From the NCBI GenBank assembly GCA_905479325.1, contig CAJQLW010000070.1, positions 1 to 64,000 of the forward strand: a DNA stretch of 64,000 nt. Direction: 5' to 3'. This document shows positions 1-64,000 of the stretch, piece by piece. A program made the translations under genes and the position numbers. The stretch's first letter is position 1, and every line of letters starts with the position of its first letter. The notes below the pieces were generated by a model that saw only the letters and a list, made by a program, of their open reading frames with translations, was not told where the DNA came from and did no database searches. This DNA is from an uncultured Flavobacteriales bacterium. Its GTDB lineage: Bacteria > Bacteroidota > Bacteroidia > Flavobacteriales_E > Vicingaceae.

Positions 1-273
1 ATTTGCAACTATATTTAGACGAATTTTGCTACAAGCTAAATCGAAGGTATTTTGGAGAAAAATTATTTGACAGGCTTGTCATTGCTAATATTACAGGGTT
101 ATGACTAATTACGGATATACATTAATACAATAAAACTATTCGAAAACTAGCAAAATGGTTAAAGTTTCTGTGCTCAAAATTTATTTAGGACAGGATTGGT
201 TTTTTATAAATTTTCGGCAAAAATAGAATAACTTACAAAACAAACAAGCATTTAAACTGCTTCCTTTGTTGTT

Positions 274-1527
274 ATGAATAGAATGTTATTTGTTTTCGTT
301 TTTTCTGTCGTTTTTTTATTGATAGATTATTACGCTTTTCAGGCAATAAAAACACTCATAGCTGGTCAATCTGCAGGATTTCAGAAGGTAATAAAAATCA
401 TTTATTTTTCAATTAGTTATTTGGTTATACTGGCCATTTTGGTTTACAATTTTGGTAACCCTGACGGTATTGCGAAGCATGCAAGAACAGCCTTAATGTC
501 GTTTGTTTTTATCAATGTTTTAGCCAAAGTTGTTTTAGGGTTATTCGTTTTCATCGATGATATTCAGCGATTTATTCGATGGGTGGGCATCAAATTGTCT
601 AATTCAGAAGTTTCAAATAATGATACGAATGAAGGAATATCACGTTCTAAGTTTCTTGCCACAACTGGGCTGGTGTTGGCAGCTGCTCCTGTTGTTTCGC
701 TTAGTTGGGGAATTATAAGTGGCGCTCACGATTATAGGGTGAGAAGAATAAAGCTTCCAATAAAAGACTTGCCGAAAGGTCTGGAAGGGTTGAGGATTGG
801 TCAGTTATCTGATATTCACTCCGGCAGTTTTTGGAATAAAACTGCAGTTAAAGGTGGGGTTCAAATGTTGCAAGACGAAAAAGTGGATGTAGCATTTTTT
901 ACCGGCGACTTAGTGAATAACAAGGCAACCGAAATGCAAGAGTGGGGAAGTGTTTTTGCAAAAATAAATGCACCGTTGGGAGTATATTCCGTATTTGGCA
1001 ATCACGATTATGGAGATTATGTGCAGTGGGAGAGCGATGTGGCAAAGCAAAAAAACTTAGCAGACTTGGCAATCATTCACAAAAATATGGGTTGGAATTT
1101 AATGATGAACGAGCACAAATCTTTAACAATTGAAGGGGAGGTGATCAACATTATTGGATTAGAAAATTGGGGCGCAAAGGCTAGGTTTCCCAAGTATGGC
1201 AAATTAGACCAGGCTATGAAAAACCTACCAGACTCTTCTGTTAACATTCTCTTGTCACATGACCCGAGTCACTGGCAGGCCGAGGTTCTGCCAAAATACA
1301 ATAACATTGATTTAACCCTATCTGGGCACACCCACGGAATGCAGTTTGGAGTAGAAATACCTGGATTTAAATGGAGTCCTGTTCAATATGTTTACGATGA
1401 GTGGGCAGGGTTGTATACATCCAACCAACAGTATTTGTACGTAAATAGAGGGTTCGGTTATATTGGCTATCCAGGGCGAGTTGGAATTCTTCCTGAAATT
1501 AGTGTAATTACCTTAGAGCGCGGATAA
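274..1527 (+). CDS. membrane-anchored metallophosphoesterase (YkuE/YaeI-like)
   Basis: Calcineurin-like phosphoesterase anchored in the inner membrane. The N-terminal ~150 residues contain several hydrophobic segments. After them come the dimetal motifs in family order: SDIH, TGDLVNN, GNHDYGD, LLSHDPSHW and SGHTHGMQ. All metal ligands expected of the family are present, so the enzyme should be active. Relatives act on phospholipid-type or lipid A-related phosphoesters, but the substrate here is unknown. Length of 417 residues suits the Bacteroidota version with an N-terminal membrane domain. ATG at 274 is the first start in the frame. The 273 bases upstream contain no recognisable gene. The gene is followed after about 45 bases by the cytochrome lipoprotein, with no clear functional link. 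Confidence 0.9.
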   Translation: MNRMLFVFVFSVVFLLIDYYAFQAIKTLIAGQSAGFQKVIKIIYFSISYLVILAILVYNFGNPDGIAKHARTALMSFVFINVLAKVVLGLFVFIDDIQRFIRWVGIKLSNSEVSNNDTNEGISRSKFLATTGLVLAAAPVVSLSWGIISGAHDYRVRRIKLPIKDLPKGLEGLRIGQLSDIHSGSFWNKTAVKGGVQMLQDEKVDVAFFTGDLVNNKATEMQEWGSVFAKINAPLGVYSVFGNHDYGDYVQWESDVAKQKNLADLAIIHKNMGWNLMMNEHKSLTIEGEVINIIGLENWGAKARFPKYGKLDQAMKNLPDSSVNILLSHDPSHWQAEVLPKYNNIDLTLSGHTHGMQFGVEIPGFKWSPVQYVYDEWAGLYTSNQQYLYVNRGFGYIGYPGRVGILPEISVITLERG

Positions 1528-1573
1528 CAACCAATACAATTCACTATATTTATACATTGAATATTTAATAATT

Positions 1574-1971
1574 ATGAAATACCTGATAGTTCTTTTTCCG
1601 TTTTTGTATTAATTGCATGTGAATCTGAGAGTGTGGATGATTTGCGACCAACTCCTGTAAATCAGCCAGTCGTAATGCCCAACGATACCACAGGTACGGA
1701 AACTACCGGTACCGACACCACAGCAACAGGTCCAACCGTTTCTTTTGCAAGAGATATAAAACCTTTAATCGAAACAAAGTGCGCTATCTCTGGTTGCCAC
1801 GCGGCAAATTTCAACTTTCCCACCTTAGAAAATTACACGCAAATAGAGCAGAATAAATCAAGAGTAAATTCAAACGTCCAATCTGGAAGTATGCCTCAAA
1901 ACGGACCTCTACCGCAAAACCAAAAAGATTTAATTCAAACTTGGATTAACGAGGGAGCATTAAACAACTAG
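1574..1971 (+). CDS. c-type cytochrome lipoprotein, apparent frameshift in the signal peptide
   Basis: Small exported monoheme cytochrome domain. From about base 1738 the protein reads FARDIKPLIETKC and then CAISGCHA, a CX4CH haem-binding motif followed by the loop and helix pattern of Bacteroidota surface cytochrome domains. The ATG at 1574 opens a lipoprotein signal peptide (MKYLIVLF) that hits TAA at once. In the next frame the peptide continues SVFVLIAC-ES, a good lipobox. Adding one T to the five-T run at about 1593-1597 joins the two perfectly. As sequenced, only a GTG at 1633 could start the frame, which would lose the export signal. The gene lies 3 bases before the barrel-cytochrome gene, so the two probably work together in periplasmic or outer-membrane electron transfer. 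Confidence 0.7.
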
Positions 1972-1974
1972 GTA

Positions 1975-3408
1975 ATGAGAAAAAACATACTTGCCCTGCT
2001 ACTTGGGCTTTCACTTTCCACATTTGCACAAGAACAGGTAAGCGAAACTTTTGACGATATACGTGTGGTGAATGGGCATTCCGTAGAAACAAATAAAGAA
2101 GGCTCTAAGACCTTTATTATTGCGCACCGCTTTGGAATGATTAACGGTGGGTTATATGAGCTTTGCGGATTAGACGAATCTAATATAAGAATAGGATTTG
2201 ACTATGGTTTAACAAACAGATTGACAGTAGGAATTGGCCGTAGCTCTTTCCAAAAGACTGTAGATGGTTTTGTAAAGTTTAAAGTGTTGTCTCAAAAAAC
2301 AGAAGGGGGTTCTCCAATTACCCTTACATGGTTAAGCACGTCTGACTATAATACGTTAAAAGAACCTTATGGACTTGTTGGAATTAGTGGAAAACTACGT
2401 TGGTCCTTCTCCCATCAACTTTTGGTTGCTAAAAAGTTTGGAGAAAGACTCTCAATTCAAGTAATGCCAACATTTTTGCACAGAAACTTAACACCGACTA
2501 GCGAAATGGATAACGATATTTTTTCTATTGGTTCTGCCGGCAGAGTGCGCTTAACTCAGATGTTGAGCTTTAAAGCGGAGTATTATTTTGCCTTGCCAAA
2601 TCAGTTTCCTGATGCAAATGGTAAAAAGTCGAAATACATTAGCCGGTTTTATACGTGTACTTCTTGCCACAGTCCGGTAAAGGAGGACCCGATTGTTAGC
2701 TCGTTTGACCCTCAGGTGAGGCTAGATTATGCCGAAAAAAATGGGCTAAAGTTTTTACAAGGAAGCACCTTCTACGGTATCGCTAATCGCGAAAGCTGGT
2801 ATAACGATGATTATGAAAAAAAATATGGCGATTTAGTAAAACCTGCTAGGAATAGCTTAGCTGAATCTACCCAACTGTGTGCTAAAATTTGTTCTTCGGG
2901 TCGATATTTAGAAGATTGGGAATTAGAAGCGATTCTAGCTTATTTTTGGAACAATCAGTTAAAAATTAAAGACCTCAAATTAAGCGAAAAAGAATTGAAA
3001 TCAATTCAAGACGAAGAGAATAAGAGGGAGGCTATTTCGTTGCTAAAATCCAAATTTGCCGTAAAACCTCCAGCTACATTTGGAGAATCGCCTCAGCGGC
3101 AAGATTTAGGTTTTGAGGGAATTACAGGCGATCCTATCAACGGTAAAAAAGTGTATGAATTAAGTTGCATGTCCTGCCACCAAGATGGCGGTATTTCAGG
3201 AATTGCGTTCACCAACTCGAAACTAGATTTCCAAAAATTTAAGCGCAGCATTGGCAAAAAAACCGATTATAATTTATACGATATTGTTCGCAAAGGAACC
3301 TATGCAGGTCAAGGGAAACCACGTTACATGCCTTTATATCCGAAAGAGCGAATGAGCGACCAACAATTAGAAGATTTACGAGCTTACATAGAACAGGAGG
3401 CCAAATAA
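1975..3408 (+). CDS. DUF5777-like beta-barrel fused to a diheme cytochrome c
   Basis: Signal peptide at residues 1-18 (cut after FAQ). Residues about 45-219 resemble the DUF5777 outer-membrane barrel family (for example HRFGMINGG, IGFDYGLTNRLTVGIGRS, AEYYFALP). At about residue 220 the barrel pattern stops and a cytochrome begins: CTSCH at 228-232, a middle part with LEDWELEAILAYFW at 312-325, and a second haem site CMSCH at 398-402 with M452 as possible distal ligand. From memory of the family, stand-alone DUF5777 proteins run on for several more strands, so the barrel here looks cut short and joined in frame to a cytochrome. It could be a real electron-conducting fusion or the product of a deletion between two genes. 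ATG follows the upstream stop by 3 bases, suggesting co-transcription. Confidence 0.7.
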   Translation: MRKNILALLLGLSLSTFAQEQVSETFDDIRVVNGHSVETNKEGSKTFIIAHRFGMINGGLYELCGLDESNIRIGFDYGLTNRLTVGIGRSSFQKTVDGFVKFKVLSQKTEGGSPITLTWLSTSDYNTLKEPYGLVGISGKLRWSFSHQLLVAKKFGERLSIQVMPTFLHRNLTPTSEMDNDIFSIGSAGRVRLTQMLSFKAEYYFALPNQFPDANGKKSKYISRFYTCTSCHSPVKEDPIVSSFDPQVRLDYAEKNGLKFLQGSTFYGIANRESWYNDDYEKKYGDLVKPARNSLAESTQLCAKICSSGRYLEDWELEAILAYFWNNQLKIKDLKLSEKELKSIQDEENKREAISLLKSKFAVKPPATFGESPQRQDLGFEGITGDPINGKKVYELSCMSCHQDGGISGIAFTNSKLDFQKFKRSIGKKTDYNLYDIVRKGTYAGQGKPRYMPLYPKERMSDQQLEDLRAYIEQEAK

Positions 3409-3535
3409 TTTTAGTATCAGCAAAACATCATTCGCTTTTGTTGGTTAATTTTATAATCCTCAAACAAAGTCGACCAAACCAGATTGGCTATGTTGCCGAA
3501 TAATTTAAGTTCAATAACTTTTTAAAGATAAAAAG

Positions 3536-4228
3536 ATGAATTTTAACACGGTTGATTTACACGAAGAACTTCAGAAAATCAAAAAGAAATCTAAAGTTGA
3601 CATTTTAGACGAAGTTCACAGCATTTTAAACGAAGATCTTCAAAAGGAGGCAAAAATTGTAGACAAATTACAAGGTAATAACAATGACAGACCGGTCTAT
3701 GATTTTTCTAAACTGAATCCGGAGAACATTTATTCAATAGATGAAATCAAGCAAATTTGTATTAAATACAGATTGCGATTTTTAGATTCAAAAGCATTTA
3801 TTGGTGAAATTCCAACAGAAGCCATATTAAAGATAAAGGCGTTAGAAAAAGAATTGGGACAACCAATTGACGGCTTTAAGATAGTAGCTCCGAAAAAATT
3901 ATTTCAGCTGGAGGATAAAGATGCAGACCCGCTGTTATTCTTGCAGTTGTCAAACGATAAATTTTACTTCATTCACAAGTGGGGTGGAGAGTTGAATCGT
4001 TTCCGGTCTATTTTGGCAGCCCCTCTGCGAAGCTTTATGTCGATGTTTTGGTCATTAATGGTTGTGGCCTTTTTATTTTCATTAGCAATACCAACTGCTA
4101 GTATCGATGTTTTCATCTTTTTGTTTGTTCATAGTTTTATAGCAATTTGCGGCATTGCTTGCATGCTCATCTTCATGGTTCGTGAAAATTTTAGTGATCA
4201 AGAATGGAATAGCAAATTTTTTAGTTGA
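3536..4228 (+). CDS. uncharacterised protein with two C-terminal membrane helices
   Basis: I do not recognise this family. The first 60 residues are charged and helical. Residues about 65-160 look like a soluble mixed alpha/beta domain (IYSIDEIKQICIKYRLRFLD, then a region ending KFYFIHKWGGELNRF). Two hydrophobic helices follow near 172-192 and 195-217, so the soluble part probably faces the cytosol. Codon use matches the neighbours. It starts at the first ATG after a 127-base gap and lies 41 bases before the DUF2141 gene, with which it may be co-transcribed. No catalytic motif is evident. Confidence 0.6.
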   Translation: MNFNTVDLHEELQKIKKKSKVDILDEVHSILNEDLQKEAKIVDKLQGNNNDRPVYDFSKLNPENIYSIDEIKQICIKYRLRFLDSKAFIGEIPTEAILKIKALEKELGQPIDGFKIVAPKKLFQLEDKDADPLLFLQLSNDKFYFIHKWGGELNRFRSILAAPLRSFMSMFWSLMVVAFLFSLAIPTASIDVFIFLFVHSFIAICGIACMLIFMVRENFSDQEWNSKFFS

Positions 4229-4269
4229 TACTTTCCAAGTTTTGGAACTATTTTTGATTAAAATCATTT

Positions 4270-4701
4270 ATGATGAAAATAGTTTTAATGCTGTTGGTTT
4301 CAGGCCTATTTGTATTCTCTGTTCCAACGGAAATTCACAACTTATCAATAAAAGTTGAGGGGATAACCGAAGTCAAAGGGAATTTAGGTATTCTGTTGTT
4401 TAATTCCGAAGATGGTTATCCCGAAGAAGGTAAGAAGGCTCTAAAAAGTTATTCGGTTAAAGTAGATCAAGAGGTCATGATTATAAACCTAGGAGATTTT
4501 CCGAAAGGTGAATATGCAGTAACCTTAATGCATGATAAAAATTTGAATGGTATTATGGATAAAACCATGATTGGCATTCCTAAAGAGCCGTTTGGTTTTA
4601 CTAAAATGAAGGAAATTCCTTTCGGAACTCCTTCATTCAAAGAAACCAGTATTCTCTTAAATAAAAGCACATTAGAATCAATAAAGCTGTTAGAGATTTG
4701 A
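4270..4701 (+). CDS. DUF2141 domain-containing exported protein
   Basis: A 143-residue protein with an N-terminal signal peptide (MMKIVLMLLVSGLFVFS). The rest matches the DUF2141 pattern: an opening strand region (VKGNLGILLFNSEDGYP), then GEYAVTLMHDKNLNGIMD, then GIPKEPFGF. Members are small beta-sandwich periplasmic or secreted proteins of unknown role, common in Bacteroidota and Proteobacteria. The DxNxNGxxD segment could bind a divalent metal, which is an inference. Ends 3 bases from the convergent DUF4197 gene. Confidence 0.85.
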   Translation: MMKIVLMLLVSGLFVFSVPTEIHNLSIKVEGITEVKGNLGILLFNSEDGYPEEGKKALKSYSVKVDQEVMIINLGDFPKGEYAVTLMHDKNLNGIMDKTMIGIPKEPFGFTKMKEIPFGTPSFKETSILLNKSTLESIKLLEI

Positions 4702-4703
4702 GT

Positions 4704-5443
4704 CTACCTCTGTGTGTCGGCATAGCCAAATACCTTTTGCAATAAGCCTGTTGTTCTTTCTACCGGGTTAGCTCTAATAGCAGCTTCTTGTTGTGAAATT
4801 TTAGTAAACAACCCTTGTATCGCCTGTTCTGTCACGAAAGCGTCTAAGTCAGGGTTTAGTTTGGTTACCAATGGAATTTTATTGTAGGTATTTACTAAGT
4901 CAGTCCAATATTTAGTTGCATTTACTTTATTTAAAGATGCTTGTATTTTCGGTTGGAATGCAGCTTGTAATTGCGTGGTAGTTTTACTTTTAAGGTAGTT
5001 GGTAGCCGCCATGTCATCGCCCATTAGTACGTTTTTTACATCGGCAAACGTCATTTGTTGATGGCATTTACAAAGAGTGGTTTTGCTTCACTCACTGCAT
5101 CTTCAGCGGCTCGGTTAAGCGACTCGATCACTTTATCAACTTGATTCCCCATTCCTAAATCACGTAAAGTAGTCTCTATTTTTTGAGCATCTTTTGGAAA
5201 AGGAATTTTAAACTGAGGGTTATTTAAGTAGCCACCGGCTGCTGAAAGACTAGATACCCCAATATTTGTGCCCTTTACTAACGCCTCTTTTAGGCCATTT
5301 CCAATTTCAATATTAGAAGGAATAGAACTTGTTGTTCCAGTTTCGTTTAAAACATCTTCCACACCTTTCATAATTTCATTTACAGTTCCGCAAGACAAGA
5401 TAACGGATGAGGCTAAAGCAACGCAAGCAATTTTGATATTCAT
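4704..5443 (-). pseudogene. DUF4197 lipoprotein split by a frameshift
   Basis: DUF4197 family lipoprotein, normally one protein of about 230-240 residues, here in two frames. The first part starts at 5443 with a lipoprotein signal (MNIKIACVALASSVILSCG) and runs to TGA at 5051-5053, ending LFVNAINK. The second starts at ATG 5054-5052 and runs to 4704 (MTFADVKNVLMGDD onward, including KYWTDLVNTYNKIPLV). Family members read continuously through this joint, typically with NAI followed by MT-DA. One extra A in the AAA run at the joint restores a single frame. Stop and start overlap as ATGA, so translational coupling of two half-proteins is possible. A sequencing error or a recent mutation is at least as likely. 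Function of the family is unknown. Confidence 0.75.
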
Positions 5444-5486
5444 AATGAAATAGTTAAAGAGTAAGCTTAAAAATATAGTTTGAGTG

Positions 5487-6767
5487 TTATTGTTTTGGGA
5501 TCTCTCTTTCCCACAAAAGTGTTCCTTTTGCATCGAAAGTTTTTAATACAAGTTTTCTGTTCTGATAATCTCCGGAGACAGATATAGTGCCAAAGTTTTG
5601 AGTTGCCACGTGTGTTCCTTTTACTTGATTGTTGTTTCCTTCGTTTTCTGAATCAAATGCCTTTGAAGCCAAGGGAGAAGAGGTGAAATCGTACAAGGTT
5701 GTGCCATTTTTAAGTTGTAGTTCACTTAACTCTGTTTTATGCCGATCTCCGGTGAGAAATACAATGTTTTTTATTTCTTCTTTTTCAATTAGTTCTAAAA
5801 GCTTGTTTCGTTCTTCATGGTAAGTTGCATGATTCTCATACACTGCAGCGTCGCTTAGCACCTGACCGCCAACTACAATAAATTTAAAACTGGCCTTACT
5901 GTTTACCAGAGCGTCAATTAGCCATTCTATTTGGTCGGGTCCTAGAATTTCTCTATCCCCAGTTTTTCTTTCATTCGGACTTCTAAAGTATCTGTTATCC
6001 AATAAAAAGAATTCAATATCTTGATAGGTGAAACTTGTTGTAATTCCCTGGTCGCCATTAATTCCATAGCTTGGGTTCGCCCAAAAGTCTTTAAATGCTT
6101 GTAATGTTAAATCCTTATTAATAAAACTTCGATCAGCGTCGTTTGGACCAAAATCATGGTCATCCCAAATGGCATAATGTGTTGTATTTTGCCAAAATGA
6201 TTGTAATTCATGTTGGGATTTAAATTGGGTGTAACGCCTATAAATTCCTGTTTTAGAAGTCCACTCTCCTTTCCGAAGGTATATGTTATCGCCTAGCCAC
6301 AACATAAAGTTTGGCTCTTTGCGTTCAATGCTTTTTATAATGTTGAGGGCTCGACCAAAAGGTTCCCCTTCTCGGTCGTATTCAGTTTCATTAATATAGG
6401 TGCAACTTCCAAAGGCAAAACAAAAATTAGAGAGGTTTTTAGTATTTAAAAGGTCTAATGTTTTGAACGAGCCTTTAAAAAGTACGTCACCTTTTGATTG
6501 AATGGTATAACTGTATACAGTGTTTGGTGTTAAGTTCTCAACTTGAATCGTTGCTGTGTTCCACGTTTCAGCAGAAGTAGCTAAAACAATATTTTTAGTT
6601 TTTACTGATTCAGACCAATAACTAACAGTGAGTTCGCTAGGTGATTCAGTTTGCAACCAAATTTTGGCATCCATGGTGGTAATGTGCCCAAGCATAGGAC
6701 CAGAGGTAATTTGAGCAAAACAGATCTTACTTAACGCAAGTAAGGCAACTACAAAAAACTTATTCAT
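5487..6767 (-). CDS. PhoD-like alkaline phosphatase family protein
   Basis: Exported metallophosphoesterase of the alkaline phosphatase D family, 426 residues. Signal peptide MNKFFVVALLALSKICFAQ. An N-terminal fibronectin-like domain (about 20-115) precedes the catalytic domain with FAFGSCTY, MLWLGDNIY, AIWDDHDFGPND, FFLLDNRYF, VVGGQVLSD and FLTGDRHKTE. These are the usual iron/calcium ligand blocks of PhoD enzymes. Expected to hydrolyse phosphomono- or diesters in the periplasm or outside the cell. A hairpin upstream at 6790-6828 separates it from the acidic lipoprotein gene, so it probably has its own promoter. Confidence 0.9.
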   Translation of the reverse strand: MNKFFVVALLALSKICFAQITSGPMLGHITTMDAKIWLQTESPSELTVSYWSESVKTKNIVLATSAETWNTATIQVENLTPNTVYSYTIQSKGDVLFKGSFKTLDLLNTKNLSNFCFAFGSCTYINETEYDREGEPFGRALNIIKSIERKEPNFMLWLGDNIYLRKGEWTSKTGIYRRYTQFKSQHELQSFWQNTTHYAIWDDHDFGPNDADRSFINKDLTLQAFKDFWANPSYGINGDQGITTSFTYQDIEFFLLDNRYFRSPNERKTGDREILGPDQIEWLIDALVNSKASFKFIVVGGQVLSDAAVYENHATYHEERNKLLELIEKEEIKNIVFLTGDRHKTELSELQLKNGTTLYDFTSSPLASKAFDSENEGNNNQVKGTHVATQNFGTISVSGDYQNRKLVLKTFDAKGTLLWEREIPKQ

Positions 6768-6789
6768 CCGATAAATTTAACATAAAAAA

Positions 6790-6828
6790 ACCTCCAAAGC
6801 CACCACTAAAAATGATGAACTTGGAGGT
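6790..6828 (-). terminator. rho-independent terminator of the acidic lipoprotein gene
   Basis: Stem ACCTCCAA at 6790-6797 pairs with TTGGAGGT at 6821-6828 around a 23-base loop. On the minus strand it is followed by a run of seven T. It lies directly behind the stop of the lipoprotein gene at 6851 and ahead of the phosphatase gene. Confidence 0.7.
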
Positions 6829-6850
6829 CTTTTGTTAAGCGTAATCTTGA

Positions 6851-7162
6851 TTAATTTACAGACTCTTCTACTTTGTCAGCAGCCTCTTCCATTTTGTCAG
6901 CGGCATCACCTGCAGCTTCTTCCATAGCTTCGCCTGCTTCAGTTGCAGCACTTTTAACAGAATCAGCAACTTCTTCCATAGTTTCTGCACCATCTTCAGC
7001 AGCTTCTTCAGTTGCTTCGGTAACTTCTTCCATGGTTGAATTCATTTCATCCATCATTTCTTGTCCTTCTTCTTCTACATCAGAAGTTTCTTTTTTAGCG
7101 TCGCCGCAAGCTACAGCTGAAAATAAAACAGCTACAGCAAATAAAGTTAAAAATTTTCTCAT
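6851..7162 (-). CDS. small acidic low-complexity lipoprotein
   Basis: A 103-residue protein starting at MRKFLTLFAVAVLFSAVACG, a clear lipoprotein signal with lipobox AVAC. A longer reading frame begins at 7189, but the signal peptide fixes the start at 7162. The mature part is almost entirely E, A, D, M, T and K in a heptad-like pattern (EEV-EATEEAAEDG, EAMEEAAGD, KMEEAADKVEE). It should form an amphipathic helix or coiled coil lying along the membrane or bridging to the cell wall. No enzyme motif. The repeats within the gene (GAAG-rich) could favour slippage. Similar acidic lipoproteins occur in Bacteroidota without known function. Confidence 0.75.
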   Translation of the reverse strand: MRKFLTLFAVAVLFSAVACGDAKKETSDVEEEGQEMMDEMNSTMEEVTEATEEAAEDGAETMEEVADSVKSAATEAGEAMEEAAGDAADKMEEAADKVEESVN

Positions 7163-7261
7163 TTTATGTGTGTTGATAATTAGCGACAAATGTAGATAAT
7201 TATTAATGAAATTTAAAACAAGTTTAGTGTTTACTTGTCTTTTTTATAGTACAAAGATTAA

Positions 7262-7269
7262 TACCTTTG
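7262..7269 (+). promoter_or_regulatory. Bacteroidota -7 box (TACCTTTG) of the sod gene
   Basis: TACCTTTG matches the TAnnTTTG -7 consensus and lies 30 bases upstream of the superoxide dismutase ATG. No good -33 TTTG is seen at the usual distance, so the assignment rests on the -7 box and position. Confidence 0.5.
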
Positions 7270-7299
7270 AAATGTAAATTAAACCTAAAACAAAATATT

Positions 7300-7899
7300 A
7301 TGGCTTTTGAATTACCAAAATTAAATTATAACTACGGTGCTCTAGAACCGCATATCGATGCTAGAACAATGGAAATACATCATTCTAAGCACCATGCAGG
7401 ATATACATCGAAATTAAACGCAGCAATTGAAGGTACTTCTGACGAAGGGAAATCAATTGAAGAAATACTTTCTTCTGGAAACTTGTCGGCAGCTGTTCGA
7501 AATAACGGTGGCGGATTTTACAACCACACATTATTCTGGGATATCATGTCTCCAAATGGCGGAGGTGCTCCAACAGGAGAGTTAGCAGATAAGATTAACG
7601 AAGCATTTGGCTCTTTTGAAGAGTTTAAGACAACATTTAGCAACGCAGCTGCAACACAATTCGGTTCTGGTTGGGCTTGGTTATGTGTAACCGATGGAAA
7701 ACTTGAAGTATGTTCAACACCAAACCAAGATAACCCTTTAATGGGCGCAGGTTGTGGCGGAACACCAATTTTAGGAATTGATGTTTGGGAGCATGCTTAT
7801 TATTTAAATTATCAAAATAGAAGACCTGACTACATTGAAGCTTTTTTTAATGTAGTAGATTGGAATAGAGTTGCTGAGCACATGAACAATGCAAAGTAA
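7300..7899 (+). CDS. Fe/Mn superoxide dismutase
   Basis: Converts superoxide to peroxide and oxygen in the cytoplasm. The 199-residue protein begins [20 protein letters not shown] at 7300, the usual N terminus of the family. An upstream in-frame ATG at 7267 lies inside the promoter and is rejected. Metal ligands: H27 in EIHHSKHH, H76 in FYNHTLFW, and the D and H of [19 protein letters not shown]. The segment GSGWAWLCV and the Q-bearing loop near it are typical of Bacteroidota enzymes that can be iron or cambialistic, so the metal cannot be stated. The last 11 bases overlap the TM2 gene. Confidence 0.95.
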
Positions 7900-8290
7900 G
7901 TTTTACTATTTCTTAGTAATATTATTTTTTGGAATATCTACTACTTCAGACGCTTCGACTGAGGTAGTAGATATTTCTATTTTACAACCTGTTGAGTTTC
8001 TAAATCGGTTTGAGCAAGTAGCTTTTGAGAATGATGAAACCAGTGTTGTAATACCCAAGTATAGAAAGTTAAAAGCTGTGCTTTTAGCTATTTTCCTAGG
8101 TCACTTTGGAGTTCATCGAATTTATCTTGGTACAAAAGAAAATGTTCCTGTCGTCTACTCTCTTACGCTCGGAGGCGGTTTTGGTTTGCTGCCGCTGTTT
8201 GATATTATTGCAATTCTATGCACCAAAGATTTAGATGAGTTTGCAAACAATGACAAGGTGTTCATGTGGAGCAGGGCTAAGTCCAATTAG
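7889..8290 (+). CDS. TM2 domain protein
   Basis: A 133-residue protein with an N-terminal signal-like helix ([12 protein letters not shown]), a short linker, then a TM2 domain: [22 protein letters not shown], followed by a second helix and [12 protein letters not shown]. The paired helices and the GxHRxYLG turn define the family, whose function is unknown. The ATG lies inside the end of the superoxide dismutase gene (11-base overlap), so translation is probably coupled. It overlaps the convergent CPBP gene by 4 bases. Confidence 0.85.
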
Positions 8291-9198
8291 CTTAAAATTC
8301 GGTCACACTGTTTTTTAAAGTAATAAAGCAGGCCGCTAAATAATACCAATGAAACAATGAGAAAGTAATTTGTTTCTTGTGTTGTACCAACCCGTTCCAA
8401 CTTTTCTTCTATTCCATTTTCTTTCAAGTAAAATGCAATCAATACAGCACTGGTATTGTTTATAAAATGCCCTAAAATTGGAAGCCATAAACTCTTCGAC
8501 CAATAAAAAAGATAGCCAAAAAAAGCTCCAAGAAGTAGTCGAGGTAAAAATCCAAAAAATTGGAAATGAATAAAACTGAAAATAAAAGCGGCTCCCCAAA
8601 TACCCCAATGTGGGTTGCTATTTTTTCCAATCAATGTTTGTTGTAAAACACCTCGAAAAGCTAATTCTTCACCAACAGCAGGCAAAACACCAATTAATAG
8701 AACGTTTATAATTAGGTCGTTGTAGGAATTCAATTTCAATAAAGCCTGGGTTTTAATTGCAGCGCTGTCTTCTGCAGTTCTCATCCAATGCTCAAGCCCT
8801 TGCATCCACTTTGGCAGTTCCAATAGCTTATTCCATTCTACCGTAAAATTTAAAATGGGAAGAAGTAATACAAACAACAAAAACAAAACAGGAAGTAATT
8901 GAATTGTTTTAAGCTCATTCAATTTAAAAAATGAGAGAATTGGTTGTTTTAAAATATAGCAATATATAATTGGTGGAAGAACGAACAGTCCAAAACTATT
9001 GAGAAAAAGAAAAACTTTAGTTAATGTAATGTTTTGCTCAATATCTAAGTTGTTTAGCATAGTTGAAACTTCTCCAAAAGAATTTCCGCTTATTGCGCTA
9101 AGCAGAGCAAATGAGAGAACGGAGAAAATGAATCCGAAGAGTAAAGTAACCGCTAAGTAAACAAGAAGTTTAAAAAACTTGCTATCGAGTGAGCTCAA
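8287..9198 (-). CDS. CPBP-family intramembrane glutamic protease
   Basis: Polytopic membrane protein of 303 residues with about eight hydrophobic segments. The CPBP/ABI catalytic blocks are present: VGEELAFRGVLQ (EExxxR), FSFIHFQFFG and GHFINNTSA (HxxxN). Members are Rce1-like intramembrane proteases. Substrates in Bacteroidota are unknown. Starts at MSSLDSKFFK, divergent from dusB with only 45 bases between. Confidence 0.9.
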   Translation of the reverse strand: MSSLDSKFFKLLVYLAVTLLFGFIFSVLSFALLSAISGNSFGEVSTMLNNLDIEQNITLTKVFLFLNSFGLFVLPPIIYCYILKQPILSFFKLNELKTIQLLPVLFLLFVLLLPILNFTVEWNKLLELPKWMQGLEHWMRTAEDSAAIKTQALLKLNSYNDLIINVLLIGVLPAVGEELAFRGVLQQTLIGKNSNPHWGIWGAAFIFSFIHFQFFGFLPRLLLGAFFGYLFYWSKSLWLPILGHFINNTSAVLIAFYLKENGIEEKLERVGTTQETNYFLIVSLVLFSGLLYYFKKQCDRILS

Positions 9199-9219
9199 TT
9201 GTTAAAGGGTTTTATTGGT

Positions 9220-9227
9220 TAACTTTG
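9220..9227 (+). promoter_or_regulatory. -7 box (TAACTTTG) of dusB
   Basis: TAACTTTG fits TAnnTTTG, with a TTG about 18 bases upstream at 9199-9201 that may serve as the -33 element. It ends 16 bases before the TTG start of dusB, so the leader would be very short. Confidence 0.5.
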
Positions 9228-9243
9228 TAGAAAATATCATTTT

Positions 9244-10242
9244 TTGCCAAAGATAGGAAATATAGACCTTGGGGAATTCCCTTTACTACTCGCTCCCATG
9301 GAGGATGTGAGTGACCCACCTTTTCGTGCACTTTGTAAAGAGCAAGGGGCAGATTTAATGTATACTGAATTTATATCTTCAGAGGGATTAATTAGAGATG
9401 CGGTAAAGAGTGTTCAAAAGCTTGATATTTTCGAATATGAGAGGCCAATTGGTATACAAATATTTGGGAATGATATTGAGTCGATGAAGCTGGCTACGGA
9501 AGTTACCGAAAAGGCTAATCCTGATATCATCGATATCAACTATGGCTGCCCGGTAAAAAAGGTGGCCTGTAAAGGTGCCGGGGCGGGGATTTTACAAGAC
9601 ATTCCAAAAATGGTAAAAATGACGGCAGAAATAGTAAAGTCTACTAGTTTGCCGGTTACCGTTAAGACAAGGTTGGGATGGGATGAGGATACCAAATACA
9701 TTGTTGAGGTGGCAGAACGACTTCAGGATGTTGGAATTCAGGCAATATCTATTCATGGAAGAACGAGAAAGCAAATGTATAAAGGCGAGGCTGACTGGGG
9801 CTTAATTCGTGCAGTAAAGGAGAACCCAAGAATGCATATTCCTGTATTTGGGAATGGAGATGTATTTTCGCCTGAAATTGCCATGGAGAAACGCCAAAAA
9901 TACGGAGTGGATGGTGTTATGATTGGTCGAGCGAGTATTGGTTATCCTTGGATTTTTAGAGAAATAAAGCATTATTTTGCCACAGGAGAGTTATTGGCAC
10001 CTCCATCAATGGCAGAAAGAATACTTGCTGCAGAACGCCATTTGGAAATGTCTGTAAAATGGAAAGGCGAAAAGGTTGGCATAAATGAAATGCGCAGACA
10101 TTATACCAATTACTTTAAAGGAATTCCCAACTTCAAAGAGCATCGCATGAAATTAGTAACTCAAGATACGTATGAGGTTATTAAAGAGGTGTTTGAAGAA
10201 ATTAAAGCAACCTATAACGGAGAGGAAATGGCGTTGGTGTAG
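9244..10242 (+). CDS. dusB: tRNA-dihydrouridine synthase
   Basis: FMN-dependent reductase that makes dihydrouridine in tRNA. The N terminus PKIGNIDLGEFPLLLAPMEDVSDPPFR, the NYGCPVKKVACKGAGAG block with catalytic Cys, and the later HGRTRKQMYKG and DGVMIGRASIGYPWIF segments are all typical of DusB. No ATG lies in frame near the family start. TTG at 9244 gives the expected first residue (MPKIGN in place of the common MVKIGN) and follows a -7 box by 16 bases. 332 residues is standard length. Confidence 0.92.
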   Translation: MPKIGNIDLGEFPLLLAPMEDVSDPPFRALCKEQGADLMYTEFISSEGLIRDAVKSVQKLDIFEYERPIGIQIFGNDIESMKLATEVTEKANPDIIDINYGCPVKKVACKGAGAGILQDIPKMVKMTAEIVKSTSLPVTVKTRLGWDEDTKYIVEVAERLQDVGIQAISIHGRTRKQMYKGEADWGLIRAVKENPRMHIPVFGNGDVFSPEIAMEKRQKYGVDGVMIGRASIGYPWIFREIKHYFATGELLAPPSMAERILAAERHLEMSVKWKGEKVGINEMRRHYTNYFKGIPNFKEHRMKLVTQDTYEVIKEVFEEIKATYNGEEMALV

Positions 10243-10246
10243 CTGT

Positions 10247-10288
10247 AAGGTTTTAATTGTTATTTAATTTATAAAACAATTAGACCTT
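10247..10288 (+). terminator. hairpin between convergent dusB and the LolE-like gene
   Basis: AAGGT then TAATTGTT (10247-10261) pairs with AACAATTA then ACCTT (10275-10288), with a small internal loop. It lies between the two stop codons and could end transcription from both sides. The flanking T tracts are weak. Confidence 0.45.
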
Positions 10289-10315
10289 CTTGGCCCCTCT
10301 AACTATCATTTGAAA

Positions 10316-11515
10316 TTAGACTTTCGTTAAGTTTCTGACAGGATACCAAGAAGTTAAAAAACCAATTACAACTACTGTTATAATAATGTAAATTAACTCT
10401 ACAGGGTTTAGGCTAACAGGATAATAATCTACAATTCCTCCTTCTAATCTAATTAGTCCAACATGTTCTTGTAGTAAACATACTACCACGCCTAAGATCA
10501 GTCCTGAAAAAGCTCCAGTTAAGTTGATCAATATTCCTTCTAGAAAGAAGATACTTCTAATCAGTTTTTTACTTGCTCCAAGGTGAGTTAACGTGTTAAT
10601 ATCTTTCTTTTTGTCGATAATAAGCATACTAAGTGAGCTAAGTATGTTAAATGCTGCAATCATTAAAATGAAAACAAGAATTAAAAAAGTCACCCATTTT
10701 TCTGTCTTGTTGGTTTTGTAAAGCAATTGGTTAAACTCCAAACGCGACTTAACGTTAAAGTCATCGCCGAAAAAGTGAGTTAACTCGTCAGCTAATTGTT
10801 CTAAATCTGCATCTTTTTTAGCTGATATTTCGATAGAACTAATTTCATCGTCGTACTCCAACAAGTCTTGAGCAAAATCCAAAGAAGTAATTACGTATTT
10901 ATTATCATACTCCGGACTTAAATAAAAAATTCCAGCTGGAGAAATCTGCTTTCGATAAACAGAATTCATTGCGTTCAGCGTTGAGATTTTACTTCGTTTA
11001 GGTGCGTAAACGGTTAAGTTTTCTACGCCATTTTCAACATTCAGGTTTAAGTGCAATGATATGCCGTATCCAACAATAGCGTAATTGATGTTGTCCTGTT
11101 GCAAAACTGTTCTACCTTCAACAATGTTGCTGTCAATTTTGCTCATTTCGAGGTAGCTTTGGTCAACTCCTTTAATCTGAACTATGGTTTGTTGGTTTTT
11201 GTATTTAACTCCGCAAACTTCTTTTAACACTCTTGTGTAGTTTTTTACACCAGAAATATTAGCAAGGTCCTCGTAATTAACGGCATTGGAGTGAAATGTT
11301 TTTCCTTCTTTAACTTCAACACGAACATCAGCATCAAATGACTCAAAAAGCGACTCCACCAGTTTTTCAAGTCCATTAAATGCTGAAAGTACGACTACCA
11401 AAGCGAACGTTCCAATAGCAACACTAAAAACAGAAATCCAAGAAATAATGTTAATAGCGTTTTGCGATTTTTTGGCAACAAGATACCGCTTAGCTATGTA
11501 AAAGGGTAAATTCAA
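10316..11515 (-). CDS. LolC/E-type ABC transporter permease
   Basis: FtsX/MacB-type permease related to LolC/LolE, which extracts lipoproteins from the inner membrane. 399 residues with one membrane helix near 25-50 (ISWISVFSVAIGTFALVVVLS), a periplasmic domain of about 220 residues, and three C-terminal helices. The start MNLPFYIAKRYLVAKKSQNAINIIS is the family hallmark. The ATPase partner is not nearby. It begins 4 bases after the rbfA stop and is likely co-transcribed with it. Confidence 0.88.
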   Translation of the reverse strand: MNLPFYIAKRYLVAKKSQNAINIISWISVFSVAIGTFALVVVLSAFNGLEKLVESLFESFDADVRVEVKEGKTFHSNAVNYEDLANISGVKNYTRVLKEVCGVKYKNQQTIVQIKGVDQSYLEMSKIDSNIVEGRTVLQQDNINYAIVGYGISLHLNLNVENGVENLTVYAPKRSKISTLNAMNSVYRKQISPAGIFYLSPEYDNKYVITSLDFAQDLLEYDDEISSIEISAKKDADLEQLADELTHFFGDDFNVKSRLEFNQLLYKTNKTEKWVTFLILVFILMIAAFNILSSLSMLIIDKKKDINTLTHLGASKKLIRSIFFLEGILINLTGAFSGLILGVVVCLLQEHVGLIRLEGGIVDYYPVSLNPVELIYIIITVVVIGFLTSWYPVRNLTKV

Positions 11516-11519
11516 AATG

Positions 11520-11855
11520 CTACTTTAAAAGCTTATCTATCTTTTCTGCGTAGTCGAAAGAGTCATCTAAATAAAACTGTAAATCAGGGATGTGGCGTAA
11601 TTGCTTTCCTACTTTTTTACCAAGAATGTATCGAATTTCTTTGGCATGCTTTCTTATTTCAGTAATCACTTCTTCTCGGTTGTTAGAAGGGAAAAGGCTT
11701 AAGTAACTTTTAGCAATACCCAAATCAGGACTTACCCGCACTTGTGTAACCGAAATCATCAGATTAACCGCTAGGTTGACCTCTTTCTTCGTAAAAATGT
11801 CTCCAATTTCGCGCTGTAAAAGGCGAGAAACTTTTTGTTGTCTAATGCTTTCCAT
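11520..11855 (-). CDS. rbfA: ribosome-binding factor A
   Basis: 30S maturation factor of 111 residues. The KH-like fold is recognisable from QQKVSRLLQREIGDI at the N terminus, then ISVTQVRVSPDLGIAKSYLS and RHIPDLQFYLDDSFDYAEKIDKLL at the end. First gene of a two-gene unit with the LolE-like permease, an arrangement I recall as common in Bacteroidota. A -7 box lies only 8 bases before the start codon. Confidence 0.93.
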   Translation of the reverse strand: MESIRQQKVSRLLQREIGDIFTKKEVNLAVNLMISVTQVRVSPDLGIAKSYLSLFPSNNREEVITEIRKHAKEIRYILGKKVGKQLRHIPDLQFYLDDSFDYAEKIDKLLK

Positions 11856-11863
11856 ATTGGGTG

Positions 11864-11871
11864 CAAAGTTA
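11864..11871 (-). promoter_or_regulatory. -7 box (TAACTTTG) of rbfA, nearly leaderless
   Basis: CAAAGTTA on the plus strand reads TAACTTTG on the minus strand. It ends 8 bases from the rbfA ATG, so the transcript should start at or next to the start codon. Confidence 0.5.
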
Positions 11872-11948
11872 ATAATTCAAAACGCTATTAAGGCCACCTT
11901 CGGCATTGCTTGCTAAATTGACTAATTTCGCATAAATTCTTTGTTCAT

Positions 11949-12899
11949 ATGAAAATTAGCGGATTCAGTTTCGGCAGAAATACTTCTAAATTATATTATC
12001 CAATTAAAGAATCAATTTTGTCTATTTTACCTATATGCGATGAGTTTGTTTTCATTTTAGGGAAAGGTGACGAGGACGATAATACCTTAGAAATTCTTCA
12101 AAGTATTGATTCCCCTAAGTTGAAGATTATTCACACTGAGTGGGATACTGAAAAGTTTCCAAATGGGATGGAGAATGCGCATCAAACAGACATCGCTATT
12201 TCTCATTGCACCGGAGATTGGTTGTTTTACGTGCAAGCAGATGAGGTGGTGCATGAAAAATATTTGCCGGTTATTCAAAAAAGGTGTGAGGAATTATTAA
12301 ATCGCAAGGAAGTGGAAGGGTTACTCTTCAAATACAAGCATTTTTTTGGTGATTACAATCATTATATTAACCATCATGGTTGGTATCAAAATGAAATTAG
12401 AATTGTTCGAAATCATCCAGACATACATTCATTTGAGTCCGCTCAGTCATTCAGACGGATTCCCAATTTTGATGGGAAAAGCTATCGAAAAAGTGAGGGT
12501 ACGCAATTGTTAAAAGTGGCAACTGTAGACGCATACATTTATCATTATGGGTGGGTTCGACCACCAAAATATATGCAGAGTAAGAAAAAAGCGTTAGATA
12601 GCATACATAAAGGAGACAAAAAGGCAGAGAGTCTTTACAAAGAGAGAGACGAGGAGTTTGACTACGGTCCCTTAAAAAGTATGTTAAAGTTTAAGGATAC
12701 TCATCCGGCAGTTATGGCCGACAAAATGAAAGATTTCTCTTGGGCATCCTCGTTGAACTATACAACTAGTAAAAAACCAAACCGCCCTTTATTCAAACAT
12801 GAGAAATTGAAGTATAGAGTTATTTCATGGGCTGAACGAAACTTAAATGCAGGCAAGCATTTTTTCCCTTTTAAGAACTGGAAGGTTTTAGATATTTAA
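11949..12899 (+). CDS. family 2 glycosyltransferase
   Basis: GT-A-fold glycosyltransferase, 316 residues. Residues 1-100 hold the nucleotide-binding half (KISGFSFGRN, then FILGKGDEDDNTLEIL) and the metal-site region GDWLFYVQADEVVHE, where the usual DxD appears as ADE at 97-99. C-terminal part includes HHGWYQNEIRIVRNHPDIHSFE. Sugar donor and acceptor unknown. It precedes the MsbA-type exporter by 9 bases, so a lipid-linked or envelope glycan substrate is plausible. Separate from the large polysaccharide locus at 35-50 kb. Confidence 0.8.
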   Translation: MKISGFSFGRNTSKLYYPIKESILSILPICDEFVFILGKGDEDDNTLEILQSIDSPKLKIIHTEWDTEKFPNGMENAHQTDIAISHCTGDWLFYVQADEVVHEKYLPVIQKRCEELLNRKEVEGLLFKYKHFFGDYNHYINHHGWYQNEIRIVRNHPDIHSFESAQSFRRIPNFDGKSYRKSEGTQLLKVATVDAYIYHYGWVRPPKYMQSKKKALDSIHKGDKKAESLYKERDEEFDYGPLKSMLKFKDTHPAVMADKMKDFSWASSLNYTTSKKPNRPLFKHEKLKYRVISWAERNLNAGKHFFPFKNWKVLDI

Positions 12900-12908
12900 A
12901 TAATTTAA

Positions 12909-14729
12909 ATGAAGAGTTTAAAGAAAATTTTACGGTATATAAAGCCGTATAAGTTATTTGCATTTTTAAGTGTTCTTTCCAATGTTTTCTCGGTTATTTT
13001 TCACCTTCTGTCTCTGTTGGTGTTAATTCCATTTTTGCAATTACTTTTTGGAAAAACGGAACCAGTTTCTGAAGAACCCGAGTTTTCATGGACATCTGAC
13101 TATGTATCTGACACAATTAATTACCAGATGACACCGCACATTGAAGCAAACGGCTTGATGGGAGCATTGTATTATTTATGCATTGCCGTAGCGGTTTTGT
13201 TTTTTGCAAAAAATCTATTTCGCTATTTGGCGAAGTTCTTTCTTGCCTATATTCGAAGCGGAGTGGTTAGAGACATTAGGTCTGATATTTATGCTAAAAT
13301 ATTAGTTCTTCCCCTTTCTTTTTATTCAGAGGAAAAGAAGGGAGACATCATTAGCAGAATTACGGGAGACGTTCAAGAGGTTGAATGGTCAATAATGAAT
13401 TCGTTGGAGATGCTTTTTAGAGATCCCATTTCCATTATTCTTTCATTGGTGTTCATGGTTAGTATTAGTCCTGAGCTTACTATTTTTTCATTTATCCTAT
13501 TGCCAATAAGTGGGTTAATTATTGGTAGAATCGGGAAAAGTTTAAAAAGAACTTCTGCTAAGTTGCAAATAAGAATGGGTGAGTTGTTGTCAAACGTGGA
13601 AGAGACGCTTACAGGACTGCGAATTATAAAGGCCTTTAATGCCGAAAAAGAAGCGAACAATCGCTTTGGCGGTCAAAATGAGATTTATAGAAATACAATG
13701 CTTAGCATGTTTCGTAAACGTGACTTAGCTTCTCCAATGAGTGAATTTTTAGGTTCATTAGTAATGGTTACGCTCCTCTGGTTTGGAGGTTCCATGGTTG
13801 TAGATCCCGCAATGAATTTTGATGGTGAAGATTTCATCGCATACATTACTATGTTTTCTCAACTTTTAAATCCGGCAAAATCCCTGTCAACGGCCTATTA
13901 CAACATTCAAAAAGGTGCAGCATCTACAGAGCGAATAGACGCTGTTTTAGAGGCAGATAATAAGATCTTCGATAAAGAGAACGCTCATTCTAAAAACACC
14001 TTTGAAAAAGAGTTGAAATACGAAAATTTGAGCTTCGCATATGGGAAGGAAGAAGTTCTATCTTCAATAAATTTGAGTGTTTTGAAAGGTAAAATGGTAG
14101 CGCTTGTCGGCCCGTCAGGAGGAGGAAAGTCTACTATGGCCGATTTGCTTCCACGGTTTTATGATGCCAAATTAGGTCGAATAACAATTGATGGCGAAGA
14201 TATTAGAGATATAAAATTGAAAGACCTGAGGGGGTTAATGGGCATTGTATCGCAACAATCAATTTTATTTAACGACAGTGTTTTTAACAACATAGCTTTA
14301 GGGGTAGAAAACCCATCTATGGAGAAAGTGGTAGAAGCAGCAAAAATTGCAAATGCCCACGAGTTTATAGAAAAACTCCCGGAAGGGTATCATACAAACA
14401 TTGGCGATGGAGGAGGTAAACTTTCCGGTGGACAAAAGCAACGGTTAAGTATTGCGCGTGCTGTTTTAAAGAACCCTCCAATTATGATTTTAGATGAGGC
14501 TACATCGGCGCTCGATACTGAATCAGAAAAACTGGTTCAAGAAGCTTTATTTAAATTAATGGAGAATAGAACATCTATTGTTATTGCTCACCGATTGTCA
14601 ACTATTCAAAATGCGGACTTGATTGTCGTGATCCAAGATGGAAGGATTGTGGAGCAAGGAAATCACGATGAATTGATTAATAAATTCGGTGTATACAAGA
14701 AATTGACCGATTTACAAGCATTTGCTTAG
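12909..14729 (+). CDS. MsbA-type ABC exporter (fused permease-ATPase)
   Basis: Half-size exporter, 606 residues: six-helix membrane domain at about 15-330 and a nucleotide-binding domain at about 365-600. Walker A GPSGGGKST, Q-loop region VSQQSILF, signature LSGGQKQR, Walker B IMILDEATSALD and switch His in VIAHRLST are all intact. This class flips lipid A core, other lipids, peptides or drugs. The MsbA-like sequence and the adjacent glycosyltransferase favour a glycolipid. Its stop is followed by the truncated OmpA-like gene. Confidence 0.9.
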   Translation: MKSLKKILRYIKPYKLFAFLSVLSNVFSVIFHLLSLLVLIPFLQLLFGKTEPVSEEPEFSWTSDYVSDTINYQMTPHIEANGLMGALYYLCIAVAVLFFAKNLFRYLAKFFLAYIRSGVVRDIRSDIYAKILVLPLSFYSEEKKGDIISRITGDVQEVEWSIMNSLEMLFRDPISIILSLVFMVSISPELTIFSFILLPISGLIIGRIGKSLKRTSAKLQIRMGELLSNVEETLTGLRIIKAFNAEKEANNRFGGQNEIYRNTMLSMFRKRDLASPMSEFLGSLVMVTLLWFGGSMVVDPAMNFDGEDFIAYITMFSQLLNPAKSLSTAYYNIQKGAASTERIDAVLEADNKIFDKENAHSKNTFEKELKYENLSFAYGKEEVLSSINLSVLKGKMVALVGPSGGGKSTMADLLPRFYDAKLGRITIDGEDIRDIKLKDLRGLMGIVSQQSILFNDSVFNNIALGVENPSMEKVVEAAKIANAHEFIEKLPEGYHTNIGDGGGKLSGGQKQRLSIARAVLKNPPIMILDEATSALDTESEKLVQEALFKLMENRTSIVIAHRLSTIQNADLIVVIQDGRIVEQGNHDELINKFGVYKKLTDLQAFA

Positions 14730-14801
14730 TTTTGTATGTTAAATTATATTAAATATTTTTTCTACTTCTATACATTATAACGGGACTTAAGTGGTGATAG
14801 T

Positions 14802-15794
14802 ATGAAAGTTTACTTGCTTGATGAAGGAGGGAAAATTGTAGATTCGATGTACACCGACACTAAGGGTTATTTCAATTTCGAGAAGTTAAACCCAGATAGG
14901 AATTATAGTTTCAAGCTTAGTGAATCAAAAGATATGAACTTAGCCCTTATAGACGCTGACAATTTAGTTATAGAAGAGGCTGTTATAAATGACAAAGGTA
15001 ATTTCACTTACAAGAAGTTGACTTATCAAGTTGCCAATTTTGAAGCGCTTACACTTGATGATACCCAGTTAATAGAAAACAACAGGACACAAGAAATTTT
15101 TGGACAAGTATATCAAAAGCTTCCAGGAGATTTTAAAGCAGGAATGGAGGTATATGTGTACAATGAGGCTGGAGAAGTTGTAGGAACTGCATTTACAGAT
15201 ACAAATGGAAAATTTAGCTTTAAAAAACTAAATCCCGATGAAAACTATTATTTTAAAATCGAACACCATCTAGAGGATTTTCAGTTAATTACATTGGATG
15301 AGAATGAAAATGTTCTAGAGAAAACAATTAAAAACTCAAATGGAAGATTTAAGTATAGAAAATTAGGAGTTGATGAGCATGTCATTTTATTAGAAGAAGA
15401 AATTGATCATCATCAAGTTATTTATTTCGACAAGAAAAAAGTTGAATTAGATGAATTTACAGTGTATTACCGGTTTGATACAGTACAGTTAAATTCGGAT
15501 GCTAAAATTAAAATGCAAAGATTTTCTGACTTGATTAGAGGACAGCCATTTAAAGTTGAGGTGCATTCATATACAGATAAGAGAGGCTCTACAGATTATA
15601 ATAAAAAGCTTTCAAGACAAAGAACAGAAAATGTTATCAGTTATTTGATTTCAACTGGGCTTAGACAAGAAGACCTAATTGGAAACTATTACGTTGAGTT
15701 AAACCCTGTGGTTGATTGTGAAACAAAACGCTGTACTAATTCAGATCACGCATTAAATAGGCGAACGGTTGTGAAATTGATAAAAATTGAATGA
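14802..15794 (+). CDS. OmpA-like protein with two CarboxypepD_reg/Cna-B-like repeats, 5'-truncated
   Basis: 330 residues. Two prealbumin-like repeats (about 1-40 and 100-155) share the pattern VYxxxExGxxVxxxxTDTxGxFxFxKLNPDxNYxFK. The C-terminal half is an OmpA peptidoglycan-binding domain with VYYRFDTVQLN, HSYTDKRGSTDYNKKLSRQR (D259, R274 as binding residues) and LNRRTVVKLI. There is no signal peptide, which is wrong for an envelope protein. The frame upstream of the ATG still reads RDLSGDS, matching KLPGD before the second repeat, and then meets TAA at 14778. The 5' part therefore appears to have been lost. The gene overlaps the cyclase-HD gene by 4 bases. Confidence 0.75.
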   Translation: MKVYLLDEGGKIVDSMYTDTKGYFNFEKLNPDRNYSFKLSESKDMNLALIDADNLVIEEAVINDKGNFTYKKLTYQVANFEALTLDDTQLIENNRTQEIFGQVYQKLPGDFKAGMEVYVYNEAGEVVGTAFTDTNGKFSFKKLNPDENYYFKIEHHLEDFQLITLDENENVLEKTIKNSNGRFKYRKLGVDEHVILLEEEIDHHQVIYFDKKKVELDEFTVYYRFDTVQLNSDAKIKMQRFSDLIRGQPFKVEVHSYTDKRGSTDYNKKLSRQRTENVISYLISTGLRQEDLIGNYYVELNPVVDCETKRCTNSDHALNRRTVVKLIKIE

Positions 15795-17329
15795 TTGAGA
15801 TGATGATTGATACTGCATTAAGTGTTCCTTCAATTTGGTTGAGTATTATAATATTATGCGTTTTAATATTTGGGCTTTACCTCTTATACAAGAACAGAAT
15901 TATAAGGGTTCAAAAGCAAAAAGACCTATTAGAATTTCAGGTAAAACAACGAACCATAGAAATTATTAAGCAAAAGGAGCAAGTTGAGAAGCAAAAAAGA
16001 ATGTTGGAGCAGGAAAAGGCTAAAACAGAAAAATTGCTACTTAACATTTTGCCAAGAGAAATGGCAGATGAGCTGAAGAACAAGGGAAAAGCAAAAGCTA
16101 GAAAATACAGATCTTCAACAGTAATGTTTACCGACTTTGAAGGGTTTACTAAGTGGGCTGAGCTTTATAAGCCTGAAGATTTAGTAGCAGAGCTTGACAG
16201 TTACTTCATTAAGTTCGACGAGATTGTTAACAAATACAACGTAGAGAAAATTAAAACTATTGGGGATGCCTATATGGCTGCCGGGGGAGTTCCAATTCGA
16301 AATAAAAGTAATGCCATTGATACAACGCTAGCAGCTCTAGAAATTCAACGAGCAATGCAAGAAATCAAAAGCCAAAAAGAAGCGCTTGGGCAGAAGGGAT
16401 GGGATTTGCGAATTGGACTACATTCAGGTGCGTTGATTGCAGGAGTTGTAGGTATTAAGCGTTTTGCCTATGACATCTGGGGAGATACGGTGAACGTGGC
16501 AGCACATATGGAATCTAGTGGAGAGGTTGGAAAGGTGAATGTTTCTGAAACAACTTACGAAGCTATCTCCGAGTTTTTTATAACAGAGTATAGAGGCAAA
16601 GTTAAGGCGAAAAATAAGGGGGGAATAGACATGTACTTTGTACATGGGGTTAAGGAAGAATTATCAGAAAATGAAGATAAAATAACTCCAAATGAGGCAT
16701 TTTGGCACTATGTAAATTTGAAGTTGTATAGCAACATTAATTATAAAAATGCCGAGAAGTATATCATTAAGCGTTTAGCAGGAGATCTTCCTCAAGGTCT
16801 TCACTACCACGGAATACACCATACAAAAGATGTTTGTGAAGCAGTAGAACGCTTGGCCATTTGGGAAGGGGTGAAAGGGGAAGAGTTATACCTACTAAAG
16901 ACAGCAGCTTTGTATCATGACGCAGGTTTTATTGACTCTTATGAGAGTAATGAACCCATCGGTGCTAACCTTGCTAAAGAAATGCTGCCCAATTTTGGTT
17001 ATACTGAAGAGCAAATCCAACAGGTCATTGAATTAATTGAAGCAACAAAAATGCCTCAAAATCCAAAAAATCACTTAGAACAAATAATGTGTGACTCTGA
17101 TTTAGATTATTTAGGGCGCCAAGACTTCTATTCAATTGCAGAGACATTGCGACAAGAGTTAATTGAATTTGGAAAATTGGAAGATAATCCAATGCAATGG
17201 GTAGAAATGAACATTGGCTTTTTAAGTGGGCATAAATACTTTACCAAGTCATCGCAGGCTAGAAGACAACCTGAGAAAGAAAAACGAATTGGAGAATTGA
17301 AAGATAAGTTAGCTGCTTCAAAAAAGTAA
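15791..17329 (+). CDS. class III nucleotide cyclase fused to an HD domain
   Basis: 512 residues: one membrane helix (about 15-33), a coiled coil (35-85), a class III cyclase domain (105-290) and an HD-type hydrolase domain (about 305-490). Cyclase metal residues D115 (FTDFEGFT) and D159 (GDAYM), and base-selecting K155 and D228, predict an ATP-using enzyme. The transition-state Asn is N235, but the usual Arg four residues on is H239. The HD part shows HYHGIHHTKDV, LYHDAG (H376, D377) and CDSDLDYLG, so its metal site looks complete. One chain might both make and degrade a cyclic nucleotide or another phosphate ester; this is an inference. The coiled coil resembles that behind large sensor domains, but no sensor is present. 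Starts in ATGA overlap with the OmpA-like gene. Confidence 0.85.
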   Translation: MIEMMIDTALSVPSIWLSIIILCVLIFGLYLLYKNRIIRVQKQKDLLEFQVKQRTIEIIKQKEQVEKQKRMLEQEKAKTEKLLLNILPREMADELKNKGKAKARKYRSSTVMFTDFEGFTKWAELYKPEDLVAELDSYFIKFDEIVNKYNVEKIKTIGDAYMAAGGVPIRNKSNAIDTTLAALEIQRAMQEIKSQKEALGQKGWDLRIGLHSGALIAGVVGIKRFAYDIWGDTVNVAAHMESSGEVGKVNVSETTYEAISEFFITEYRGKVKAKNKGGIDMYFVHGVKEELSENEDKITPNEAFWHYVNLKLYSNINYKNAEKYIIKRLAGDLPQGLHYHGIHHTKDVCEAVERLAIWEGVKGEELYLLKTAALYHDAGFIDSYESNEPIGANLAKEMLPNFGYTEEQIQQVIELIEATKMPQNPKNHLEQIMCDSDLDYLGRQDFYSIAETLRQELIEFGKLEDNPMQWVEMNIGFLSGHKYFTKSSQARRQPEKEKRIGELKDKLAASKK

Positions 17330-17463
17330 ATTGGTACGATATTTACAGCATCGTATAAAAATTATTAATTTAGTGAGGTATTTTAGAGCGTAAAACCTTA
17401 TTTGTTTAAGATTAACGTGTTAATTTAGACGGCTAGTAGTCGGAATTATAAGATAAAAAAGGT

Positions 17464-18261
17464 ATGACGAAACAAATTAAACTTTTTATATTCACCATAT
17501 TGTTAGGTGTTTGTGGCGTAGCAAATGCCGGTGTAATTGTATTAGAAGGCAATTACATGGGAAAGAACATTTTCGTGAAAAACCCATTTGGAGGAGCGGG
17601 AGTAGGTTTCTGTGTCTTTGAGGTAACAATTAATGGCAAATTATCTCCAGATGAGGTGAATCAATCTGCTTTTGAAATAGATTTTGGTAACCAGGGCTTA
17701 AAAATAGGTGATAAGGTTATTGTAAACATAAAACACAAAGACGATTGTGCACCTGAAGTTTTAAATTCTGAAGTGCTTAAACCAAAAAGTACATTTAATA
17801 ATTCTAAGGCAACTGTGAATAAGGATGGGGTTTTTGGTTGGACAGTTGATAACGAGAACGGGAAGTTAGACTACATTGTAGAGCAGTTTAGATGGAACAA
17901 ATGGGTAAAAGTTGGAGAGGTTAGTGGAAACGGAACACCAGGTGTACACAACTACGAATTTAAAATTACACCTCACAGTGGAGAGAACACGTTTAGAGCA
18001 AAACAAATTGATTATACCGGAAAACCAAGATATACGAAGTCAGCCAAATATACTTCGTCTTCACCTGCTGTAACTATTGACGGAGATAAATTTAAAGGGA
18101 CGGTAAACTTTATAGGAGGAGAAACAATGTATGAGATTTACGATAGGTTCGGTACAATTGTTAAACGAGGTTTTGGTAGAAGTGCTGATATAAGCACGTT
18201 AGAAAAGGGAACTTATTATATTAGTTTTGATAATGATACTAAAACAGTGCAGTTTAAGTAG
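17464..18261 (+). CDS. exported protein of unknown function with a T9SS-like tail
   Basis: Signal peptide MTKQIKLFIFTILLGVCGVANA, then a 240-residue beta-rich protein. Residues about 25-110 include a Cys pair (FCVFEV and DDCAPE) that could form a disulfide. The last ~60 residues (TMYEIYDRFGTIVKRGFG, then STLEKGTYYISFDN) look like a Por-type C-terminal sorting domain, though the end lacks the usual basic finish. It is probably exported and perhaps moved to the surface by T9SS. I do not recognise the main domain. Ends at a strong terminator. Confidence 0.65.
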   Translation: MTKQIKLFIFTILLGVCGVANAGVIVLEGNYMGKNIFVKNPFGGAGVGFCVFEVTINGKLSPDEVNQSAFEIDFGNQGLKIGDKVIVNIKHKDDCAPEVLNSEVLKPKSTFNNSKATVNKDGVFGWTVDNENGKLDYIVEQFRWNKWVKVGEVSGNGTPGVHNYEFKITPHSGENTFRAKQIDYTGKPRYTKSAKYTSSSPAVTIDGDKFKGTVNFIGGETMYEIYDRFGTIVKRGFGRSADISTLEKGTYYISFDNDTKTVQFK

Positions 18262-18281
18262 AATAAAAAAATAAAATTAAA

Positions 18282-18310
18282 ACCACGCTCGTTAACAGCG
18301 TGGTTTTTTT
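18282..18310 (+). terminator. rho-independent terminator
   Basis: ACCACGC at 18282-18288 pairs with GCGTGGT at 18298-18304 around a 9-base loop, followed by a T run to 18309. It sits 21 bases behind the stop of the exported protein. The first possible ATG of the next gene (18311) abuts its T run. Confidence 0.85.
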
Positions 18311-18322
18311 ATGCCAATTGAT

Positions 18323-18724
18323 ATGTTAAATAAGATAGAGCACTTAGGGATTGCAGTAAAAAGTATTGAAGAGTCAGCTATAATGTACGAGAAGCTTTTA
18401 GGCAAACCCTCTTACAAAACAGAAGCTGTAGAAAGTGAAGGAGTATCCACCATGTTTTTTCAAATAGGAGAGAGTAAAATTGAACTGTTAGAGGCGACTA
18501 ACCCCAGCAGTCCAATTGGAAAGTTTATTGAGAAAAAAGGTGAAGGAATACACCATATCGCATATGATGTAACCGACATAGAAGCCGAACTAAAACGGCT
18601 AAAGGCTGAAGGCTTTGAATTAATACATGAAACGCCTAAAGATGGAGCAGATAACAAGAGAATTGCTTTTCTACATCCCAAATCTACAGGAGGTGTTTTG
18701 GTAGAATTGTGTCAAGAGAAATAA
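18323..18724 (+). CDS. mce: methylmalonyl-CoA epimerase
   Basis: Vicinal-oxygen-chelate enzyme that interconverts (R)- and (S)-methylmalonyl-CoA in propionate and odd-chain metabolism. MLNKIEHLGIAVKSIEES, then GESKIELLEATNPSSPI, GIHHIAYDVTDI and GGVLVELCQ supply the metal His and Glu residues of the fold. ATG at 18311 also lies in frame but is part of the terminator tail, while 18323 (MLNKIEH) matches the family start. No mutase gene is in the window. Confidence 0.93.
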   Translation: MLNKIEHLGIAVKSIEESAIMYEKLLGKPSYKTEAVESEGVSTMFFQIGESKIELLEATNPSSPIGKFIEKKGEGIHHIAYDVTDIEAELKRLKAEGFELIHETPKDGADNKRIAFLHPKSTGGVLVELCQEK

Positions 18725-18729
18725 AAAAA

Positions 18730-18752
18730 GGCGAATCAATTATTGATTCGCC
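18730..18752. terminator. bidirectional terminator between mce and hppD
   Basis: Perfect 10-base stem GGCGAATCAA / TTGATTCGCC with a 3-base loop, preceded by seven A and followed by four T. It serves the two convergent genes, best on the minus strand where the T run is longer. Confidence 0.85.
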
Positions 18753-18774
18753 TTTTAGTTAGGGATAAAAACTT

Positions 18775-19935
18775 CTATAATGTACCTCTCTTTTCTTGCT
18801 CTCTTTCAATAGACTCAAACAATGCTTTGAAGTTCCCTGCTCCAAAACCGCGAGCGCCCATTCTTTGAATAATTTCAAAAAATAAAGTCGGCCGATCTTC
18901 TACTGGTTTAGTGAAGATTTGCAATAAGTAACCTTCCTCATCAGCATCAATCATAATCCCCAAAGCTTTTAGTGCCTCAATATCTTCTCTTAGTTCGTGG
19001 CTGTGCTCTTCTAATCTCCCCGGAACTGCTCTGTAATACTCGTCTGGGGGAGTTGATAGGAATTCAATACCTCTACTTCTTAAGTCTGCTACGGTACTCA
19101 AAATGTCATCTGTGGCTATTGCAATGTGCTGTACTCCAGGACCCTCGTAGAAGTCTAGGTACTCTTCAATTTGAGACTTTTTCTTTCCTTCTGCTGGCTC
19201 GTTAATCGGGAATTTAATTCTCCCATTCCCATTACTCATCACCTTACTCATCAAAGCTGAGTATTCAGTATGAATTTGCTTATCATCGAAAGATAAAAAG
19301 TTGACAAATCCCATAACATCCTCGTAATACTTTACCCAAGTATTCATTTCATTCCAGCCAACATTTCCCACCATATGGTCGATGTATTTTAAACCGGTAG
19401 GTGCTGGATTGTAATCTGACTCCCATTTTTCAAACCCTGGCATAAAAGTACCCTCGTAGTTTTTCCGTTCTACAAACATGTGAACCGTTTCGCCATAGGT
19501 GTAAATTCCTGCCGTTACAACCTCGCCATGCTCATCTTTCTCAACTTTTGGCTCTTGGTAGGATTTTGCTCCTCGCTTTGTTGTTTCTTCGTATGATTTT
19601 CGAGCATCTTCAACCCAAAGTGCAACAACTTTTACACCATCACCGTGCTTTACAATGTGCTCGTTAATAGGATTTTTTGAACTTAACGGAGTAGTCAGTA
19701 CCAGTTTAATTTTGTCTTGCTTTATTACATATGAAACACTGTCTTTACTTCCTGTTTCCAGTCCTCGGTATGCATAAGATTGAAAGCCAAATGCTGTTTT
19801 ATAAAAGTGAGCAGCTTGTTTTGCGTTGCCCACATAAAATTCTACGTAGTCAGTACCTAAAAGTGGAAGGAAATCTTGAGCACCTTCAAATATTTTTTCT
19901 AACCCGTAATTAACTGATTGTATTTCTTTTTTCAT
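18775..19935 (-). CDS. hppD: 4-hydroxyphenylpyruvate dioxygenase
   Basis: Fe(II) enzyme of tyrosine degradation that turns 4-hydroxyphenylpyruvate into homogentisate. Two vicinal-oxygen-chelate domains, 386 residues. Iron ligands: His in YIDHMVGNVG, His in GVQHIAIATDD, and Glu in TLFFEIIQRMG. The C-terminal gate helix GFGAGNFKALFESIEREQ is present. Starts at MKKEIQSVNYGLEKIFEGA. No homogentisate dioxygenase is adjacent. Confidence 0.95.
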   Translation of the reverse strand: MKKEIQSVNYGLEKIFEGAQDFLPLLGTDYVEFYVGNAKQAAHFYKTAFGFQSYAYRGLETGSKDSVSYVIKQDKIKLVLTTPLSSKNPINEHIVKHGDGVKVVALWVEDARKSYEETTKRGAKSYQEPKVEKDEHGEVVTAGIYTYGETVHMFVERKNYEGTFMPGFEKWESDYNPAPTGLKYIDHMVGNVGWNEMNTWVKYYEDVMGFVNFLSFDDKQIHTEYSALMSKVMSNGNGRIKFPINEPAEGKKKSQIEEYLDFYEGPGVQHIAIATDDILSTVADLRSRGIEFLSTPPDEYYRAVPGRLEEHSHELREDIEALKALGIMIDADEEGYLLQIFTKPVEDRPTLFFEIIQRMGARGFGAGNFKALFESIEREQEKRGTL

Positions 19936-19981
19936 ATTTCTCAGATGTTAGAAGATAGATGACAGAAGTAAGACTATTGCC

Positions 19982-20338
19982 TCATAAGCCTTTTAGAAAA
20001 CCAAAAGACATTTTTTGAAACTCACTTAATTTGTTTTGTACACCTTCAAAATCTTCTTTTTTAATATAATTTCGTTTTAATGCAATTAATAATTGTGTTT
20101 CTAATTCAAATGATGACCCAAGCGAGATGTCAATATAATGAGCGAATGCTTTCTCAGTTCTAGAGGAGCCTTCTGCTATGTTGCTTGGTATAGAGATTGA
20201 ACAACGACTTATTTGTGAAGTTAACCCAAATTTTTCATCCTTTGGAAATTCTGACAGTAATTCAAAAGTATCTTACACAATATCCATCCCCAAACTCCAA
20301 ATTTTAAGATTTTTATAATTGTGCCTTCTTCTTTCCAT
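19982..20338 (-). pseudogene. four-helix-bundle (23S rRNA intervening-sequence-type) protein with in-frame TAA
   Basis: Read on the minus strand from ATG 20338: MERRRHNYKNLKIWSLGMDIV, then TAA (20275-20273), then in the same frame DTFELLSEFPKDEKFGLTSQ, then ISRCSISIPSNIAEGSSR, then HYIDISLGSSFELETQLLIA and on to TGA at 19984-19982. This is the complete S23-type four-helix-bundle protein (about 118 residues) with one stop codon at position 22, where family members carry Lys or a similar residue. Apart from that, the frame is undamaged, so the mutation is recent, an error, or read through. It lies between lysS and hppD, all on the same strand, beside heptamer repeats. Confidence 0.85.
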
Positions 20339-20356
20339 TTATAGAATCATTATTTT

Positions 20357-20383
20357 CTAACCTCTAACCTCTAACCTCTAACC
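20357..20383. repeat. tandem 7-base repeat CTAACCT (almost four copies)
   Basis: CTAACCT three times plus CTAACC, directly behind the lysS stop codon and ahead of the four-helix-bundle gene. On the far side of that gene, at about 19940-19965, weaker related words occur (TCAGATGTTAGAAGATAGATG). The repeat may mark the edge of a small inserted unit, or it may be simple slippage. Confidence 0.8.
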
Positions 20384-20386
20384 CTC

Positions 20387-22093
20387 CTACTTCAACAACA
20401 CCAACTTTTCATCGCCATTTACTTCTACTTTGGTCAATCCCAGCTTGTTTAGGCCTTTCATCCCCTTATCCCACTGCTTTCCGCTCAGGCCTGTTTTATC
20501 TTTGAGCGCACCAATCTCTAAATTACCTTCTTTTTTCAATACCTCAAAAATTGTTTTTTCTGAATCGCTCAGTTCAATTGCTTTCTTTTCGGGTCTCATT
20601 TGAGGAAAGAATAACACGTCTTGAATAGAATTAGAGTTGGTCATAATCATAGCTAATCGATCAATTCCAATTCCCAAACCTGAGGTTGGCGGCATTCCAA
20701 TTTCAATAGCTCTTAAAAAGTCTTCGTCTAAAATCATAGCCTCGTCATCTCCTCTTTTTCCAAGCTCTAATTGCTCTTCAAATCTAGCTCTTTGATCAAT
20801 GGGGTCATTCAACTCAGAAAATGCATTACAAATCTCCTTACCGTTGCAAACTGCTTCAAATCGTTCAACTAAGCCTTCTTTCGAGCGGTGCTTTTTCGCT
20901 AATGGCGACATCTCAACAGGATAGTCTGTAATAAAAGTAGGTTGAATTAAAAGCGGCTCACATTTTTCGCCAAAAATTTCATCGATTAACTTTCCTCTAC
21001 CCATCGTTTCATCAATTGGCACGTCTAGCTTTTCAGCAGCAACTCGCAACTCGGCTTCATTCATTTCAGAAATATCGACACCTGTGAAGTGTTCAATTGC
21101 TTCGTACATCGTGTAGCGCTTCCATGGTCGTTGAAAGTTTATGGTGTTTTTACCGACTTGAACTTCTGTTTTCCCATGAATATCAAGTGCTATTTTTTCA
21201 ACCATCTCTTCCACTAAATCCATCATCCAGTAGTAATCTTTATAGGCTACGTATAGCTCCATTTGGGTAAACTCAGGATTGTGGAAACGACTCATGCCTT
21301 CATTTCTGAAATCTTTTGCAAACTCATAAACCCCATCAAAACCACCAACAATTAACTTTTTAAGATATAGCTCGTTGGCTATTCTCAAATACAAGGTCAT
21401 GTCCAATGTATTGTGGTGTGTTTTAAACGGACGAGCTGCTGCACCTCCATAAATGGGCTGTAAAATTGGTGTTTCAACTTCCAAATAGTCCTTTTCATTC
21501 AAAAATTGACGCATGGAGTTGGTCAACTTTGTTCGCTTAATAAAGGCATCTTTCACATGAGGGTTTACAATTAAGTCTGTGTATCGCTGACGATACCGTT
21601 GCTCAGGGTCTGTAAAAGCATCGTGTGTTTTACCTTCGCTATCTGTTTTCACAATTGGCAAAGGGCGCAAGGATTTGGTCAATAGAACTAATTCTGTCGC
21701 ATGAACCGATATTTCTCCTACTTGTGTTTTGAATACCCTTCCTTTTACGCCAACAATGTCTCCAATGTCTAAGTATTTTTTAAAAACATCGTTATACATG
21801 GTTTTATCATCACCATCGCAAATGTCATCTCTACTTATATAGATTTGAATTTTGCCATGAGCATCCTGAATCTCAGCAAATGATGCCTTGCCCATAATAC
21901 GCTTACTCATAAAACGTCCAGCAATAACAACTTCTTGGAAATTATTATCAGCTTCATTGTAGCCTTCTTTAATTCCCTTTGAATTTGTGTTGATAGGAAA
22001 AAGCTCTGAAGGATAAGGATTTATACCCAAATCTATTAATCTTTCTAAGGTTACTCGTCTTACTTTTTCTTGTTCTGTTAATCCAATGCTCAT
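20387..22093 (-). CDS. lysS: lysyl-tRNA synthetase (class II) with C-terminal extension
   Basis: Charges tRNA-Lys. 568 residues: OB-fold anticodon domain (about 55-180), class II catalytic core with motif 2 ([18 protein letters not shown]) and motif 3 ([14 protein letters not shown]). After the normal end of the family at about 505 comes a helical winged-helix-like extension ([21 protein letters not shown] and on). I know this extension from other Bacteroidota LysS. Start at [17 protein letters not shown], 19 bases behind a -7 box. Confidence 0.96.
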
Positions 22094-22112
22094 GTTGAAA
22101 ATAATTTAGCGA

Positions 22113-22120
22113 CAAAGGTA
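22113..22120 (-). promoter_or_regulatory. -7 box (TACCTTTG) of lysS
   Basis: CAAAGGTA on the plus strand. It matches TAnnTTTG on the minus strand and ends 19 bases ahead of the lysS ATG. Confidence 0.55.
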
Positions 22121-22215
22121 ATATTTAGCGGCTTAAAAAAGGATGGGATAACGCCTTAGTTTGCACATTGTGGAGCTTTTTTTGGTTACTTTGCGTTCCT
22201 TAAAATTGAATAGTT

Positions 22216-23205
22216 ATGATGGATGAATTGATCGCAGGTTTTACCTCGCACCTAAAAGAGGCAGTACAAGTAGGAAAAAAGGCCGATTTTTCAAATACTG
22301 ATAATTCTTTAATGAATGTATTGGTTTGCGGTTTAGGAGGTTCTGGAATAGGTGGAACCATTATTAGCCAGTTGGTTAGTGAGCAATGTGCACTGCCAAT
22401 AACCGTTAATAAGGATTACAAAATTCCTTCATTTGTGAACCAAGACACCTTAGTTATTTGCTGTTCTTACTCCGGGAATACGGAAGAAACGTTAGAGATG
22501 TATCAACAAGCATATGATAAAGGTGCAGAGATTGCTATTATTACTTCAGGGGGTAAATTTGCTGAGATTGCAAAAAAAATCGGTCACAATATAATTGAAA
22601 TAAGAGGGGGCTTTCCTCCACGGGCAGCGTTTGGCTTGTCATTTCCTCAATTGTTTTTTGTTTTGAATCAATACGGTTTAATTAACAATGATTTTGAAGC
22701 TCAGATTGAAGAAGCCATGAAATTAATGGATGCAGAAGAGTCAGCCATTCAAGCAGAGGCAAAAGAAGTAGCAAAAAAAATGCATGGTACTTTTCCAATA
22801 ATTTATACGGAAGCACCTATGGAAGGAGTTGCAGTTCGATTTAGACAGCAAATTGCTGAAAATTCAAAGATGTTATCTTCCCATCATGTAATTCCGGAAA
22901 TGAATCACAATGAATTAGTAGGTTGGAGAACGAAGAATGAAGATTTATCTGTAATCTTTTTCAGATCTAAAGATGAATATTATCGAAACACCGCAAGAAT
23001 TGAGAAGTCTAAAGAGGTAGCTTCAGAATATACCAGTAACGTAATTGAAATAGTTGCGAAAGGTGATGGAAAGATTCAGCAAGCGCTTTATTTAATCCAT
23101 TTTGGTGATTGGATTACGTATGACCTTGCAGAATTAAAAGGTATTGACTCTGTTGAGGTAGATGTAATTACCGGTTTAAAAGATATGTTAGCAGGTTTAG
23201 CGTAA
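22216..23205 (+). CDS. bifunctional phosphoglucose/phosphomannose isomerase
   Basis: SIS-domain sugar isomerase, 329 residues. VLVCGLGGSGIGGTIIS and CSYSGNTEETLEM are the sugar-phosphate-binding loops. The later EMNHNELVGW and the C-terminal LIHFGDWITYDLAELKGID include the catalytic Glu and His region of the PGI/PMI family. It interconverts fructose-6-P with glucose-6-P or mannose-6-P, feeding glycolysis and GDP-mannose synthesis. A near-consensus promoter lies upstream (TTTG at 22160-22163, TTACTTTG at 22186-22193). Converges with rnc. Confidence 0.9.
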   Translation: MMDELIAGFTSHLKEAVQVGKKADFSNTDNSLMNVLVCGLGGSGIGGTIISQLVSEQCALPITVNKDYKIPSFVNQDTLVICCSYSGNTEETLEMYQQAYDKGAEIAIITSGGKFAEIAKKIGHNIIEIRGGFPPRAAFGLSFPQLFFVLNQYGLINNDFEAQIEEAMKLMDAEESAIQAEAKEVAKKMHGTFPIIYTEAPMEGVAVRFRQQIAENSKMLSSHHVIPEMNHNELVGWRTKNEDLSVIFFRSKDEYYRNTARIEKSKEVASEYTSNVIEIVAKGDGKIQQALYLIHFGDWITYDLAELKGIDSVEVDVITGLKDMLAGLA

Positions 23206-23214
23206 AACGTTCTT

Positions 23215-23922
23215 TTATTTACCCTCAAAAAATAGCCGAGCAGCCTCCTGTTCGGCTCTTTTTTTGGAATTTCCTTCGCCAATAATAGGTTCAGCGTTGC
23301 CAACAAATAGTTCGCATCGAAAGAACTTGCTACTATCATTTTCCACCCCTACAGTGTGAAATTTATACGTGGTTTTTTCACTTTGGCTAAACTCAATGAG
23401 TTTGCTTTTAAAATTGGTTTCAGTAGCTAGCAATTCTTCTACGTCAATATAATCTTTAATGATTTTGTTAACTATAAATCGTTTACATTGATCGTAACCT
23501 TTGTCTAGATAAATTGCTCCAACTAAAGCTTCAAAAGCATCGCCATAAATTGACTTCGATCTGTTAAGGTTCACTGAAGTTTCGAGAAATGTATCTAAGC
23601 CAATATCTACCGAGAGCTGGTTTAAGAAATTTCTACTAACAAGTTTAGATCTGATTTTAGTGAGGAAGCCCTCATCTTCAAAAGGAAATTTTTTAAAAAA
23701 GTATTCTGCAACAATAGCACCCAAAACCGCGTCGCCTAAAAACTCTAGACGCTCATTGCTTACTTTTTCGGTTTCTTGTTGGTCATTTACAACAGATTTG
23801 TGTGTAAATGCTTGATCGTAAAGTGAGAAATTGCTTGGATAAAATCCAAGAATTTGTTTTAACGTTTTGTGTTTGCTGTTGTCAGAAAGAAGAAAGTATT
23901 GTATTCCTCTAAATAAACTCAA
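23215..23922 (-). CDS. rnc: ribonuclease III
   Basis: Double-strand RNA endonuclease for rRNA and mRNA processing. Signature NERLEFLGDAVLGAIVAEY, second acidic site YGDAFEALVGAIYLDKGYD, then a C-terminal dsRNA-binding domain of about 70 residues (SKLIEFSQSEKTTYKFHTVG). 235 residues is standard. Follows fabF by 3 bases in the acpP-fabF-rnc order common to Bacteroidota. Confidence 0.96.
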   Translation of the reverse strand: MSLFRGIQYFLLSDNSKHKTLKQILGFYPSNFSLYDQAFTHKSVVNDQQETEKVSNERLEFLGDAVLGAIVAEYFFKKFPFEDEGFLTKIRSKLVSRNFLNQLSVDIGLDTFLETSVNLNRSKSIYGDAFEALVGAIYLDKGYDQCKRFIVNKIIKDYIDVEELLATETNFKSKLIEFSQSEKTTYKFHTVGVENDSSKFFRCELFVGNAEPIIGEGNSKKRAEQEAARLFFEGK

Positions 23923-23925
23923 TGC

Positions 23926-25173
23926 TTAGATTTTTTTGAAAATCGTTGAGGCATTGTGACCTCCAAACCCAAAAGTATTGCTCAATGCCGCTCTAACCTC
24001 TCGTTTTTGAGCTTTGTTGAACGTGAAATTAAGTTTTGGGTCAAACTCATCGTCATCTGTAAAATGATTTATGGTTGGTGGAACAATATCGTTTTTCACA
24101 GAAAGAATACAAGCTATCGCCTCAATAATTCCGGCAGCACCTAATAGGTGACCAGTCATTGATTTGGTTGAACTAATGTTCAAATTGTATGCATGTTCTC
24201 CAAAAACCCCTACAATTGCTTTTGCTTCTGCAACATCACCAAGTGGAGTAGATGTTCCGTGAACGTTAATGTAATCGATGTCTTGAGGAGACATTCCTGC
24301 GTCTTCTAACGCATATTTCATAACATTCATTGCTCCTAGCCCTTCCGGATGTGGAGCAGTCATGTGATATGCATCTGCTGATAGACCACTTCCGATAACT
24401 TCTGCATAAATTTTTGCACCACGAGCAACTGCGTGCTCGTATTCTTCAAGAATCAGAGAACCACCTCCATCACCAAGTACAAAACCATCACGGTCTTTGT
24501 CAAATGGACGAGAAGCTGTTTTCGGATCGTCGTTTCTTTTAGAAAGTGCTTGAAGGGCATTAAATCCGCCAATACCCGCTTCTGTAACTGCTGCTTCTGA
24601 ACCACCGGCTACACAAAGATCCATTTTCCCTAAACGAATGTAGGTAGTTGCATCAATAATAGCGTTGGTGCTAGAAGCACATGCTGAAACAGTGGTGAAA
24701 TTAGGTCCTCTTAAACCATGTTTAATTGAGATATGCCCTGGAGCGATATCTGCAATCATTTTTGGAATAAAAAATGGATTGAATCTTGGAGTTCCGTCGC
24801 CAGTGCCAAAAGCAATAGCTTCGTCTTGAAAAGTTTTTAAACCTCCAATGCCTGCGCCCCAAATCACACCAAAACGATCTTTATTAACAGTATCCATATT
24901 TAAGCCTGAATCAGCAATCGCTTCATCGGTAGCTATCATAGCATACTGAGCAAAAAGGTCTAGCTTACGAGCTTCCTTTCTGTCAAAAAAATTGTTTGGG
25001 TCGTAATTTTTTACCTCGCAGGCAAATTGAGTCTTAAATAAGGAGGCATCGAATTGAGTGATGGGAGCAGCACCGCTCCTCCCATCTATCAATGCGTTCC
25101 AATACTCTTCAACGGTGTTTCCAATTGGCGTAATAGCGCCAATTCCGGTTACAACAACTCTCTTCAACTCCAT
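23926..25173 (-). CDS. fabF: beta-ketoacyl-ACP synthase II
   Basis: Elongating condensing enzyme of fatty acid synthesis, 415 residues. Catalytic Cys in TVSACASSTNAI, His in NVHGTSTPLGD, Lys-His block STKSMTGHLLGAAG, and the glycine-rich end NTFGFGGHNAS. Start at MELKRVVVTGIGAITPIGN. Lies 15 bases behind acpP. Confidence 0.97.
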   Translation of the reverse strand: MELKRVVVTGIGAITPIGNTVEEYWNALIDGRSGAAPITQFDASLFKTQFACEVKNYDPNNFFDRKEARKLDLFAQYAMIATDEAIADSGLNMDTVNKDRFGVIWGAGIGGLKTFQDEAIAFGTGDGTPRFNPFFIPKMIADIAPGHISIKHGLRGPNFTTVSACASSTNAIIDATTYIRLGKMDLCVAGGSEAAVTEAGIGGFNALQALSKRNDDPKTASRPFDKDRDGFVLGDGGGSLILEEYEHAVARGAKIYAEVIGSGLSADAYHMTAPHPEGLGAMNVMKYALEDAGMSPQDIDYINVHGTSTPLGDVAEAKAIVGVFGEHAYNLNISSTKSMTGHLLGAAGIIEAIACILSVKNDIVPPTINHFTDDDEFDPKLNFTFNKAQKREVRAALSNTFGFGGHNASTIFKKI

Positions 25174-25188
25174 TGTCTAGAGAATTAA

Positions 25189-25425
25189 TTATTTGCTATT
25201 TCCTTCAATGTAAGTAATTGCATCACCCACGGTAGCAATTTTTTCTGCCTGATCGTCTGGAATTGCAATGTTGAATTCCTTTTCGAATTCCATTATCAAC
25301 TCAACAGTGTCTAGTGAATCGGCACCTAAATCATTTGTGAAACTAGCTTCTGCTGTTACTTCACTTTCTTCAACGCCTAATTTATCAACGATAATTGCTT
25401 TTACTCTTGATGCTGTATCTGCCAT
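25189..25425 (-). CDS. acpP: acyl carrier protein
   Basis: 78-residue carrier that holds growing acyl chains. The phosphopantetheine Ser lies in [15 protein letters not shown]. The protein is acidic and four-helical as expected. Head of the acpP-fabF-rnc unit. The upstream 150 bases are AT-rich, with a weak -7 box (TTTCTTTG on the minus strand near 25448-25455). Confidence 0.97.
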
Positions 25426-25593
25426 CTTTTTTAATTTTAATTTAACTGCAAAGAAAATCCTATTTAAAACAATATCAAAATTTATTTTCAGTGTCTTTTC
25501 TTGGCTATTTATTTGTAGAATTAGCGAAAATAATGAAATATTTTAAAAGGGTTATTTCATTGTTTTTTAATTTGATACTTGCTGAATAAGAAT

Positions 25594-26271
25594 CTAATAA
25601 TACTTCGCTATTTGAATAAAGTTTTTCCTTTTCAAAACTGGAACCTGAGTTTTATCTGCAGGAAAACCGACAGGTAACAACAAAAATGGCTTTTCGTTCT
25701 TCGGACGATTTAATAATTCGGCTAAAAAATTTAGCGGACTAGGCGTATGTGTTAACGTAACCAAACCTGCATGGTGAATAGCCGCAATAAGCATTCCTGC
25801 CGCTATTCCAACCGACTCATTAACATAGTAGTTTTTTGCCTTTCCACTTTCAGTTTCCTCATAAGTTTCCTTAAAAACTACGATTAGAGCAGGTGCAATT
25901 TCTAAAAAAGGTTTTTGCCAGTTGGTATCAAACTTTTCTAGATCCTTTAACCAATCATCGCTCATTCTGCCATGATAGTTTTCATACTCTTCTTTTTCAG
26001 CTGCCTCTCTAACTTTCTTTTTCATTTCAGGAGAAGTAATCAACGCGAAAAACCAAGGTTGTTTGTGTGCACCTGATGGCGCTGTGGAGGCAGTTTTAAC
26101 TATATTTTCAAGTACTCCTTCGGGAATTTCACGCGGGGAGAACTCACGAATAGATCGCCTGCTATTCATTTCATGGAAAAATTCAGCACTTCGATCTTTT
26201 ACTTGGTCTTCGCTGAAGTTATTTGACTCAAAAAATTTAAAGCCTTCTTTTGGTTGATTTGTTTTACTCAC
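25594..26271 (-). CDS. nitroreductase-family flavoprotein, iodotyrosine deiodinase-like
   Basis: FMN enzyme, 225 residues. FMN-binding starts RRSIREFSP and STAPSGAHKQPWFFAL. The active-site lid EEYENYHGRMSDDWLKDL and a later TNWQKPFLEIAP match the iodotyrosine deiodinase subgroup, in which a Glu and Tyr of the lid and a downstream Lys grip the amino-acid end of the substrate. GLVTLTHTPSPLNF and LLLPVGFPA complete the family pattern. It may reductively dehalogenate halogenated tyrosine. The narrower assignment is from remembered sequence patterns. Confidence 0.8.
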   Translation of the reverse strand: MSKTNQPKEGFKFFESNNFSEDQVKDRSAEFFHEMNSRRSIREFSPREIPEGVLENIVKTASTAPSGAHKQPWFFALITSPEMKKKVREAAEKEEYENYHGRMSDDWLKDLEKFDTNWQKPFLEIAPALIVVFKETYEETESGKAKNYYVNESVGIAAGMLIAAIHHAGLVTLTHTPSPLNFLAELLNRPKNEKPFLLLPVGFPADKTQVPVLKRKNFIQIAKYY

Positions 26272-26285
26272 AGAGCGATTTAAAC

Positions 26286-26293
26286 TAAATTTG
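26286..26293 (+). promoter_or_regulatory. -7 box (TAAATTTG) of purN
   Basis: TAAATTTG fits TAnnTTTG and ends 17 bases before the purN ATG, in the short gap between two divergent genes. Confidence 0.45.
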
Positions 26294-26310
26294 ACACTTG
26301 ATTTTTTAAC

Positions 26311-26886
26311 ATGTCCAAGGTAGCCATTTTTGCATCAGGTGCCGGTAGTAATGCCGACAGAATTCTTCATTTTTTAAATGAAAATCAAAGCAGCGTTAAA
26401 GTCGCTTTGATTGTTACCAATAAAAAAGAGGCAGGAATTTATCAGGTAGCAGAAAACCATCAACTTCCTATTTTTTATTTTTCTAATCAAGATTTTCTTG
26501 AAGCAACTCCTGTATTACAATTTTTACAAGAGCAAAAAATTGAGTGGATTGTTTTGGCGGGTTTTCTAAGAAAAATCGAATTACCAATTGTCTCAGCCTT
26601 TGAGAATAAAGTTTTTAACATCCATCCGTCGTTACTTCCAAAGTATGGCGGAAAAGGCATGTATGGCAAAAAAGTACACGAAGCTGTGATAGCAAACGGA
26701 GATAGAGAAAGTGGAATTTCTATTCATTTAGTGAATAGCGAATTTGACAAAGGCGAAATTATTTTGCAAGCTAAATGCATCGTTGAAAAAGGACAAACGG
26801 TAGAAGAGTTGGTAGAAAATATTCAGAAATTGGAGCACGAATTTTTTCCGAAAACGTTAGTTCAATACATTAATGAGATTAAATAA
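26311..26886 (+). CDS. purN: phosphoribosylglycinamide formyltransferase
   Basis: Transfers formyl from 10-formyl-THF to GAR in purine synthesis. VAIFASGAGSNADRIL is the phosphate-binding start. VFNIHPSLLPKYGGKGMYG holds catalytic Asn and His, and HLVNSEFDKGEII the Asp. 191 residues is standard. It is followed by the dCMP deaminase gene after 39 bases. Confidence 0.96.
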   Translation: MSKVAIFASGAGSNADRILHFLNENQSSVKVALIVTNKKEAGIYQVAENHQLPIFYFSNQDFLEATPVLQFLQEQKIEWIVLAGFLRKIELPIVSAFENKVFNIHPSLLPKYGGKGMYGKKVHEAVIANGDRESGISIHLVNSEFDKGEIILQAKCIVEKGQTVEELVENIQKLEHEFFPKTLVQYINEIK

Positions 26887-26925
26887 GACAATTGAACATT
26901 TCACATTCATTATTCTAAATTACAC

Positions 26926-27372
26926 ATGAACATCGATTATAAAACAAAAGAAAAGCAGTTGCGATATGATAGAGCGTATTTGCGTATGGCTGCTGAATGG
27001 GGTGCTTTGTCACATTGCGAACGGAAGCAAGTTGGAGCATTAATTGTAAAGGATAGTATGATTATTTCTGACGGTTACAACGGAACCCCAACCGGGTTTG
27101 ACAATTGTTGTGAAGACGAAAACAACAAAACGCAGTGGTACGTTTTACATGCCGAGGCGAATGCTATTATGAAAGTTGCCAAGTCAACGAACAATTCTAA
27201 TGGAGCAACGCTTTATATTACGTTATCCCCTTGCCGAGAGTGCAGCAAATTAGTACTGCAATCTGGCATAAGGCGGGTGGTATACTTAAATGCTTACAAA
27301 GATGACTCTGGATTAAAATTTTTGGAGAAGGCGGGCGTTGAGATAGAATACATTCCAAATATAGAAGACTAA
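26926..27372 (+). CDS. deoxycytidylate deaminase family protein
   Basis: Zinc-dependent deaminase, 148 residues, converting dCMP to dUMP for thymidylate synthesis. Zinc site: HAEANAIMK (His and catalytic Glu) and SPCRECSKLV (two Cys). The additional CENCCED-type region near DNCCEDENNKTQW is normal for the dCMP group. Its stop is immediately followed by the protease start codon. Confidence 0.93.
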   Translation: MNIDYKTKEKQLRYDRAYLRMAAEWGALSHCERKQVGALIVKDSMIISDGYNGTPTGFDNCCEDENNKTQWYVLHAEANAIMKVAKSTNNSNGATLYITLSPCRECSKLVLQSGIRRVVYLNAYKDDSGLKFLEKAGVEIEYIPNIED

Positions 27373-28977
27373 ATGAACTCGAACCGATTATTGATTTTAA
27401 TGCCCATTTTTATTGCTGTTGCTTTAGCTTGCGGAGTGTATTTGGGCAAGAATATGGGTGGCACTGCAGAGACCGGCTTGTTTAAAAAAGCAGAATTCAG
27501 CCAAAATGATAAATTACAACAAATTATAAGCTACATTAACAGTGATTATGTAGACACGGTTCGCTCACAAGAAATTGTAGAGGAAACAATTAGCGAAATA
27601 CTTCAAAATCTTGACCCTCACTCGTATTACATTCCAAAACAAGATTATGCTGCCATGACCGATCCGTTAGAAGGGGAGTTCGATGGAATTGGAATTGAAT
27701 TTCGAATTCAAGAAGATACGATTACAGTGGTTCAAGCCTTGGCCGGTGGACCTTCTGAGGAGCTTGGAATTATGGCCGGAGACCGAATTATTGAGGTAGA
27801 CGGTGAAAATGTAACTGGAGAAACCATTAATAACAGTAAGGTTGTAAAGTTGCTAAAAGGACCAAAAGGAACGACAGTTAATGTCGCTATAAAGCGAAAA
27901 GGAACGAAAGACGCAATTGACTTTGCGATAAGAAGAGATAAAATACCTGTTTATAGTGTAGAGGCGGAATACATGATTGATGACAAAACAGGATATGTAA
28001 AGGTGCTTCGTTTTGCGAAAGACACACATTCAGAATTTATGAATGCAATGCGCTCGTTGAAAAAGCAGGGAATGACCAATTTAATTCTTGATTTAAGAAA
28101 CAATACAGGCGGGTATATGAATTCGGCTATTGACATTTGTGACGAATTTCTCCCTAAAGGAGATTTAATAGTGTACACAGAAGGAAAGGCGAGGGCTAAA
28201 AGAGAGTTTTACGCCACTTCAAAAGGCGAACTTGAAGATGTTAAAGTGGCTGTCTTAATCAATGAGGGTTCCGCATCGGCGAGTGAAATTGTGGCAGGAG
28301 CTTTACAAGACAATGACTTAGGAGTAATTGTTGGACGTAGGTCGTTTGGCAAAGGATTGGTGCAAGAGGGCATGAATTGGCCTGATGGCTCTGGGGTTCG
28401 GTTAACCGTTGCAAGATATTACACTCCAACAGGAAGAAGCATTCAAAAGTCTTACGAAGGAGGTATAGAAGAATACAACAACGAAGCTTACGAGCGATAT
28501 AATAACGGTGAGTTGCTAAGTTCTGACAGTATTGATTTTCCTGATTCGTTGAAATATGTTACCAAAGGAGGGAAGATTGTATATGGTGGCGGAGGTATTA
28601 TGCCTGACGTTTTTGTACCGATTGATACTGTTGGAAGTTCGTACTATTTGGGTAGCTTGAATTATCAAGGTATTTTCTTTCAGTTTGGTTTTCAGTATGT
28701 GGATGCAAACCGTAAAGTTTTAACGAAGCAATACCAAGCGGATCGCTTTGCGAATGATTTTCAGGTTACCGAAAGTTTGTTAAAGGAATTTTACGAATTT
28801 GCTGCTGAAAAGGGCGTGGAATACGATGAACAAGGCGCAGCAACTTCAGAAGCCATTATAAAACAACGATTAAAAGCGACAGTTGCGCGAAATTTGTTTC
28901 GCGAGAAAGCCTTTTACGAAGTGGTGAATAAGGATGATGTAGTGGTGAAAAAAGCGTTGGAAAGTTTAGAAAAGTAG
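27373..28977 (+). CDS. S41-family C-terminal processing peptidase
   Basis: Periplasmic CtpA/Prc-type serine protease, 534 residues. N-terminal signal anchor (LLILMPIFIAVALACGVYLG), PDZ domain about 85-165 (GIGIEFR, GIMAGDRIIEVDGE), catalytic Ser in EGSASASEIVAGAL and Lys in RSFGKGLVQ. A C-terminal helical region of about 100 residues follows. It starts directly after the dCMP deaminase stop, so purN, the deaminase and this gene probably form one transcript. Confidence 0.93.
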   Translation: MNSNRLLILMPIFIAVALACGVYLGKNMGGTAETGLFKKAEFSQNDKLQQIISYINSDYVDTVRSQEIVEETISEILQNLDPHSYYIPKQDYAAMTDPLEGEFDGIGIEFRIQEDTITVVQALAGGPSEELGIMAGDRIIEVDGENVTGETINNSKVVKLLKGPKGTTVNVAIKRKGTKDAIDFAIRRDKIPVYSVEAEYMIDDKTGYVKVLRFAKDTHSEFMNAMRSLKKQGMTNLILDLRNNTGGYMNSAIDICDEFLPKGDLIVYTEGKARAKREFYATSKGELEDVKVAVLINEGSASASEIVAGALQDNDLGVIVGRRSFGKGLVQEGMNWPDGSGVRLTVARYYTPTGRSIQKSYEGGIEEYNNEAYERYNNGELLSSDSIDFPDSLKYVTKGGKIVYGGGGIMPDVFVPIDTVGSSYYLGSLNYQGIFFQFGFQYVDANRKVLTKQYQADRFANDFQVTESLLKEFYEFAAEKGVEYDEQGAATSEAIIKQRLKATVARNLFREKAFYEVVNKDDVVVKKALESLEK

Positions 28978-29034
28978 CACGTATTAATTTAAGCTCGGCT
29001 AGCTTCTATGTCTTTCATTTTTTTTGATGGATTA

Positions 29035-30321
29035 TTAGCTTTTTTCTTCTTCTTCGCTAATTTCCAGGCTTTCATCTTCTTCTAAACTTTCTTGAGCAGG
29101 TCCGTAAATAAAGGTCATATCATCTATCGGAATAACGTTTTTACCATTAGCTACTAAAGAAGCCGCCATAATTATACAAGAGATAATAATGGTATACAAT
29201 AAAATTCCTGAATCAAAAGTATCTGTTTGATATTCTGATGGAATAGCGAAAAACAAAAGAATAGTAATTAAGCCTCTAGGCGCGAGCCAAATTTGAGGGT
29301 TAATGTCTTTTTGAACAAAGAGCTTTATCACAAATATTCGTACAATATATAAGGCCGCTAAAATTCCAAGGCTGATTAGTGCTACTTCTAAATTAAGAAG
29401 AGATGCCAAGGTAATTGTAATACCGAAGAGCACAAAAAAGAATGTTCTAACTACAAAGGCAGTTTCCATTGTTACTAAATGAAAATCATGTAGTATACCT
29501 TTTACCTTTTTTGGATGAAGCCATTTTTTAAGAATCCCTTTGAAAAAAATGTTGTGGTTGTTAAGTACTAATCCAAAGATTAAAATTATCAGTAGTGAAG
29601 ATAAATGGAATAATTTTCCTACTGAATAGAGAATCAGCAATACAGAAATCAATAAGAATAATTTCACCTGAGAGTTCATTTTTTGGAAAATTAGCACCAA
29701 GCCATAACTAATTAGAACACTAAGTATAATCGTAATTGAAATATTGCTGACTACATCCCAAACCACTACTTGTGCATTATCGGCTCCGGCATTTCCGATA
29801 AGAAAGTAAAAAACCATTATTCCAAGAATGTCGGAAAATGTTCCTTCATATACCATGAACTCTTTTTTTTCTTCACCTAGTCCTCCAACGGAAGGGATAA
29901 TTATGGCACTACTCATAATTGATAATGGAACAGCATAAATAATGCATGTGAAGAAGTCTTCAATAATGAAGTAATTAATAATGTAAGCAATGGCTGCAGT
30001 GGATAACAAGAGTGAAAGAAAGGCAACGCTGAATGATTTCCAAATAATGGGCCACTTTTCTTTTGTTAAATGAAGGTCAAGAGCGGCCTCCAAAACAATC
30101 ATGATTAGACCAACAATGCCCAGTAATTCTAAAAGACTAAATAACTGCTTTCCAGCTGATATTCCCATAAAGTTCATACCCTGTTTAATTAAAATACCCA
30201 ATACAATGAGCATTAAAACCGAGGGGATGTTGGTTTTTTGCGAAATAACATTGAAAAAATAGGAGAGAATAATAATGAGACTAATCCCAATAATTGCGAT
30301 GTAGGGGTTTATTACTTCCAT
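29035..30321 (-). CDS. cation:proton antiporter (CPA1/NhaP type)
   Basis: Integral membrane exchanger of 428 residues with about twelve helices. Recognisable blocks include VLEAALDLHLTKEKW, EGTFSDILGI (paired acidic ion-site region) and APRGLITILLFF. The C terminus ends in an acidic tail (ESLEEDESLEISEEEE) of about 20 residues, without a TrkA domain. The start codon overlaps the end of the upstream exported protein by 10 bases, so the two are co-expressed. Confidence 0.88.
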   Translation of the reverse strand: MEVINPYIAIIGISLIIILSYFFNVISQKTNIPSVLMLIVLGILIKQGMNFMGISAGKQLFSLLELLGIVGLIMIVLEAALDLHLTKEKWPIIWKSFSVAFLSLLLSTAAIAYIINYFIIEDFFTCIIYAVPLSIMSSAIIIPSVGGLGEEKKEFMVYEGTFSDILGIMVFYFLIGNAGADNAQVVVWDVVSNISITIILSVLISYGLVLIFQKMNSQVKLFLLISVLLILYSVGKLFHLSSLLIILIFGLVLNNHNIFFKGILKKWLHPKKVKGILHDFHLVTMETAFVVRTFFFVLFGITITLASLLNLEVALISLGILAALYIVRIFVIKLFVQKDINPQIWLAPRGLITILLFFAIPSEYQTDTFDSGILLYTIIISCIIMAASLVANGKNVIPIDDMTFIYGPAQESLEEDESLEISEEEEKS

Positions 30322-31151
30322 GGTTTCTTCAAGTTTATTTTTGAGCCGGAATTCTCTTCTTCTGAAGGGAACAAGTCTTCAAAAATTTGATAGGCTAAAA
30401 TCGGAAAATTCTCGCTAATAATTTTATTGATGTCGTTCTGATGGTTCGAGAAAGTTGTTTTTGAAATGCCTGTTGTTAAGATACTTCCATCTTTAGCATA
30501 AAGAGTGTAGTGCAGTTGTGCAACTCGGTCGAAGCTGCCTTGCTGAACGGCAATCATATCGGAGTAATCGTTTTTGATATCCAGCTGATTCACAAAAAGG
30601 AAATAGTCATTGTCAAATTTAAAGTGCATGCTATCGAGCATTTTTTGATCGGTAATAACAGTTTTCATGTACCGCTCTCGAACATCTCTAGTGGTTATAA
30701 TTTGACCATTATTTACTTGCCCTCTTTGGTAAGAGTTGTCTTCTTTCTTTTTTAATTTGGCTTTTAGCTGCTCCGCTTTGGATTTGTCCTCGGTAACAGA
30801 TACTAGCTCATACTCTAATTGTAAATTGTCGTAGATATAGTTCAAGTCTTCCGTTACTGACGTATCTTCGATGCCATAGAATGAACTTATTTTGCATTTT
30901 TCTTGAAAAGCGTAATAAATACTTTGGTCTATTGCTGCAGTAAATCGTTGTATAATTTGATCTGAGCTTAAGTTGTTGTTTTCTGCAAGTGCTTTGTTAA
31001 TGTCGCTGAGGTACATTTTGCTTTCAAAGGGAACGACTAATACAGATTTTTGACTCAAGTTTATCGCTTCATCTGTAAATCGTAACGTAGAGTGCTGAGC
31101 TTGAAGAGTTCCTGAAACTAATAGTACAATGAATAGGAGTGTATTCCTCAT
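30312..31151 (-). CDS. exported protein of unknown function
   Basis: Signal peptide MRNTLLFIVLLVSGTLQAQ, then about 260 residues. SVLVVPFESKMYLSDINKAL and the phrase QSIYYAFQEKC recall stress-type lipoprotein families with a conserved VPF-x-xx-MY start, but no named domain comes to mind. Contains a charged helix (KAEQLKAKLKKKEDNSYQ). It is paired with the antiporter by a 10-base overlap, suggesting a joint role in ion or envelope homeostasis, which is only an inference. Confidence 0.7.
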   Translation of the reverse strand: MRNTLLFIVLLVSGTLQAQHSTLRFTDEAINLSQKSVLVVPFESKMYLSDINKALAENNNLSSDQIIQRFTAAIDQSIYYAFQEKCKISSFYGIEDTSVTEDLNYIYDNLQLEYELVSVTEDKSKAEQLKAKLKKKEDNSYQRGQVNNGQIITTRDVRERYMKTVITDQKMLDSMHFKFDNDYFLFVNQLDIKNDYSDMIAVQQGSFDRVAQLHYTLYAKDGSILTTGISKTTFSNHQNDINKIISENFPILAYQIFEDLFPSEEENSGSKINLKKPWK

Positions 31152-31235
31152 AATCTCTTTTCTTCAAAGATAAACTTGTGTTTGGGCTTCCTGAAGATAT
31201 TTAAGCTTGGGTTTAAAACAGACAGATGTTAACAA

Positions 31236-32555
31236 TTAATTGAATAACTTCAAGATATCGTTACCGTTGGCAAAAAGCATGAGTGAAAGTAAAATTACAA
31301 TACCGGCAATCTGTGCATATTCCATAAACTTTTCAGGAGCTGGCTTACCAACAATTATTTCATACAATAGAAACATCACGTGGCCGCCATCAAGCGCAGG
31401 AATAGGCAGAATATTCATGATTGCCAATATGATAGATAAAAATGCGGTAAAATTCCAAAAACGCTCCCAGTCCCAAGTGGTAGAAAATGCTTTTCCAATG
31501 GTAATGAATCCGCCCATGGATTTATAAGCTCCTGTTTCAGGCGTAAACATCAATTTCATTTGTTTCAAATAAGAGTCAAATTTGTTGTAAGCCTCTTTAA
31601 AACCTTCGGGAATAGATTGTGCAAAAGTGTATTTTTCTACACTGAATGTAAGTTGCTTATCTAATTCAAGAACTCCAACTCCAATGGTGCCCCCTTCAGA
31701 TACCTCAACTTGCAGTGGAATACTACTTCCGTTTCTAGCTACCTTTATGTTTACTGTTTTGCTTTTATTTTTTTGAATCTCTTTGATTAAATCTCTCCAG
31801 AAAGCAACCGGAACACCATTTACGTCTGTAATTAAATCACCCTCAATTAGCCCGCCTTTTTCCGCATTAGATCCTTTTGAAACGCTTCCAATTTTAGGCA
31901 GCACAGCAATTTGAAGAAAAGGTTGTTGCTTTTCTAACATTTTTGCAACAGTTCCTTTTGGCATCTCAAGGTCCATTACGCTTCCATTTCTGTTTACGGT
32001 TACCGTTTTGTCGTCGTCTAATAATATATTAATTTGCACATCGCTGAATTTCTTCACAGGCAATCCACCAACTTTTAATATTTTATCACCGCTCTCGAAA
32101 CCAAATGATTGAGCCGTTGAATCAGCGTAAACTCCATACGTCATATTTTCCGGAGCCATGTATTCTCTTCCCCAAACAAACATGACCATTATGTAAATCA
32201 AAATTCCTAGAATTACATTTACCGTTACTCCTCCTAACATAATGATAAGTCGTTGCCAAGCTGGTTTAGAACGAAATTCCCATGGTTGAGCAGGTTGTTT
32301 CATTTGCTCCTTGTCCATGGATTCGTCAATCATTCCAGAAATTTTTACATAGCCACCTAAGGGTAACCATCCAATACCGTACTCCGTTCCACCTTTTTTA
32401 AATTTAAAAAGAGAGAACCAAGGGTCGAAAAACAAGTAGAATTTTTCAACTCTTGTTTTAAAAAGCTTGGCAGGAATAAAGTGCCCTGCTTCGTGTAATA
32501 TAACTAGTATTGATAAACTTAAAAGCAATTGACTTGCTTGAATCAGAATTTCCAT
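31236..32555 (-). CDS. rseP: RIP metalloprotease RseP
   Basis: Site-2 intramembrane zinc protease, 439 residues. HEAGH in LVILHEAGHFIPAKLF, two PDZ regions (about 145-300), and the second metal motif ALDGGHVMFLL near the C terminus. Cuts anti-sigma factors or leftover signal peptides in the inner membrane. Lies behind dxr on the same strand with a gap of about 110 bases, the usual dxr-rseP order. Confidence 0.95.
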   Translation of the reverse strand: MEILIQASQLLLSLSILVILHEAGHFIPAKLFKTRVEKFYLFFDPWFSLFKFKKGGTEYGIGWLPLGGYVKISGMIDESMDKEQMKQPAQPWEFRSKPAWQRLIIMLGGVTVNVILGILIYIMVMFVWGREYMAPENMTYGVYADSTAQSFGFESGDKILKVGGLPVKKFSDVQINILLDDDKTVTVNRNGSVMDLEMPKGTVAKMLEKQQPFLQIAVLPKIGSVSKGSNAEKGGLIEGDLITDVNGVPVAFWRDLIKEIQKNKSKTVNIKVARNGSSIPLQVEVSEGGTIGVGVLELDKQLTFSVEKYTFAQSIPEGFKEAYNKFDSYLKQMKLMFTPETGAYKSMGGFITIGKAFSTTWDWERFWNFTAFLSIILAIMNILPIPALDGGHVMFLLYEIIVGKPAPEKFMEYAQIAGIVILLSLMLFANGNDILKLFN

Positions 32556-32668
32556 TCAAAAAAATTAAGCGGTAAAGATAGTCATTATAAAAGGCTTCAA
32601 GGCTTTAGAATAATGGTAAAGCGAAAGGGTTTAGATTATTAAACAACAATAAAGAGTAGAAGTTTTAT

Positions 32669-33832
32669 TTACAACAATTCAGTTGCAATTCTGCGTGCCT
32701 CATCATTACAATTTACATAGTCTTCTAAACTTGGATTTTTAACGAAATAGGCTTGCTGCATTACTTTCTCGTTAATGTCGGCAATCTCTAAAAATTTGAT
32801 TTTATCTTGTAAAAAAGCGGCGTTTGTAATTTCGTTCGCTGCATTTAGCGCACAAGCTGCAGTGCCGCCCAATTCAAGAGCTTGGTAAGCCAAAGCCAAG
32901 TTTTTAAAGGTTTTTTTGTCTGCTTTTTCAAAGGTTAATTCTGGGTAATCCATAAAGTTGAACCTAGGGAAACTGGAGGCAATTCGCTGCGGGTATGCCA
33001 TGGCGTATTGTATGGGCAACTTCATGTCTGGTAAGCCCATTTGCGCTTTCATGCTACCATCTTCAAATTGTACAATAGAGTGAATAATAGATTGAGGATG
33101 AACAACCGTATCAATTTGGTGGCTTTGTAAATCGAACAACCATTTTGCTTCAATTACCTCCAGTCCTTTATTCATTAACGTAGCTGAGTCGATGGTAATT
33201 TTTGCTCCCATCTCCCAATTTGGGTGCTTTAAAGCTTGAGCCTTAGTTACGCTTGCTAACTTTTCAGCAGTCCAACCTCTAAAAGGACCGCCGGAAGCGG
33301 TCAAGTATATTTTCTCAATTTTATTGTGGAACTCACCTACCAAGCACTGAAAAATTGCAGAATGTTCAGAATCAACAGGTAGTAATGGCACTTGGTTTTG
33401 ATTTGCCAAAGATGTGATTAAGTCACCGGCTACAACTAGGGTTTCTTTGTTTGCAAGAGCAATCGGTTTTTTTGCATTGATGGCTGCAATGGTTGGTTTT
33501 AGGCCAGAATAACCAACTAAGGCGGTTAGAACCAAGTCTACTTCCTCCATTTGTACAACATCTTCAAGAGACTTTTCTCCGCAATAGGTTTTAATTCCTT
33601 CCTTCCATAACCGTTCAGAAAGCGATTCATACTTAGTTTCATCTACGATAACTACTGTATTCGGTTTGAATTCAAGAGCTTGTTTTAGTAGTAAAACGTC
33701 ATTTGAATAGGCAGTTAATACTTCTATTTCAAATTTGTCTGGATTTTGTCTAATTACGTCAAGTGCTTGTTTGCCAATAGATCCTGTTGATCCAAGTAGC
33801 GCTATTTTCTTTTTTTTAGAGGTCTTGTCCAT
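32669..33832 (-). CDS. dxr: 1-deoxy-D-xylulose 5-phosphate reductoisomerase
   Basis: NADPH enzyme making MEP in isoprenoid synthesis, 387 residues. NADPH site ALLGSTGSIGKQALDVI, metal and substrate region PVDSEHSAIFQCL, and LTASGGPFRGW, GAKITIDSATLMNKGLEVIEA. Starts at MDKTSKKKKIALLGS, 21 bases from a -7 box. Confidence 0.97.
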   Translation of the reverse strand: MDKTSKKKKIALLGSTGSIGKQALDVIRQNPDKFEIEVLTAYSNDVLLLKQALEFKPNTVVIVDETKYESLSERLWKEGIKTYCGEKSLEDVVQMEEVDLVLTALVGYSGLKPTIAAINAKKPIALANKETLVVAGDLITSLANQNQVPLLPVDSEHSAIFQCLVGEFHNKIEKIYLTASGGPFRGWTAEKLASVTKAQALKHPNWEMGAKITIDSATLMNKGLEVIEAKWLFDLQSHQIDTVVHPQSIIHSIVQFEDGSMKAQMGLPDMKLPIQYAMAYPQRIASSFPRFNFMDYPELTFEKADKKTFKNLALAYQALELGGTAACALNAANEITNAAFLQDKIKFLEIADINEKVMQQAYFVKNPSLEDYVNCNDEARRIATELL

Positions 33833-33852
33833 AATTAGTAAAACTTTTTGTG

Positions 33853-33860
33853 CAAAAGTA
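33853..33860 (-). promoter_or_regulatory. -7 box (TACTTTTG) of dxr
   Basis: CAAAAGTA on the plus strand. TACTTTTG on the minus strand matches TAnnTTTG and ends 20 bases ahead of the dxr ATG. Confidence 0.55.
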
Positions 33861-33928
33861 ACGTAGATTTAACCGTTAGTAATCAACAAAAACGGATATT
33901 TGTTCCATAATACCACAGAAAACTTACC

Positions 33929-34105
33929 GTGAATCAGCAAGACTCAAAAAAACGTACCATTATTTCTTTTGGTATTGCTTTAGTAACAGCTTTGATGTGT
34001 ATTTACATTCAAAACTACACTCAAATAAAGGAAGATAAGGATCAACCTTTTGAGGCTAAGGCTTCTCCAATAGAAGGTTCAACGCTAATTGAAACGTTAA
34101 ATTAG
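33929..34105 (+). CDS. small single-pass membrane protein (GTG start)
   Basis: A 58-residue frame beginning with GTG: charged N terminus NQQDSKKRT, one hydrophobic helix (IISFGIALVTALMCIYI) and a polar tail ending IETLN. The positive-inside pattern fits an inner-membrane protein with the tail outside the cytoplasm. It lies alone on the plus strand between dxr and the VWA gene. Its stop codon overlaps the convergent VWA stop by 3 bases, a tight fit that favours a real gene. No family recognised. The start could be wrong, as no ATG lies in frame upstream. Confidence 0.55.
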   Translation: MNQQDSKKRTIISFGIALVTALMCIYIQNYTQIKEDKDQPFEAKASPIEGSTLIETLN

Positions 34106-35517
34106 CGCATTGCTTTTCTTTTCATGCTTTGCAATACCTTTCCGGCGTCGCGCATGGATTTTATTTTAATTAAATCGCCTGCACCAAGTGTCGCAATTTC
34201 CTTTAAGGATTTGTTTGTCCAATTGTCATTTTTTATTCCTAGAACGGTTATTGTCAATCCTTCTTCTGCTGTCTTTTTTATTTTCTTCCGCAAACTCATG
34301 TTGTTTTCGCCAATGTTAAACGCACCATCAGAAGCTAAAAATATTTGATTATTCCCTTCCTCTAGAAAGTTGCTTTTCCCTACCTGGATTGCTTTTTTAA
34401 TTCCTTTTACGGCATTCGTGCTTCCATCTGCTTGTAAATTTTCTATTTGCTTGGCAATTTCTTCCTTTAAATTTCCTTGTGAAGTAGGTACCACAACTCT
34501 GGCTTCTCCCGAATAGGTGACAATGGTGATGTAATCAATAGCTCTTAAAGGTTCTAGTAGCTCAATCATAGCCTTCTTCAAAATGTCCATTTTTTGTTCC
34601 TCGCGCATAGAGGTAGAAGCATCAATTAAGAAAACAATGTTGTTGGGTTTGAAGGAGTCATCTAAAAGGTTTTCAGAAGTTTTATCTGTTTTAACTTCTT
34701 CTTTTTGACTGTCTTTTTCAACTTCATTCTTTTCATTGCTTTGAACGTCTGTGATTAAAGGCTTGTTTTGAATGGTCTCTTCTTCCTGAACTACGTCATC
34801 CTTGGGCTCGCTATCTACTTTGGTAGAGTCAACAACAGTTTTTCCAAAAAGTATGGTGCCAAGTGAAGGAGAGTTTCTTCTTTCTTCTGGTGTTAATCTA
34901 GGGTTTTTCTGTTTTGGAGTTCTTGAAACTCTCGTTCTACTTGGAAGGTTATTACCAATTCTGCTTGAACCGGTTGCAGCAGTGCTTTCTTCAATGTCTT
35001 CATTATTTTTTTGTTCAACTATAACAACAGCTAGTGCCTGCTTACTATCCTCATCAAATAGCAGAAGATCTAATGCTTGAATGCTTGCGATAGGTTGTTT
35101 TGTTCCGGTTGGAGGTTTCAACGAACTACCGAATGTGGGGCAAGCAGTTCTGTTGTTTTTAGGTAACGCCTTGACAACCGCATTCAGTTTTATTTCAATT
35201 GGGTCACTGTTGCTGCTGAAATATAGCCTAACAGTTTGCTCAATTTTACCTTTTTTATTAGGGTTCAACTTTATTCTTATTCCTTCTTTAGCGCCTGGCT
35301 TAAAGTTTTTAGTGGTGTATTGAAACCCAACTTGCTTTTCTGCTTCTATGCGAAGTAAGTATACCGCCTCAGAGCTGATGTTTTGTACATTAAAGTCAAC
35401 AATATCTGAGTTTAAAAGTGATATTTCACCAAGATCAAATTCAGTTTGGTTCACTTGAATTTGCGCAAAAACGGCGAACGAAAAGTAGATTGATAAAAAT
35501 AGTAAAATGACTCTCAT
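34102..35517 (-). CDS. exported VWA-domain protein with N-terminal DUF1573-like domain
   Basis: 471 residues. Signal peptide ending FAQ, then a beta-sandwich (about 22-118) like DUF1573 domains (FDLGEISLLNSDIVDFNVQN). A long low-complexity Ser, Pro and Glu-rich linker follows (about 120-290). The VWA domain starts at about 293 with an intact MIDAS site, D299-x-S301-x-S303, plus LQADGSTNAVKGI and LASDGAFN. Probably a secreted or periplasmic adhesion or assembly factor that binds metal. Confidence 0.82.
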   Translation of the reverse strand: MRVILLFLSIYFSFAVFAQIQVNQTEFDLGEISLLNSDIVDFNVQNISSEAVYLLRIEAEKQVGFQYTTKNFKPGAKEGIRIKLNPNKKGKIEQTVRLYFSSNSDPIEIKLNAVVKALPKNNRTACPTFGSSLKPPTGTKQPIASIQALDLLLFDEDSKQALAVVIVEQKNNEDIEESTAATGSSRIGNNLPSRTRVSRTPKQKNPRLTPEERRNSPSLGTILFGKTVVDSTKVDSEPKDDVVQEEETIQNKPLITDVQSNEKNEVEKDSQKEEVKTDKTSENLLDDSFKPNNIVFLIDASTSMREEQKMDILKKAMIELLEPLRAIDYITIVTYSGEARVVVPTSQGNLKEEIAKQIENLQADGSTNAVKGIKKAIQVGKSNFLEEGNNQIFLASDGAFNIGENNMSLRKKIKKTAEEGLTITVLGIKNDNWTNKSLKEIATLGAGDLIKIKSMRDAGKVLQSMKRKAMR

Positions 35518-35645
35518 AGATTTTGGTTAACCAAATACCGTGCAAAAGTGTGTTTTTAAAATCAAATTTAATTCTGAGGTAACTCAGATGTTGAATAATT
35601 AAAATTGCAGTAGTTTAGCTTTCCAATAAAAGCACATTACATTTA

Positions 35646-36953
35646 ATGATTAACCGGTTAATAGATAAAGTTGGAAGGAAACTACTTGGTAACTCCATGT
35701 GGCTCTTTATCGATAAGATTGTACGATTATTGGTGGGACTTTTTATTGGGGTTTTAGTTGCTCGATATTTGGGTCCTGATCAAGTTGGATTGTGGAATTA
35801 TTGCTTAGCGATTTTTACATTTTTTATCCTCTTCTCCTCTTTAGGATTAGATTATGTAACCCCAAGAGAGTTTGTAAACAACAAGCAAGAGCAAGAGAAA
35901 ATATTAAACACCACCCTTTTTTTAAAGTTTACAGGAGCCACTTTAGGCATCCTATTCTCTACCTTATTTATGGGGTTTTTCAAAGGATTTGACAGTCATT
36001 TAATTCCACTAATATTTATTTTAACTACAGGCTACCTCTTCCAGTCTTTTGATGTTATTGATTATTATTATCAATCAAGACTTGAGCAAAAATATAGTGT
36101 TATTGCAAGAATGATAGCCTTTTTATTGGTCTCTTGTTACAAGTTTTATCTTGTTCAATCAGAGGCTCCCCTGATTTGGTTTGTTGCTTCTTCAACCATA
36201 GACTTTGCACTTGGAGCTGCGGGATTGTTGTACTCTTTTAGAAAATCTCCTTTAAAGATCAGGCTTTCCAGTTTTGATTTTAAATTAGGAAAAAGCTTAT
36301 TAAAAGACTCGATTGTTTTTTCAATCAGTGCTTTTGTTGTCGTATTGTATTATAAAATTGATCAGGTAATGATCACCGAATTTCTTGGAAAACAAGTCAA
36401 TGGAATATACTCTGTTTCTATCCGAATTTATGAACTATTTATATTCATTCCCACCGTATTGGTTGGTTCCTTTCTGCCAGTAATAACGGAAAAGTATAAA
36501 AAGGATGAGCGAGAATTTAAAGCAAGTGTAAAACAACTCTATACCCTTTTGACCTACATGTCCATACTTTTTACACTTTTTGCTTGGTTTGCTGGGCCAT
36601 TTGTTATGGATCTTTTATACGGAGCCAGTTATCAAGGTTCAGGAGAAGCATTGCAATTCATTGGTCTCGGGTTTTATTTTGTTTTTATGGGAATGGGAAC
36701 TGGTATTTATTTGGTCATTCGGAATAAGAAGAAATTTGTTCTTATTAAAAGCCTAATAGGTCTTGGCTTGAACGTATTGGTTAATCTTTGGCTAATACCA
36801 ATCCTAGGAATAAAGGGTGCAATAATAGCGTCAATAATCTCTAATTTTGTTTCGACATTTTTAATTTTAGGATTAAAAGACAATCATGGGCACTTGGAAT
36901 TATTATTAAGTCCTTTCAATATCTCATCCATTAAACGATTTTTGAAGTATTGA
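35646..36953 (+). CDS. Wzx-type polysaccharide flippase
   Basis: Polytopic membrane protein of 435 residues with 12-14 helices, of the oligosaccharide flippase (PST/MATE-like) family. Early signature SMWLFIDKIVRLLVGLFIGVLVARYLGPDQVGLWNY is typical. It moves undecaprenyl-linked repeat units across the inner membrane. First gene of the polysaccharide locus. A near -7 box (TAGCTTTC, 35616-35623) lies 22 bases upstream. About 90 bases of its 3' end recur in a diverged form at 37919-38007. Confidence 0.92.
   Translation: MINRLIDKVGRKLLGNSMWLFIDKIVRLLVGLFIGVLVARYLGPDQVGLWNYCLAIFTFFILFSSLGLDYVTPREFVNNKQEQEKILNTTLFLKFTGATLGILFSTLFMGFFKGFDSHLIPLIFILTTGYLFQSFDVIDYYYQSRLEQKYSVIARMIAFLLVSCYKFYLVQSEAPLIWFVASSTIDFALGAAGLLYSFRKSPLKIRLSSFDFKLGKSLLKDSIVFSISAFVVVLYYKIDQVMITEFLGKQVNGIYSVSIRIYELFIFIPTVLVGSFLPVITEKYKKDEREFKASVKQLYTLLTYMSILFTLFAWFAGPFVMDLLYGASYQGSGEALQFIGLGFYFVFMGMGTGIYLVIRNKKKFVLIKSLIGLGLNVLVNLWLIPILGIKGAIIASIISNFVSTFLILGLKDNHGHLELLLSPFNISSIKRFLKY
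36851..36940 (+). repeat. direct repeat, copy 1 (3' end of the flippase gene)
   Basis: About 80 of 90 positions match the copy at 37919-38007 by eye, including an unbroken stretch from 36905 covering TATTAAGTCC through the later TCATCCATT. This copy codes the last residues of the flippase. Confidence 0.85.
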
Positions 36954-37076
36954 AAAACCTGAAGATATAAAATAGAATGACTTTATTGAACTATTCTAGA
37001 ATAGTATTTTTAACTTGCGATTAATATTTATCAGCTTAATTTATTTTAGGCAGTTGAAGCATTCAAACTACAGAAG

Positions 37077-37859
37077 ATGTTAGAAAAAATTATTTTAAAA
37101 ATTATTGGATTAAATGGATTAATGCTCTTAAAGTCAAAGTTCCCAAGCAAACAAGAAAAAGATTTATTTCTTAAAAGAAGAAACTTTTACAAACAATTTT
37201 TATCTAAAGGAAGTGTTTATTTTGATGTTGGAGCAAACTTTGGGAATCGAATCGAACCAATTATTGATCTTGGAATCAAAGTTATCGCTATAGAACCGCA
37301 AGAGGAATGTAAAAAATATTTGAAAAAGAAGTTTGGAAATAGAATCACTTTGATTCCCTTCGGACTCTCTTCGAAAGAAGGAGAACAAACAATGTTTATT
37401 TCTAACGCACACACTATTTCTTCATTTTCAAAAGATTGGATCGATTTAACTAAAGAAAGTGGAAGGTTTAGTGAATATGAATGGAATAAAGAAAAGATTA
37501 TCCCAATGACTACTCTCGATAATCTAATAAATGATTTTGGAAGTGCTAACTTTATAAAAATAGATGTTGAAGGGTTTGAGTTAGAGGTGCTAAAAGGCTT
37601 GTCGAGTAAAATTGATTTTATATCTTTTGAGTATTCTGTTCCAGAAAATATTGATTTGGTAGTTGGTTGTATAGAAAGGATAAATGAAGTTTCAGTAGGA
37701 GAAGCCACATTTAATTATTCTGTTGGAGAAAGCATGGAGTGGGGAATGGAAAAATGGATGACTTTTGAGGAAATCATTAAGGAAATTCAATCGGAAAGGT
37801 TTATAAAAACAGATTTTGGGGACCTTTATAGTAAAACAACTCACCTAACAAAAAATTAG
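37077..37859 (+). CDS. FkbM-family methyltransferase
   Basis: SAM-dependent O-methyltransferase, 260 residues. SAM-binding loop VYFDVGANFGNRIEP, then AIEPQEECKKYL, MTTLDNLINDF and the FkbM hallmark FIKIDVEGFELEVLKGL. It likely methylates a sugar in the surface polysaccharide. The gene appears more A-rich than its neighbours and lies between the flippase and a second copy of the flippase tail, so it belongs to a cassette that was duplicated or inserted. No overlap with neighbours, unlike most genes in the locus. Confidence 0.88.
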   Translation: MLEKIILKIIGLNGLMLLKSKFPSKQEKDLFLKRRNFYKQFLSKGSVYFDVGANFGNRIEPIIDLGIKVIAIEPQEECKKYLKKKFGNRITLIPFGLSSKEGEQTMFISNAHTISSFSKDWIDLTKESGRFSEYEWNKEKIIPMTTLDNLINDFGSANFIKIDVEGFELEVLKGLSSKIDFISFEYSVPENIDLVVGCIERINEVSVGEATFNYSVGESMEWGMEKWMTFEEIIKEIQSERFIKTDFGDLYSKTTHLTKN

Positions 37860-37918
37860 TTTCAAGGCTAATTGTTGTAGATTTGTTTTATTAAGAATGG
37901 CTTTAATTTCGAAGTGAA

Positions 37919-38007
37919 TTCACCTTTTTAATTCTAGGATTAAAAGGCAATCATCGGCACTTGTAATTTGTATTAAGTCCTTTCAATATCTCATCCATTT
38001 AACGATT
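37919..38007 (+). repeat. direct repeat, copy 2 (diverged flippase 3' end)
   Basis: Remnant of the flippase 3' end with about nine substitutions and one missing base against 36851-36940. It carries no start and is non-coding. It ends near AACGATT, 50 bases ahead of the DUF268 gene. It marks where the flippase once met, or was copied next to, the downstream gene. Confidence 0.85.
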
Positions 38008-38057
38008 CAAACAAGATAAGGGTGGGAATTATATATAAAGCGTTTAACTAGATTAAA

Positions 38058-38846
38058 ATGAATAGCATAAAAGATAAATTAAGAAGCACTTTACTCCTCT
38101 ATGGCTTTGATTTTTCTAAGTTTAAAAGCACCATAAAAGGCTGGTCTTTTTATAAAAAAGATCGAGCCCTTTTTTTAAATCAAAAAGGGTCCAATACAGA
38201 CTTTCCCATGGGTTCGGCATACCCCATTTTAGATGAAAGAACTGAGACTTCAGGCAATATGCGCGGGCATTATTTTCATCAGGATTTATATGTTGCTAGG
38301 CAATTGTTTAAAGATAATCCACAAAAGCATTTGGATATAGGGTCACGTACAGATGGTTTCGTAGCTCATGTTGCTTCTTTTCGTGAAATTGAAGTCATGG
38401 ATATTAGACCCCAAGAAATAGACATTGAGAACATCTCTTTTACACAAGCAGATTTAATGATCTTATCAGAAGAGTTGATTGAAGCCTATGATTCGATATC
38501 TTCTTTGCATGTCATTGAGCATTTTGGATTAGGAAGATATGGAGATCCCATTGATTATTATGGACATTTAAAAGCAGTTGCAAACATCACAAAAATGTTA
38601 AAACCACAAGGGAAATTCTATTTTTCTACTCCTATTGGAAACCAACGAGTTGAGTTTAATGCCCACAGAATTTTTTCAGTAGCGTACCTTTTGTCGCTTT
38701 TCAAAGATGATTATAAAGTAGAGCGTTTTTCTTATGTGAACGATGAGGGAGATTTCTTTGAAGATGAACCACTTGATGAAAAGTCAATAAAAGAGCGCTA
38801 TAACTTTGATTATGGTTGCGGAATTTTTGAATTAAGAAAGAAGTAA
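38058..38846 (+). CDS. DUF268 (methyltransferase-like) protein
   Basis: 262 residues with the DUF268 layout: PILDERTETSGNMRGHYFHQDLYVA, then the Rossmann-like HLDIGSRTDGFVAHVASF (SAM-type loop), DIRPQ, SLHVIEHFGLGRYGDPIDYYG and KPQGKFYFSTPIG. Known from polysaccharide loci. Probably modifies a sugar or glycan, but the reaction is not established. Spaced 8 bases from the next gene. Confidence 0.87.
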   Translation: MNSIKDKLRSTLLLYGFDFSKFKSTIKGWSFYKKDRALFLNQKGSNTDFPMGSAYPILDERTETSGNMRGHYFHQDLYVARQLFKDNPQKHLDIGSRTDGFVAHVASFREIEVMDIRPQEIDIENISFTQADLMILSEELIEAYDSISSLHVIEHFGLGRYGDPIDYYGHLKAVANITKMLKPQGKFYFSTPIGNQRVEFNAHRIFSVAYLLSLFKDDYKVERFSYVNDEGDFFEDEPLDEKSIKERYNFDYGCGIFELRKK

Positions 38847-38853
38847 TTTTAGT

Positions 38854-39783
38854 ATGAAAGCTTTCATAAAAAGCATACTAGCACGTGTTGGCATTCGCAA
38901 TAAGTACGACGCTGTGCGTTACAAACAATTTATTTTGATAAAAAATAAGTTGGAAGCAAATCCACTTCAACTTAAAAAAAGAGAGGAGACACAACTAATT
39001 GTGTTCTCTAAAGACAGGGCGCTGCAATTAGACGCGCTTTTGCGTAGTTATTATTACTACACTGAAAATCCTGTTTCGGTGAAAGTGTTGTATCGGGATT
39101 CTTCGGTTGAGTTTGAAAAGGCGTATGCAGAATTGATTCAATTGTATTCAGATCGACCAATAGAGTTTATTCAAGAACGCTCGTTCAAAAAAGATTTGGT
39201 TGAACTGTTTGACCGTTTAACTTGCAGCAAAGTAATCTTTTTGGTAGACGACTTACAGTTTAAAAATCGGGTAAATTTTAAGTCCTTTACCAGCATTAAT
39301 CCTCGGGAAAACATCGCCAGCTTGCGTTTAGGAGCCCATTTGAATTACGCTTATACGCTTAATATTAAGCAGCCTTTACCAACTTTTGAAAAAGTAGGAG
39401 ATATGCTTAGTTGGAACTGGAAAAAATCATCAGGTGATTGGGCGTATCCCTTATCTGTAGATGGCCACTTGTTTGATAAAGAAGAGTTCAAAGTATTGGT
39501 GAACGAATTGGATTACAAAGCTCCAAATTCTTTTGAAGAGGCATTACAGGTAATGTATCCATTTTTTGTAACAAGAAACGGGCTTTGTTTTCAAAACTCA
39601 GTTCTGATCAACAATCCTTGTAATAAGGTGCAAAGCGAAAATGATAATGTGTTTGGCAATGCAAGTATAGAAGAGCTAAACACTAAATGGTTGGAAGGCT
39701 ATAGGATCGATTTTCAGCAATTTGATCAGTTAAGAAACGAAAGTGCGCACCAAGAACTGCCGTTATCTTTTATTGAAAGATGA
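38854..39783 (+). CDS. putative glycosyltransferase of unknown family
   Basis: 309 residues, first residues basic. LIVFSKDRALQLDALLRSYYYY near 50 resembles the GT-A nucleotide-binding start, and KVIFLVDDLQFKNRVNF supplies a possible acidic metal site (DD at about 130). WNWKKSSGDWAYPLSVDGHLF follows as the conserved core. I infer a glycosyltransferase from the fold-like pattern and the context, not from a firm family match. Overlaps the next gene as ATGA. Confidence 0.6.
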   Translation: MKAFIKSILARVGIRNKYDAVRYKQFILIKNKLEANPLQLKKREETQLIVFSKDRALQLDALLRSYYYYTENPVSVKVLYRDSSVEFEKAYAELIQLYSDRPIEFIQERSFKKDLVELFDRLTCSKVIFLVDDLQFKNRVNFKSFTSINPRENIASLRLGAHLNYAYTLNIKQPLPTFEKVGDMLSWNWKKSSGDWAYPLSVDGHLFDKEEFKVLVNELDYKAPNSFEEALQVMYPFFVTRNGLCFQNSVLINNPCNKVQSENDNVFGNASIEELNTKWLEGYRIDFQQFDQLRNESAHQELPLSFIER

Positions 39784-40802
39784 AAAAATCAACTCCACTG
39801 GTTAGTATAATTATGCCTGCTTACAATGCTGAAAAGTATTTAGAGGAGTCAGTAGAGTCCATTCTAAATCAAACGTATAACAATTGGGAGTTGATTATAA
39901 TTAATGATGGTTCTTCGGATGCTACGGGTAATTTTATTTCTAAATACGTGGGACAAGATTCTAGAATTGTAGGCGTAGAAAACACTTCCAATAAAGGGTT
40001 GGTTTATACTAGAAATAGAGGGCTACAGTCGGCAAATGGTAAATATGTAGCCAACTTAGATAGTGATGACGTTGCTGACCCTAATCGATTAAAATTGCAA
40101 GTAGATTATTTGGAAAAACATCCTGATGTTATTTTATTAGGTTCTTCTTGCGAGTTGATAGATCAGAATGGTAAGCACCTGGGTTTTGAAAAACGAACCA
40201 TTCCTCAACATCAATTAAAGAGCTTGTTAGTGTTTAGCAACTACTTCATCAATTCAACCTTACTCATCAGAAAAGATAAGTTGGATGGTTTGAGCTATGC
40301 CGATAGTTATGCCCCGGCCGAAGACTATCAATTAGTTACTCAATTGAAGGACAGAGGAGAGCTGGTAAACCTAAATCAAGTTCTTGTTAAATACAGGCTG
40401 CACGATAACAACATTAGTGCAATTAAAAAGAAAGAACAGGAAAATGCGATTCAACAAATTCATAAAAGCTTAATTCTTGAATTGGGGGTTGAATGTGATA
40501 AAAACGAATTGATGATGCATTCTCAATTAGTTTTGGATAAAGGAAATGTAAAAGAGTCCGATTTACAGGCAATTGAATCTTGGCTGTTAAAGTTAATGAG
40601 TGCAAACCATAAATTTGAAAAATACAATATTGTTGCTTTTGACCATTTTTGTGCTTTCTTTTATAGAAGGGCTTGTCAGAAAGCTATTGTAGGATTCGGG
40701 TCATTTTTAAGATTTCGGAAGTCAATTCTTTCCAAATCATTAAAAGATGATTTAAGAGGGAATGGGATTTTTATATTAAAATCAATATTAAAAAGGTTCT
40801 AA
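39780..40802 (+). CDS. family 2 glycosyltransferase
   Basis: 340 residues. Classic GT2 start PLVSIIMPAYNAEKYLEES, SILNQTYNNWELIIINDGSSD and metal site DSDD at 94-97. Sugar-binding ED motif in YAPAEDYQLV. A C-terminal region of about 120 residues is less conserved and ends in basic helices, as in enzymes that dock on the membrane. Donor and acceptor unknown. It shares ATGA with the gene before. Confidence 0.92.
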   Translation: MKKSTPLVSIIMPAYNAEKYLEESVESILNQTYNNWELIIINDGSSDATGNFISKYVGQDSRIVGVENTSNKGLVYTRNRGLQSANGKYVANLDSDDVADPNRLKLQVDYLEKHPDVILLGSSCELIDQNGKHLGFEKRTIPQHQLKSLLVFSNYFINSTLLIRKDKLDGLSYADSYAPAEDYQLVTQLKDRGELVNLNQVLVKYRLHDNNISAIKKKEQENAIQQIHKSLILELGVECDKNELMMHSQLVLDKGNVKESDLQAIESWLLKLMSANHKFEKYNIVAFDHFCAFFYRRACQKAIVGFGSFLRFRKSILSKSLKDDLRGNGIFILKSILKRF

Positions 40803-40803
40803 A

Positions 40804-41601
40804 ATGGATTCAACTGTAAGTGTAGTAATTCCGGTTTACAATGCTGGTGAATTTTTGCTAGAAACAATTGAATCTGTTAATCAGCAGTCATACAAGTTCG
40901 TTGAACTAATTATTGTAAACAATTGCTCAACTGAAGATAAAACGGTAAAACTGTTAAAACAATTAAGTGCTAAGTATAAAGTGGTTGAATCGTCGGTTAA
41001 AGGTTTAGCCCAAGCCAGAAACGACGGTATTAAAGTGGCAACAGGTAAGTATATTGTACCACTAGATGCTGATGATCTTATTAAACCCTCCTTTATCGCC
41101 ACTTGTGTTGAGTTGTTTGATAAAAACCCAGATTTAACTTTAGTTAGAACCAATGTTGAATTGTTTGGCGCCAAAAAAGGAGGAATAGAGTTTGAAGACT
41201 ATTCTTATGCTAAGCTTTTAGCAAGAAACTTAATGGTGGCAACAAGCATGTTTAAAAAGGCAGATTGGCAGCGTGTAGGAGGCTACGATAATGACTTCTT
41301 AGTTTGCTTTGAGGATTGGGAATTTTGGATTAATTTGTTGAAAAATGGAGGTCAAGTAGGGACTATTAGCGAAAAACTTTTTAAGTATAGAATTCGAAAG
41401 GGAAGCATGATGCATTCGCTTAAAATGAATAATTTGAAAAACGCACGAAAACAAATTTGGGAAAAACATAAAGCTCAATATGCTTTACATTTTCTAGATC
41501 CTTCCGAGAGTTTCGAATATAAATACATTCAAGATAGCTTCGCTAATAGGCTGGGAAATTTATTAGTAAAGCCTTTCTTAGGGTTGAAGTTGATGAAATA
41601 A
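40804..41601 (+). CDS. family 2 glycosyltransferase
   Basis: 265 residues. TVSVVIPVYNAGEFLLETIES, then IIVNNCSTED and metal site DADD at 88-91. VGGYDNDFLVCFEDWEFWI holds the catalytic ED. It ends with its stop codon sharing one base with the next start (TAATG). Adds a residue to the lipid-linked repeat unit; which residue cannot be told. Confidence 0.92.
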   Translation: MDSTVSVVIPVYNAGEFLLETIESVNQQSYKFVELIIVNNCSTEDKTVKLLKQLSAKYKVVESSVKGLAQARNDGIKVATGKYIVPLDADDLIKPSFIATCVELFDKNPDLTLVRTNVELFGAKKGGIEFEDYSYAKLLARNLMVATSMFKKADWQRVGGYDNDFLVCFEDWEFWINLLKNGGQVGTISEKLFKYRIRKGSMMHSLKMNNLKNARKQIWEKHKAQYALHFLDPSESFEYKYIQDSFANRLGNLLVKPFLGLKLMK

Positions 41602-42410
41602 TGAAAAGTGAAATTAGCCTTGCTGCGGTGATTGTGCTTTATAAGGAGAGGTTAGAAGATTCTATAACCTATAAAACTCTTTTGAAGCACGCTAATTTGC
41701 CTGTTTTTGTTTATGATAATAGTCCTTTAAGTCAAATTGTTAAGTCAGATTTACAATTTACATATGTATCAAATCCCATAAACCCGGGCGTAAGTAAAGC
41801 GTATAATGAAGCTTGGAAATGGGCGGAGAAGAATAATTTTACTCATTTATTGGTGTTAGACAGCGACTCGTCCTTTCCTGAAAATTCAGTAAGTGATTAT
41901 ATTGTTGCAGCAACTAATTATCCAGAAAGTCTAATCATGCCAACAATGATGTCTAAAGAAAGAAAGATCTCACCCTTTTATTTTAAATTTGGTAAGAGTC
42001 ATTACGGTGAAAATATTAGCTTTGGTAAAATTCAATTAGGAAAAATTGTGGCAATAAATTCAGGCCTACTAATACCAATCAGTGTGTTCAGAAAAATTGG
42101 AGGATACAATGAATCGCTGCCACTCGATTGGAGTGATGTGTGCTTTATGAGAAAAGCGGCCATAAAGAATATAGAAGCGTTTCATGTGCCACTACAAGTC
42201 CAGCATGGACTCTCAGAACACATAAAAACTAGTGTAGAGTCTGCAATGTTTAGGTTTGCTTTACAGCTTGACGGTGTGAGGCATGTAGCTTTTTCGTGGA
42301 GAGAGAAATATCAAATGTATTTTTGGATGGCGTTTAAGTCACTAAAACTATCTTTACAACATGGGTCATTTTGGTTTTTAATGCGCTTTTTTAATACAAT
42401 CAATGGATAA
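41601..42410 (+). CDS. family 2 glycosyltransferase (rhamnosyltransferase-like)
   Basis: 269 residues. AAVIVLYKERLEDS, VFVYDNSPLS, NPGVSKAYNEAW and the metal site LVLDSDSSF (DSDS at 87-90) match the RfbF/RfbN-like subgroup often labelled rhamnosyltransferase. NSGLLIPISVFRKIGGYNESLPLDWSDVCF holds the catalytic acidic residues. The 3' end overlaps the next gene by 8 bases. Confidence 0.88.
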   Translation: MKSEISLAAVIVLYKERLEDSITYKTLLKHANLPVFVYDNSPLSQIVKSDLQFTYVSNPINPGVSKAYNEAWKWAEKNNFTHLLVLDSDSSFPENSVSDYIVAATNYPESLIMPTMMSKERKISPFYFKFGKSHYGENISFGKIQLGKIVAINSGLLIPISVFRKIGGYNESLPLDWSDVCFMRKAAIKNIEAFHVPLQVQHGLSEHIKTSVESAMFRFALQLDGVRHVAFSWREKYQMYFWMAFKSLKLSLQHGSFWFLMRFFNTING

Positions 42411-43221
42411 GCCTGAAGTTCAAATATTAATGTCTACTTACAATGGTGCTGCATATTTACGCGAGCAACTAGATAGCCTCATAAACCAAAGCTTCACAAA
42501 CTGGCAACTGCTAATTAGAGACGATGGCTCCAAAGATGACACAGTAAAAATAATTGAACAATACGAAAGCATACACCCTGACAGAATTAAGCAGGTTTTT
42601 AGCGCTGAAGGGGGAGGTTCAAGTGTTAGTTTTACGGGGATGCTAAAGTTTGTTGAGTCACCTTATTGCATGTTTTGTGATCAGGATGATTATTGGGAGA
42701 GCAATAAGATTGAGATTAGTTTAAATCAACTTAAGGAGTTAGAGAAAGAGGATCCGATGTGTCTGGTTTTTACTGACATGGAGGTAGTTTCGGACGATTT
42801 GAAAGCAAATCTAGGGTCGTTTCTTGGTCTTCAAAAGTTGAACCCAAGTTGGATTAAAAATCCAAACAATATTCTTGCCCAGAGCATTGCCGCGGGCTGT
42901 ACAATGATTTTCACCTTGGACCTTATTAAAATGATAAAACCAATCAATGCTGATTTATTTCAACACGACCATTGGGTTTTAATACATGCAGCTATTTATG
43001 GGAATGTGGGTTATTGTGACCAAAAAACGATGAAATATCGTCAGCACAGTCACAACACTATTGGTTCTCACACTATCGATTGGCCTTATTTTTCGAAAAA
43101 AACGAAAGAGCTAGGTACCCTTTTCCAGAGATGGAAGTACATCAAAAAGAAATTTATACACAAAGTCAACATACTTACTCTTTTTTTCGCCAAATTGAGA
43201 TTAAACTTAGATAGATTATAA
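42403..43221 (+). CDS. family 2 glycosyltransferase
   Basis: 272 residues. VQILMSTYNGAAYLREQLDSLINQS, RDDGSKDDT and metal motif CDQDDYW (93-96 acidic). HDHWVLIHAAIYG, then KTMKYRQHSHNTIG are typical of the subgroup with CDQDDxW, including rhamnosyl- and galactosyltransferases. Ends with a one-base overlap with the next start. Confidence 0.9.
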   Translation: MDKPEVQILMSTYNGAAYLREQLDSLINQSFTNWQLLIRDDGSKDDTVKIIEQYESIHPDRIKQVFSAEGGGSSVSFTGMLKFVESPYCMFCDQDDYWESNKIEISLNQLKELEKEDPMCLVFTDMEVVSDDLKANLGSFLGLQKLNPSWIKNPNNILAQSIAAGCTMIFTLDLIKMIKPINADLFQHDHWVLIHAAIYGNVGYCDQKTMKYRQHSHNTIGSHTIDWPYFSKKTKELGTLFQRWKYIKKKFIHKVNILTLFFAKLRLNLDRL

Positions 43222-43982
43222 TGAAGTCGAGCCCCCTCACTGTGATTACAGCTAGTTTCAATAGTCAAGAGACTATTGGGCGAACAATCGAATCCATTTT
43301 AAGCCAAGATCATCGGCCCTTGGAGTATATTATCATAGATGGTGCTTCTACAGATAAAACTTGCGAGATAATTCAGGGGAGTGAGAAAAGGTTTGAAGAA
43401 AAGGGAATTCTATTTAAGTGGATTAGCGAGACTGATCATGGAATATACAGCGCCTGGAATAAAGGTGTTAAAAAGGCAAGTGGTGAATGGATATCATTTT
43501 TGGGTTCTGATGATATTTATACAGAGCAGAGTTTAGATGAGTACAATAAAGCCATAAATGATTTGAATTCAGTGGATTTTATAACTGCTAAAGCTAAGAT
43601 AAAAAGCAAGGGAAAGTTGCTCAGAGATTTTGGAGAACCTTGGAGGTGGAGCATATTTAAGAAGGAGATGAAAATACTGCATGCAGGGGGCTTTTTAAAC
43701 AAGAGTTATTTTCAGGAATATGGGTTGTTTGAGGAATCCTATAAAATTACTGGTTATTATGAGTTATTGCTTAGAAAAGGAGCAAACCTGAAGGTTGGTT
43801 TTATTGATAAATTTTTGGTTGAAATGGAAGATGGGGGAATCAGTAATTCTAATATAAGTGAGGCTTTTAGAGAAGCAACACATGCAAAAATTCATACAGC
43901 TAAAAGAAACAAGCTGTTAGCGAATCTAGAGCGAAACATTGTTTTAACGAAGATTCTAATTAAAAAAGCTCTTGCAAATTGA
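43221..43982 (+). CDS. family 2 glycosyltransferase (WcaE/PGL-type)
   Basis: 253 residues. LTVITASFNSQETIGRTIESIL, YIIIDGASTDKT, then SETDHGIYSAWNKGVKKASGEWISFLGSDD. This SE-DxGIYxAxNKG stretch defines the colanic-acid WcaE-like subgroup. Catalytic aspartates at 97-98. Stop overlaps the polymerase start by 4 bases. Confidence 0.9.
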   Translation: MKSSPLTVITASFNSQETIGRTIESILSQDHRPLEYIIIDGASTDKTCEIIQGSEKRFEEKGILFKWISETDHGIYSAWNKGVKKASGEWISFLGSDDIYTEQSLDEYNKAINDLNSVDFITAKAKIKSKGKLLRDFGEPWRWSIFKKEMKILHAGGFLNKSYFQEYGLFEESYKITGYYELLLRKGANLKVGFIDKFLVEMEDGGISNSNISEAFREATHAKIHTAKRNKLLANLERNIVLTKILIKKALAN

Positions 43983-45175
43983 AGTTTTTGAAAGCACATT
44001 TATTTAAAGTTTTAGGTTACGTTTTTTTCCTATTCAACTCTATTGGGCTGCCGACGCCACTATTATACACAAATGTGATATCTATTCTAGGCATTAAGTC
44101 ACACTTTACTAAGGAGGCACGTAAGGTTTTAGGAGTCTTCGTTCTGCTTTCTGCAATATACTTGACTATCCATTTCCTAACAGGAGTAGATGTAATAGAG
44201 TATGTTAAAAGTTTGGTGTTTATGTATTTAATGGTTTTTACAGCTCTAGTGTCTTTTAATTATATTAAGCAAGAGTCTCATCAACTAGAGCAACTTTTTG
44301 AGAATATTGCATACATTACGTTTACCTTATTTGTGGTTTCAGGATTATTATATTTTACATCATTAAAGGATCTCATCTGGGTTAATCATGATTTTTCCAT
44401 TCAGGGTAGTGTTCCTCGCTACAAGTTATTAGCTTACGAACCTTCATATTTTGCGCTACTCATGTCTCCGGCATTTATTTTCTTTTTTCTAAAAACAATT
44501 TATGTTGATTTCAAGAAAAATATAGTTAAGATGTTGATGGTGTTGATACCATGTTTTTTCACGCTCTCTTTTGGCTTTTTTGGTGTTTTAGTTTTATCTA
44601 CTGTACTTTTTTTACTTTTTGTTTTGTTCAAGCATCGAACTATTCACAGGGCTTTTTTATATCCCGCAATATTTTTGATTTTTGCCGGTGCTGCGTCACT
44701 TTCATTTGACAATGTTTTATCGAATAGAATAGGTAAAGTTCTTTCAGGGGAGGACTCTTCTGTTAATGGGAGATTAACAGAGTCGTATTATTTAGCCAAC
44801 AAAATGGTTCAAGAAGAGGATAAGTTTTTTGGAGTTGGACTTGGACAAATTGAAATTGTAGGAGAAAAGTACATTCGAGAATATTACAACTATCCAATAG
44901 AGGAGTGGCCTGTTGTTTCTCTTCCTAATGCTACAGCTGAAACATTAGCAATGTACGGTTATCCCGGATTAGTTATTAGGTTCTCTTTAGTGATATTTCT
45001 GTTTTTTAAATTCAAAGTATACCGCAATTATTTTAATCTATTATTTTTTCTATTTCTGTTTGTTTATCAACTTATGGGTAGTTTCTTTACGTCAACTGCT
45101 GAGCTAACCTTATGGATTATAGCGATCTTGCCTATTTTCAAAGAGTTCCAAATACAGTCGTCCCGAAATTTTTAA
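43979..45175 (+). CDS. Wzy-like polysaccharide polymerase
   Basis: 398 residues with ten or more hydrophobic helices and a large periplasmic loop (about 250-335) that contains RLTESYYLANKM, FFGVGLGQIE and the helical VVSLPNATAETLAMYGYPGL. This is the layout of O-antigen polymerases, which join repeat units in the periplasm. Sequence conservation is low in the family, so the call rests on topology and position. TTG at 43979 is the start, inside the stop of the previous gene. Confidence 0.8.
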   Translation: MKFLKAHLFKVLGYVFFLFNSIGLPTPLLYTNVISILGIKSHFTKEARKVLGVFVLLSAIYLTIHFLTGVDVIEYVKSLVFMYLMVFTALVSFNYIKQESHQLEQLFENIAYITFTLFVVSGLLYFTSLKDLIWVNHDFSIQGSVPRYKLLAYEPSYFALLMSPAFIFFFLKTIYVDFKKNIVKMLMVLIPCFFTLSFGFFGVLVLSTVLFLLFVLFKHRTIHRAFLYPAIFLIFAGAASLSFDNVLSNRIGKVLSGEDSSVNGRLTESYYLANKMVQEEDKFFGVGLGQIEIVGEKYIREYYNYPIEEWPVVSLPNATAETLAMYGYPGLVIRFSLVIFLFFKFKVYRNYFNLLFFLFLFVYQLMGSFFTSTAELTLWIIAILPIFKEFQIQSSRNF

Positions 45176-45185
45176 TTGATTTAAA

Positions 45186-46259
45186 ATGAAAGTTTTACTA
45201 ATTAGCAGACCTACTCTGTTTTCGGCGCCCGGTGGGGATACTGTTCAAATAAGGGAGACTGCTAATGAGTTAATAAAGCTAGGAGTGGAAGCAGATATTT
45301 GTTTGGCAGATGAGGTAGTAAATTATGACTCATACGACTTGCTCCACTTTTTTAATATTATAAGGCCAAACACAATATCAGGACACGTTAAAAAGTCAAA
45401 TTTACCGTTTGTTATTTCTACCATTTTTGTTGATTATTCTGAAATTGAACGAAGTGAGAGAGGACTTCTATTTAGGTTTTTGGCTAAGGTATTTGGTCCT
45501 GACGGAACCGATTATTTTAAAACCATTGGGCGTTTAATTTTTAACAAAGAAAAAATTATTGATCGTTCTTATTTGTTTTACGGACATAGAAAAAGCGCGG
45601 AGAAGCTTTTGAATTCAGCGAGTAAACTATTACCTAACTCTGATAATGAATTTAGAAGATTAAAAGAGCGATATAATTTTAGGAATACCTATACAAAGAT
45701 TCCAAATGGTGTAACTAACGATTTTATAGATCAAAAGTCTACTCATCAAAAAGGGATGGGTGTGGTTTGTGTTGGTAGAATTGAGTTTGTCAAAAATCAA
45801 CTGAATTTAATTAAGGCGCTAAAAGGAACAGGGATTCCATTGAAGATAATTGGCCAACCCGCACCAAATCACAAGGCATATTATGAACAATGCAAAAAAG
45901 AGGCGACAGATAATATTCAATTTCTAGGTCAGAAGAGTAAAGAAGAGATTATTCATGAGTTAGATCAAGCGAAAGTTCATGTGTTACCTAGTTGGTTTGA
46001 AACAACTGGACTGAGTTCCATAGAAGCTCTTGCCCGAAGATGCAACATTGTAATTACAAAAAAGGGAGATACTGAGGAGTATTTTGAAGATTTTGCTTTT
46101 TATTGTGACCCTCAAAGTCCTGATTCAATTCGTGAAGCAATAGAGAGAGCATTAGAGGAGGACGTGAACCCTGAGTTAAATAAATTTATTCGACAAAATT
46201 TCACTTGGCAGAATGCCGCGCAGAAAACCCTGAAGGCGTATCAAAAAGTTTTGAGCTAA
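45186..46259 (+). CDS. family 4 glycosyltransferase
   Basis: GT-B fold, 357 residues. KVLLISRPTLFSAPGGDTVQIRET at the N terminus, nucleotide-binding half with VCVGRIEFVKNQLNLIKAL, KIIGQP, IQFLGQKSKEEI and the EX7E motif in SWFETTGLSSIEAL. Retaining enzyme acting on a nucleotide sugar. ATG lies 10 bases after the polymerase stop. Confidence 0.92.
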   Translation: MKVLLISRPTLFSAPGGDTVQIRETANELIKLGVEADICLADEVVNYDSYDLLHFFNIIRPNTISGHVKKSNLPFVISTIFVDYSEIERSERGLLFRFLAKVFGPDGTDYFKTIGRLIFNKEKIIDRSYLFYGHRKSAEKLLNSASKLLPNSDNEFRRLKERYNFRNTYTKIPNGVTNDFIDQKSTHQKGMGVVCVGRIEFVKNQLNLIKALKGTGIPLKIIGQPAPNHKAYYEQCKKEATDNIQFLGQKSKEEIIHELDQAKVHVLPSWFETTGLSSIEALARRCNIVITKKGDTEEYFEDFAFYCDPQSPDSIREAIERALEEDVNPELNKFIRQNFTWQNAAQKTLKAYQKVLS

Positions 46260-46287
46260 ATTTGCAGCAATAAAAAGGCTTTAACTA

Positions 46288-47580
46288 TTGAAGAACATAC
46301 TCGCATATTTAGATAAGGCAATTTATTTTTCCCTCATCTACATTACAATAACATTCCCCCTGTCTTTTAGGTATTCAAACGTAGGGCTGGTAGCGCTTGT
46401 TGTATTTTGGATTGTAAAAAAGGGTATAGCAAAAGAGGGGTTTCACCTTTCTTTTAGAAATAGAAATGAAAGGTTAGTGTTTTTTTCATACCTGCTGCTT
46501 TTCTTTTGGCAGGTAATCACTTTGTTTTACACTGAAAACTTAGAAAGTGGAGTTAAAAATTTGGAAGGGAAACTGAGTTTATTGGTATTGCCAATAGTTA
46601 TGTATGATCTTAAGTTAGACATAGAAAAATGGTATAGCTTGGTTAAATTTTACATTTACTCACTCTCAGTTTGCACTCTTTTTCTTTTGGGTCAGTCTAC
46701 TTACAACTACTTTTCAGAAGGATACTTTTTAACCTATCACGATTTCACACGTTCATTAGATTTTCATGCAGTATTCTATTCTTATTATATATTCTTATCT
46801 CTTCAGTTTGTTTTTATGCTTTACAGAAAAATGAATTTGAAGAAATTTGAAAAATGGATAATGGTAGCATCTGTTGTATTTTCTGTCGTTGCACTGATTA
46901 TATCTGCTTCCAAAAATGTTATAGTAGTTAGCATTTTAAGTTTTGTTGTAGCCTTGAGCCTTAGAGTTTTTAAGCAAAAGTTAAAAGCAAAAGAAGTGTT
47001 AATTTCTATCTTGGTGGTAATTCTAAGTGGGTTGGCTATTAGTCAAATACCAAGCATTAAAAACAGATACTTAGAACTGGGTAAACTAGATGGAATAGAA
47101 AACTTAGATAAAATAAATTCAGGGATATTGCTAACTCACGAGGACAATGTCAAATTTAATGGCACTTCTTTACGAATTGTTTTTTGGAGTGTTGGTATAA
47201 AAAAATTACTATCTGAAAATAGGCTAATGATAGGGCTAACTCCCGGTGATAGGCGAGCTATTATGAATGAAGAATTTTATGAAAATGGCCTTAACCCTGC
47301 ATTTGAAAATTATAACTTGCACAATCAATATGTTCAAACCTTTGTTGAAATGGGTCTTATTGGGCTCCTTCTTTATGTGTTACTAAACTTCTTCTACTTC
47401 AAGTTGGCTATTTCAGATAAAAATTATCTCTTGTTAATTTTTATGATTGCTTTCACTATTTTTCAAATGACCGAATCAGTATTGGAAAGGAATAAGGGCA
47501 TTGTATTCTTTATTTTTTTCATATTGTTTTTTCAAAAGTTGACACCCCAAATCAATGAAAATAGGAATATTAGGAACTAG
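46288..47580 (+). CDS. O-antigen ligase (WaaL/Wzy_C)-family membrane protein
   Basis: 430 residues with about twelve helices. Wzy_C-like middle (FLYSLLLFFWQVITLFYTEN, FSVVALIISASKNVIVVS) and a large periplasmic loop with GLTPGD, then ENYNLHNQYVQTFVEMGLIGLLLY, where the HNQY-x-ME segment is the family signature. It may ligate the finished chain to lipid A core or act as a second polymerase. The start is TTG at 46288 (MKNILAYLDKAIYF); no ATG is in frame nearby. 3' end overlaps the next gene by 26 bases. Confidence 0.87.
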   Translation: MKNILAYLDKAIYFSLIYITITFPLSFRYSNVGLVALVVFWIVKKGIAKEGFHLSFRNRNERLVFFSYLLLFFWQVITLFYTENLESGVKNLEGKLSLLVLPIVMYDLKLDIEKWYSLVKFYIYSLSVCTLFLLGQSTYNYFSEGYFLTYHDFTRSLDFHAVFYSYYIFLSLQFVFMLYRKMNLKKFEKWIMVASVVFSVVALIISASKNVIVVSILSFVVALSLRVFKQKLKAKEVLISILVVILSGLAISQIPSIKNRYLELGKLDGIENLDKINSGILLTHEDNVKFNGTSLRIVFWSVGIKKLLSENRLMIGLTPGDRRAIMNEEFYENGLNPAFENYNLHNQYVQTFVEMGLIGLLLYVLLNFFYFKLAISDKNYLLLIFMIAFTIFQMTESVLERNKGIVFFIFFILFFQKLTPQINENRNIRN

Positions 47581-48658
47581 AGGAATACCAAACCATTATG
47601 GAGGCTTTGAGCAGTTTGCAGAATACTTGTCAGTTGCTTTGGTTAAAAAGGGGCACCAAGTAGTGGTGTATAATTCTTCAGACCATCCTTATCAAAAAAC
47701 AGAATGGAACGGAGTACAAATAAAGCATTGTAAAGATTGGGAAGGTAAAATTGGTACTTCAGGCCAATTTTTTTATGATTTAAATTGCATTCTTGACTCC
47801 AGGAAACAAAATTTCGACATTTTACTTCAATTGGGATATACGAGTAGTTCTGTGTGGAAGAGCCTTCTGCCTAAGAAAGCAATAGTAGTTACCAATATGG
47901 ACGGCTTAGAGTGGAAGCGATCAAAGTTTAGTGGTTCTGTGCAGCATTTTTTACGCAAGGCAGAAAAGTGGGCGGTACAAAGTTCCAATCACTTAGTGGC
48001 AGACTCGATTGGTATTCAGTCGTTTTTAAAAAAGAAATACAATGTAGACTCAACTTTTATAGCGTATGGATCTCATCTGTTTAATAATCCTGATGAGTTG
48101 ATGTTAGAGAAGTACAAGCAAAAAAAATACGCATACCACATGTTAATTGCTCGAATGGAGCCCGAAAATAATGTGGAAACTATTTTAGAAGGGATGAGCA
48201 AGTCAACTAGTAAAGAGCCCTTTTTAGTAATCGGCAAAACGGAAAATGCGTTTGGTCAGCATTTGGTAGAAAAGTTTAAAAATGATTCGCGCATACGTTT
48301 TTTAGGAGGGATCTACAATCTGGACGACCTCAACAACTTAAGATATTTTTCAAGCTGTTATTTTCACGGTCACTCTGTTGGTGGTACAAACCCTTCATTA
48401 TTAGAAGCTATGGCATCGTCTGCATTTATTGTGGCTCATAAGAATGAATTTAATGGAGCAGTATTAGAGAATGATGCGTTTTATTTTACCACCTCTAACG
48501 AGGTGGAAGCTATTTTAAATCAACAAGTTTTACCTGAAAAAAGAGAACAATTTATTCAGGCAAATAGGAAGAAGATACAAGAATTTTATACCTGGGAAAA
48601 CATCATTAATTCCTATGAAGACTTATTCCTTAAATTAGCGCAACAAAAGTCAGTTTAG
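47555..48658 (+). CDS. DUF1972 GT-B glycosyltransferase
   Basis: 367 residues. N-terminal DUF1972 domain with KIGILGTRGIPNHYGGFEQFAEYLS, then VYNSSDHPYQKTEWNGV and VTNMDGLEWKRSKF. C-terminal GT1-type domain with ARMEPENNVETIL, FLGGIYNLDDLNNL and HGHSVGGTNPSLLEAM, the donor site. Often annotated as a rhamnosyl- or fucosyltransferase. Its start lies 26 bases inside the previous gene, the longest overlap in the locus. Confidence 0.9.
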   Translation: MKIGILGTRGIPNHYGGFEQFAEYLSVALVKKGHQVVVYNSSDHPYQKTEWNGVQIKHCKDWEGKIGTSGQFFYDLNCILDSRKQNFDILLQLGYTSSSVWKSLLPKKAIVVTNMDGLEWKRSKFSGSVQHFLRKAEKWAVQSSNHLVADSIGIQSFLKKKYNVDSTFIAYGSHLFNNPDELMLEKYKQKKYAYHMLIARMEPENNVETILEGMSKSTSKEPFLVIGKTENAFGQHLVEKFKNDSRIRFLGGIYNLDDLNNLRYFSSCYFHGHSVGGTNPSLLEAMASSAFIVAHKNEFNGAVLENDAFYFTTSNEVEAILNQQVLPEKREQFIQANRKKIQEFYTWENIINSYEDLFLKLAQQKSV

Positions 48659-50037
48659 TGTACAAAAACCACGACTACCTTCTTTCATTGTATTACAGAA
48701 TTGCTGACACAGTAGTTCTGAATATAGCATTTGGCTTAGGCGTTTATTTGAGGTTCTATTCAGTTAGTAGCTTCGAATTTCAGTCTCAGCCCTCTTTTGA
48801 CTTAATTAAGAGCAATTACATTGGTTTGTTGCTGTTTATTAATGTTTCTTGGTTTTTTATATCTAACTCTCAGAAAATATACAACCTACAACATTTTACA
48901 AGTAAAAATAGATACGTATTTGCGGTTGTTTCTGCAATCGTTTTGCAACTTCTTATTACAGTTGCGTTCAATGGGTTAATAAAAACCTTTTATTCTAGGA
49001 TATTTTTACTGTATACGTACATTAGCTTTTCAGTATTCTTGTTTATTGGGCGGCGGCTTATTTCATTTGTATACCTGAAACGCTTAAAAAAGGCAAAAAG
49101 TCAAAATGCGATAGTGCTAATCGGCACAAAAGCTCAGTTGAGTGAAGTGAAGGAGTTTTTGGGAAATAATATTTCTACAGAAACTCAAAAACTAATTGAA
49201 CTGGAACCCGCAGGAATTCAATTACAAGAGCTGCAAAAAATAAACAGTGTATCGCCTATTTCTGAACTATATGTTTCTTTATCAGGACATTATGAAAACG
49301 AAGTAGAGGAGTTGTCGTTGTTTTGCGACAATCACTTTATTCGATTACGCCTAGTTTTTAATTGGAAAAAGGTTAGCTCACAAAATATTAACGTGGTCAA
49401 CTTTAGTCAAACCAATATTCTAAAACTATCGTTAACTCCGTTAGACGATCAATACAATGCTCTTCTCAAAAGAGGATTTGATTTAGTTTTTTCATTGTTA
49501 GTTACCGTTTTACTATTTAGCTGGTTATTCCCGATCATTGCCATTGCAGTTAAATTAAGTTCTCCAGGCCCTGTTTTCTTCAAACAAAAACGCTCAGGTA
49601 TAAATAACAAAGGCTTTAACTGTTATAAGTTTAGGAGTATGAGGCAGAATTCCGAAGCAGACTCCAAGCAAGCCACTCAAAATGACCCTAGAATAACAAA
49701 GGTTGGGGCTTTTCTTCGCAAGACTTCATTAGACGAACTACCGCAATTTATAAATGTTATTAAAGGCCAAATGAGTATTGTAGGTCCACGGCCACACATG
49801 CTAAAGCATACCGAGGAGTACAGTAACTTAGTTGGAAATTTTATGAACAGGCATGCCATTAAGCCCGGCATAACCGGACTAGCTCAAATCAAGGGTTTTA
49901 GAGGGGAAATTGATGATTTTGCTTTACTTCAAAATAGGGTTAGATTAGATCGTTTTTACGTAAACAACTGGACCTTGTTTTTTGATGTTAAGATTGTTTT
50001 TCTTACCATTTTTACAATGTTTAAAGACCACAAATAG
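48658..50037 (+). CDS. undecaprenyl-phosphate hexose phosphotransferase (WcaJ/WbaP-type)
   Basis: Initiates the repeat unit by moving sugar-1-phosphate to undecaprenyl phosphate. 459 residues: four helices at the N terminus, a CoA-binding-like cytosolic domain (about 140-260) and the transferase domain from about 270 with [54 protein letters not shown] and [10 protein letters not shown]. All catalytic blocks intact. Start is GTG at 48658, in the previous stop. Its position at the end of the locus is unusual, since these genes often come first. Overlaps the opposite-strand dgk gene by 17 bases. Confidence 0.95.
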
Positions 50038-50401
50038 CGATTAACTTTGGAGTAAAAATGATTCCTCCAACAAGTACGGCCAGAATACTAGCAATCAGAA
50101 CTCCCGCTGAAGCATAATCCTTAACCTCTCCAATGGTCTTATCCCAATTGGGCTCTACTTTATCTGCTAACCGCTCAATAGCAGTGTTAAATAATTCACA
50201 TAGCAAAACCAATGCAATTGCAATTGCTACAGCTAACCATTCAAAAGTATTTATCTTTAAAAGCAGTCCCATTATAGTAGCAATTACCGCCGCAGCTACA
50301 TGAATTCTAGAGTTGTGCTCCTCTTTTAAGAGTTTTCCTAACCCTCTAAATGCATGTGTAAAACTATATGCTCTGTCTTTGATAGAGAATTTTTTCTTCA
50401 T
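50021..50401 (-). CDS. diacylglycerol kinase family (undecaprenol kinase-like)
   Basis: Small integral membrane kinase, three helices, 126 residues from MKKKFSIKDRAYSFTHAFRG at 50401. A longer frame to 50425 lacks support. EEHNSRIHVAAA and CELFNTAIERLADKV are the active-site blocks of the family. In Gram-positives it makes undecaprenyl phosphate; here a similar role would supply the carrier lipid for the locus next door, by inference. Confidence 0.92.
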   Translation of the reverse strand: MKKKFSIKDRAYSFTHAFRGLGKLLKEEHNSRIHVAAAVIATIMGLLLKINTFEWLAVAIAIALVLLCELFNTAIERLADKVEPNWDKTIGEVKDYASAGVLIASILAVLVGGIIFTPKLIAICGL

Positions 50402-50523
50402 AAGTACAAATAAACGCAGAAGCAATAAGAATCTTTTATGCAGAGGGCTCCTTTTCGTGTAATTTGGAAGTGAGGGAAGTAACAGAGATCAAATTGAGCT
50501 ATTAAAAATGGTTTCAACAAAAA

Positions 50524-50547
50524 AAGCCTTGCATTTCTGCAAGGCTT
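50524..50547 (-). terminator. rho-independent terminator of tRNA-Phe
   Basis: Ten-base stem AAGCCTTGCA / TGCAAGGCTT closed by a GAAA-type tetraloop on the minus strand and followed by a T run. It lies 6 bases beyond the 3' end of the tRNA. Confidence 0.88.
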
Positions 50548-50553
50548 TCAAGG

Positions 50554-50626
50554 TGGTGCCAGCTGGAATCGAACCAGCGACACAAGGATTTTCAGTCCTT
50601 TGCTCTACCAACTGAGCTATGGCACC
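50554..50626 (-). tRNA. tRNA-Phe (GAA)
   Basis: Complete 73-base cloverleaf on the minus strand. Acceptor GGTGCCA/TGGCACC with discriminator A, D arm GCTC...GAGC, anticodon stem AAGGA/TCCTT with loop CTGAAAA (anticodon GAA, 34-36), T arm GCTGG TTCGATT CCAGC. CCA is not encoded (CCT follows). Stand-alone gene with its own terminator. Confidence 0.97.
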
Positions 50627-50741
50627 CTCTCCGATGTTCAAAAACTGTCAACACAATTTTTATCGGGCGACAAATGTAAAAATAAAAATCGTCGTAGAAC
50701 AAAATTTATTTCAAAATATTTTATGGCTGTTAAACAATACA

Positions 50742-50749
50742 TACTTTTG
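50742..50749 (+). promoter_or_regulatory. -7 box (TACTTTTG) of coaX, probably leaderless
   Basis: TACTTTTG matches TAnnTTTG and ends just 7 bases before the coaX ATG at 50757. The start of transcription should fall at or beside the start codon, giving a leaderless message. Confidence 0.5.
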
Positions 50750-50756
50750 ACCAATT

Positions 50757-51491
50757 ATGAATAGACGCTTAGCAATAGATATTGGTAACACTCGAACAAA
50801 GTTTGCCATTTTTGAAGAGCGTGAATTATTGCATTCGCTTAGTTTAAAGAACGATGCTCTTGAACTAAATAATGAGATGATTAAGGAATTTGGGGTTACA
50901 TCCATTATTATGTCCTCTGTAAATGCTGAAGCTGAATCGCAATTACAATTAGTGAATATTCACAAAAAGAAGTTGATGCTTCATTATACAACTCCACTGC
51001 CTTTTGTTATAGAATATGAAAGCCCTGAAACTTTGGGTAAAGATCGAATTGCGGCAGTTGCTGGAGCATTTGCTCGCTTCCCTCAAAACAATGTTTTGGT
51101 GATTGATGCTGGTACTTGTGTTACTTATGATTTTTTAACAGCTCAAGGGAAGTATTTAGGAGGGGCAATTTCTCCAGGTGTGCAACTCCGGCTTCAAGCC
51201 ATGAATAGTCATACGAGTAAATTACCACTGTTGCACTGGGAAGGAGGAGATAAGCCTCAGAACATTGGAAGAACGACGATTACATCAATGCTTTCTGGAG
51301 TTGTTAATGGAATGCTTTCCGAAATTCAAGGCTTTATAAATGCCTACGAGAAGCAATATAATTCACTAAAAATCGTAATTACAGGAGGCGATGCCAATTT
51401 CTTTGTAAAAGAGTTAAAAAATGGCATCTTTGCAGACCCAAATTTGGTGCTAAAAGGCTTGAATGAAATACTTATTTACAATGGCGAATAA
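50757..51491 (+). CDS. coaX: type III pantothenate kinase
   Basis: First step of coenzyme A synthesis. 244 residues of the ASKHA fold: phosphate-1 loop LAIDIGNTRTKFAIF, GKDRIAAVAGAF, catalytic Asp in VIDAGTCVTYDF, and GGAISPGVQLRLQAM, ITGGDANFF. First gene of an envelope operon. Its end overlaps the outer-membrane protein gene by 11 bases. Confidence 0.95.
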   Translation: MNRRLAIDIGNTRTKFAIFEERELLHSLSLKNDALELNNEMIKEFGVTSIIMSSVNAEAESQLQLVNIHKKKLMLHYTTPLPFVIEYESPETLGKDRIAAVAGAFARFPQNNVLVIDAGTCVTYDFLTAQGKYLGGAISPGVQLRLQAMNSHTSKLPLLHWEGGDKPQNIGRTTITSMLSGVVNGMLSEIQGFINAYEKQYNSLKIVITGGDANFFVKELKNGIFADPNLVLKGLNEILIYNGE

Positions 51492-52809
51492 ACGCTTCGC
51501 TTTTACATTGATTTTCTTTTCGGTATTCGGCTTTTTGCAAGCGCAAAAGAATACGGATTCGCCCTATTCGAGGTATGGTATTGGAAACATAAATCCGGTT
51601 ACCTTTAACGGTAATTTTGGTTTGGGAGGAGCAGGCATAGCTTGGCGTCCATTTCAATACAAACCCTTGGTTTATGATTCTTTGTCTAGAAGTAATGCCA
51701 ACCTAAACGATAGAGGTTCAAACTTTATCAATGCTGTAAATCCGGCATCGTTTTCAAACATTAGTTTAACAACCTTTGAATTTTCAGCTATTTCTAGAAA
51801 CGCTCAGTACATTTCTGGCGAACAAACTAGAACAGGAACTAATACTCAATTTAGCCACATGAGTTTAGCCTTGCCTCTTGGAGAAAAAGTTGGAATGGCT
51901 TTCGGTATTAAGCCTTATACTTTGGTTGGGTATGATTATGCAAATGCAGATACTGTGAACAATGAAGCTGCTTTCTCCAGTTATGAAGGTTCAGGTGGTG
52001 TTAACGAAATGTACATTGGGTTTGGATTTGAATTCTTAAAGAATTTTTCTTTTGGAATGAGTGGGAGTTATTATTTCGGTGAAATAATTGATAACAGGAG
52101 AGTAGTATATGAAAGTGCCGGCTCGGGATTTTTTAATAGCCTAGACGAAAGAACTACACGGGTGAACAGTGTTGCTTACAAAGCAGGTTTACAGTATTTC
52201 CGACACTTAAATGATGATTATAGGATAGTGGCAGGTGTAACTTTATCTCCAAGAGATCAGTTAGGTGCAGAACAGACTCGATTACTTCGTAATTACTCTG
52301 GCTCACCGGGAACGGAGAATTTCTTAGATACCGCTCTATTTCAAGAGGCATCAAAAATGAATGTTGCAAACATGGCTGTTTTGGGTTTTGGTTTTGCTTT
52401 TGAAAAGAAAACACATTGGATGTTAACTGCAGATGTGCGATTAAATACTTGGGGCAACTCCGATCTAAGTTCAGATGTTGAACTTGCGAATGGTCAAACT
52501 ATTCATGTTGGCTTTGATAAATATGTAAATACAACGGGCTTTGGTTCATACTTTAGTAAAATTGGCTATCGTTCAGGATTAAGATATAATAGCTCATTGG
52601 TTAGAATAGATAATGAAGACATTTCTGAGTTTGGCATAAGTTTTGGATTAACCATACCGTTACGTAAAACCTTTTCCACTTTAAATATTGGTGCTGAAGT
52701 TGGACAAAGAGGTAAGGACGAAAACGGTTTAGTTCAAGAGAATTTTTTCAACCTACAGTTAGGTGTAACAATAAATGATAAATGGTTTATCAAAAGACAA
52801 TACGATTAA
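51481..52809 (+). CDS. outer-membrane beta-barrel protein
   Basis: 442 residues from MANKRFAFTLIFFSVFGFLQAQ, a signal peptide. An upstream in-frame ATG at 51463 is rejected because it would lie deeper in coaX. The body alternates polar and aromatic residues with repeated strand ends (SMSGSYYFGE, GVTLSPRD, LGFGFAFEKK) and ends ISFGLTIPLRKTFSTLNIG, a barrel close. Family is the coaX-linked outer-membrane protein of Bacteroidota, function unknown, possibly in lipid or LPS transport given lptC two genes on. Confidence 0.82.
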   Translation: MANKRFAFTLIFFSVFGFLQAQKNTDSPYSRYGIGNINPVTFNGNFGLGGAGIAWRPFQYKPLVYDSLSRSNANLNDRGSNFINAVNPASFSNISLTTFEFSAISRNAQYISGEQTRTGTNTQFSHMSLALPLGEKVGMAFGIKPYTLVGYDYANADTVNNEAAFSSYEGSGGVNEMYIGFGFEFLKNFSFGMSGSYYFGEIIDNRRVVYESAGSGFFNSLDERTTRVNSVAYKAGLQYFRHLNDDYRIVAGVTLSPRDQLGAEQTRLLRNYSGSPGTENFLDTALFQEASKMNVANMAVLGFGFAFEKKTHWMLTADVRLNTWGNSDLSSDVELANGQTIHVGFDKYVNTTGFGSYFSKIGYRSGLRYNSSLVRIDNEDISEFGISFGLTIPLRKTFSTLNIGAEVGQRGKDENGLVQENFFNLQLGVTINDKWFIKRQYD

Positions 52810-52820
52810 AAACAAAAAGC

Positions 52821-54116
52821 ATGAAAAAATTAGGATTATTAATGATTGTAGCTTTAATGGCAGGAAGTTCATACGCTCAAAAGTATGGCGCTGATAGCGT
52901 AAAATGTATTGAGAACCTTTCTCTTTATAAAGACTATTACAGACAAAAAATGTATGATGACGCGTATAAATACTGGAAAGTAGCGTATGACATCTGTCCG
53001 GCATCATCAGAGAAAATGTATGTTGACGGTGTTAATTTATTAAGAAGAAGAGAAAGTAAGGCTAAGACAGAAGTACAAAAGAATCAAATAATTGATTCTT
53101 TAATAACGGTATACGACAGAAGAAAAGAAAACTTTGGAAGTAATCAAGGAAGAGTTGATGGTAGAAAAGGAACTGACTTGTTACGTTATAAAAGCGATCA
53201 GCCTGAATTACCTTTTGTTGTTTTAGAGAGTGCCGTAAATGAAGGGGGCAATTTTGCCGAAGCAGGAACGATTGCATCTTATATGACTGCCGCCGTTTTG
53301 ATGGGAAAGGCAGAAAAAAAGACTTCAGAAGAAGTAGTTAAGATTTTTGCTCAGTTGACAGAAATATTGGAGTTCAACATTGCAAAATATGAAGGAAAGA
53401 AAACACAAGAATATTATGTAAAAGCTCAGGAAAGTGTAAATGATTTGGCAAGCCCATATTTAAGTTGTGAAGTTTTGGTTAAAATGGCTGAAGAAGGTTA
53501 TGAGAAAAACAAAGCAGATGCGACTTGGATGGAAAGAACTGCTGATATTTTAGATAAAAAGAGTTGTACTGATGCTCCTATTTTCTTCACTATCGCAAAA
53601 GAAATGCACAGCTCGAACCCTTCTTCAGTGTCTGCTGAAAAAATGGGAATTATGAGTTTAAAAAACAAAGAGTATGGTGCAGCCGAAAGCTTTTTTCAGC
53701 AAGCAATTGATTTAGCTCAAGATGAAACAAAAAAAGCAGATTATTATATTGAGTTAGCACAAGCACAAAGCAGTGCTGGTAAATACGGAGCTGCTAGAAC
53801 CAATGCAAGAAAAGCTGCAAGTTTAAAAAGTGGTTGGGGATTACCTTACATGATGATTGGGGATATGATTGCTGGAAGTTCTTCTTGCGGAGGGGCTGAT
53901 GCTTGTGCTCAAAAGGCAATTTATTGGTTAGCTGTTGACTATTACATTAAAGCTAAATCTATCGATCCCTCTATTTCCGGGAAAATAGACGGTAAAATTG
54001 CTACCTATTCAAAGTATTTCCCAACCCAAGAAGATTGTTTCTTCGGTGGAACAAAAGCAGGCGACACGATTAATATTGGTTGTTGGATTGGAGAGTCTAC
54101 AAAAGCTAGATTTTAA
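52821..54116 (+). CDS. exported tetratricopeptide-repeat protein
   Basis: 431 residues from MKKLGLLMIVALMAGSSYAQK, a signal peptide, 12 bases after the previous stop. TPR-like helices run through the protein: YKDYYRQKMYDDAYKYWKVAYD near the start and AESFFQQAIDLAQDETKKADY, then AQSSAGKYGAARTNARKAASLK. Four Cys near the end (SSSCGGADAC, EDCFF, GCWIG). Probably a periplasmic scaffold. Part of the coaX-lptC operon. Confidence 0.82.
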   Translation: MKKLGLLMIVALMAGSSYAQKYGADSVKCIENLSLYKDYYRQKMYDDAYKYWKVAYDICPASSEKMYVDGVNLLRRRESKAKTEVQKNQIIDSLITVYDRRKENFGSNQGRVDGRKGTDLLRYKSDQPELPFVVLESAVNEGGNFAEAGTIASYMTAAVLMGKAEKKTSEEVVKIFAQLTEILEFNIAKYEGKKTQEYYVKAQESVNDLASPYLSCEVLVKMAEEGYEKNKADATWMERTADILDKKSCTDAPIFFTIAKEMHSSNPSSVSAEKMGIMSLKNKEYGAAESFFQQAIDLAQDETKKADYYIELAQAQSSAGKYGAARTNARKAASLKSGWGLPYMMIGDMIAGSSSCGGADACAQKAIYWLAVDYYIKAKSIDPSISGKIDGKIATYSKYFPTQEDCFFGGTKAGDTINIGCWIGESTKARF

Positions 54117-54686
54117 TTGAAAAGTAATACCACTTTAAAATACAAAAGCACTCGCTTAAAGTACTGTATTCCGGTACTTTTTGGGGTGCTTTTTTCTTGT
54201 TCTAACGATTTAGAAGATGTTAAAAAATACGATTCAACCCAGGTTTTGCCGGATCAAGTGGTAAAACAAGTTGAAGTAATGTATAGTACAAGTGGGAATG
54301 TTGTTTTTCAACTCAATGCTCCTATTTTATATCAGTATGGTGGTAAAAAAAACTACAACGAAATGACAGAAGGCGTAGAGGTTAAGATTTTCAATAAACA
54401 AATGGTAGTCACCACAAAACTGACTTCTAATTATGCCATAGACTCTACCTACGCAAATAAAATGGAGGCCAGAGAAAATGTAATTGTTGTGAATGAAAAG
54501 GGTGAAACCTTGAACACAGAAAAGCTACTTTGGAATAAAAAAACAGAGCAAATAACTTCAGATGTGTTTGTGAAAATTACAACTGCTGATCAAATTATTA
54601 TGGGGAAAGGCCTAATTTCAAATCAAGACTTTACAGAGTACAGAATTTTAGAACCAAGTGGAATTATCAACATAGACAATGATTAA
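54117..54686 (+). CDS. lptC: LPS export protein LptC
   Basis: 189 residues. Lipoprotein-type N terminus with lipobox region GVLFSCSND, then the OstA-like jelly-roll: DQVVKQVEVMYSTSGNVVFQLNAP, YNEMTEGVEVKIFN and later EARENVIVVNEKGETLNTEKLLWN. It passes lipopolysaccharide from LptB2FG toward LptA. Start is TTG at 54117, directly after the TPR stop. Overlaps the next small gene by 8 bases. Confidence 0.9.
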   Translation: MKSNTTLKYKSTRLKYCIPVLFGVLFSCSNDLEDVKKYDSTQVLPDQVVKQVEVMYSTSGNVVFQLNAPILYQYGGKKNYNEMTEGVEVKIFNKQMVVTTKLTSNYAIDSTYANKMEARENVIVVNEKGETLNTEKLLWNKKTEQITSDVFVKITTADQIIMGKGLISNQDFTEYRILEPSGIINIDND

Positions 54687-54885
54687 AGTAATAAAATTCA
54701 TGGAAAAGGCGTGGTTGGTAATTTCAATCGCTACTTTTATAATAGCAGTTTATTGGTCCATAAAAAATAGTATTTACGACGCACTGTACTTTTTTGGGTT
54801 TTCAGTAATTGCAATCTTTCTTTTTGTTATGAGAAGAAAACAACGAATGTTTCACGAAAGAGAGGCAGAGAAAAAGGCTAAATAA
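54679..54885 (+). CDS. small two-helix membrane protein
   Basis: 68 residues with helices about 11-28 (AWLVISIATFIIAVYW) and 34-50 (ALYFFGFSVIAIFLFVM) and a basic, charged tail (RRKQRMFHEREAEKKAK). Begins within the last 8 bases of lptC. The position between lptC and the CNNM gene suggests an envelope role. No family known to me. Confidence 0.8.
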   Translation: MIKVIKFMEKAWLVISIATFIIAVYWSIKNSIYDALYFFGFSVIAIFLFVMRRKQRMFHEREAEKKAK

Positions 54886-54899
54886 GTTATATTTGATTC

Positions 54900-56168
54900 A
54901 TGGACAGTTACCAATGGGGAGTAATTCTCAGTATGCTTGTTTTTTCCGCATTCTTTTCAGGAATGGAAATCGCCTTTGTATCGGCCAATAAGTTAAAAAT
55001 TGAGCTCGATGGTAAGCAAGGAGATTTCTTTGCGAAAATTATTTCCAACTTTTTAAAAAGACCATCGCGGTTTATTGGTGCAATGCTGGTAGGTAACAAC
55101 ATTGCTTTGGTTGTTTACGGAATTTTTATGGCGAAAAATTTAGAGCCTAAAATTGCAGCTTTTACTGACAGCGAATTGGTAATTCTACTCCTTCAAACCA
55201 TACTATCAACGCTTATAATTTTGGTAACGGCAGAATTTTTGCCTAAAACACTGTTTAGAATAAACCCGAACCTAATGTTACGGTTTTTTGCCTTGCCATT
55301 ATTTATTATTTATTGGATTATGTTTCTTCCGATGCTTTTGGTAATAGGGATTTCCGAACTTTTAATAAAAATATTTTCACCACAGTTAAGCTCTGATGAA
55401 GACTTGAATTTTGGAAGAATTGACTTAGAGCATTACTTGAAAGAAGGAACAGAGAATTCACTATCTCAAGAAGAAGTAGACCACGAAATACAAATCTTTC
55501 AAAATGCACTTGACTTTTCTAAAGTAAAGGCCAGGGAATGCATGATTCCAAGAACAGAGATTGTTGCTTTGGAAATGGAAGAGGATCTTGAAAAATTAAA
55601 AGATAAGTTCATCGAAACTGGACTTTCTAAAATTCTAATTTATAGAGATAATATTGATAACATTATTGGTTACACGCACTCCTTTGAGTTGTTCAAGAAG
55701 CCCGAAAGTATAAAATCTATTCTTTTACCATTGCCAATCATTCCTATGTCTATGCAGGCCAATGAGATTTTAGAAATTTTTATTCAACAAAAAAGAAGCA
55801 TTGCAGTTGTTGTAGATGAGTTCGGAGGAACCGCAGGAATTGTTACCATTGAAGATATTATTGAAGAAATTTTTGGTGAAATTGAGGACGAGCACGACAA
55901 AGAGGTGTTAGTTGAGACTAGAATTAACGAGCATGAATTTCTTTTTGCTGCTCGGCTCGAGGTAGATTATCTGAATGACGAGTATAATCTGGGCTTGCCT
56001 GAGTCGGATAACTATGAAACAATAGCAGGCTTAATTATTGATACTTTCGAGAGTATTCCAACGATGAATGAGCAGATTCAGAAAGATCAGTTTGTGTTTA
56101 CGGTTAAAAAAGTATTTCAAAATAGAATAGACCTTGTTCATTTGAAGGTACTGGAGCAAGATAATTAG
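54900..56168 (+). CDS. CNNM/CorC-type (hemolysin-family) transporter
   Basis: 422 residues: DUF21 membrane domain with four helices (about 5-140), two CBS domains (about 210-330; MIPRTEIVALEME, SIAVVVDEFGGTAGIVTIEDIIEEIFGEIEDEHD) and a C-terminal CorC/HlyC domain (about 340-420). Related to magnesium or cobalt efflux proteins. GldE of gliding bacteria has the same layout, so that name cannot be excluded, although the signature tail is not diagnostic here. Confidence 0.9.
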   Translation: MDSYQWGVILSMLVFSAFFSGMEIAFVSANKLKIELDGKQGDFFAKIISNFLKRPSRFIGAMLVGNNIALVVYGIFMAKNLEPKIAAFTDSELVILLLQTILSTLIILVTAEFLPKTLFRINPNLMLRFFALPLFIIYWIMFLPMLLVIGISELLIKIFSPQLSSDEDLNFGRIDLEHYLKEGTENSLSQEEVDHEIQIFQNALDFSKVKARECMIPRTEIVALEMEEDLEKLKDKFIETGLSKILIYRDNIDNIIGYTHSFELFKKPESIKSILLPLPIIPMSMQANEILEIFIQQKRSIAVVVDEFGGTAGIVTIEDIIEEIFGEIEDEHDKEVLVETRINEHEFLFAARLEVDYLNDEYNLGLPESDNYETIAGLIIDTFESIPTMNEQIQKDQFVFTVKKVFQNRIDLVHLKVLEQDN

Positions 56169-56273
56169 TTGAAAAAAAAGATGCTCAATAAGCCATTATT
56201 AATGCATTTTTAATGCTTTTGTAATTCAGTTTACTATCGTATATTCGCAACCCTAAATTTTTAATAGATTTCA

Positions 56274-58340
56274 ATGGCAATAATTGGAAAAATAAGAGAG
56301 CGATCATTCTTAGTTCTCGTAATAATTGGAATAGCAATTTTAGCTTTCGTTTTAACGGATTTGTTTACGGCACAGTCAAATGGTCAGCAGGCTCCTTTGA
56401 GTATTGCTGAAGTTAATGGTCAGCAAATTTCACCACAAGAATTTGAATTTAAAGTTCAAAAGCAGTACGAAAATTATCAGAAACAAACTCAACAAGAGCT
56501 TGATGAAAGGACAAAGTCTACCATCAGAGAATCGGTTTGGGCTGAAATGACTTCAGACATTTTAATTGGAGAACAATTAGAAGAGCTTGGTATTTCGGTA
56601 ACCACCAAAGAGTTGATGGATTTAGTGAGTGGTTCAAATCCTCACCCACAGGTTCGTCAAGCGTTTACTGATCCGAACACAGGTCAGTTCAACAAGGATG
56701 CAGTTATCCAATTTTTGCAAAACTTAGATAACGACCCAGCAACAAAGGCTCAATGGGTTGATTTTGAGAAGGCATTAAAGCGAAATCATAGAATGGATAA
56801 ATACAATACTTTAATAAAGAAAGGTATTTATACACCATCTGCTTTTGCTACTTCAATGTACAAAGAGAATAATGGAGCAATGGCATTTAAATACATATTT
56901 AAGCCATATTCTTCAATCGAGGACGCAACTGTTGAAGTTTTAGAATCTGAAGTAAGTGCATTTTACAACAAGACGAAAACAGATTATGAGCAAAAAGCAA
57001 GCAGAAAAATTGCCTATGCTTATTACCCAATTGTACCTTCTGAACAAGATCAGGCAGAAACTAAACAGTGGGTTGATAGAATTTACCAGGAGTTCCAAAC
57101 TAGCGCAAATGATTCAACATTTGTAAATGCAAACTCTGATCAAGAATTTATTCCAACATACTACTCTGAGTCTAATGCTCCAATAGGAGCGGATACTTCA
57201 TTGTGGGATCAAGATTCAGCTTATGTTGCTGCACCTAAATTAGTAGGTGACATTTGGTCTATTTCAAAGGTGAAAGATGTAAAGATGGCTCCGGATTCAG
57301 TTAGAGCGAGACATATATTGATAGGCACTCAAAACAGAGCCAAAGCTGCGGCTGAAAAAACGACAGATAGTGTTTTAGTGGCGCTTAGAGCTGGAACTCC
57401 TTTTGATTCTTTAGTTTCTCTGTCAGATGATAAGGCTTCTGCCGAAAAAGGTGGAGATTTGGATTGGTTTGCTGAGGGAATGATGGTAAAGCCATTTAAC
57501 GACGCAGCTTTTACTGCGGAAATCGGAGAGTTTTCTAAAATTGAAACTCAATTTGGTTACCACATTATTGAGGTTACTGAAAAATTGCCGGCTGTAAAGA
57601 AAATTCAAATCGCAACAATAACTCGTGAAGTGAAGCCAAGTAAAGCTACTTATGAGGATTTGTTCAATCAAGCTACCAGCTTTTCTATTAATGTAACAGA
57701 CATGGAGTCGTTTAGAGAAGAATTGACTAAAAACAACATTCAGCAGCGTTCTGCAGTTTTGGCTGAAAACGCCAATTTAGTTGAGGGTTTGGGCGCTTCT
57801 AGAGACTTAGCAAGATGGACTCAAGATGCAGAGCAAGGAGATGTTTCAGAAGCGAAAGACGTTGAAGGAGCCTTTGTTGTTGCCATTGTAGAAAATGTTG
57901 ATAAAGAAGGAATAGCACCTTTAGAAAAAGTAAGAAATCGAGTTGAATTCCTTGCAAGACAGGAGAAAAAGGCTGATATTCTTAAAAAGGAATTAGCTGA
58001 TGCAAGTGATATTGGAAGCTTGGCAGGAAAAACAGGTTTGTCTGTTGAGAATGCAAATGTAACTTTCGCAAGTCCTGCAATACCAAGTGTTGGTTTAGAG
58101 CCAATAGTTGTTGGTGCAGCATGGTCATTAACTCCTGGGCAGTTAAGTCAGCCGATAGCTGGAAACAGCGGAGTTTTTGTTGTGTCAGTTGACAAAAATG
58201 TTGATGCAGGACCGACCAACTTAGTTCAAGTAAGACAAAATGAATTTAGAAATATTGCTTCTAGAGTAGACAATGGAGCAGTTTACAATGCCTTAAAGGG
58301 AAAGGCAGATTTAGTAGACAATCGATCTAAGTTTTATTAA
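56274..58340 (+). CDS. ppiD: PpiD-type peptidylprolyl isomerase
   Basis: 688 residues. Membrane anchor near the start (FLVLVIIGIAILAFVLTDLF), SurA-like N-terminal chaperone domain (SIAEVNGQQISPQEFEFKV), and a parvulin (PPIC) domain at about 340-440 with RARHILIG, LSDDKASAEKGGDLDWFAEGMMVKPF and FGYHIIEVTEK. A second, divergent isomerase-like region follows. Assists folding of outer-membrane proteins in the periplasm. Ends before a strong terminator. Confidence 0.92.
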   Translation: MAIIGKIRERSFLVLVIIGIAILAFVLTDLFTAQSNGQQAPLSIAEVNGQQISPQEFEFKVQKQYENYQKQTQQELDERTKSTIRESVWAEMTSDILIGEQLEELGISVTTKELMDLVSGSNPHPQVRQAFTDPNTGQFNKDAVIQFLQNLDNDPATKAQWVDFEKALKRNHRMDKYNTLIKKGIYTPSAFATSMYKENNGAMAFKYIFKPYSSIEDATVEVLESEVSAFYNKTKTDYEQKASRKIAYAYYPIVPSEQDQAETKQWVDRIYQEFQTSANDSTFVNANSDQEFIPTYYSESNAPIGADTSLWDQDSAYVAAPKLVGDIWSISKVKDVKMAPDSVRARHILIGTQNRAKAAAEKTTDSVLVALRAGTPFDSLVSLSDDKASAEKGGDLDWFAEGMMVKPFNDAAFTAEIGEFSKIETQFGYHIIEVTEKLPAVKKIQIATITREVKPSKATYEDLFNQATSFSINVTDMESFREELTKNNIQQRSAVLAENANLVEGLGASRDLARWTQDAEQGDVSEAKDVEGAFVVAIVENVDKEGIAPLEKVRNRVEFLARQEKKADILKKELADASDIGSLAGKTGLSVENANVTFASPAIPSVGLEPIVVGAAWSLTPGQLSQPIAGNSGVFVVSVDKNVDAGPTNLVQVRQNEFRNIASRVDNGAVYNALKGKADLVDNRSKFY

Positions 58341-58364
58341 ATTCGAATTAGACAACAAACAAAA

Positions 58365-58390
58365 AACCTCGATGAGTTATCATCGAGGTT
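58365..58390. terminator. bidirectional terminator between ppiD and kbl
   Basis: Eleven-base stem AACCTCGATGA / TCATCGAGGTT with loop GTTA, flanked by A on the left and a T run on the right. Serves ppiD (plus) and kbl (minus). Confidence 0.9.
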
Positions 58391-58413
58391 TTTTTATGTG
58401 ATCAATTTATTAG

Positions 58414-59604
58414 CTAGTTAATTACTCCTAGCTCTTTTCCAATCTTAGTGAATGCAGCAATGGCTTTGTCTAAATGCTCTTTACTATGCGCAGCAGAGAG
58501 CTGAACTCTAATTCTAGCTTGCTCCTTCGGAACTACAGGGTAAAAGAATCCTATAACATAAATACCTTCTTCAAGAAGTTTGTTAGCAAAATCTTGAGAA
58601 AGCTTTGCGTCATAGAGCATAATAGGGACGATAGCTGAATCTCCGTCTTTAAAATCAAAACCTGCTGCTTTAACTCCGGCCTTAAAATAAGCTACGTTAT
58701 CCATCAACTTATCTCTAAACGCTGTAGTTTCTTTTAAAATGTCTAAAACTGCAATTGACCCACCAACGATTGATGGAGCTAAAGAGTTCGAAAATAAATA
58801 TGGTCTTGAACGTTGGCGCAACATTTCTATAATCTCCTTTTTCCCTGTTGTAAATCCACCCATAGCTCCGCCAAGCGCTTTTCCTAATGTTCCAGTAATA
58901 ATATCAACCCTTCCAAGAACATTGCAATACTCTGCTGTTCCCCTTCCTGTTTTTCCAATAAACCCATGCGAATGACAGTCATCTACCATCACCATTGCAT
59001 CATATTTATCGGCAAGGTCACAGATTTTATCTAACTGAGCTACATATCCATCCATTGAGAATACGCCATCTGTAACGATAATTCTAAATCGTTGGTCTTG
59101 TGCTTTTATTAATTGCTCTTCTAAGTCAGCCATATTGTTATTCGCATATCTGTATCGGGCTGCTTTACATAGTCTCACCCCATCAATAATCGAAGCGTGA
59201 TTCAACGAGTCAGATATAATTGCATCTTCAGGACCAAACAACGGCTCAAATACACCACCATTCGCATCAAAAGCAGCTGCATATAAAATGGTATCCTCGG
59301 TTCCGCAGAACTCTGCAATTTTTGCTTCAAGAGTTTTATGAATGTCTTGTGTACCGCAAATGAATCGCACTGAAGACATGCCGAATCCATGACTGTCAAG
59401 TGCAGCTTTAGCTGCTTCTACCACTTTTGGATGAGATGAAAGTCCCAGATAGTTGTTGGCGCAGAAATTAATTACCTCTTTGCCACTATCTAGTTTTATG
59501 TCAGCATCTTGAGCTGAGGTTATGATTCTTTCTTTTTTAAAAAGCCCAGCGTTTTCAATTTCGGTAAGCTCAGCTTGTAAATAATTTTTAATTTTTCCGT
59601 ACAT
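58414..59604 (-). CDS. kbl: glycine C-acetyltransferase (2-amino-3-ketobutyrate CoA ligase)
   Basis: PLP enzyme of threonine catabolism and glycine turnover, 396 residues. INFCANNYLGLSSHPKVV at the substrate entry, FDANGGVFEPL, DSLNHASIIDGVRLCKA, VMVDDCHSHGFIGKTGRG, and PLP Lys in TGTLGKALGGAMGGFTTG. Starts at MYGKIKNYLQAELTEIE. No threonine dehydrogenase is adjacent. Confidence 0.95.
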   Translation of the reverse strand: MYGKIKNYLQAELTEIENAGLFKKERIITSAQDADIKLDSGKEVINFCANNYLGLSSHPKVVEAAKAALDSHGFGMSSVRFICGTQDIHKTLEAKIAEFCGTEDTILYAAAFDANGGVFEPLFGPEDAIISDSLNHASIIDGVRLCKAARYRYANNNMADLEEQLIKAQDQRFRIIVTDGVFSMDGYVAQLDKICDLADKYDAMVMVDDCHSHGFIGKTGRGTAEYCNVLGRVDIITGTLGKALGGAMGGFTTGKKEIIEMLRQRSRPYLFSNSLAPSIVGGSIAVLDILKETTAFRDKLMDNVAYFKAGVKAAGFDFKDGDSAIVPIMLYDAKLSQDFANKLLEEGIYVIGFFYPVVPKEQARIRVQLSAAHSKEHLDKAIAAFTKIGKELGVIN

Positions 59605-59623
59605 CGTTTTCCTTTTAGTACCT

Positions 59624-59631
59624 CAAAGGTA
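59624..59631 (-). promoter_or_regulatory. -7 box (TACCTTTG) of kbl
   Basis: CAAAGGTA on the plus strand. TACCTTTG on the minus strand matches TAnnTTTG and ends 19 bases upstream of the kbl ATG. Confidence 0.55.
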
Positions 59632-59662
59632 AGAAAAGGGACTTTCTTAGTCGTCACATTGT

Positions 59663-60268
59663 TTATCTTATCAAAACCTTGATTGATTCAGAGTTGCTGT
59701 TTTCGAACTGTATTTTAATGGTATAAATTCCACTTTCGATATTTGAAAGGTATGGTGAATAAGAGTTTCCAATTAAGTTTTTTTCATGAAAAAGTAGAGA
59801 ACCGTTAGAGGCATAAAAAAGAACATCAAATTTTTCTTTTTTTGGATTTTTAAATTCTACTGTGAAAACACCATTGCTTGGATTCGGGAATACCAAAATT
59901 TCACTTTCTTTAAGGATAGACCCTACATTGAACACTGAGATTAAAGAAAATTCAATTCCATCTAGTTTTAATCGATAGTAAGAAGGACCCGATTGAGAGG
60001 GTTCTGGATCAATCCAAGAGTACGAAACAGCAACATCTGCATCTCCACAAATACTTGGGTAAACATATACTTCGTTAAAATTAATACTGTCTATACTGCG
60101 CTAAACAAGTACATCTGAACAAGTTGAACCTGCATTCATGGTCCAACGAACTTGTACTGTTTGATTGTTGTCAACCGGCACAGCACTAAATCGAAGCAAC
60201 CTGTCGCTTTGGCTAAAGGCAAAGGGTTGAGTGAATAGGAAGAAACAAATTAAACCAAGTTTTTTCAT
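59663..60268 (-). pseudogene. T9SS-sorted surface protein with internal amber codon
   Basis: On the minus strand the frame opens at MKKLGLICFFLFTQPFAFSQ (signal peptide, 60268) and continues AVPVDNNQTVQVRWTMNAG, CSDVLV, then TAG at 60103-60101. The same frame then resumes RSIDSINFNEVYVYPSICGDAD, then SYSWIDPEPSQSGPSYYRLKL and ends with a type A sorting domain (VFPNPSNGVFTVEF to SIKVLIR) at 59663. Relatives carry Q at the TAG position (CAG to TAG in one step). A longer possible start at 60301 is upstream of the signal peptide and rejected. Function unknown; about 200 residues if read through. Confidence 0.85.
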
Positions 60269-60359
60269 GAAGTATAAATGTCGTAAAAACCCATAAGCCA
60301 AATCTATGAAAGCTAGTTAAGTTGGCAGATTGTCGTCTGTCGGTCATGTAAAATTTAGT

Positions 60360-60367
60360 TAATTTTG
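60360..60367 (+). promoter_or_regulatory. -7 box (TAATTTTG) of the acyltransferase gene
   Basis: TAATTTTG fits TAnnTTTG and ends 24 bases before the ATG at 60392. Confidence 0.5.
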
Positions 60368-60391
60368 CAACACTAAAATAAGATCAAAATT

Positions 60392-61702
60392 ATGGCAGAG
60401 ATTGAATTAATAATGCCCAAAATGGGAGAAAGCGTTGCAGAAGCTACGATAACCAATTGGTTAAAATCAGAAGGAGATACCATTGAAGCAGAAGAACCTG
60501 TTTTAGAGATTGCAACTGATAAGGTTGATTCTGAAATTCCTGCACCAGAGTCTGGGATTTTAAAGAAAATTTTGTTTCAGGTTGATGATGTGGTGAAGGT
60601 AGGAGACGCAATAGCTATTATTGAAGTTGAGGGGTCAGGGAGTGCTTCGGCTCCTGCTGTCGTTGAAGAAAAAGCTCCAAAAGCGGTTGAAGAATTGCAA
60701 CAATCCTCTACTGCCGTGCTTACAGAAGAGTTAACGAAAAACTCTCCATCGGGTAAGTTTTTATCTCCTTTAGTTAGGAGTATTGCTGAGAAAGAAGGAA
60801 TATCAGGACAGGAGTTAGATCAAATAAGTGGGACAGGACTGAATAATAGAATTACCAAAGAAGACTTAGTTAATTACATCGAAAACAGAGGGGAAACTAA
60901 AGTAGCTCCTGCTACAGATACTGCAAAGAGTAATGAAACTGCTCCTGCAAATGCGGCTGCTCCAAAGCCACAGGCAGTAGTTCCAATGGGCGATGGAGAT
61001 GAAATTATTCAGATGGATCGCATGCGAAAAATGATTTCAGATCACATGACCATGTCGAAAAGTACATCTGCTCATGTAACCTCATTTGTAGAAGCTGACG
61101 TAACAGAAATGGTTATGTGGCGAAACAAAATCAAAAATAGTTACGAAAAGAGGGAAGGAGAAAAAATTACTTTTACTCCAATCATCATGGAAGCGGTAGC
61201 TAAGGCAATTAAAGAAATGCCTATGATTAATGTTTCAGTAAGTGGTGATACGATTATTAAGAGAAAGCATATCAATTTAGGAATGGCTACAGCTTTACCA
61301 TCAGGCAACTTAATTGTTCCGGTAATAAAAGATGCTGATCAAATGAACTTAGTTGGACTCTCTAAAAAAGTGAATGACTTAGCTAACCGGGCAAGGAATA
61401 ACAAATTGAGCCCAGATGAGGTTTCAGGCGGAACATTTACTGTTACCAATGTAGGAACTTTTGGAAATGTGATGGGAACTCCCATCATCAATCAACCTCA
61501 AGTGGCTATTATGGCTGTGGGAGCAATTCGAAAAAAACCTGCAGTAATTGAAACACCATTTGGCGATACCATTGGCGTAAGACATATGATGTTTTTGTCA
61601 TTGTCTTATGACCATAGAGTTGTAGATGGTTCTTTAGGAGGTAGTTTTGTTCAACGAGTAGCGAGAATTTTAGAAGAATTTGATCTAAACAGAGAAGTTT
61701 AG
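60392..61702 (+). CDS. 2-oxo acid dehydrogenase E2, dihydrolipoamide acyltransferase
   Basis: 436 residues in three parts: lipoyl domain (1-76, lipoyl Lys in EIATDKVDSEIPAPESG), E1/E3-binding domain (about 128-165, FLSPLVRSIAEKEGISGQEL) and catalytic domain (about 205-435, active-site His in DHRVVDGSLGGSF). Ala, Pro and Glu-rich linkers separate them. Domain order with a single lipoyl domain suits a branched-chain or 2-oxoglutarate type E2. E1 and E3 are not in the window, so the specific complex is not assigned. Confidence 0.93.
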   Translation: MAEIELIMPKMGESVAEATITNWLKSEGDTIEAEEPVLEIATDKVDSEIPAPESGILKKILFQVDDVVKVGDAIAIIEVEGSGSASAPAVVEEKAPKAVEELQQSSTAVLTEELTKNSPSGKFLSPLVRSIAEKEGISGQELDQISGTGLNNRITKEDLVNYIENRGETKVAPATDTAKSNETAPANAAAPKPQAVVPMGDGDEIIQMDRMRKMISDHMTMSKSTSAHVTSFVEADVTEMVMWRNKIKNSYEKREGEKITFTPIIMEAVAKAIKEMPMINVSVSGDTIIKRKHINLGMATALPSGNLIVPVIKDADQMNLVGLSKKVNDLANRARNNKLSPDEVSGGTFTVTNVGTFGNVMGTPIINQPQVAIMAVGAIRKKPAVIETPFGDTIGVRHMMFLSLSYDHRVVDGSLGGSFVQRVARILEEFDLNREV

Positions 61703-61706
61703 TCCG

Positions 61707-61739
61707 CTAACAATGAATTGTTAGTGTTTGAACACTAAC
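61707..61739 (+). other. overlapping alternative hairpins
   Basis: CTAACAAT (61707-61714) pairs with ATTGTTAG (61717-61724). GTTAGTGTT (61720-61728) pairs with AACACTAAC (61731-61739). The two share GTTAG, so only one can form at a time. No T run follows, so this is not a standard terminator. It may be a regulator-binding palindrome or part of the E2 3' end. Confidence 0.6.
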
Positions 61740-61765
61740 CATATGGAATTGTAATAGGAATGAAA

Positions 61766-61773
61766 TATATTTG
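61766..61773 (+). promoter_or_regulatory. -7 box (TATATTTG) upstream of the TPR-like gene
   Basis: TATATTTG fits TAnnTTTG. The 36-base leader that follows can form a weak GTAGC/GCTAC hairpin before the ATG at 61810. Confidence 0.45.
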
Positions 61774-61809
61774 TAGCTGTTGAAGTTTTGCTACAATAAT
61801 TAAATAAAG

Positions 61810-62106
61810 ATGAGCCAATTAAAAATCAGTGTCTTACTATCATTATTTATCTGCATAGGGTTTTCTTCCTTTGCTCAAATGGATGACAAAGAGAAGTTCC
61901 GAGAAGCATTATATTTAATGGATGAAAATCGATTCTCATCTGAGGAACCGTTATTGAGAGAGGTATATGCGAATGATAAAGAGAATGCTAACATCAACTA
62001 TTGCCTGGGTATAACCATCTTTAAAACGTTCAACGAAAACGAAAAAGAAGGTGCGCTACTTAAGAAGACTACCTCAGACAAGACAATACAGGAGACTTTC
62101 AAATGA
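61810..62106 (+). CDS. short exported TPR-like protein, probably a truncated N-terminal domain
   Basis: 98 residues with signal peptide ending SSFAQ, then a helical TPR-like stretch: KEKFREALYLMDENRFSSEEPLLREVYANDKENANINYCLG. It stops soon after, within NENEKEGALLKKTTSDK. This module normally heads longer envelope proteins that go on with further repeats and an OmpA-like end. Here it stops 4 bases into the next gene (ATGA overlap), which lacks a signal peptide. The pair may be a split or deleted version of one protein. Confidence 0.65.
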   Translation: MSQLKISVLLSLFICIGFSSFAQMDDKEKFREALYLMDENRFSSEEPLLREVYANDKENANINYCLGITIFKTFNENEKEGALLKKTTSDKTIQETFK

Positions 62107-63539
62107 CAGAATTGAATCCTTCAGAAGTCTATTTGATTAGAGTGTTTTCTCCGCAAGGAAACCCATTAAGAGGATATGATGTAGAAGTAGAAAATGATCA
62201 GGTGTTACCTTTTGAAGAGTTAGATGATACAACCTACATTTTTATACCTTCTATTCAACCATATGAGTTTTATGGTATCGGAAGAGTACAATCATTGGCC
62301 GGAGAAGTGAAGAAAGAAGGAACACCAATTCAAGGCTTAAAAGTTAGACTAGAGAACGATGAGCAAGCAGTTATTGACTCCAAAGAGACCGATCAGTATG
62401 GTCAGTTCAACTTTCAAAAGTTGAGTTTGGACGAACAGTATAAAATTGTTTTTGAAGGAGACTTCCCAGATGATCCAGATATTATTATTACAAATGATCT
62501 CGGTCAAAGAATGCGATTTATTAAAGAAAAGAAAGGTGTTTATAGATATGTTCCGAGCAATCAACCGCTACCAAAAGCGTTGCTAACGGATATTGGCGGA
62601 GCAGTAACAGCAAAAGGAATACCTGTACCTAACCTTCAGGTATTGTTGCTAAGAGCTGACCAAAGCTTGATCAACTCTGCGGCAACCGATAATGTAGGTA
62701 AGTTCAACTTTGAAAATTTAGATTTAACAAAGCGGTACTTTATTAAATTCGAGAGAGATTATCCACCCGACTTAAAACTAGTAGTTTCAAATGAGAATTT
62801 CGACTTGTTGTTATTCAGAAAAATACAAGAAGGATTATACCAGTATGATCCAATATTTGTAAGACTGGAAAATAGTAAAAGCGAAGTGTTAGGAAAAGAA
62901 GTTGTAGACAATGTTGGAGAACTTAATCAGAAGAAGTTAGCGCTTGATCAGTATTATCAAATTGTTTTTGAAGGCAACTTCCCTGATACCGATATCATAA
63001 CATTAACGAATGATAAAGGAGAGGAGTTTGACTTTAAATATGTTCGCCCGGGGGTTTATGAATATGTTCCTAAAGGAGGTTTGGTGCTGAACTCATACAC
63101 TATTGATGTACAAGATGAGTTGGATTATAAAGAAACATATCCTAGACCAGAAGAATTGAAAGATGTTGTTGCGTATTTTCAGAAGTATTTTACTTACAAT
63201 ATGAAAGACATTAGCGAAACAAATAAAGAATTCGTTTCGTTTATTCAAGATATTGGAGAATTAGTAAAACTAAGAGGCGACGCGAAAATTATAATAACTT
63301 CAAGTGCATCTAAAGTTCCTACACGAACTTGGAAAACAAATTCTATTCTTACCAGAAAAAGGGCATATGATACGAAGGCGCTGCTAGAAAGTGTTTTTGC
63401 GAAGCAAGGAATTAAGCCGGAACAGTACAATTTTGTTGATATAAACACCTTGATTACTGGACCAGAGTATAAAGGAGATTACTTAACCAGTAAGAGTACA
63501 TACGAGAAGTATCAGTACGTAAGAATTTTCATAAAATAG
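62103..63539 (+). CDS. repeat protein with Cna-B-like domains and degenerate OmpA-like C terminus
   Basis: 478 residues, no signal peptide. At least three prealbumin-like repeats at about 65-150, 162-250 and 252-322, each with a G-x-FNF-x-LxLxxxYxIxFExxxPxDxxI core and a YVP/YDP end. The C-terminal region from about 340 looks OmpA-like (FIQDIGELVKLRGDAKIIITSSA, then NSILTRKRAYDTKALLESV), but the usual binding Asp is missing at the SSASK turn while the Arg remains. It is related to the truncated OmpA-like gene at 14802. Without an export signal it would be stranded in the cytoplasm unless coupled to the preceding gene. Confidence 0.72.
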   Translation: MTELNPSEVYLIRVFSPQGNPLRGYDVEVENDQVLPFEELDDTTYIFIPSIQPYEFYGIGRVQSLAGEVKKEGTPIQGLKVRLENDEQAVIDSKETDQYGQFNFQKLSLDEQYKIVFEGDFPDDPDIIITNDLGQRMRFIKEKKGVYRYVPSNQPLPKALLTDIGGAVTAKGIPVPNLQVLLLRADQSLINSAATDNVGKFNFENLDLTKRYFIKFERDYPPDLKLVVSNENFDLLLFRKIQEGLYQYDPIFVRLENSKSEVLGKEVVDNVGELNQKKLALDQYYQIVFEGNFPDTDIITLTNDKGEEFDFKYVRPGVYEYVPKGGLVLNSYTIDVQDELDYKETYPRPEELKDVVAYFQKYFTYNMKDISETNKEFVSFIQDIGELVKLRGDAKIIITSSASKVPTRTWKTNSILTRKRAYDTKALLESVFAKQGIKPEQYNFVDINTLITGPEYKGDYLTSKSTYEKYQYVRIFIK

Positions 63540-63540
63540 T

Positions 63541-64000
63541 ATGGGGTTAGCACTAAAGAAACCAATTGTATTTTTTGACTTAGAAACTACTGGTGTAGAT
63601 GTAGCTAAGGATAGAATTGTTGAGATTTCAATTTTAAAACTACACCCTGACGGTAAAAAAGAGGTAAAAACGCGTCGAGTAAACCCTGAAATGCCAATTC
63701 CGATTGAATCTTCTGAGATTCATGGAATTTACGATAAGGATGTAGAGGATGAGCCAACCTTTAAATCTATGGCTAAAAGCTTGGCTGCTTTTATCGCTAA
63801 CAGCGATTTGGCCGGCTTTAACTCTAATAAGTTTGATGTGCCATTATTGGTAGAGGAATTTCTTAGAGTAGGAGTTGATTTTGAAATAGATAACAGAAGC
63901 CTTGTAGATGTTCAGAATATATTCCATAAAATGGAGCAACGGACATTAGTTGCAGCATATAAGTTTTATTGTGGGAAGGACCTTACAAATGCTCATAGTG
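63541..64000 (+). CDS. DnaQ-type 3'-5' exonuclease (partial at window edge)
   Basis: Open frame from ATG 63541 to the window end without a stop. Exo I motif FFDLETTGVD, Exo II GFNSNKFDVPLLVEEF, and the start of Exo III near GKDLTNAHS, so the DEDDh active site is present as far as it can be read. Likely a PolC/DnaQ-like exonuclease for proofreading or repair. It starts 1 base after the stop of the repeat protein. The C-terminal part is outside the window. Confidence 0.9.
   Translation, partial: MGLALKKPIVFFDLETTGVDVAKDRIVEISILKLHPDGKKEVKTRRVNPEMPIPIESSEIHGIYDKDVEDEPTFKSMAKSLAAFIANSDLAGFNSNKFDVPLLVEEFLRVGVDFEIDNRSLVDVQNIFHKMEQRTLVAAYKFYCGKDLTNAHS

Follow-up and report, generated by a model that had tools for sequence, protein, structure and literature searches.

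A decayed flippase 3′ end behind an apparently gained FkbM-family methyltransferase gene in a surface-polysaccharide locus of an uncultured marine Flavobacteriales bacterium

We analysed a stretch of 64 000 nucleotides (the window) from the genome of an uncultured marine Flavobacteriales bacterium. Within its surface-polysaccharide locus, an intact flippase gene (wzx) is followed by an FkbM-family gene, a second copy of the flippase 3′ end and a DUF268 gene. The features of this region are as follows.

35646–36953, + strand: intact flippase (wzx-like) gene, 435 aa; PF01943 at 64.6 bits (cut-off 28.2); 73–74% amino acid identity to orthologues of the same genus.
36855–36940, + strand: copy 1 of the repeat, within the coding end of wzx (repeat search, self-BLAST).
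36954–37076, + strand: spacer between wzx and FkbM, 25% GC, with weak similarity to the leader between wzx and a 214-aa gene in one relative.
37077–37859, + strand: FkbM-family methyltransferase gene, apparently gained, occupying the position that the 214-aa gene has in relatives (PF05050, TIGR01444, composition, tree, absence from this slot in relatives).
37860–37921, + strand: spacer between FkbM and copy 2, containing TAGATTTGT (37878–37886), a suggestive element.
37922–38007, + strand: copy 2 of the repeat, best read as an orphan tail, i.e. a decayed, non-coding wzx 3′ fragment (90.7% identity, two stops).
38008–38057, + strand: leader of the DUF268 gene; by its position, the presumed right end of a deletion that removed the 214-aa gene.
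38058–38846, + strand: DUF268 gene, native to the locus; PF03269 at 64.8 bits; 71–73% identity to the genes of the relatives G004 and G005.

The two copies form an ungapped direct repeat of 86 nt with a spacing of 1067 bp, as identified by repeat search. In a self-BLAST of the whole 64 kb, the pair was found at E=2.5×10−27. The next-ranking self-matches had E values of at least 10−6 and were for the most part short palindromes; the pair is the only long direct repeat of the window. No third copy was reported elsewhere in the 2.7 Mb genome. The original prediction, made for positions 36851–38007, was that the last ~90 bases of the flippase gene recur at about 89% identity. This interval spans both copies, and the similarity did not fall to background on proper alignment. 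The repeat is real but comprises 86 bases, and copy 2 lacks the final 13 bp of wzx, counted to the end of the stop codon. Each end of copy 2 corresponds to a position inside wzx; past the 86 bp, the flanks, upstream into wzx and downstream into the spacer, are no more similar than expected by chance.

Read in the flippase frame, the eight differences between the copies are two synonymous, four missense and two nonsense changes (six of eight non-synonymous). Copy 2 lies between FkbM (which ends at 37859) and the DUF268 gene (which starts at 38058), outside any reading frame as had been proposed, and is non-coding because two of its changes are in-frame stops. At informative positions, copy 1 has the residues of the relatives and copy 2 has derived, disabling changes. 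Together with the stops, this indicates that copy 2 is a dead, drifting fragment, for which an orphaned 3′ end of wzx is the best interpretation. The two copies are far closer to each other than either is to the flippase tail of any relative, so the duplication occurred after this lineage and the relatives sampled had diverged. An assembly artefact of the metagenome bin might be suspected, given that the genome is fragmented (96 contigs, completeness about 92%) and that the copies share a run of nearly 30 bp without any difference. However, copy 2 carries mutations of its own and is bordered left and right by unique sequence, and the FkbM and DUF268 genes are intact and collinear in a coherent cluster. 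We therefore regard an artefact as extremely unlikely.

An orthologous flippase was found in four genomes, three from the same genus (G003, G004 and G005; 73–74% amino acid identity) and one from another genus of the family (G013; 56%). The contigs recovered for these four relatives in an alignment scan were CAJXRL010000157.1, CAJJAT010000015.1, JAESST010000086.1 and PALM01000017.1, all from Flavobacteriales metagenome-assembled genomes. The gene that follows the flippase is the 214-aa gene in all four. Behind it lies the DUF268 gene in G004 and G005, and the gene of a 309-aa protein directly in G003 and G013. It had been proposed that FkbM was simply inserted between flippase and DUF268 gene, with the expectation that relatives would show these two genes side by side. 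This is not supported: none of the genomes compared has wzx directly followed by DUF268, and relatives with an orthologous wzx carry the 214-aa gene at this place. The 214-aa gene is absent from the genome of the window, and no remnant of it was detected within 36900–38100. Since this gene always lies 3′ of an orthologous wzx and is missing here, FkbM replaced the resident 214-aa gene, relative to the sampled relatives. The four relatives have neither orphan tails nor direct repeats of at least 40 bp. A second full flippase, which it had been suggested to look for in relatives, was not found at the locus in any of them, nor was a pair of coding flippase tails.

The protein of the 214-aa gene has no significant Pfam match. 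An AlphaFold model based on four sequences (mean pLDDT 79) gave SAM-dependent methyltransferases as its best Foldseek matches (best E=3×10−9, TM about 0.5). Two conserved stretches, VETGTFMGD and YSIELS, resemble SAM-binding motifs. The modelled structure suggests that the protein probably has a methyltransferase fold. The FkbM protein is assigned as a methyltransferase by its matches to Pfam (PF05050, 67.1 bits; cut-off 22.7) and NCBIfam (TIGR01444, 74.8 bits; cut-off 37.7). From these matches and the model fold, the slot has exchanged one probable methyltransferase for an unrelated one, with a presumed sugar-modifying function.

Several lines of evidence indicate that FkbM was gained, as the original prediction had it. 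Its GC content (30.1%) and GC3 (24%) are the lowest among the 48 genes of the window, and its codon use is the third most deviant; the comparison of base composition and codon use that had been proposed thus sets the gene apart. The most deviant codon use (z 4.9) belongs to the gene at 56274–58337, which has normal GC. In the phylogenetic tree, FkbM groups (95/94 support) with proteins of G104 and G252, which are from other families and 55–57% identical; the long branches leave the exact sister uncertain. The same group includes a protein from a polysaccharide island of G001, a member of the same genus (48% identity). The family has an FkbM clade of its own, present in many members, which is distinct from FkbM of the window and which, in the loci examined, adjoins the gene of a ~1000-aa protein. 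At the slot adjacent to wzx, FkbM is absent from all relatives and present in the window alone. Absence from the slot, composition and placement outside the family clade together support a gain.

The DUF268 protein of the window matches Methyltransf_23 in addition to PF03269. In G104, too, an FkbM gene lies beside a DUF268 gene (locus L065, 8821–10422), and the two families may possibly be functionally paired. Co-transfer of the two genes was considered and rejected. The DUF268 protein of the window is 71–73% identical to that of the native gene in relatives and 33% identical to that of G104, so the pair was not imported together.

The element TAGATTTGT occurs once in the 64 kb, 3′ of FkbM (37878–37886), and three relatives have it upstream of their 214-aa gene. 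It is possibly a Bacteroidetes-type promoter (TAnnTTTG) that outlasted the gene it once served, but other weak matches point elsewhere.

We hypothesize that the structure arose by an insertion that was anchored in wzx and had an illegitimate right joint, followed by deletion of the 214-aa gene. Incoming DNA from a close relative would have carried the 3′ part of wzx and FkbM. Its left end would have recombined homologously within wzx, and its right end would have been joined illegitimately to the resident wzx, ~100 bp short of the end of that gene. A single insertion of this kind would yield an intact wzx, FkbM, an orphan wzx tail and the resident downstream genes, with the old 3′ end pushed downstream. 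A later deletion, which began in the orphan tail 13 bp ahead of its end and extended to the DUF268 leader, would have removed the 214-aa gene. The net effect would be the exchange of one probable glycan methyltransferase for another. We infer this route and order of events from the arrangement of the remnants, and consider it the best explanation, with about even confidence that it is correct.

In favour of this scenario, copy 2 ends at 38007, before the wzx stop codon, the outcome expected of a deletion that ran through the 214-aa gene. Against it, two events are required. FkbM is present and the 214-aa gene of relatives absent, and these two changes may not have come about in one event. We detected no intermediates, i.e. 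neither a tail followed by the 214-aa gene nor FkbM together with the 214-aa gene. The joint at 37921/37922 shows no clear microhomology, and the spacers have diverged too far to be traced. As to the homologous anchor, the repeat shows that wzx sequence was involved, and sliding identity revealed no donor block or boundary in wzx, as would be the case with a close donor.

The same structure could result from Campbell-type integration of a circular or circularized molecule that carried FkbM and a short wzx tail, after which the 214-aa gene would have been deleted as above. A single cross-over with circularized incoming DNA has been documented (PMC3240628) and predicts exactly an insert flanked by direct repeats. 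However, the molecule would have to be circular and include a minimal part of wzx, the unit is devoid of plasmid or mobile genes, and plasmid records contain only distant relatives of wzx, making this route unlikely. FkbM is the only gene of the inserted unit, which has no integrase, IS or plasmid gene. We rejected integrase- or IS-mediated integration on account of this gene content, and site-specific integration at the gene 3′ end also on account of the end of copy 2, 13 bp before the end of wzx; plasmid carriage was rejected in view of the plasmid records.

The original prediction had interpreted the repeat as the footprint of gene insertion or of tandem duplication with later loss. A footprint of gene gain is indeed what we find; tandem duplication is possible but takes more steps. 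FkbM would first replace the 214-aa gene, the 1067-bp unit of wzx tail and FkbM would then double, and the second FkbM would be deleted. The observed structure is compatible with these three events, but the 50 bp 3′ of the tail contain no FkbM remnant, and we consider this history quite doubtful. Alternatively, two unconnected events may have occurred. FkbM would have replaced the 214-aa gene by ordinary homologous recombination and, separately, a patch of wzx would have been copied into the spacer between FkbM and DUF268. Short-patch illegitimate recombination is a route for such copying, and both ends of copy 2 lie inside wzx, as they would in a random patch. This reading is improbable, as the position of the sole such patch of the window, immediately 3′ of the replaced gene, would then be a coincidence. 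One extension of the anchored insertion is that the slot behind wzx serves as a recurrent methyltransferase exchange slot in the genus, with the wzx 3′ end as recurrent anchor, and that the repeat could permit excision of FkbM and thus a reversible gain; we give this idea only a slim chance.

The locus is a serotype-like mosaic, with contents that vary between a fixed left flank (dxr/vWA) and a fixed right flank (sugar transferase); at the position of wzx, the flippases of G001 and G002 are either unrelated to it or related only distantly. This variability suggests that recombination at this polysaccharide locus is frequent, which makes a rare illegitimate joint plausible. A block at 43221–46259, encoding a glycosyltransferase, a Wzy-like membrane protein and another glycosyltransferase, has no counterpart in G004 and G005, for which the loci retrieved span this stretch. 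G002 has its genes in the same order, with 52, 42 and 59% identity. By gene content, this block appears to be a second imported module, which would make the cluster of the window a hybrid that combines two locus types and has two Wzy/ligase-like genes.

Comparable footprints have been described elsewhere. In homology-facilitated illegitimate recombination, the incoming DNA enters by homologous recombination at one end and by an illegitimate joint at the other (PMC3240628). As in such events in transformable bacteria, ~1 kb was gained and ~0.6 kb lost, here beside a presumed homologous anchor. In the described events, however, the deletion comes with the insertion, whereas a separate deletion is implied here because the orphan tail was retained. 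Pneumococcal transformation generates tandem duplications and merodiploids (PMC3784515). In T6SS clusters of Vibrio and, by hypothesis, in Rhs loci, recombination of this type pushes the old gene aside, and orphaned 3′ ends remain downstream of the newly arrived module (PMC5361080). The likeness to these orphaned 3′ ends of effector-immunity and Rhs genes lies in a new gene behind a conserved gene, a 3′ remnant in the same orientation further downstream and the loss of the old function. Unlike in those systems, it is the anchor gene itself, the flippase, whose end forms the remnant, and the locus makes a polysaccharide; moreover, the displaced downstream gene (the 214-aa gene) was lost here, but is kept there. 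The scar thus adds a polysaccharide locus to the examples of a footprint of known type and involves no new principle. Fixed chromosomal flanks, variable contents and gene-by-gene replacement are also features of the mosaicism of Wzx/Wzy-type capsule and O-antigen loci, although here the host is an uncultured marine member of the Flavobacteriales.

Taken together, our findings describe a well-preserved scar of methyltransferase gene replacement in a surface-polysaccharide locus of this bacterium. They point to the swapping of single genes within a larger mosaic, in which the vWA and dxr flank is fixed and the interior is variable. Such swaps would be expected to change the decoration of the glycan, and a changed decoration may in turn alter recognition by phages or grazers.
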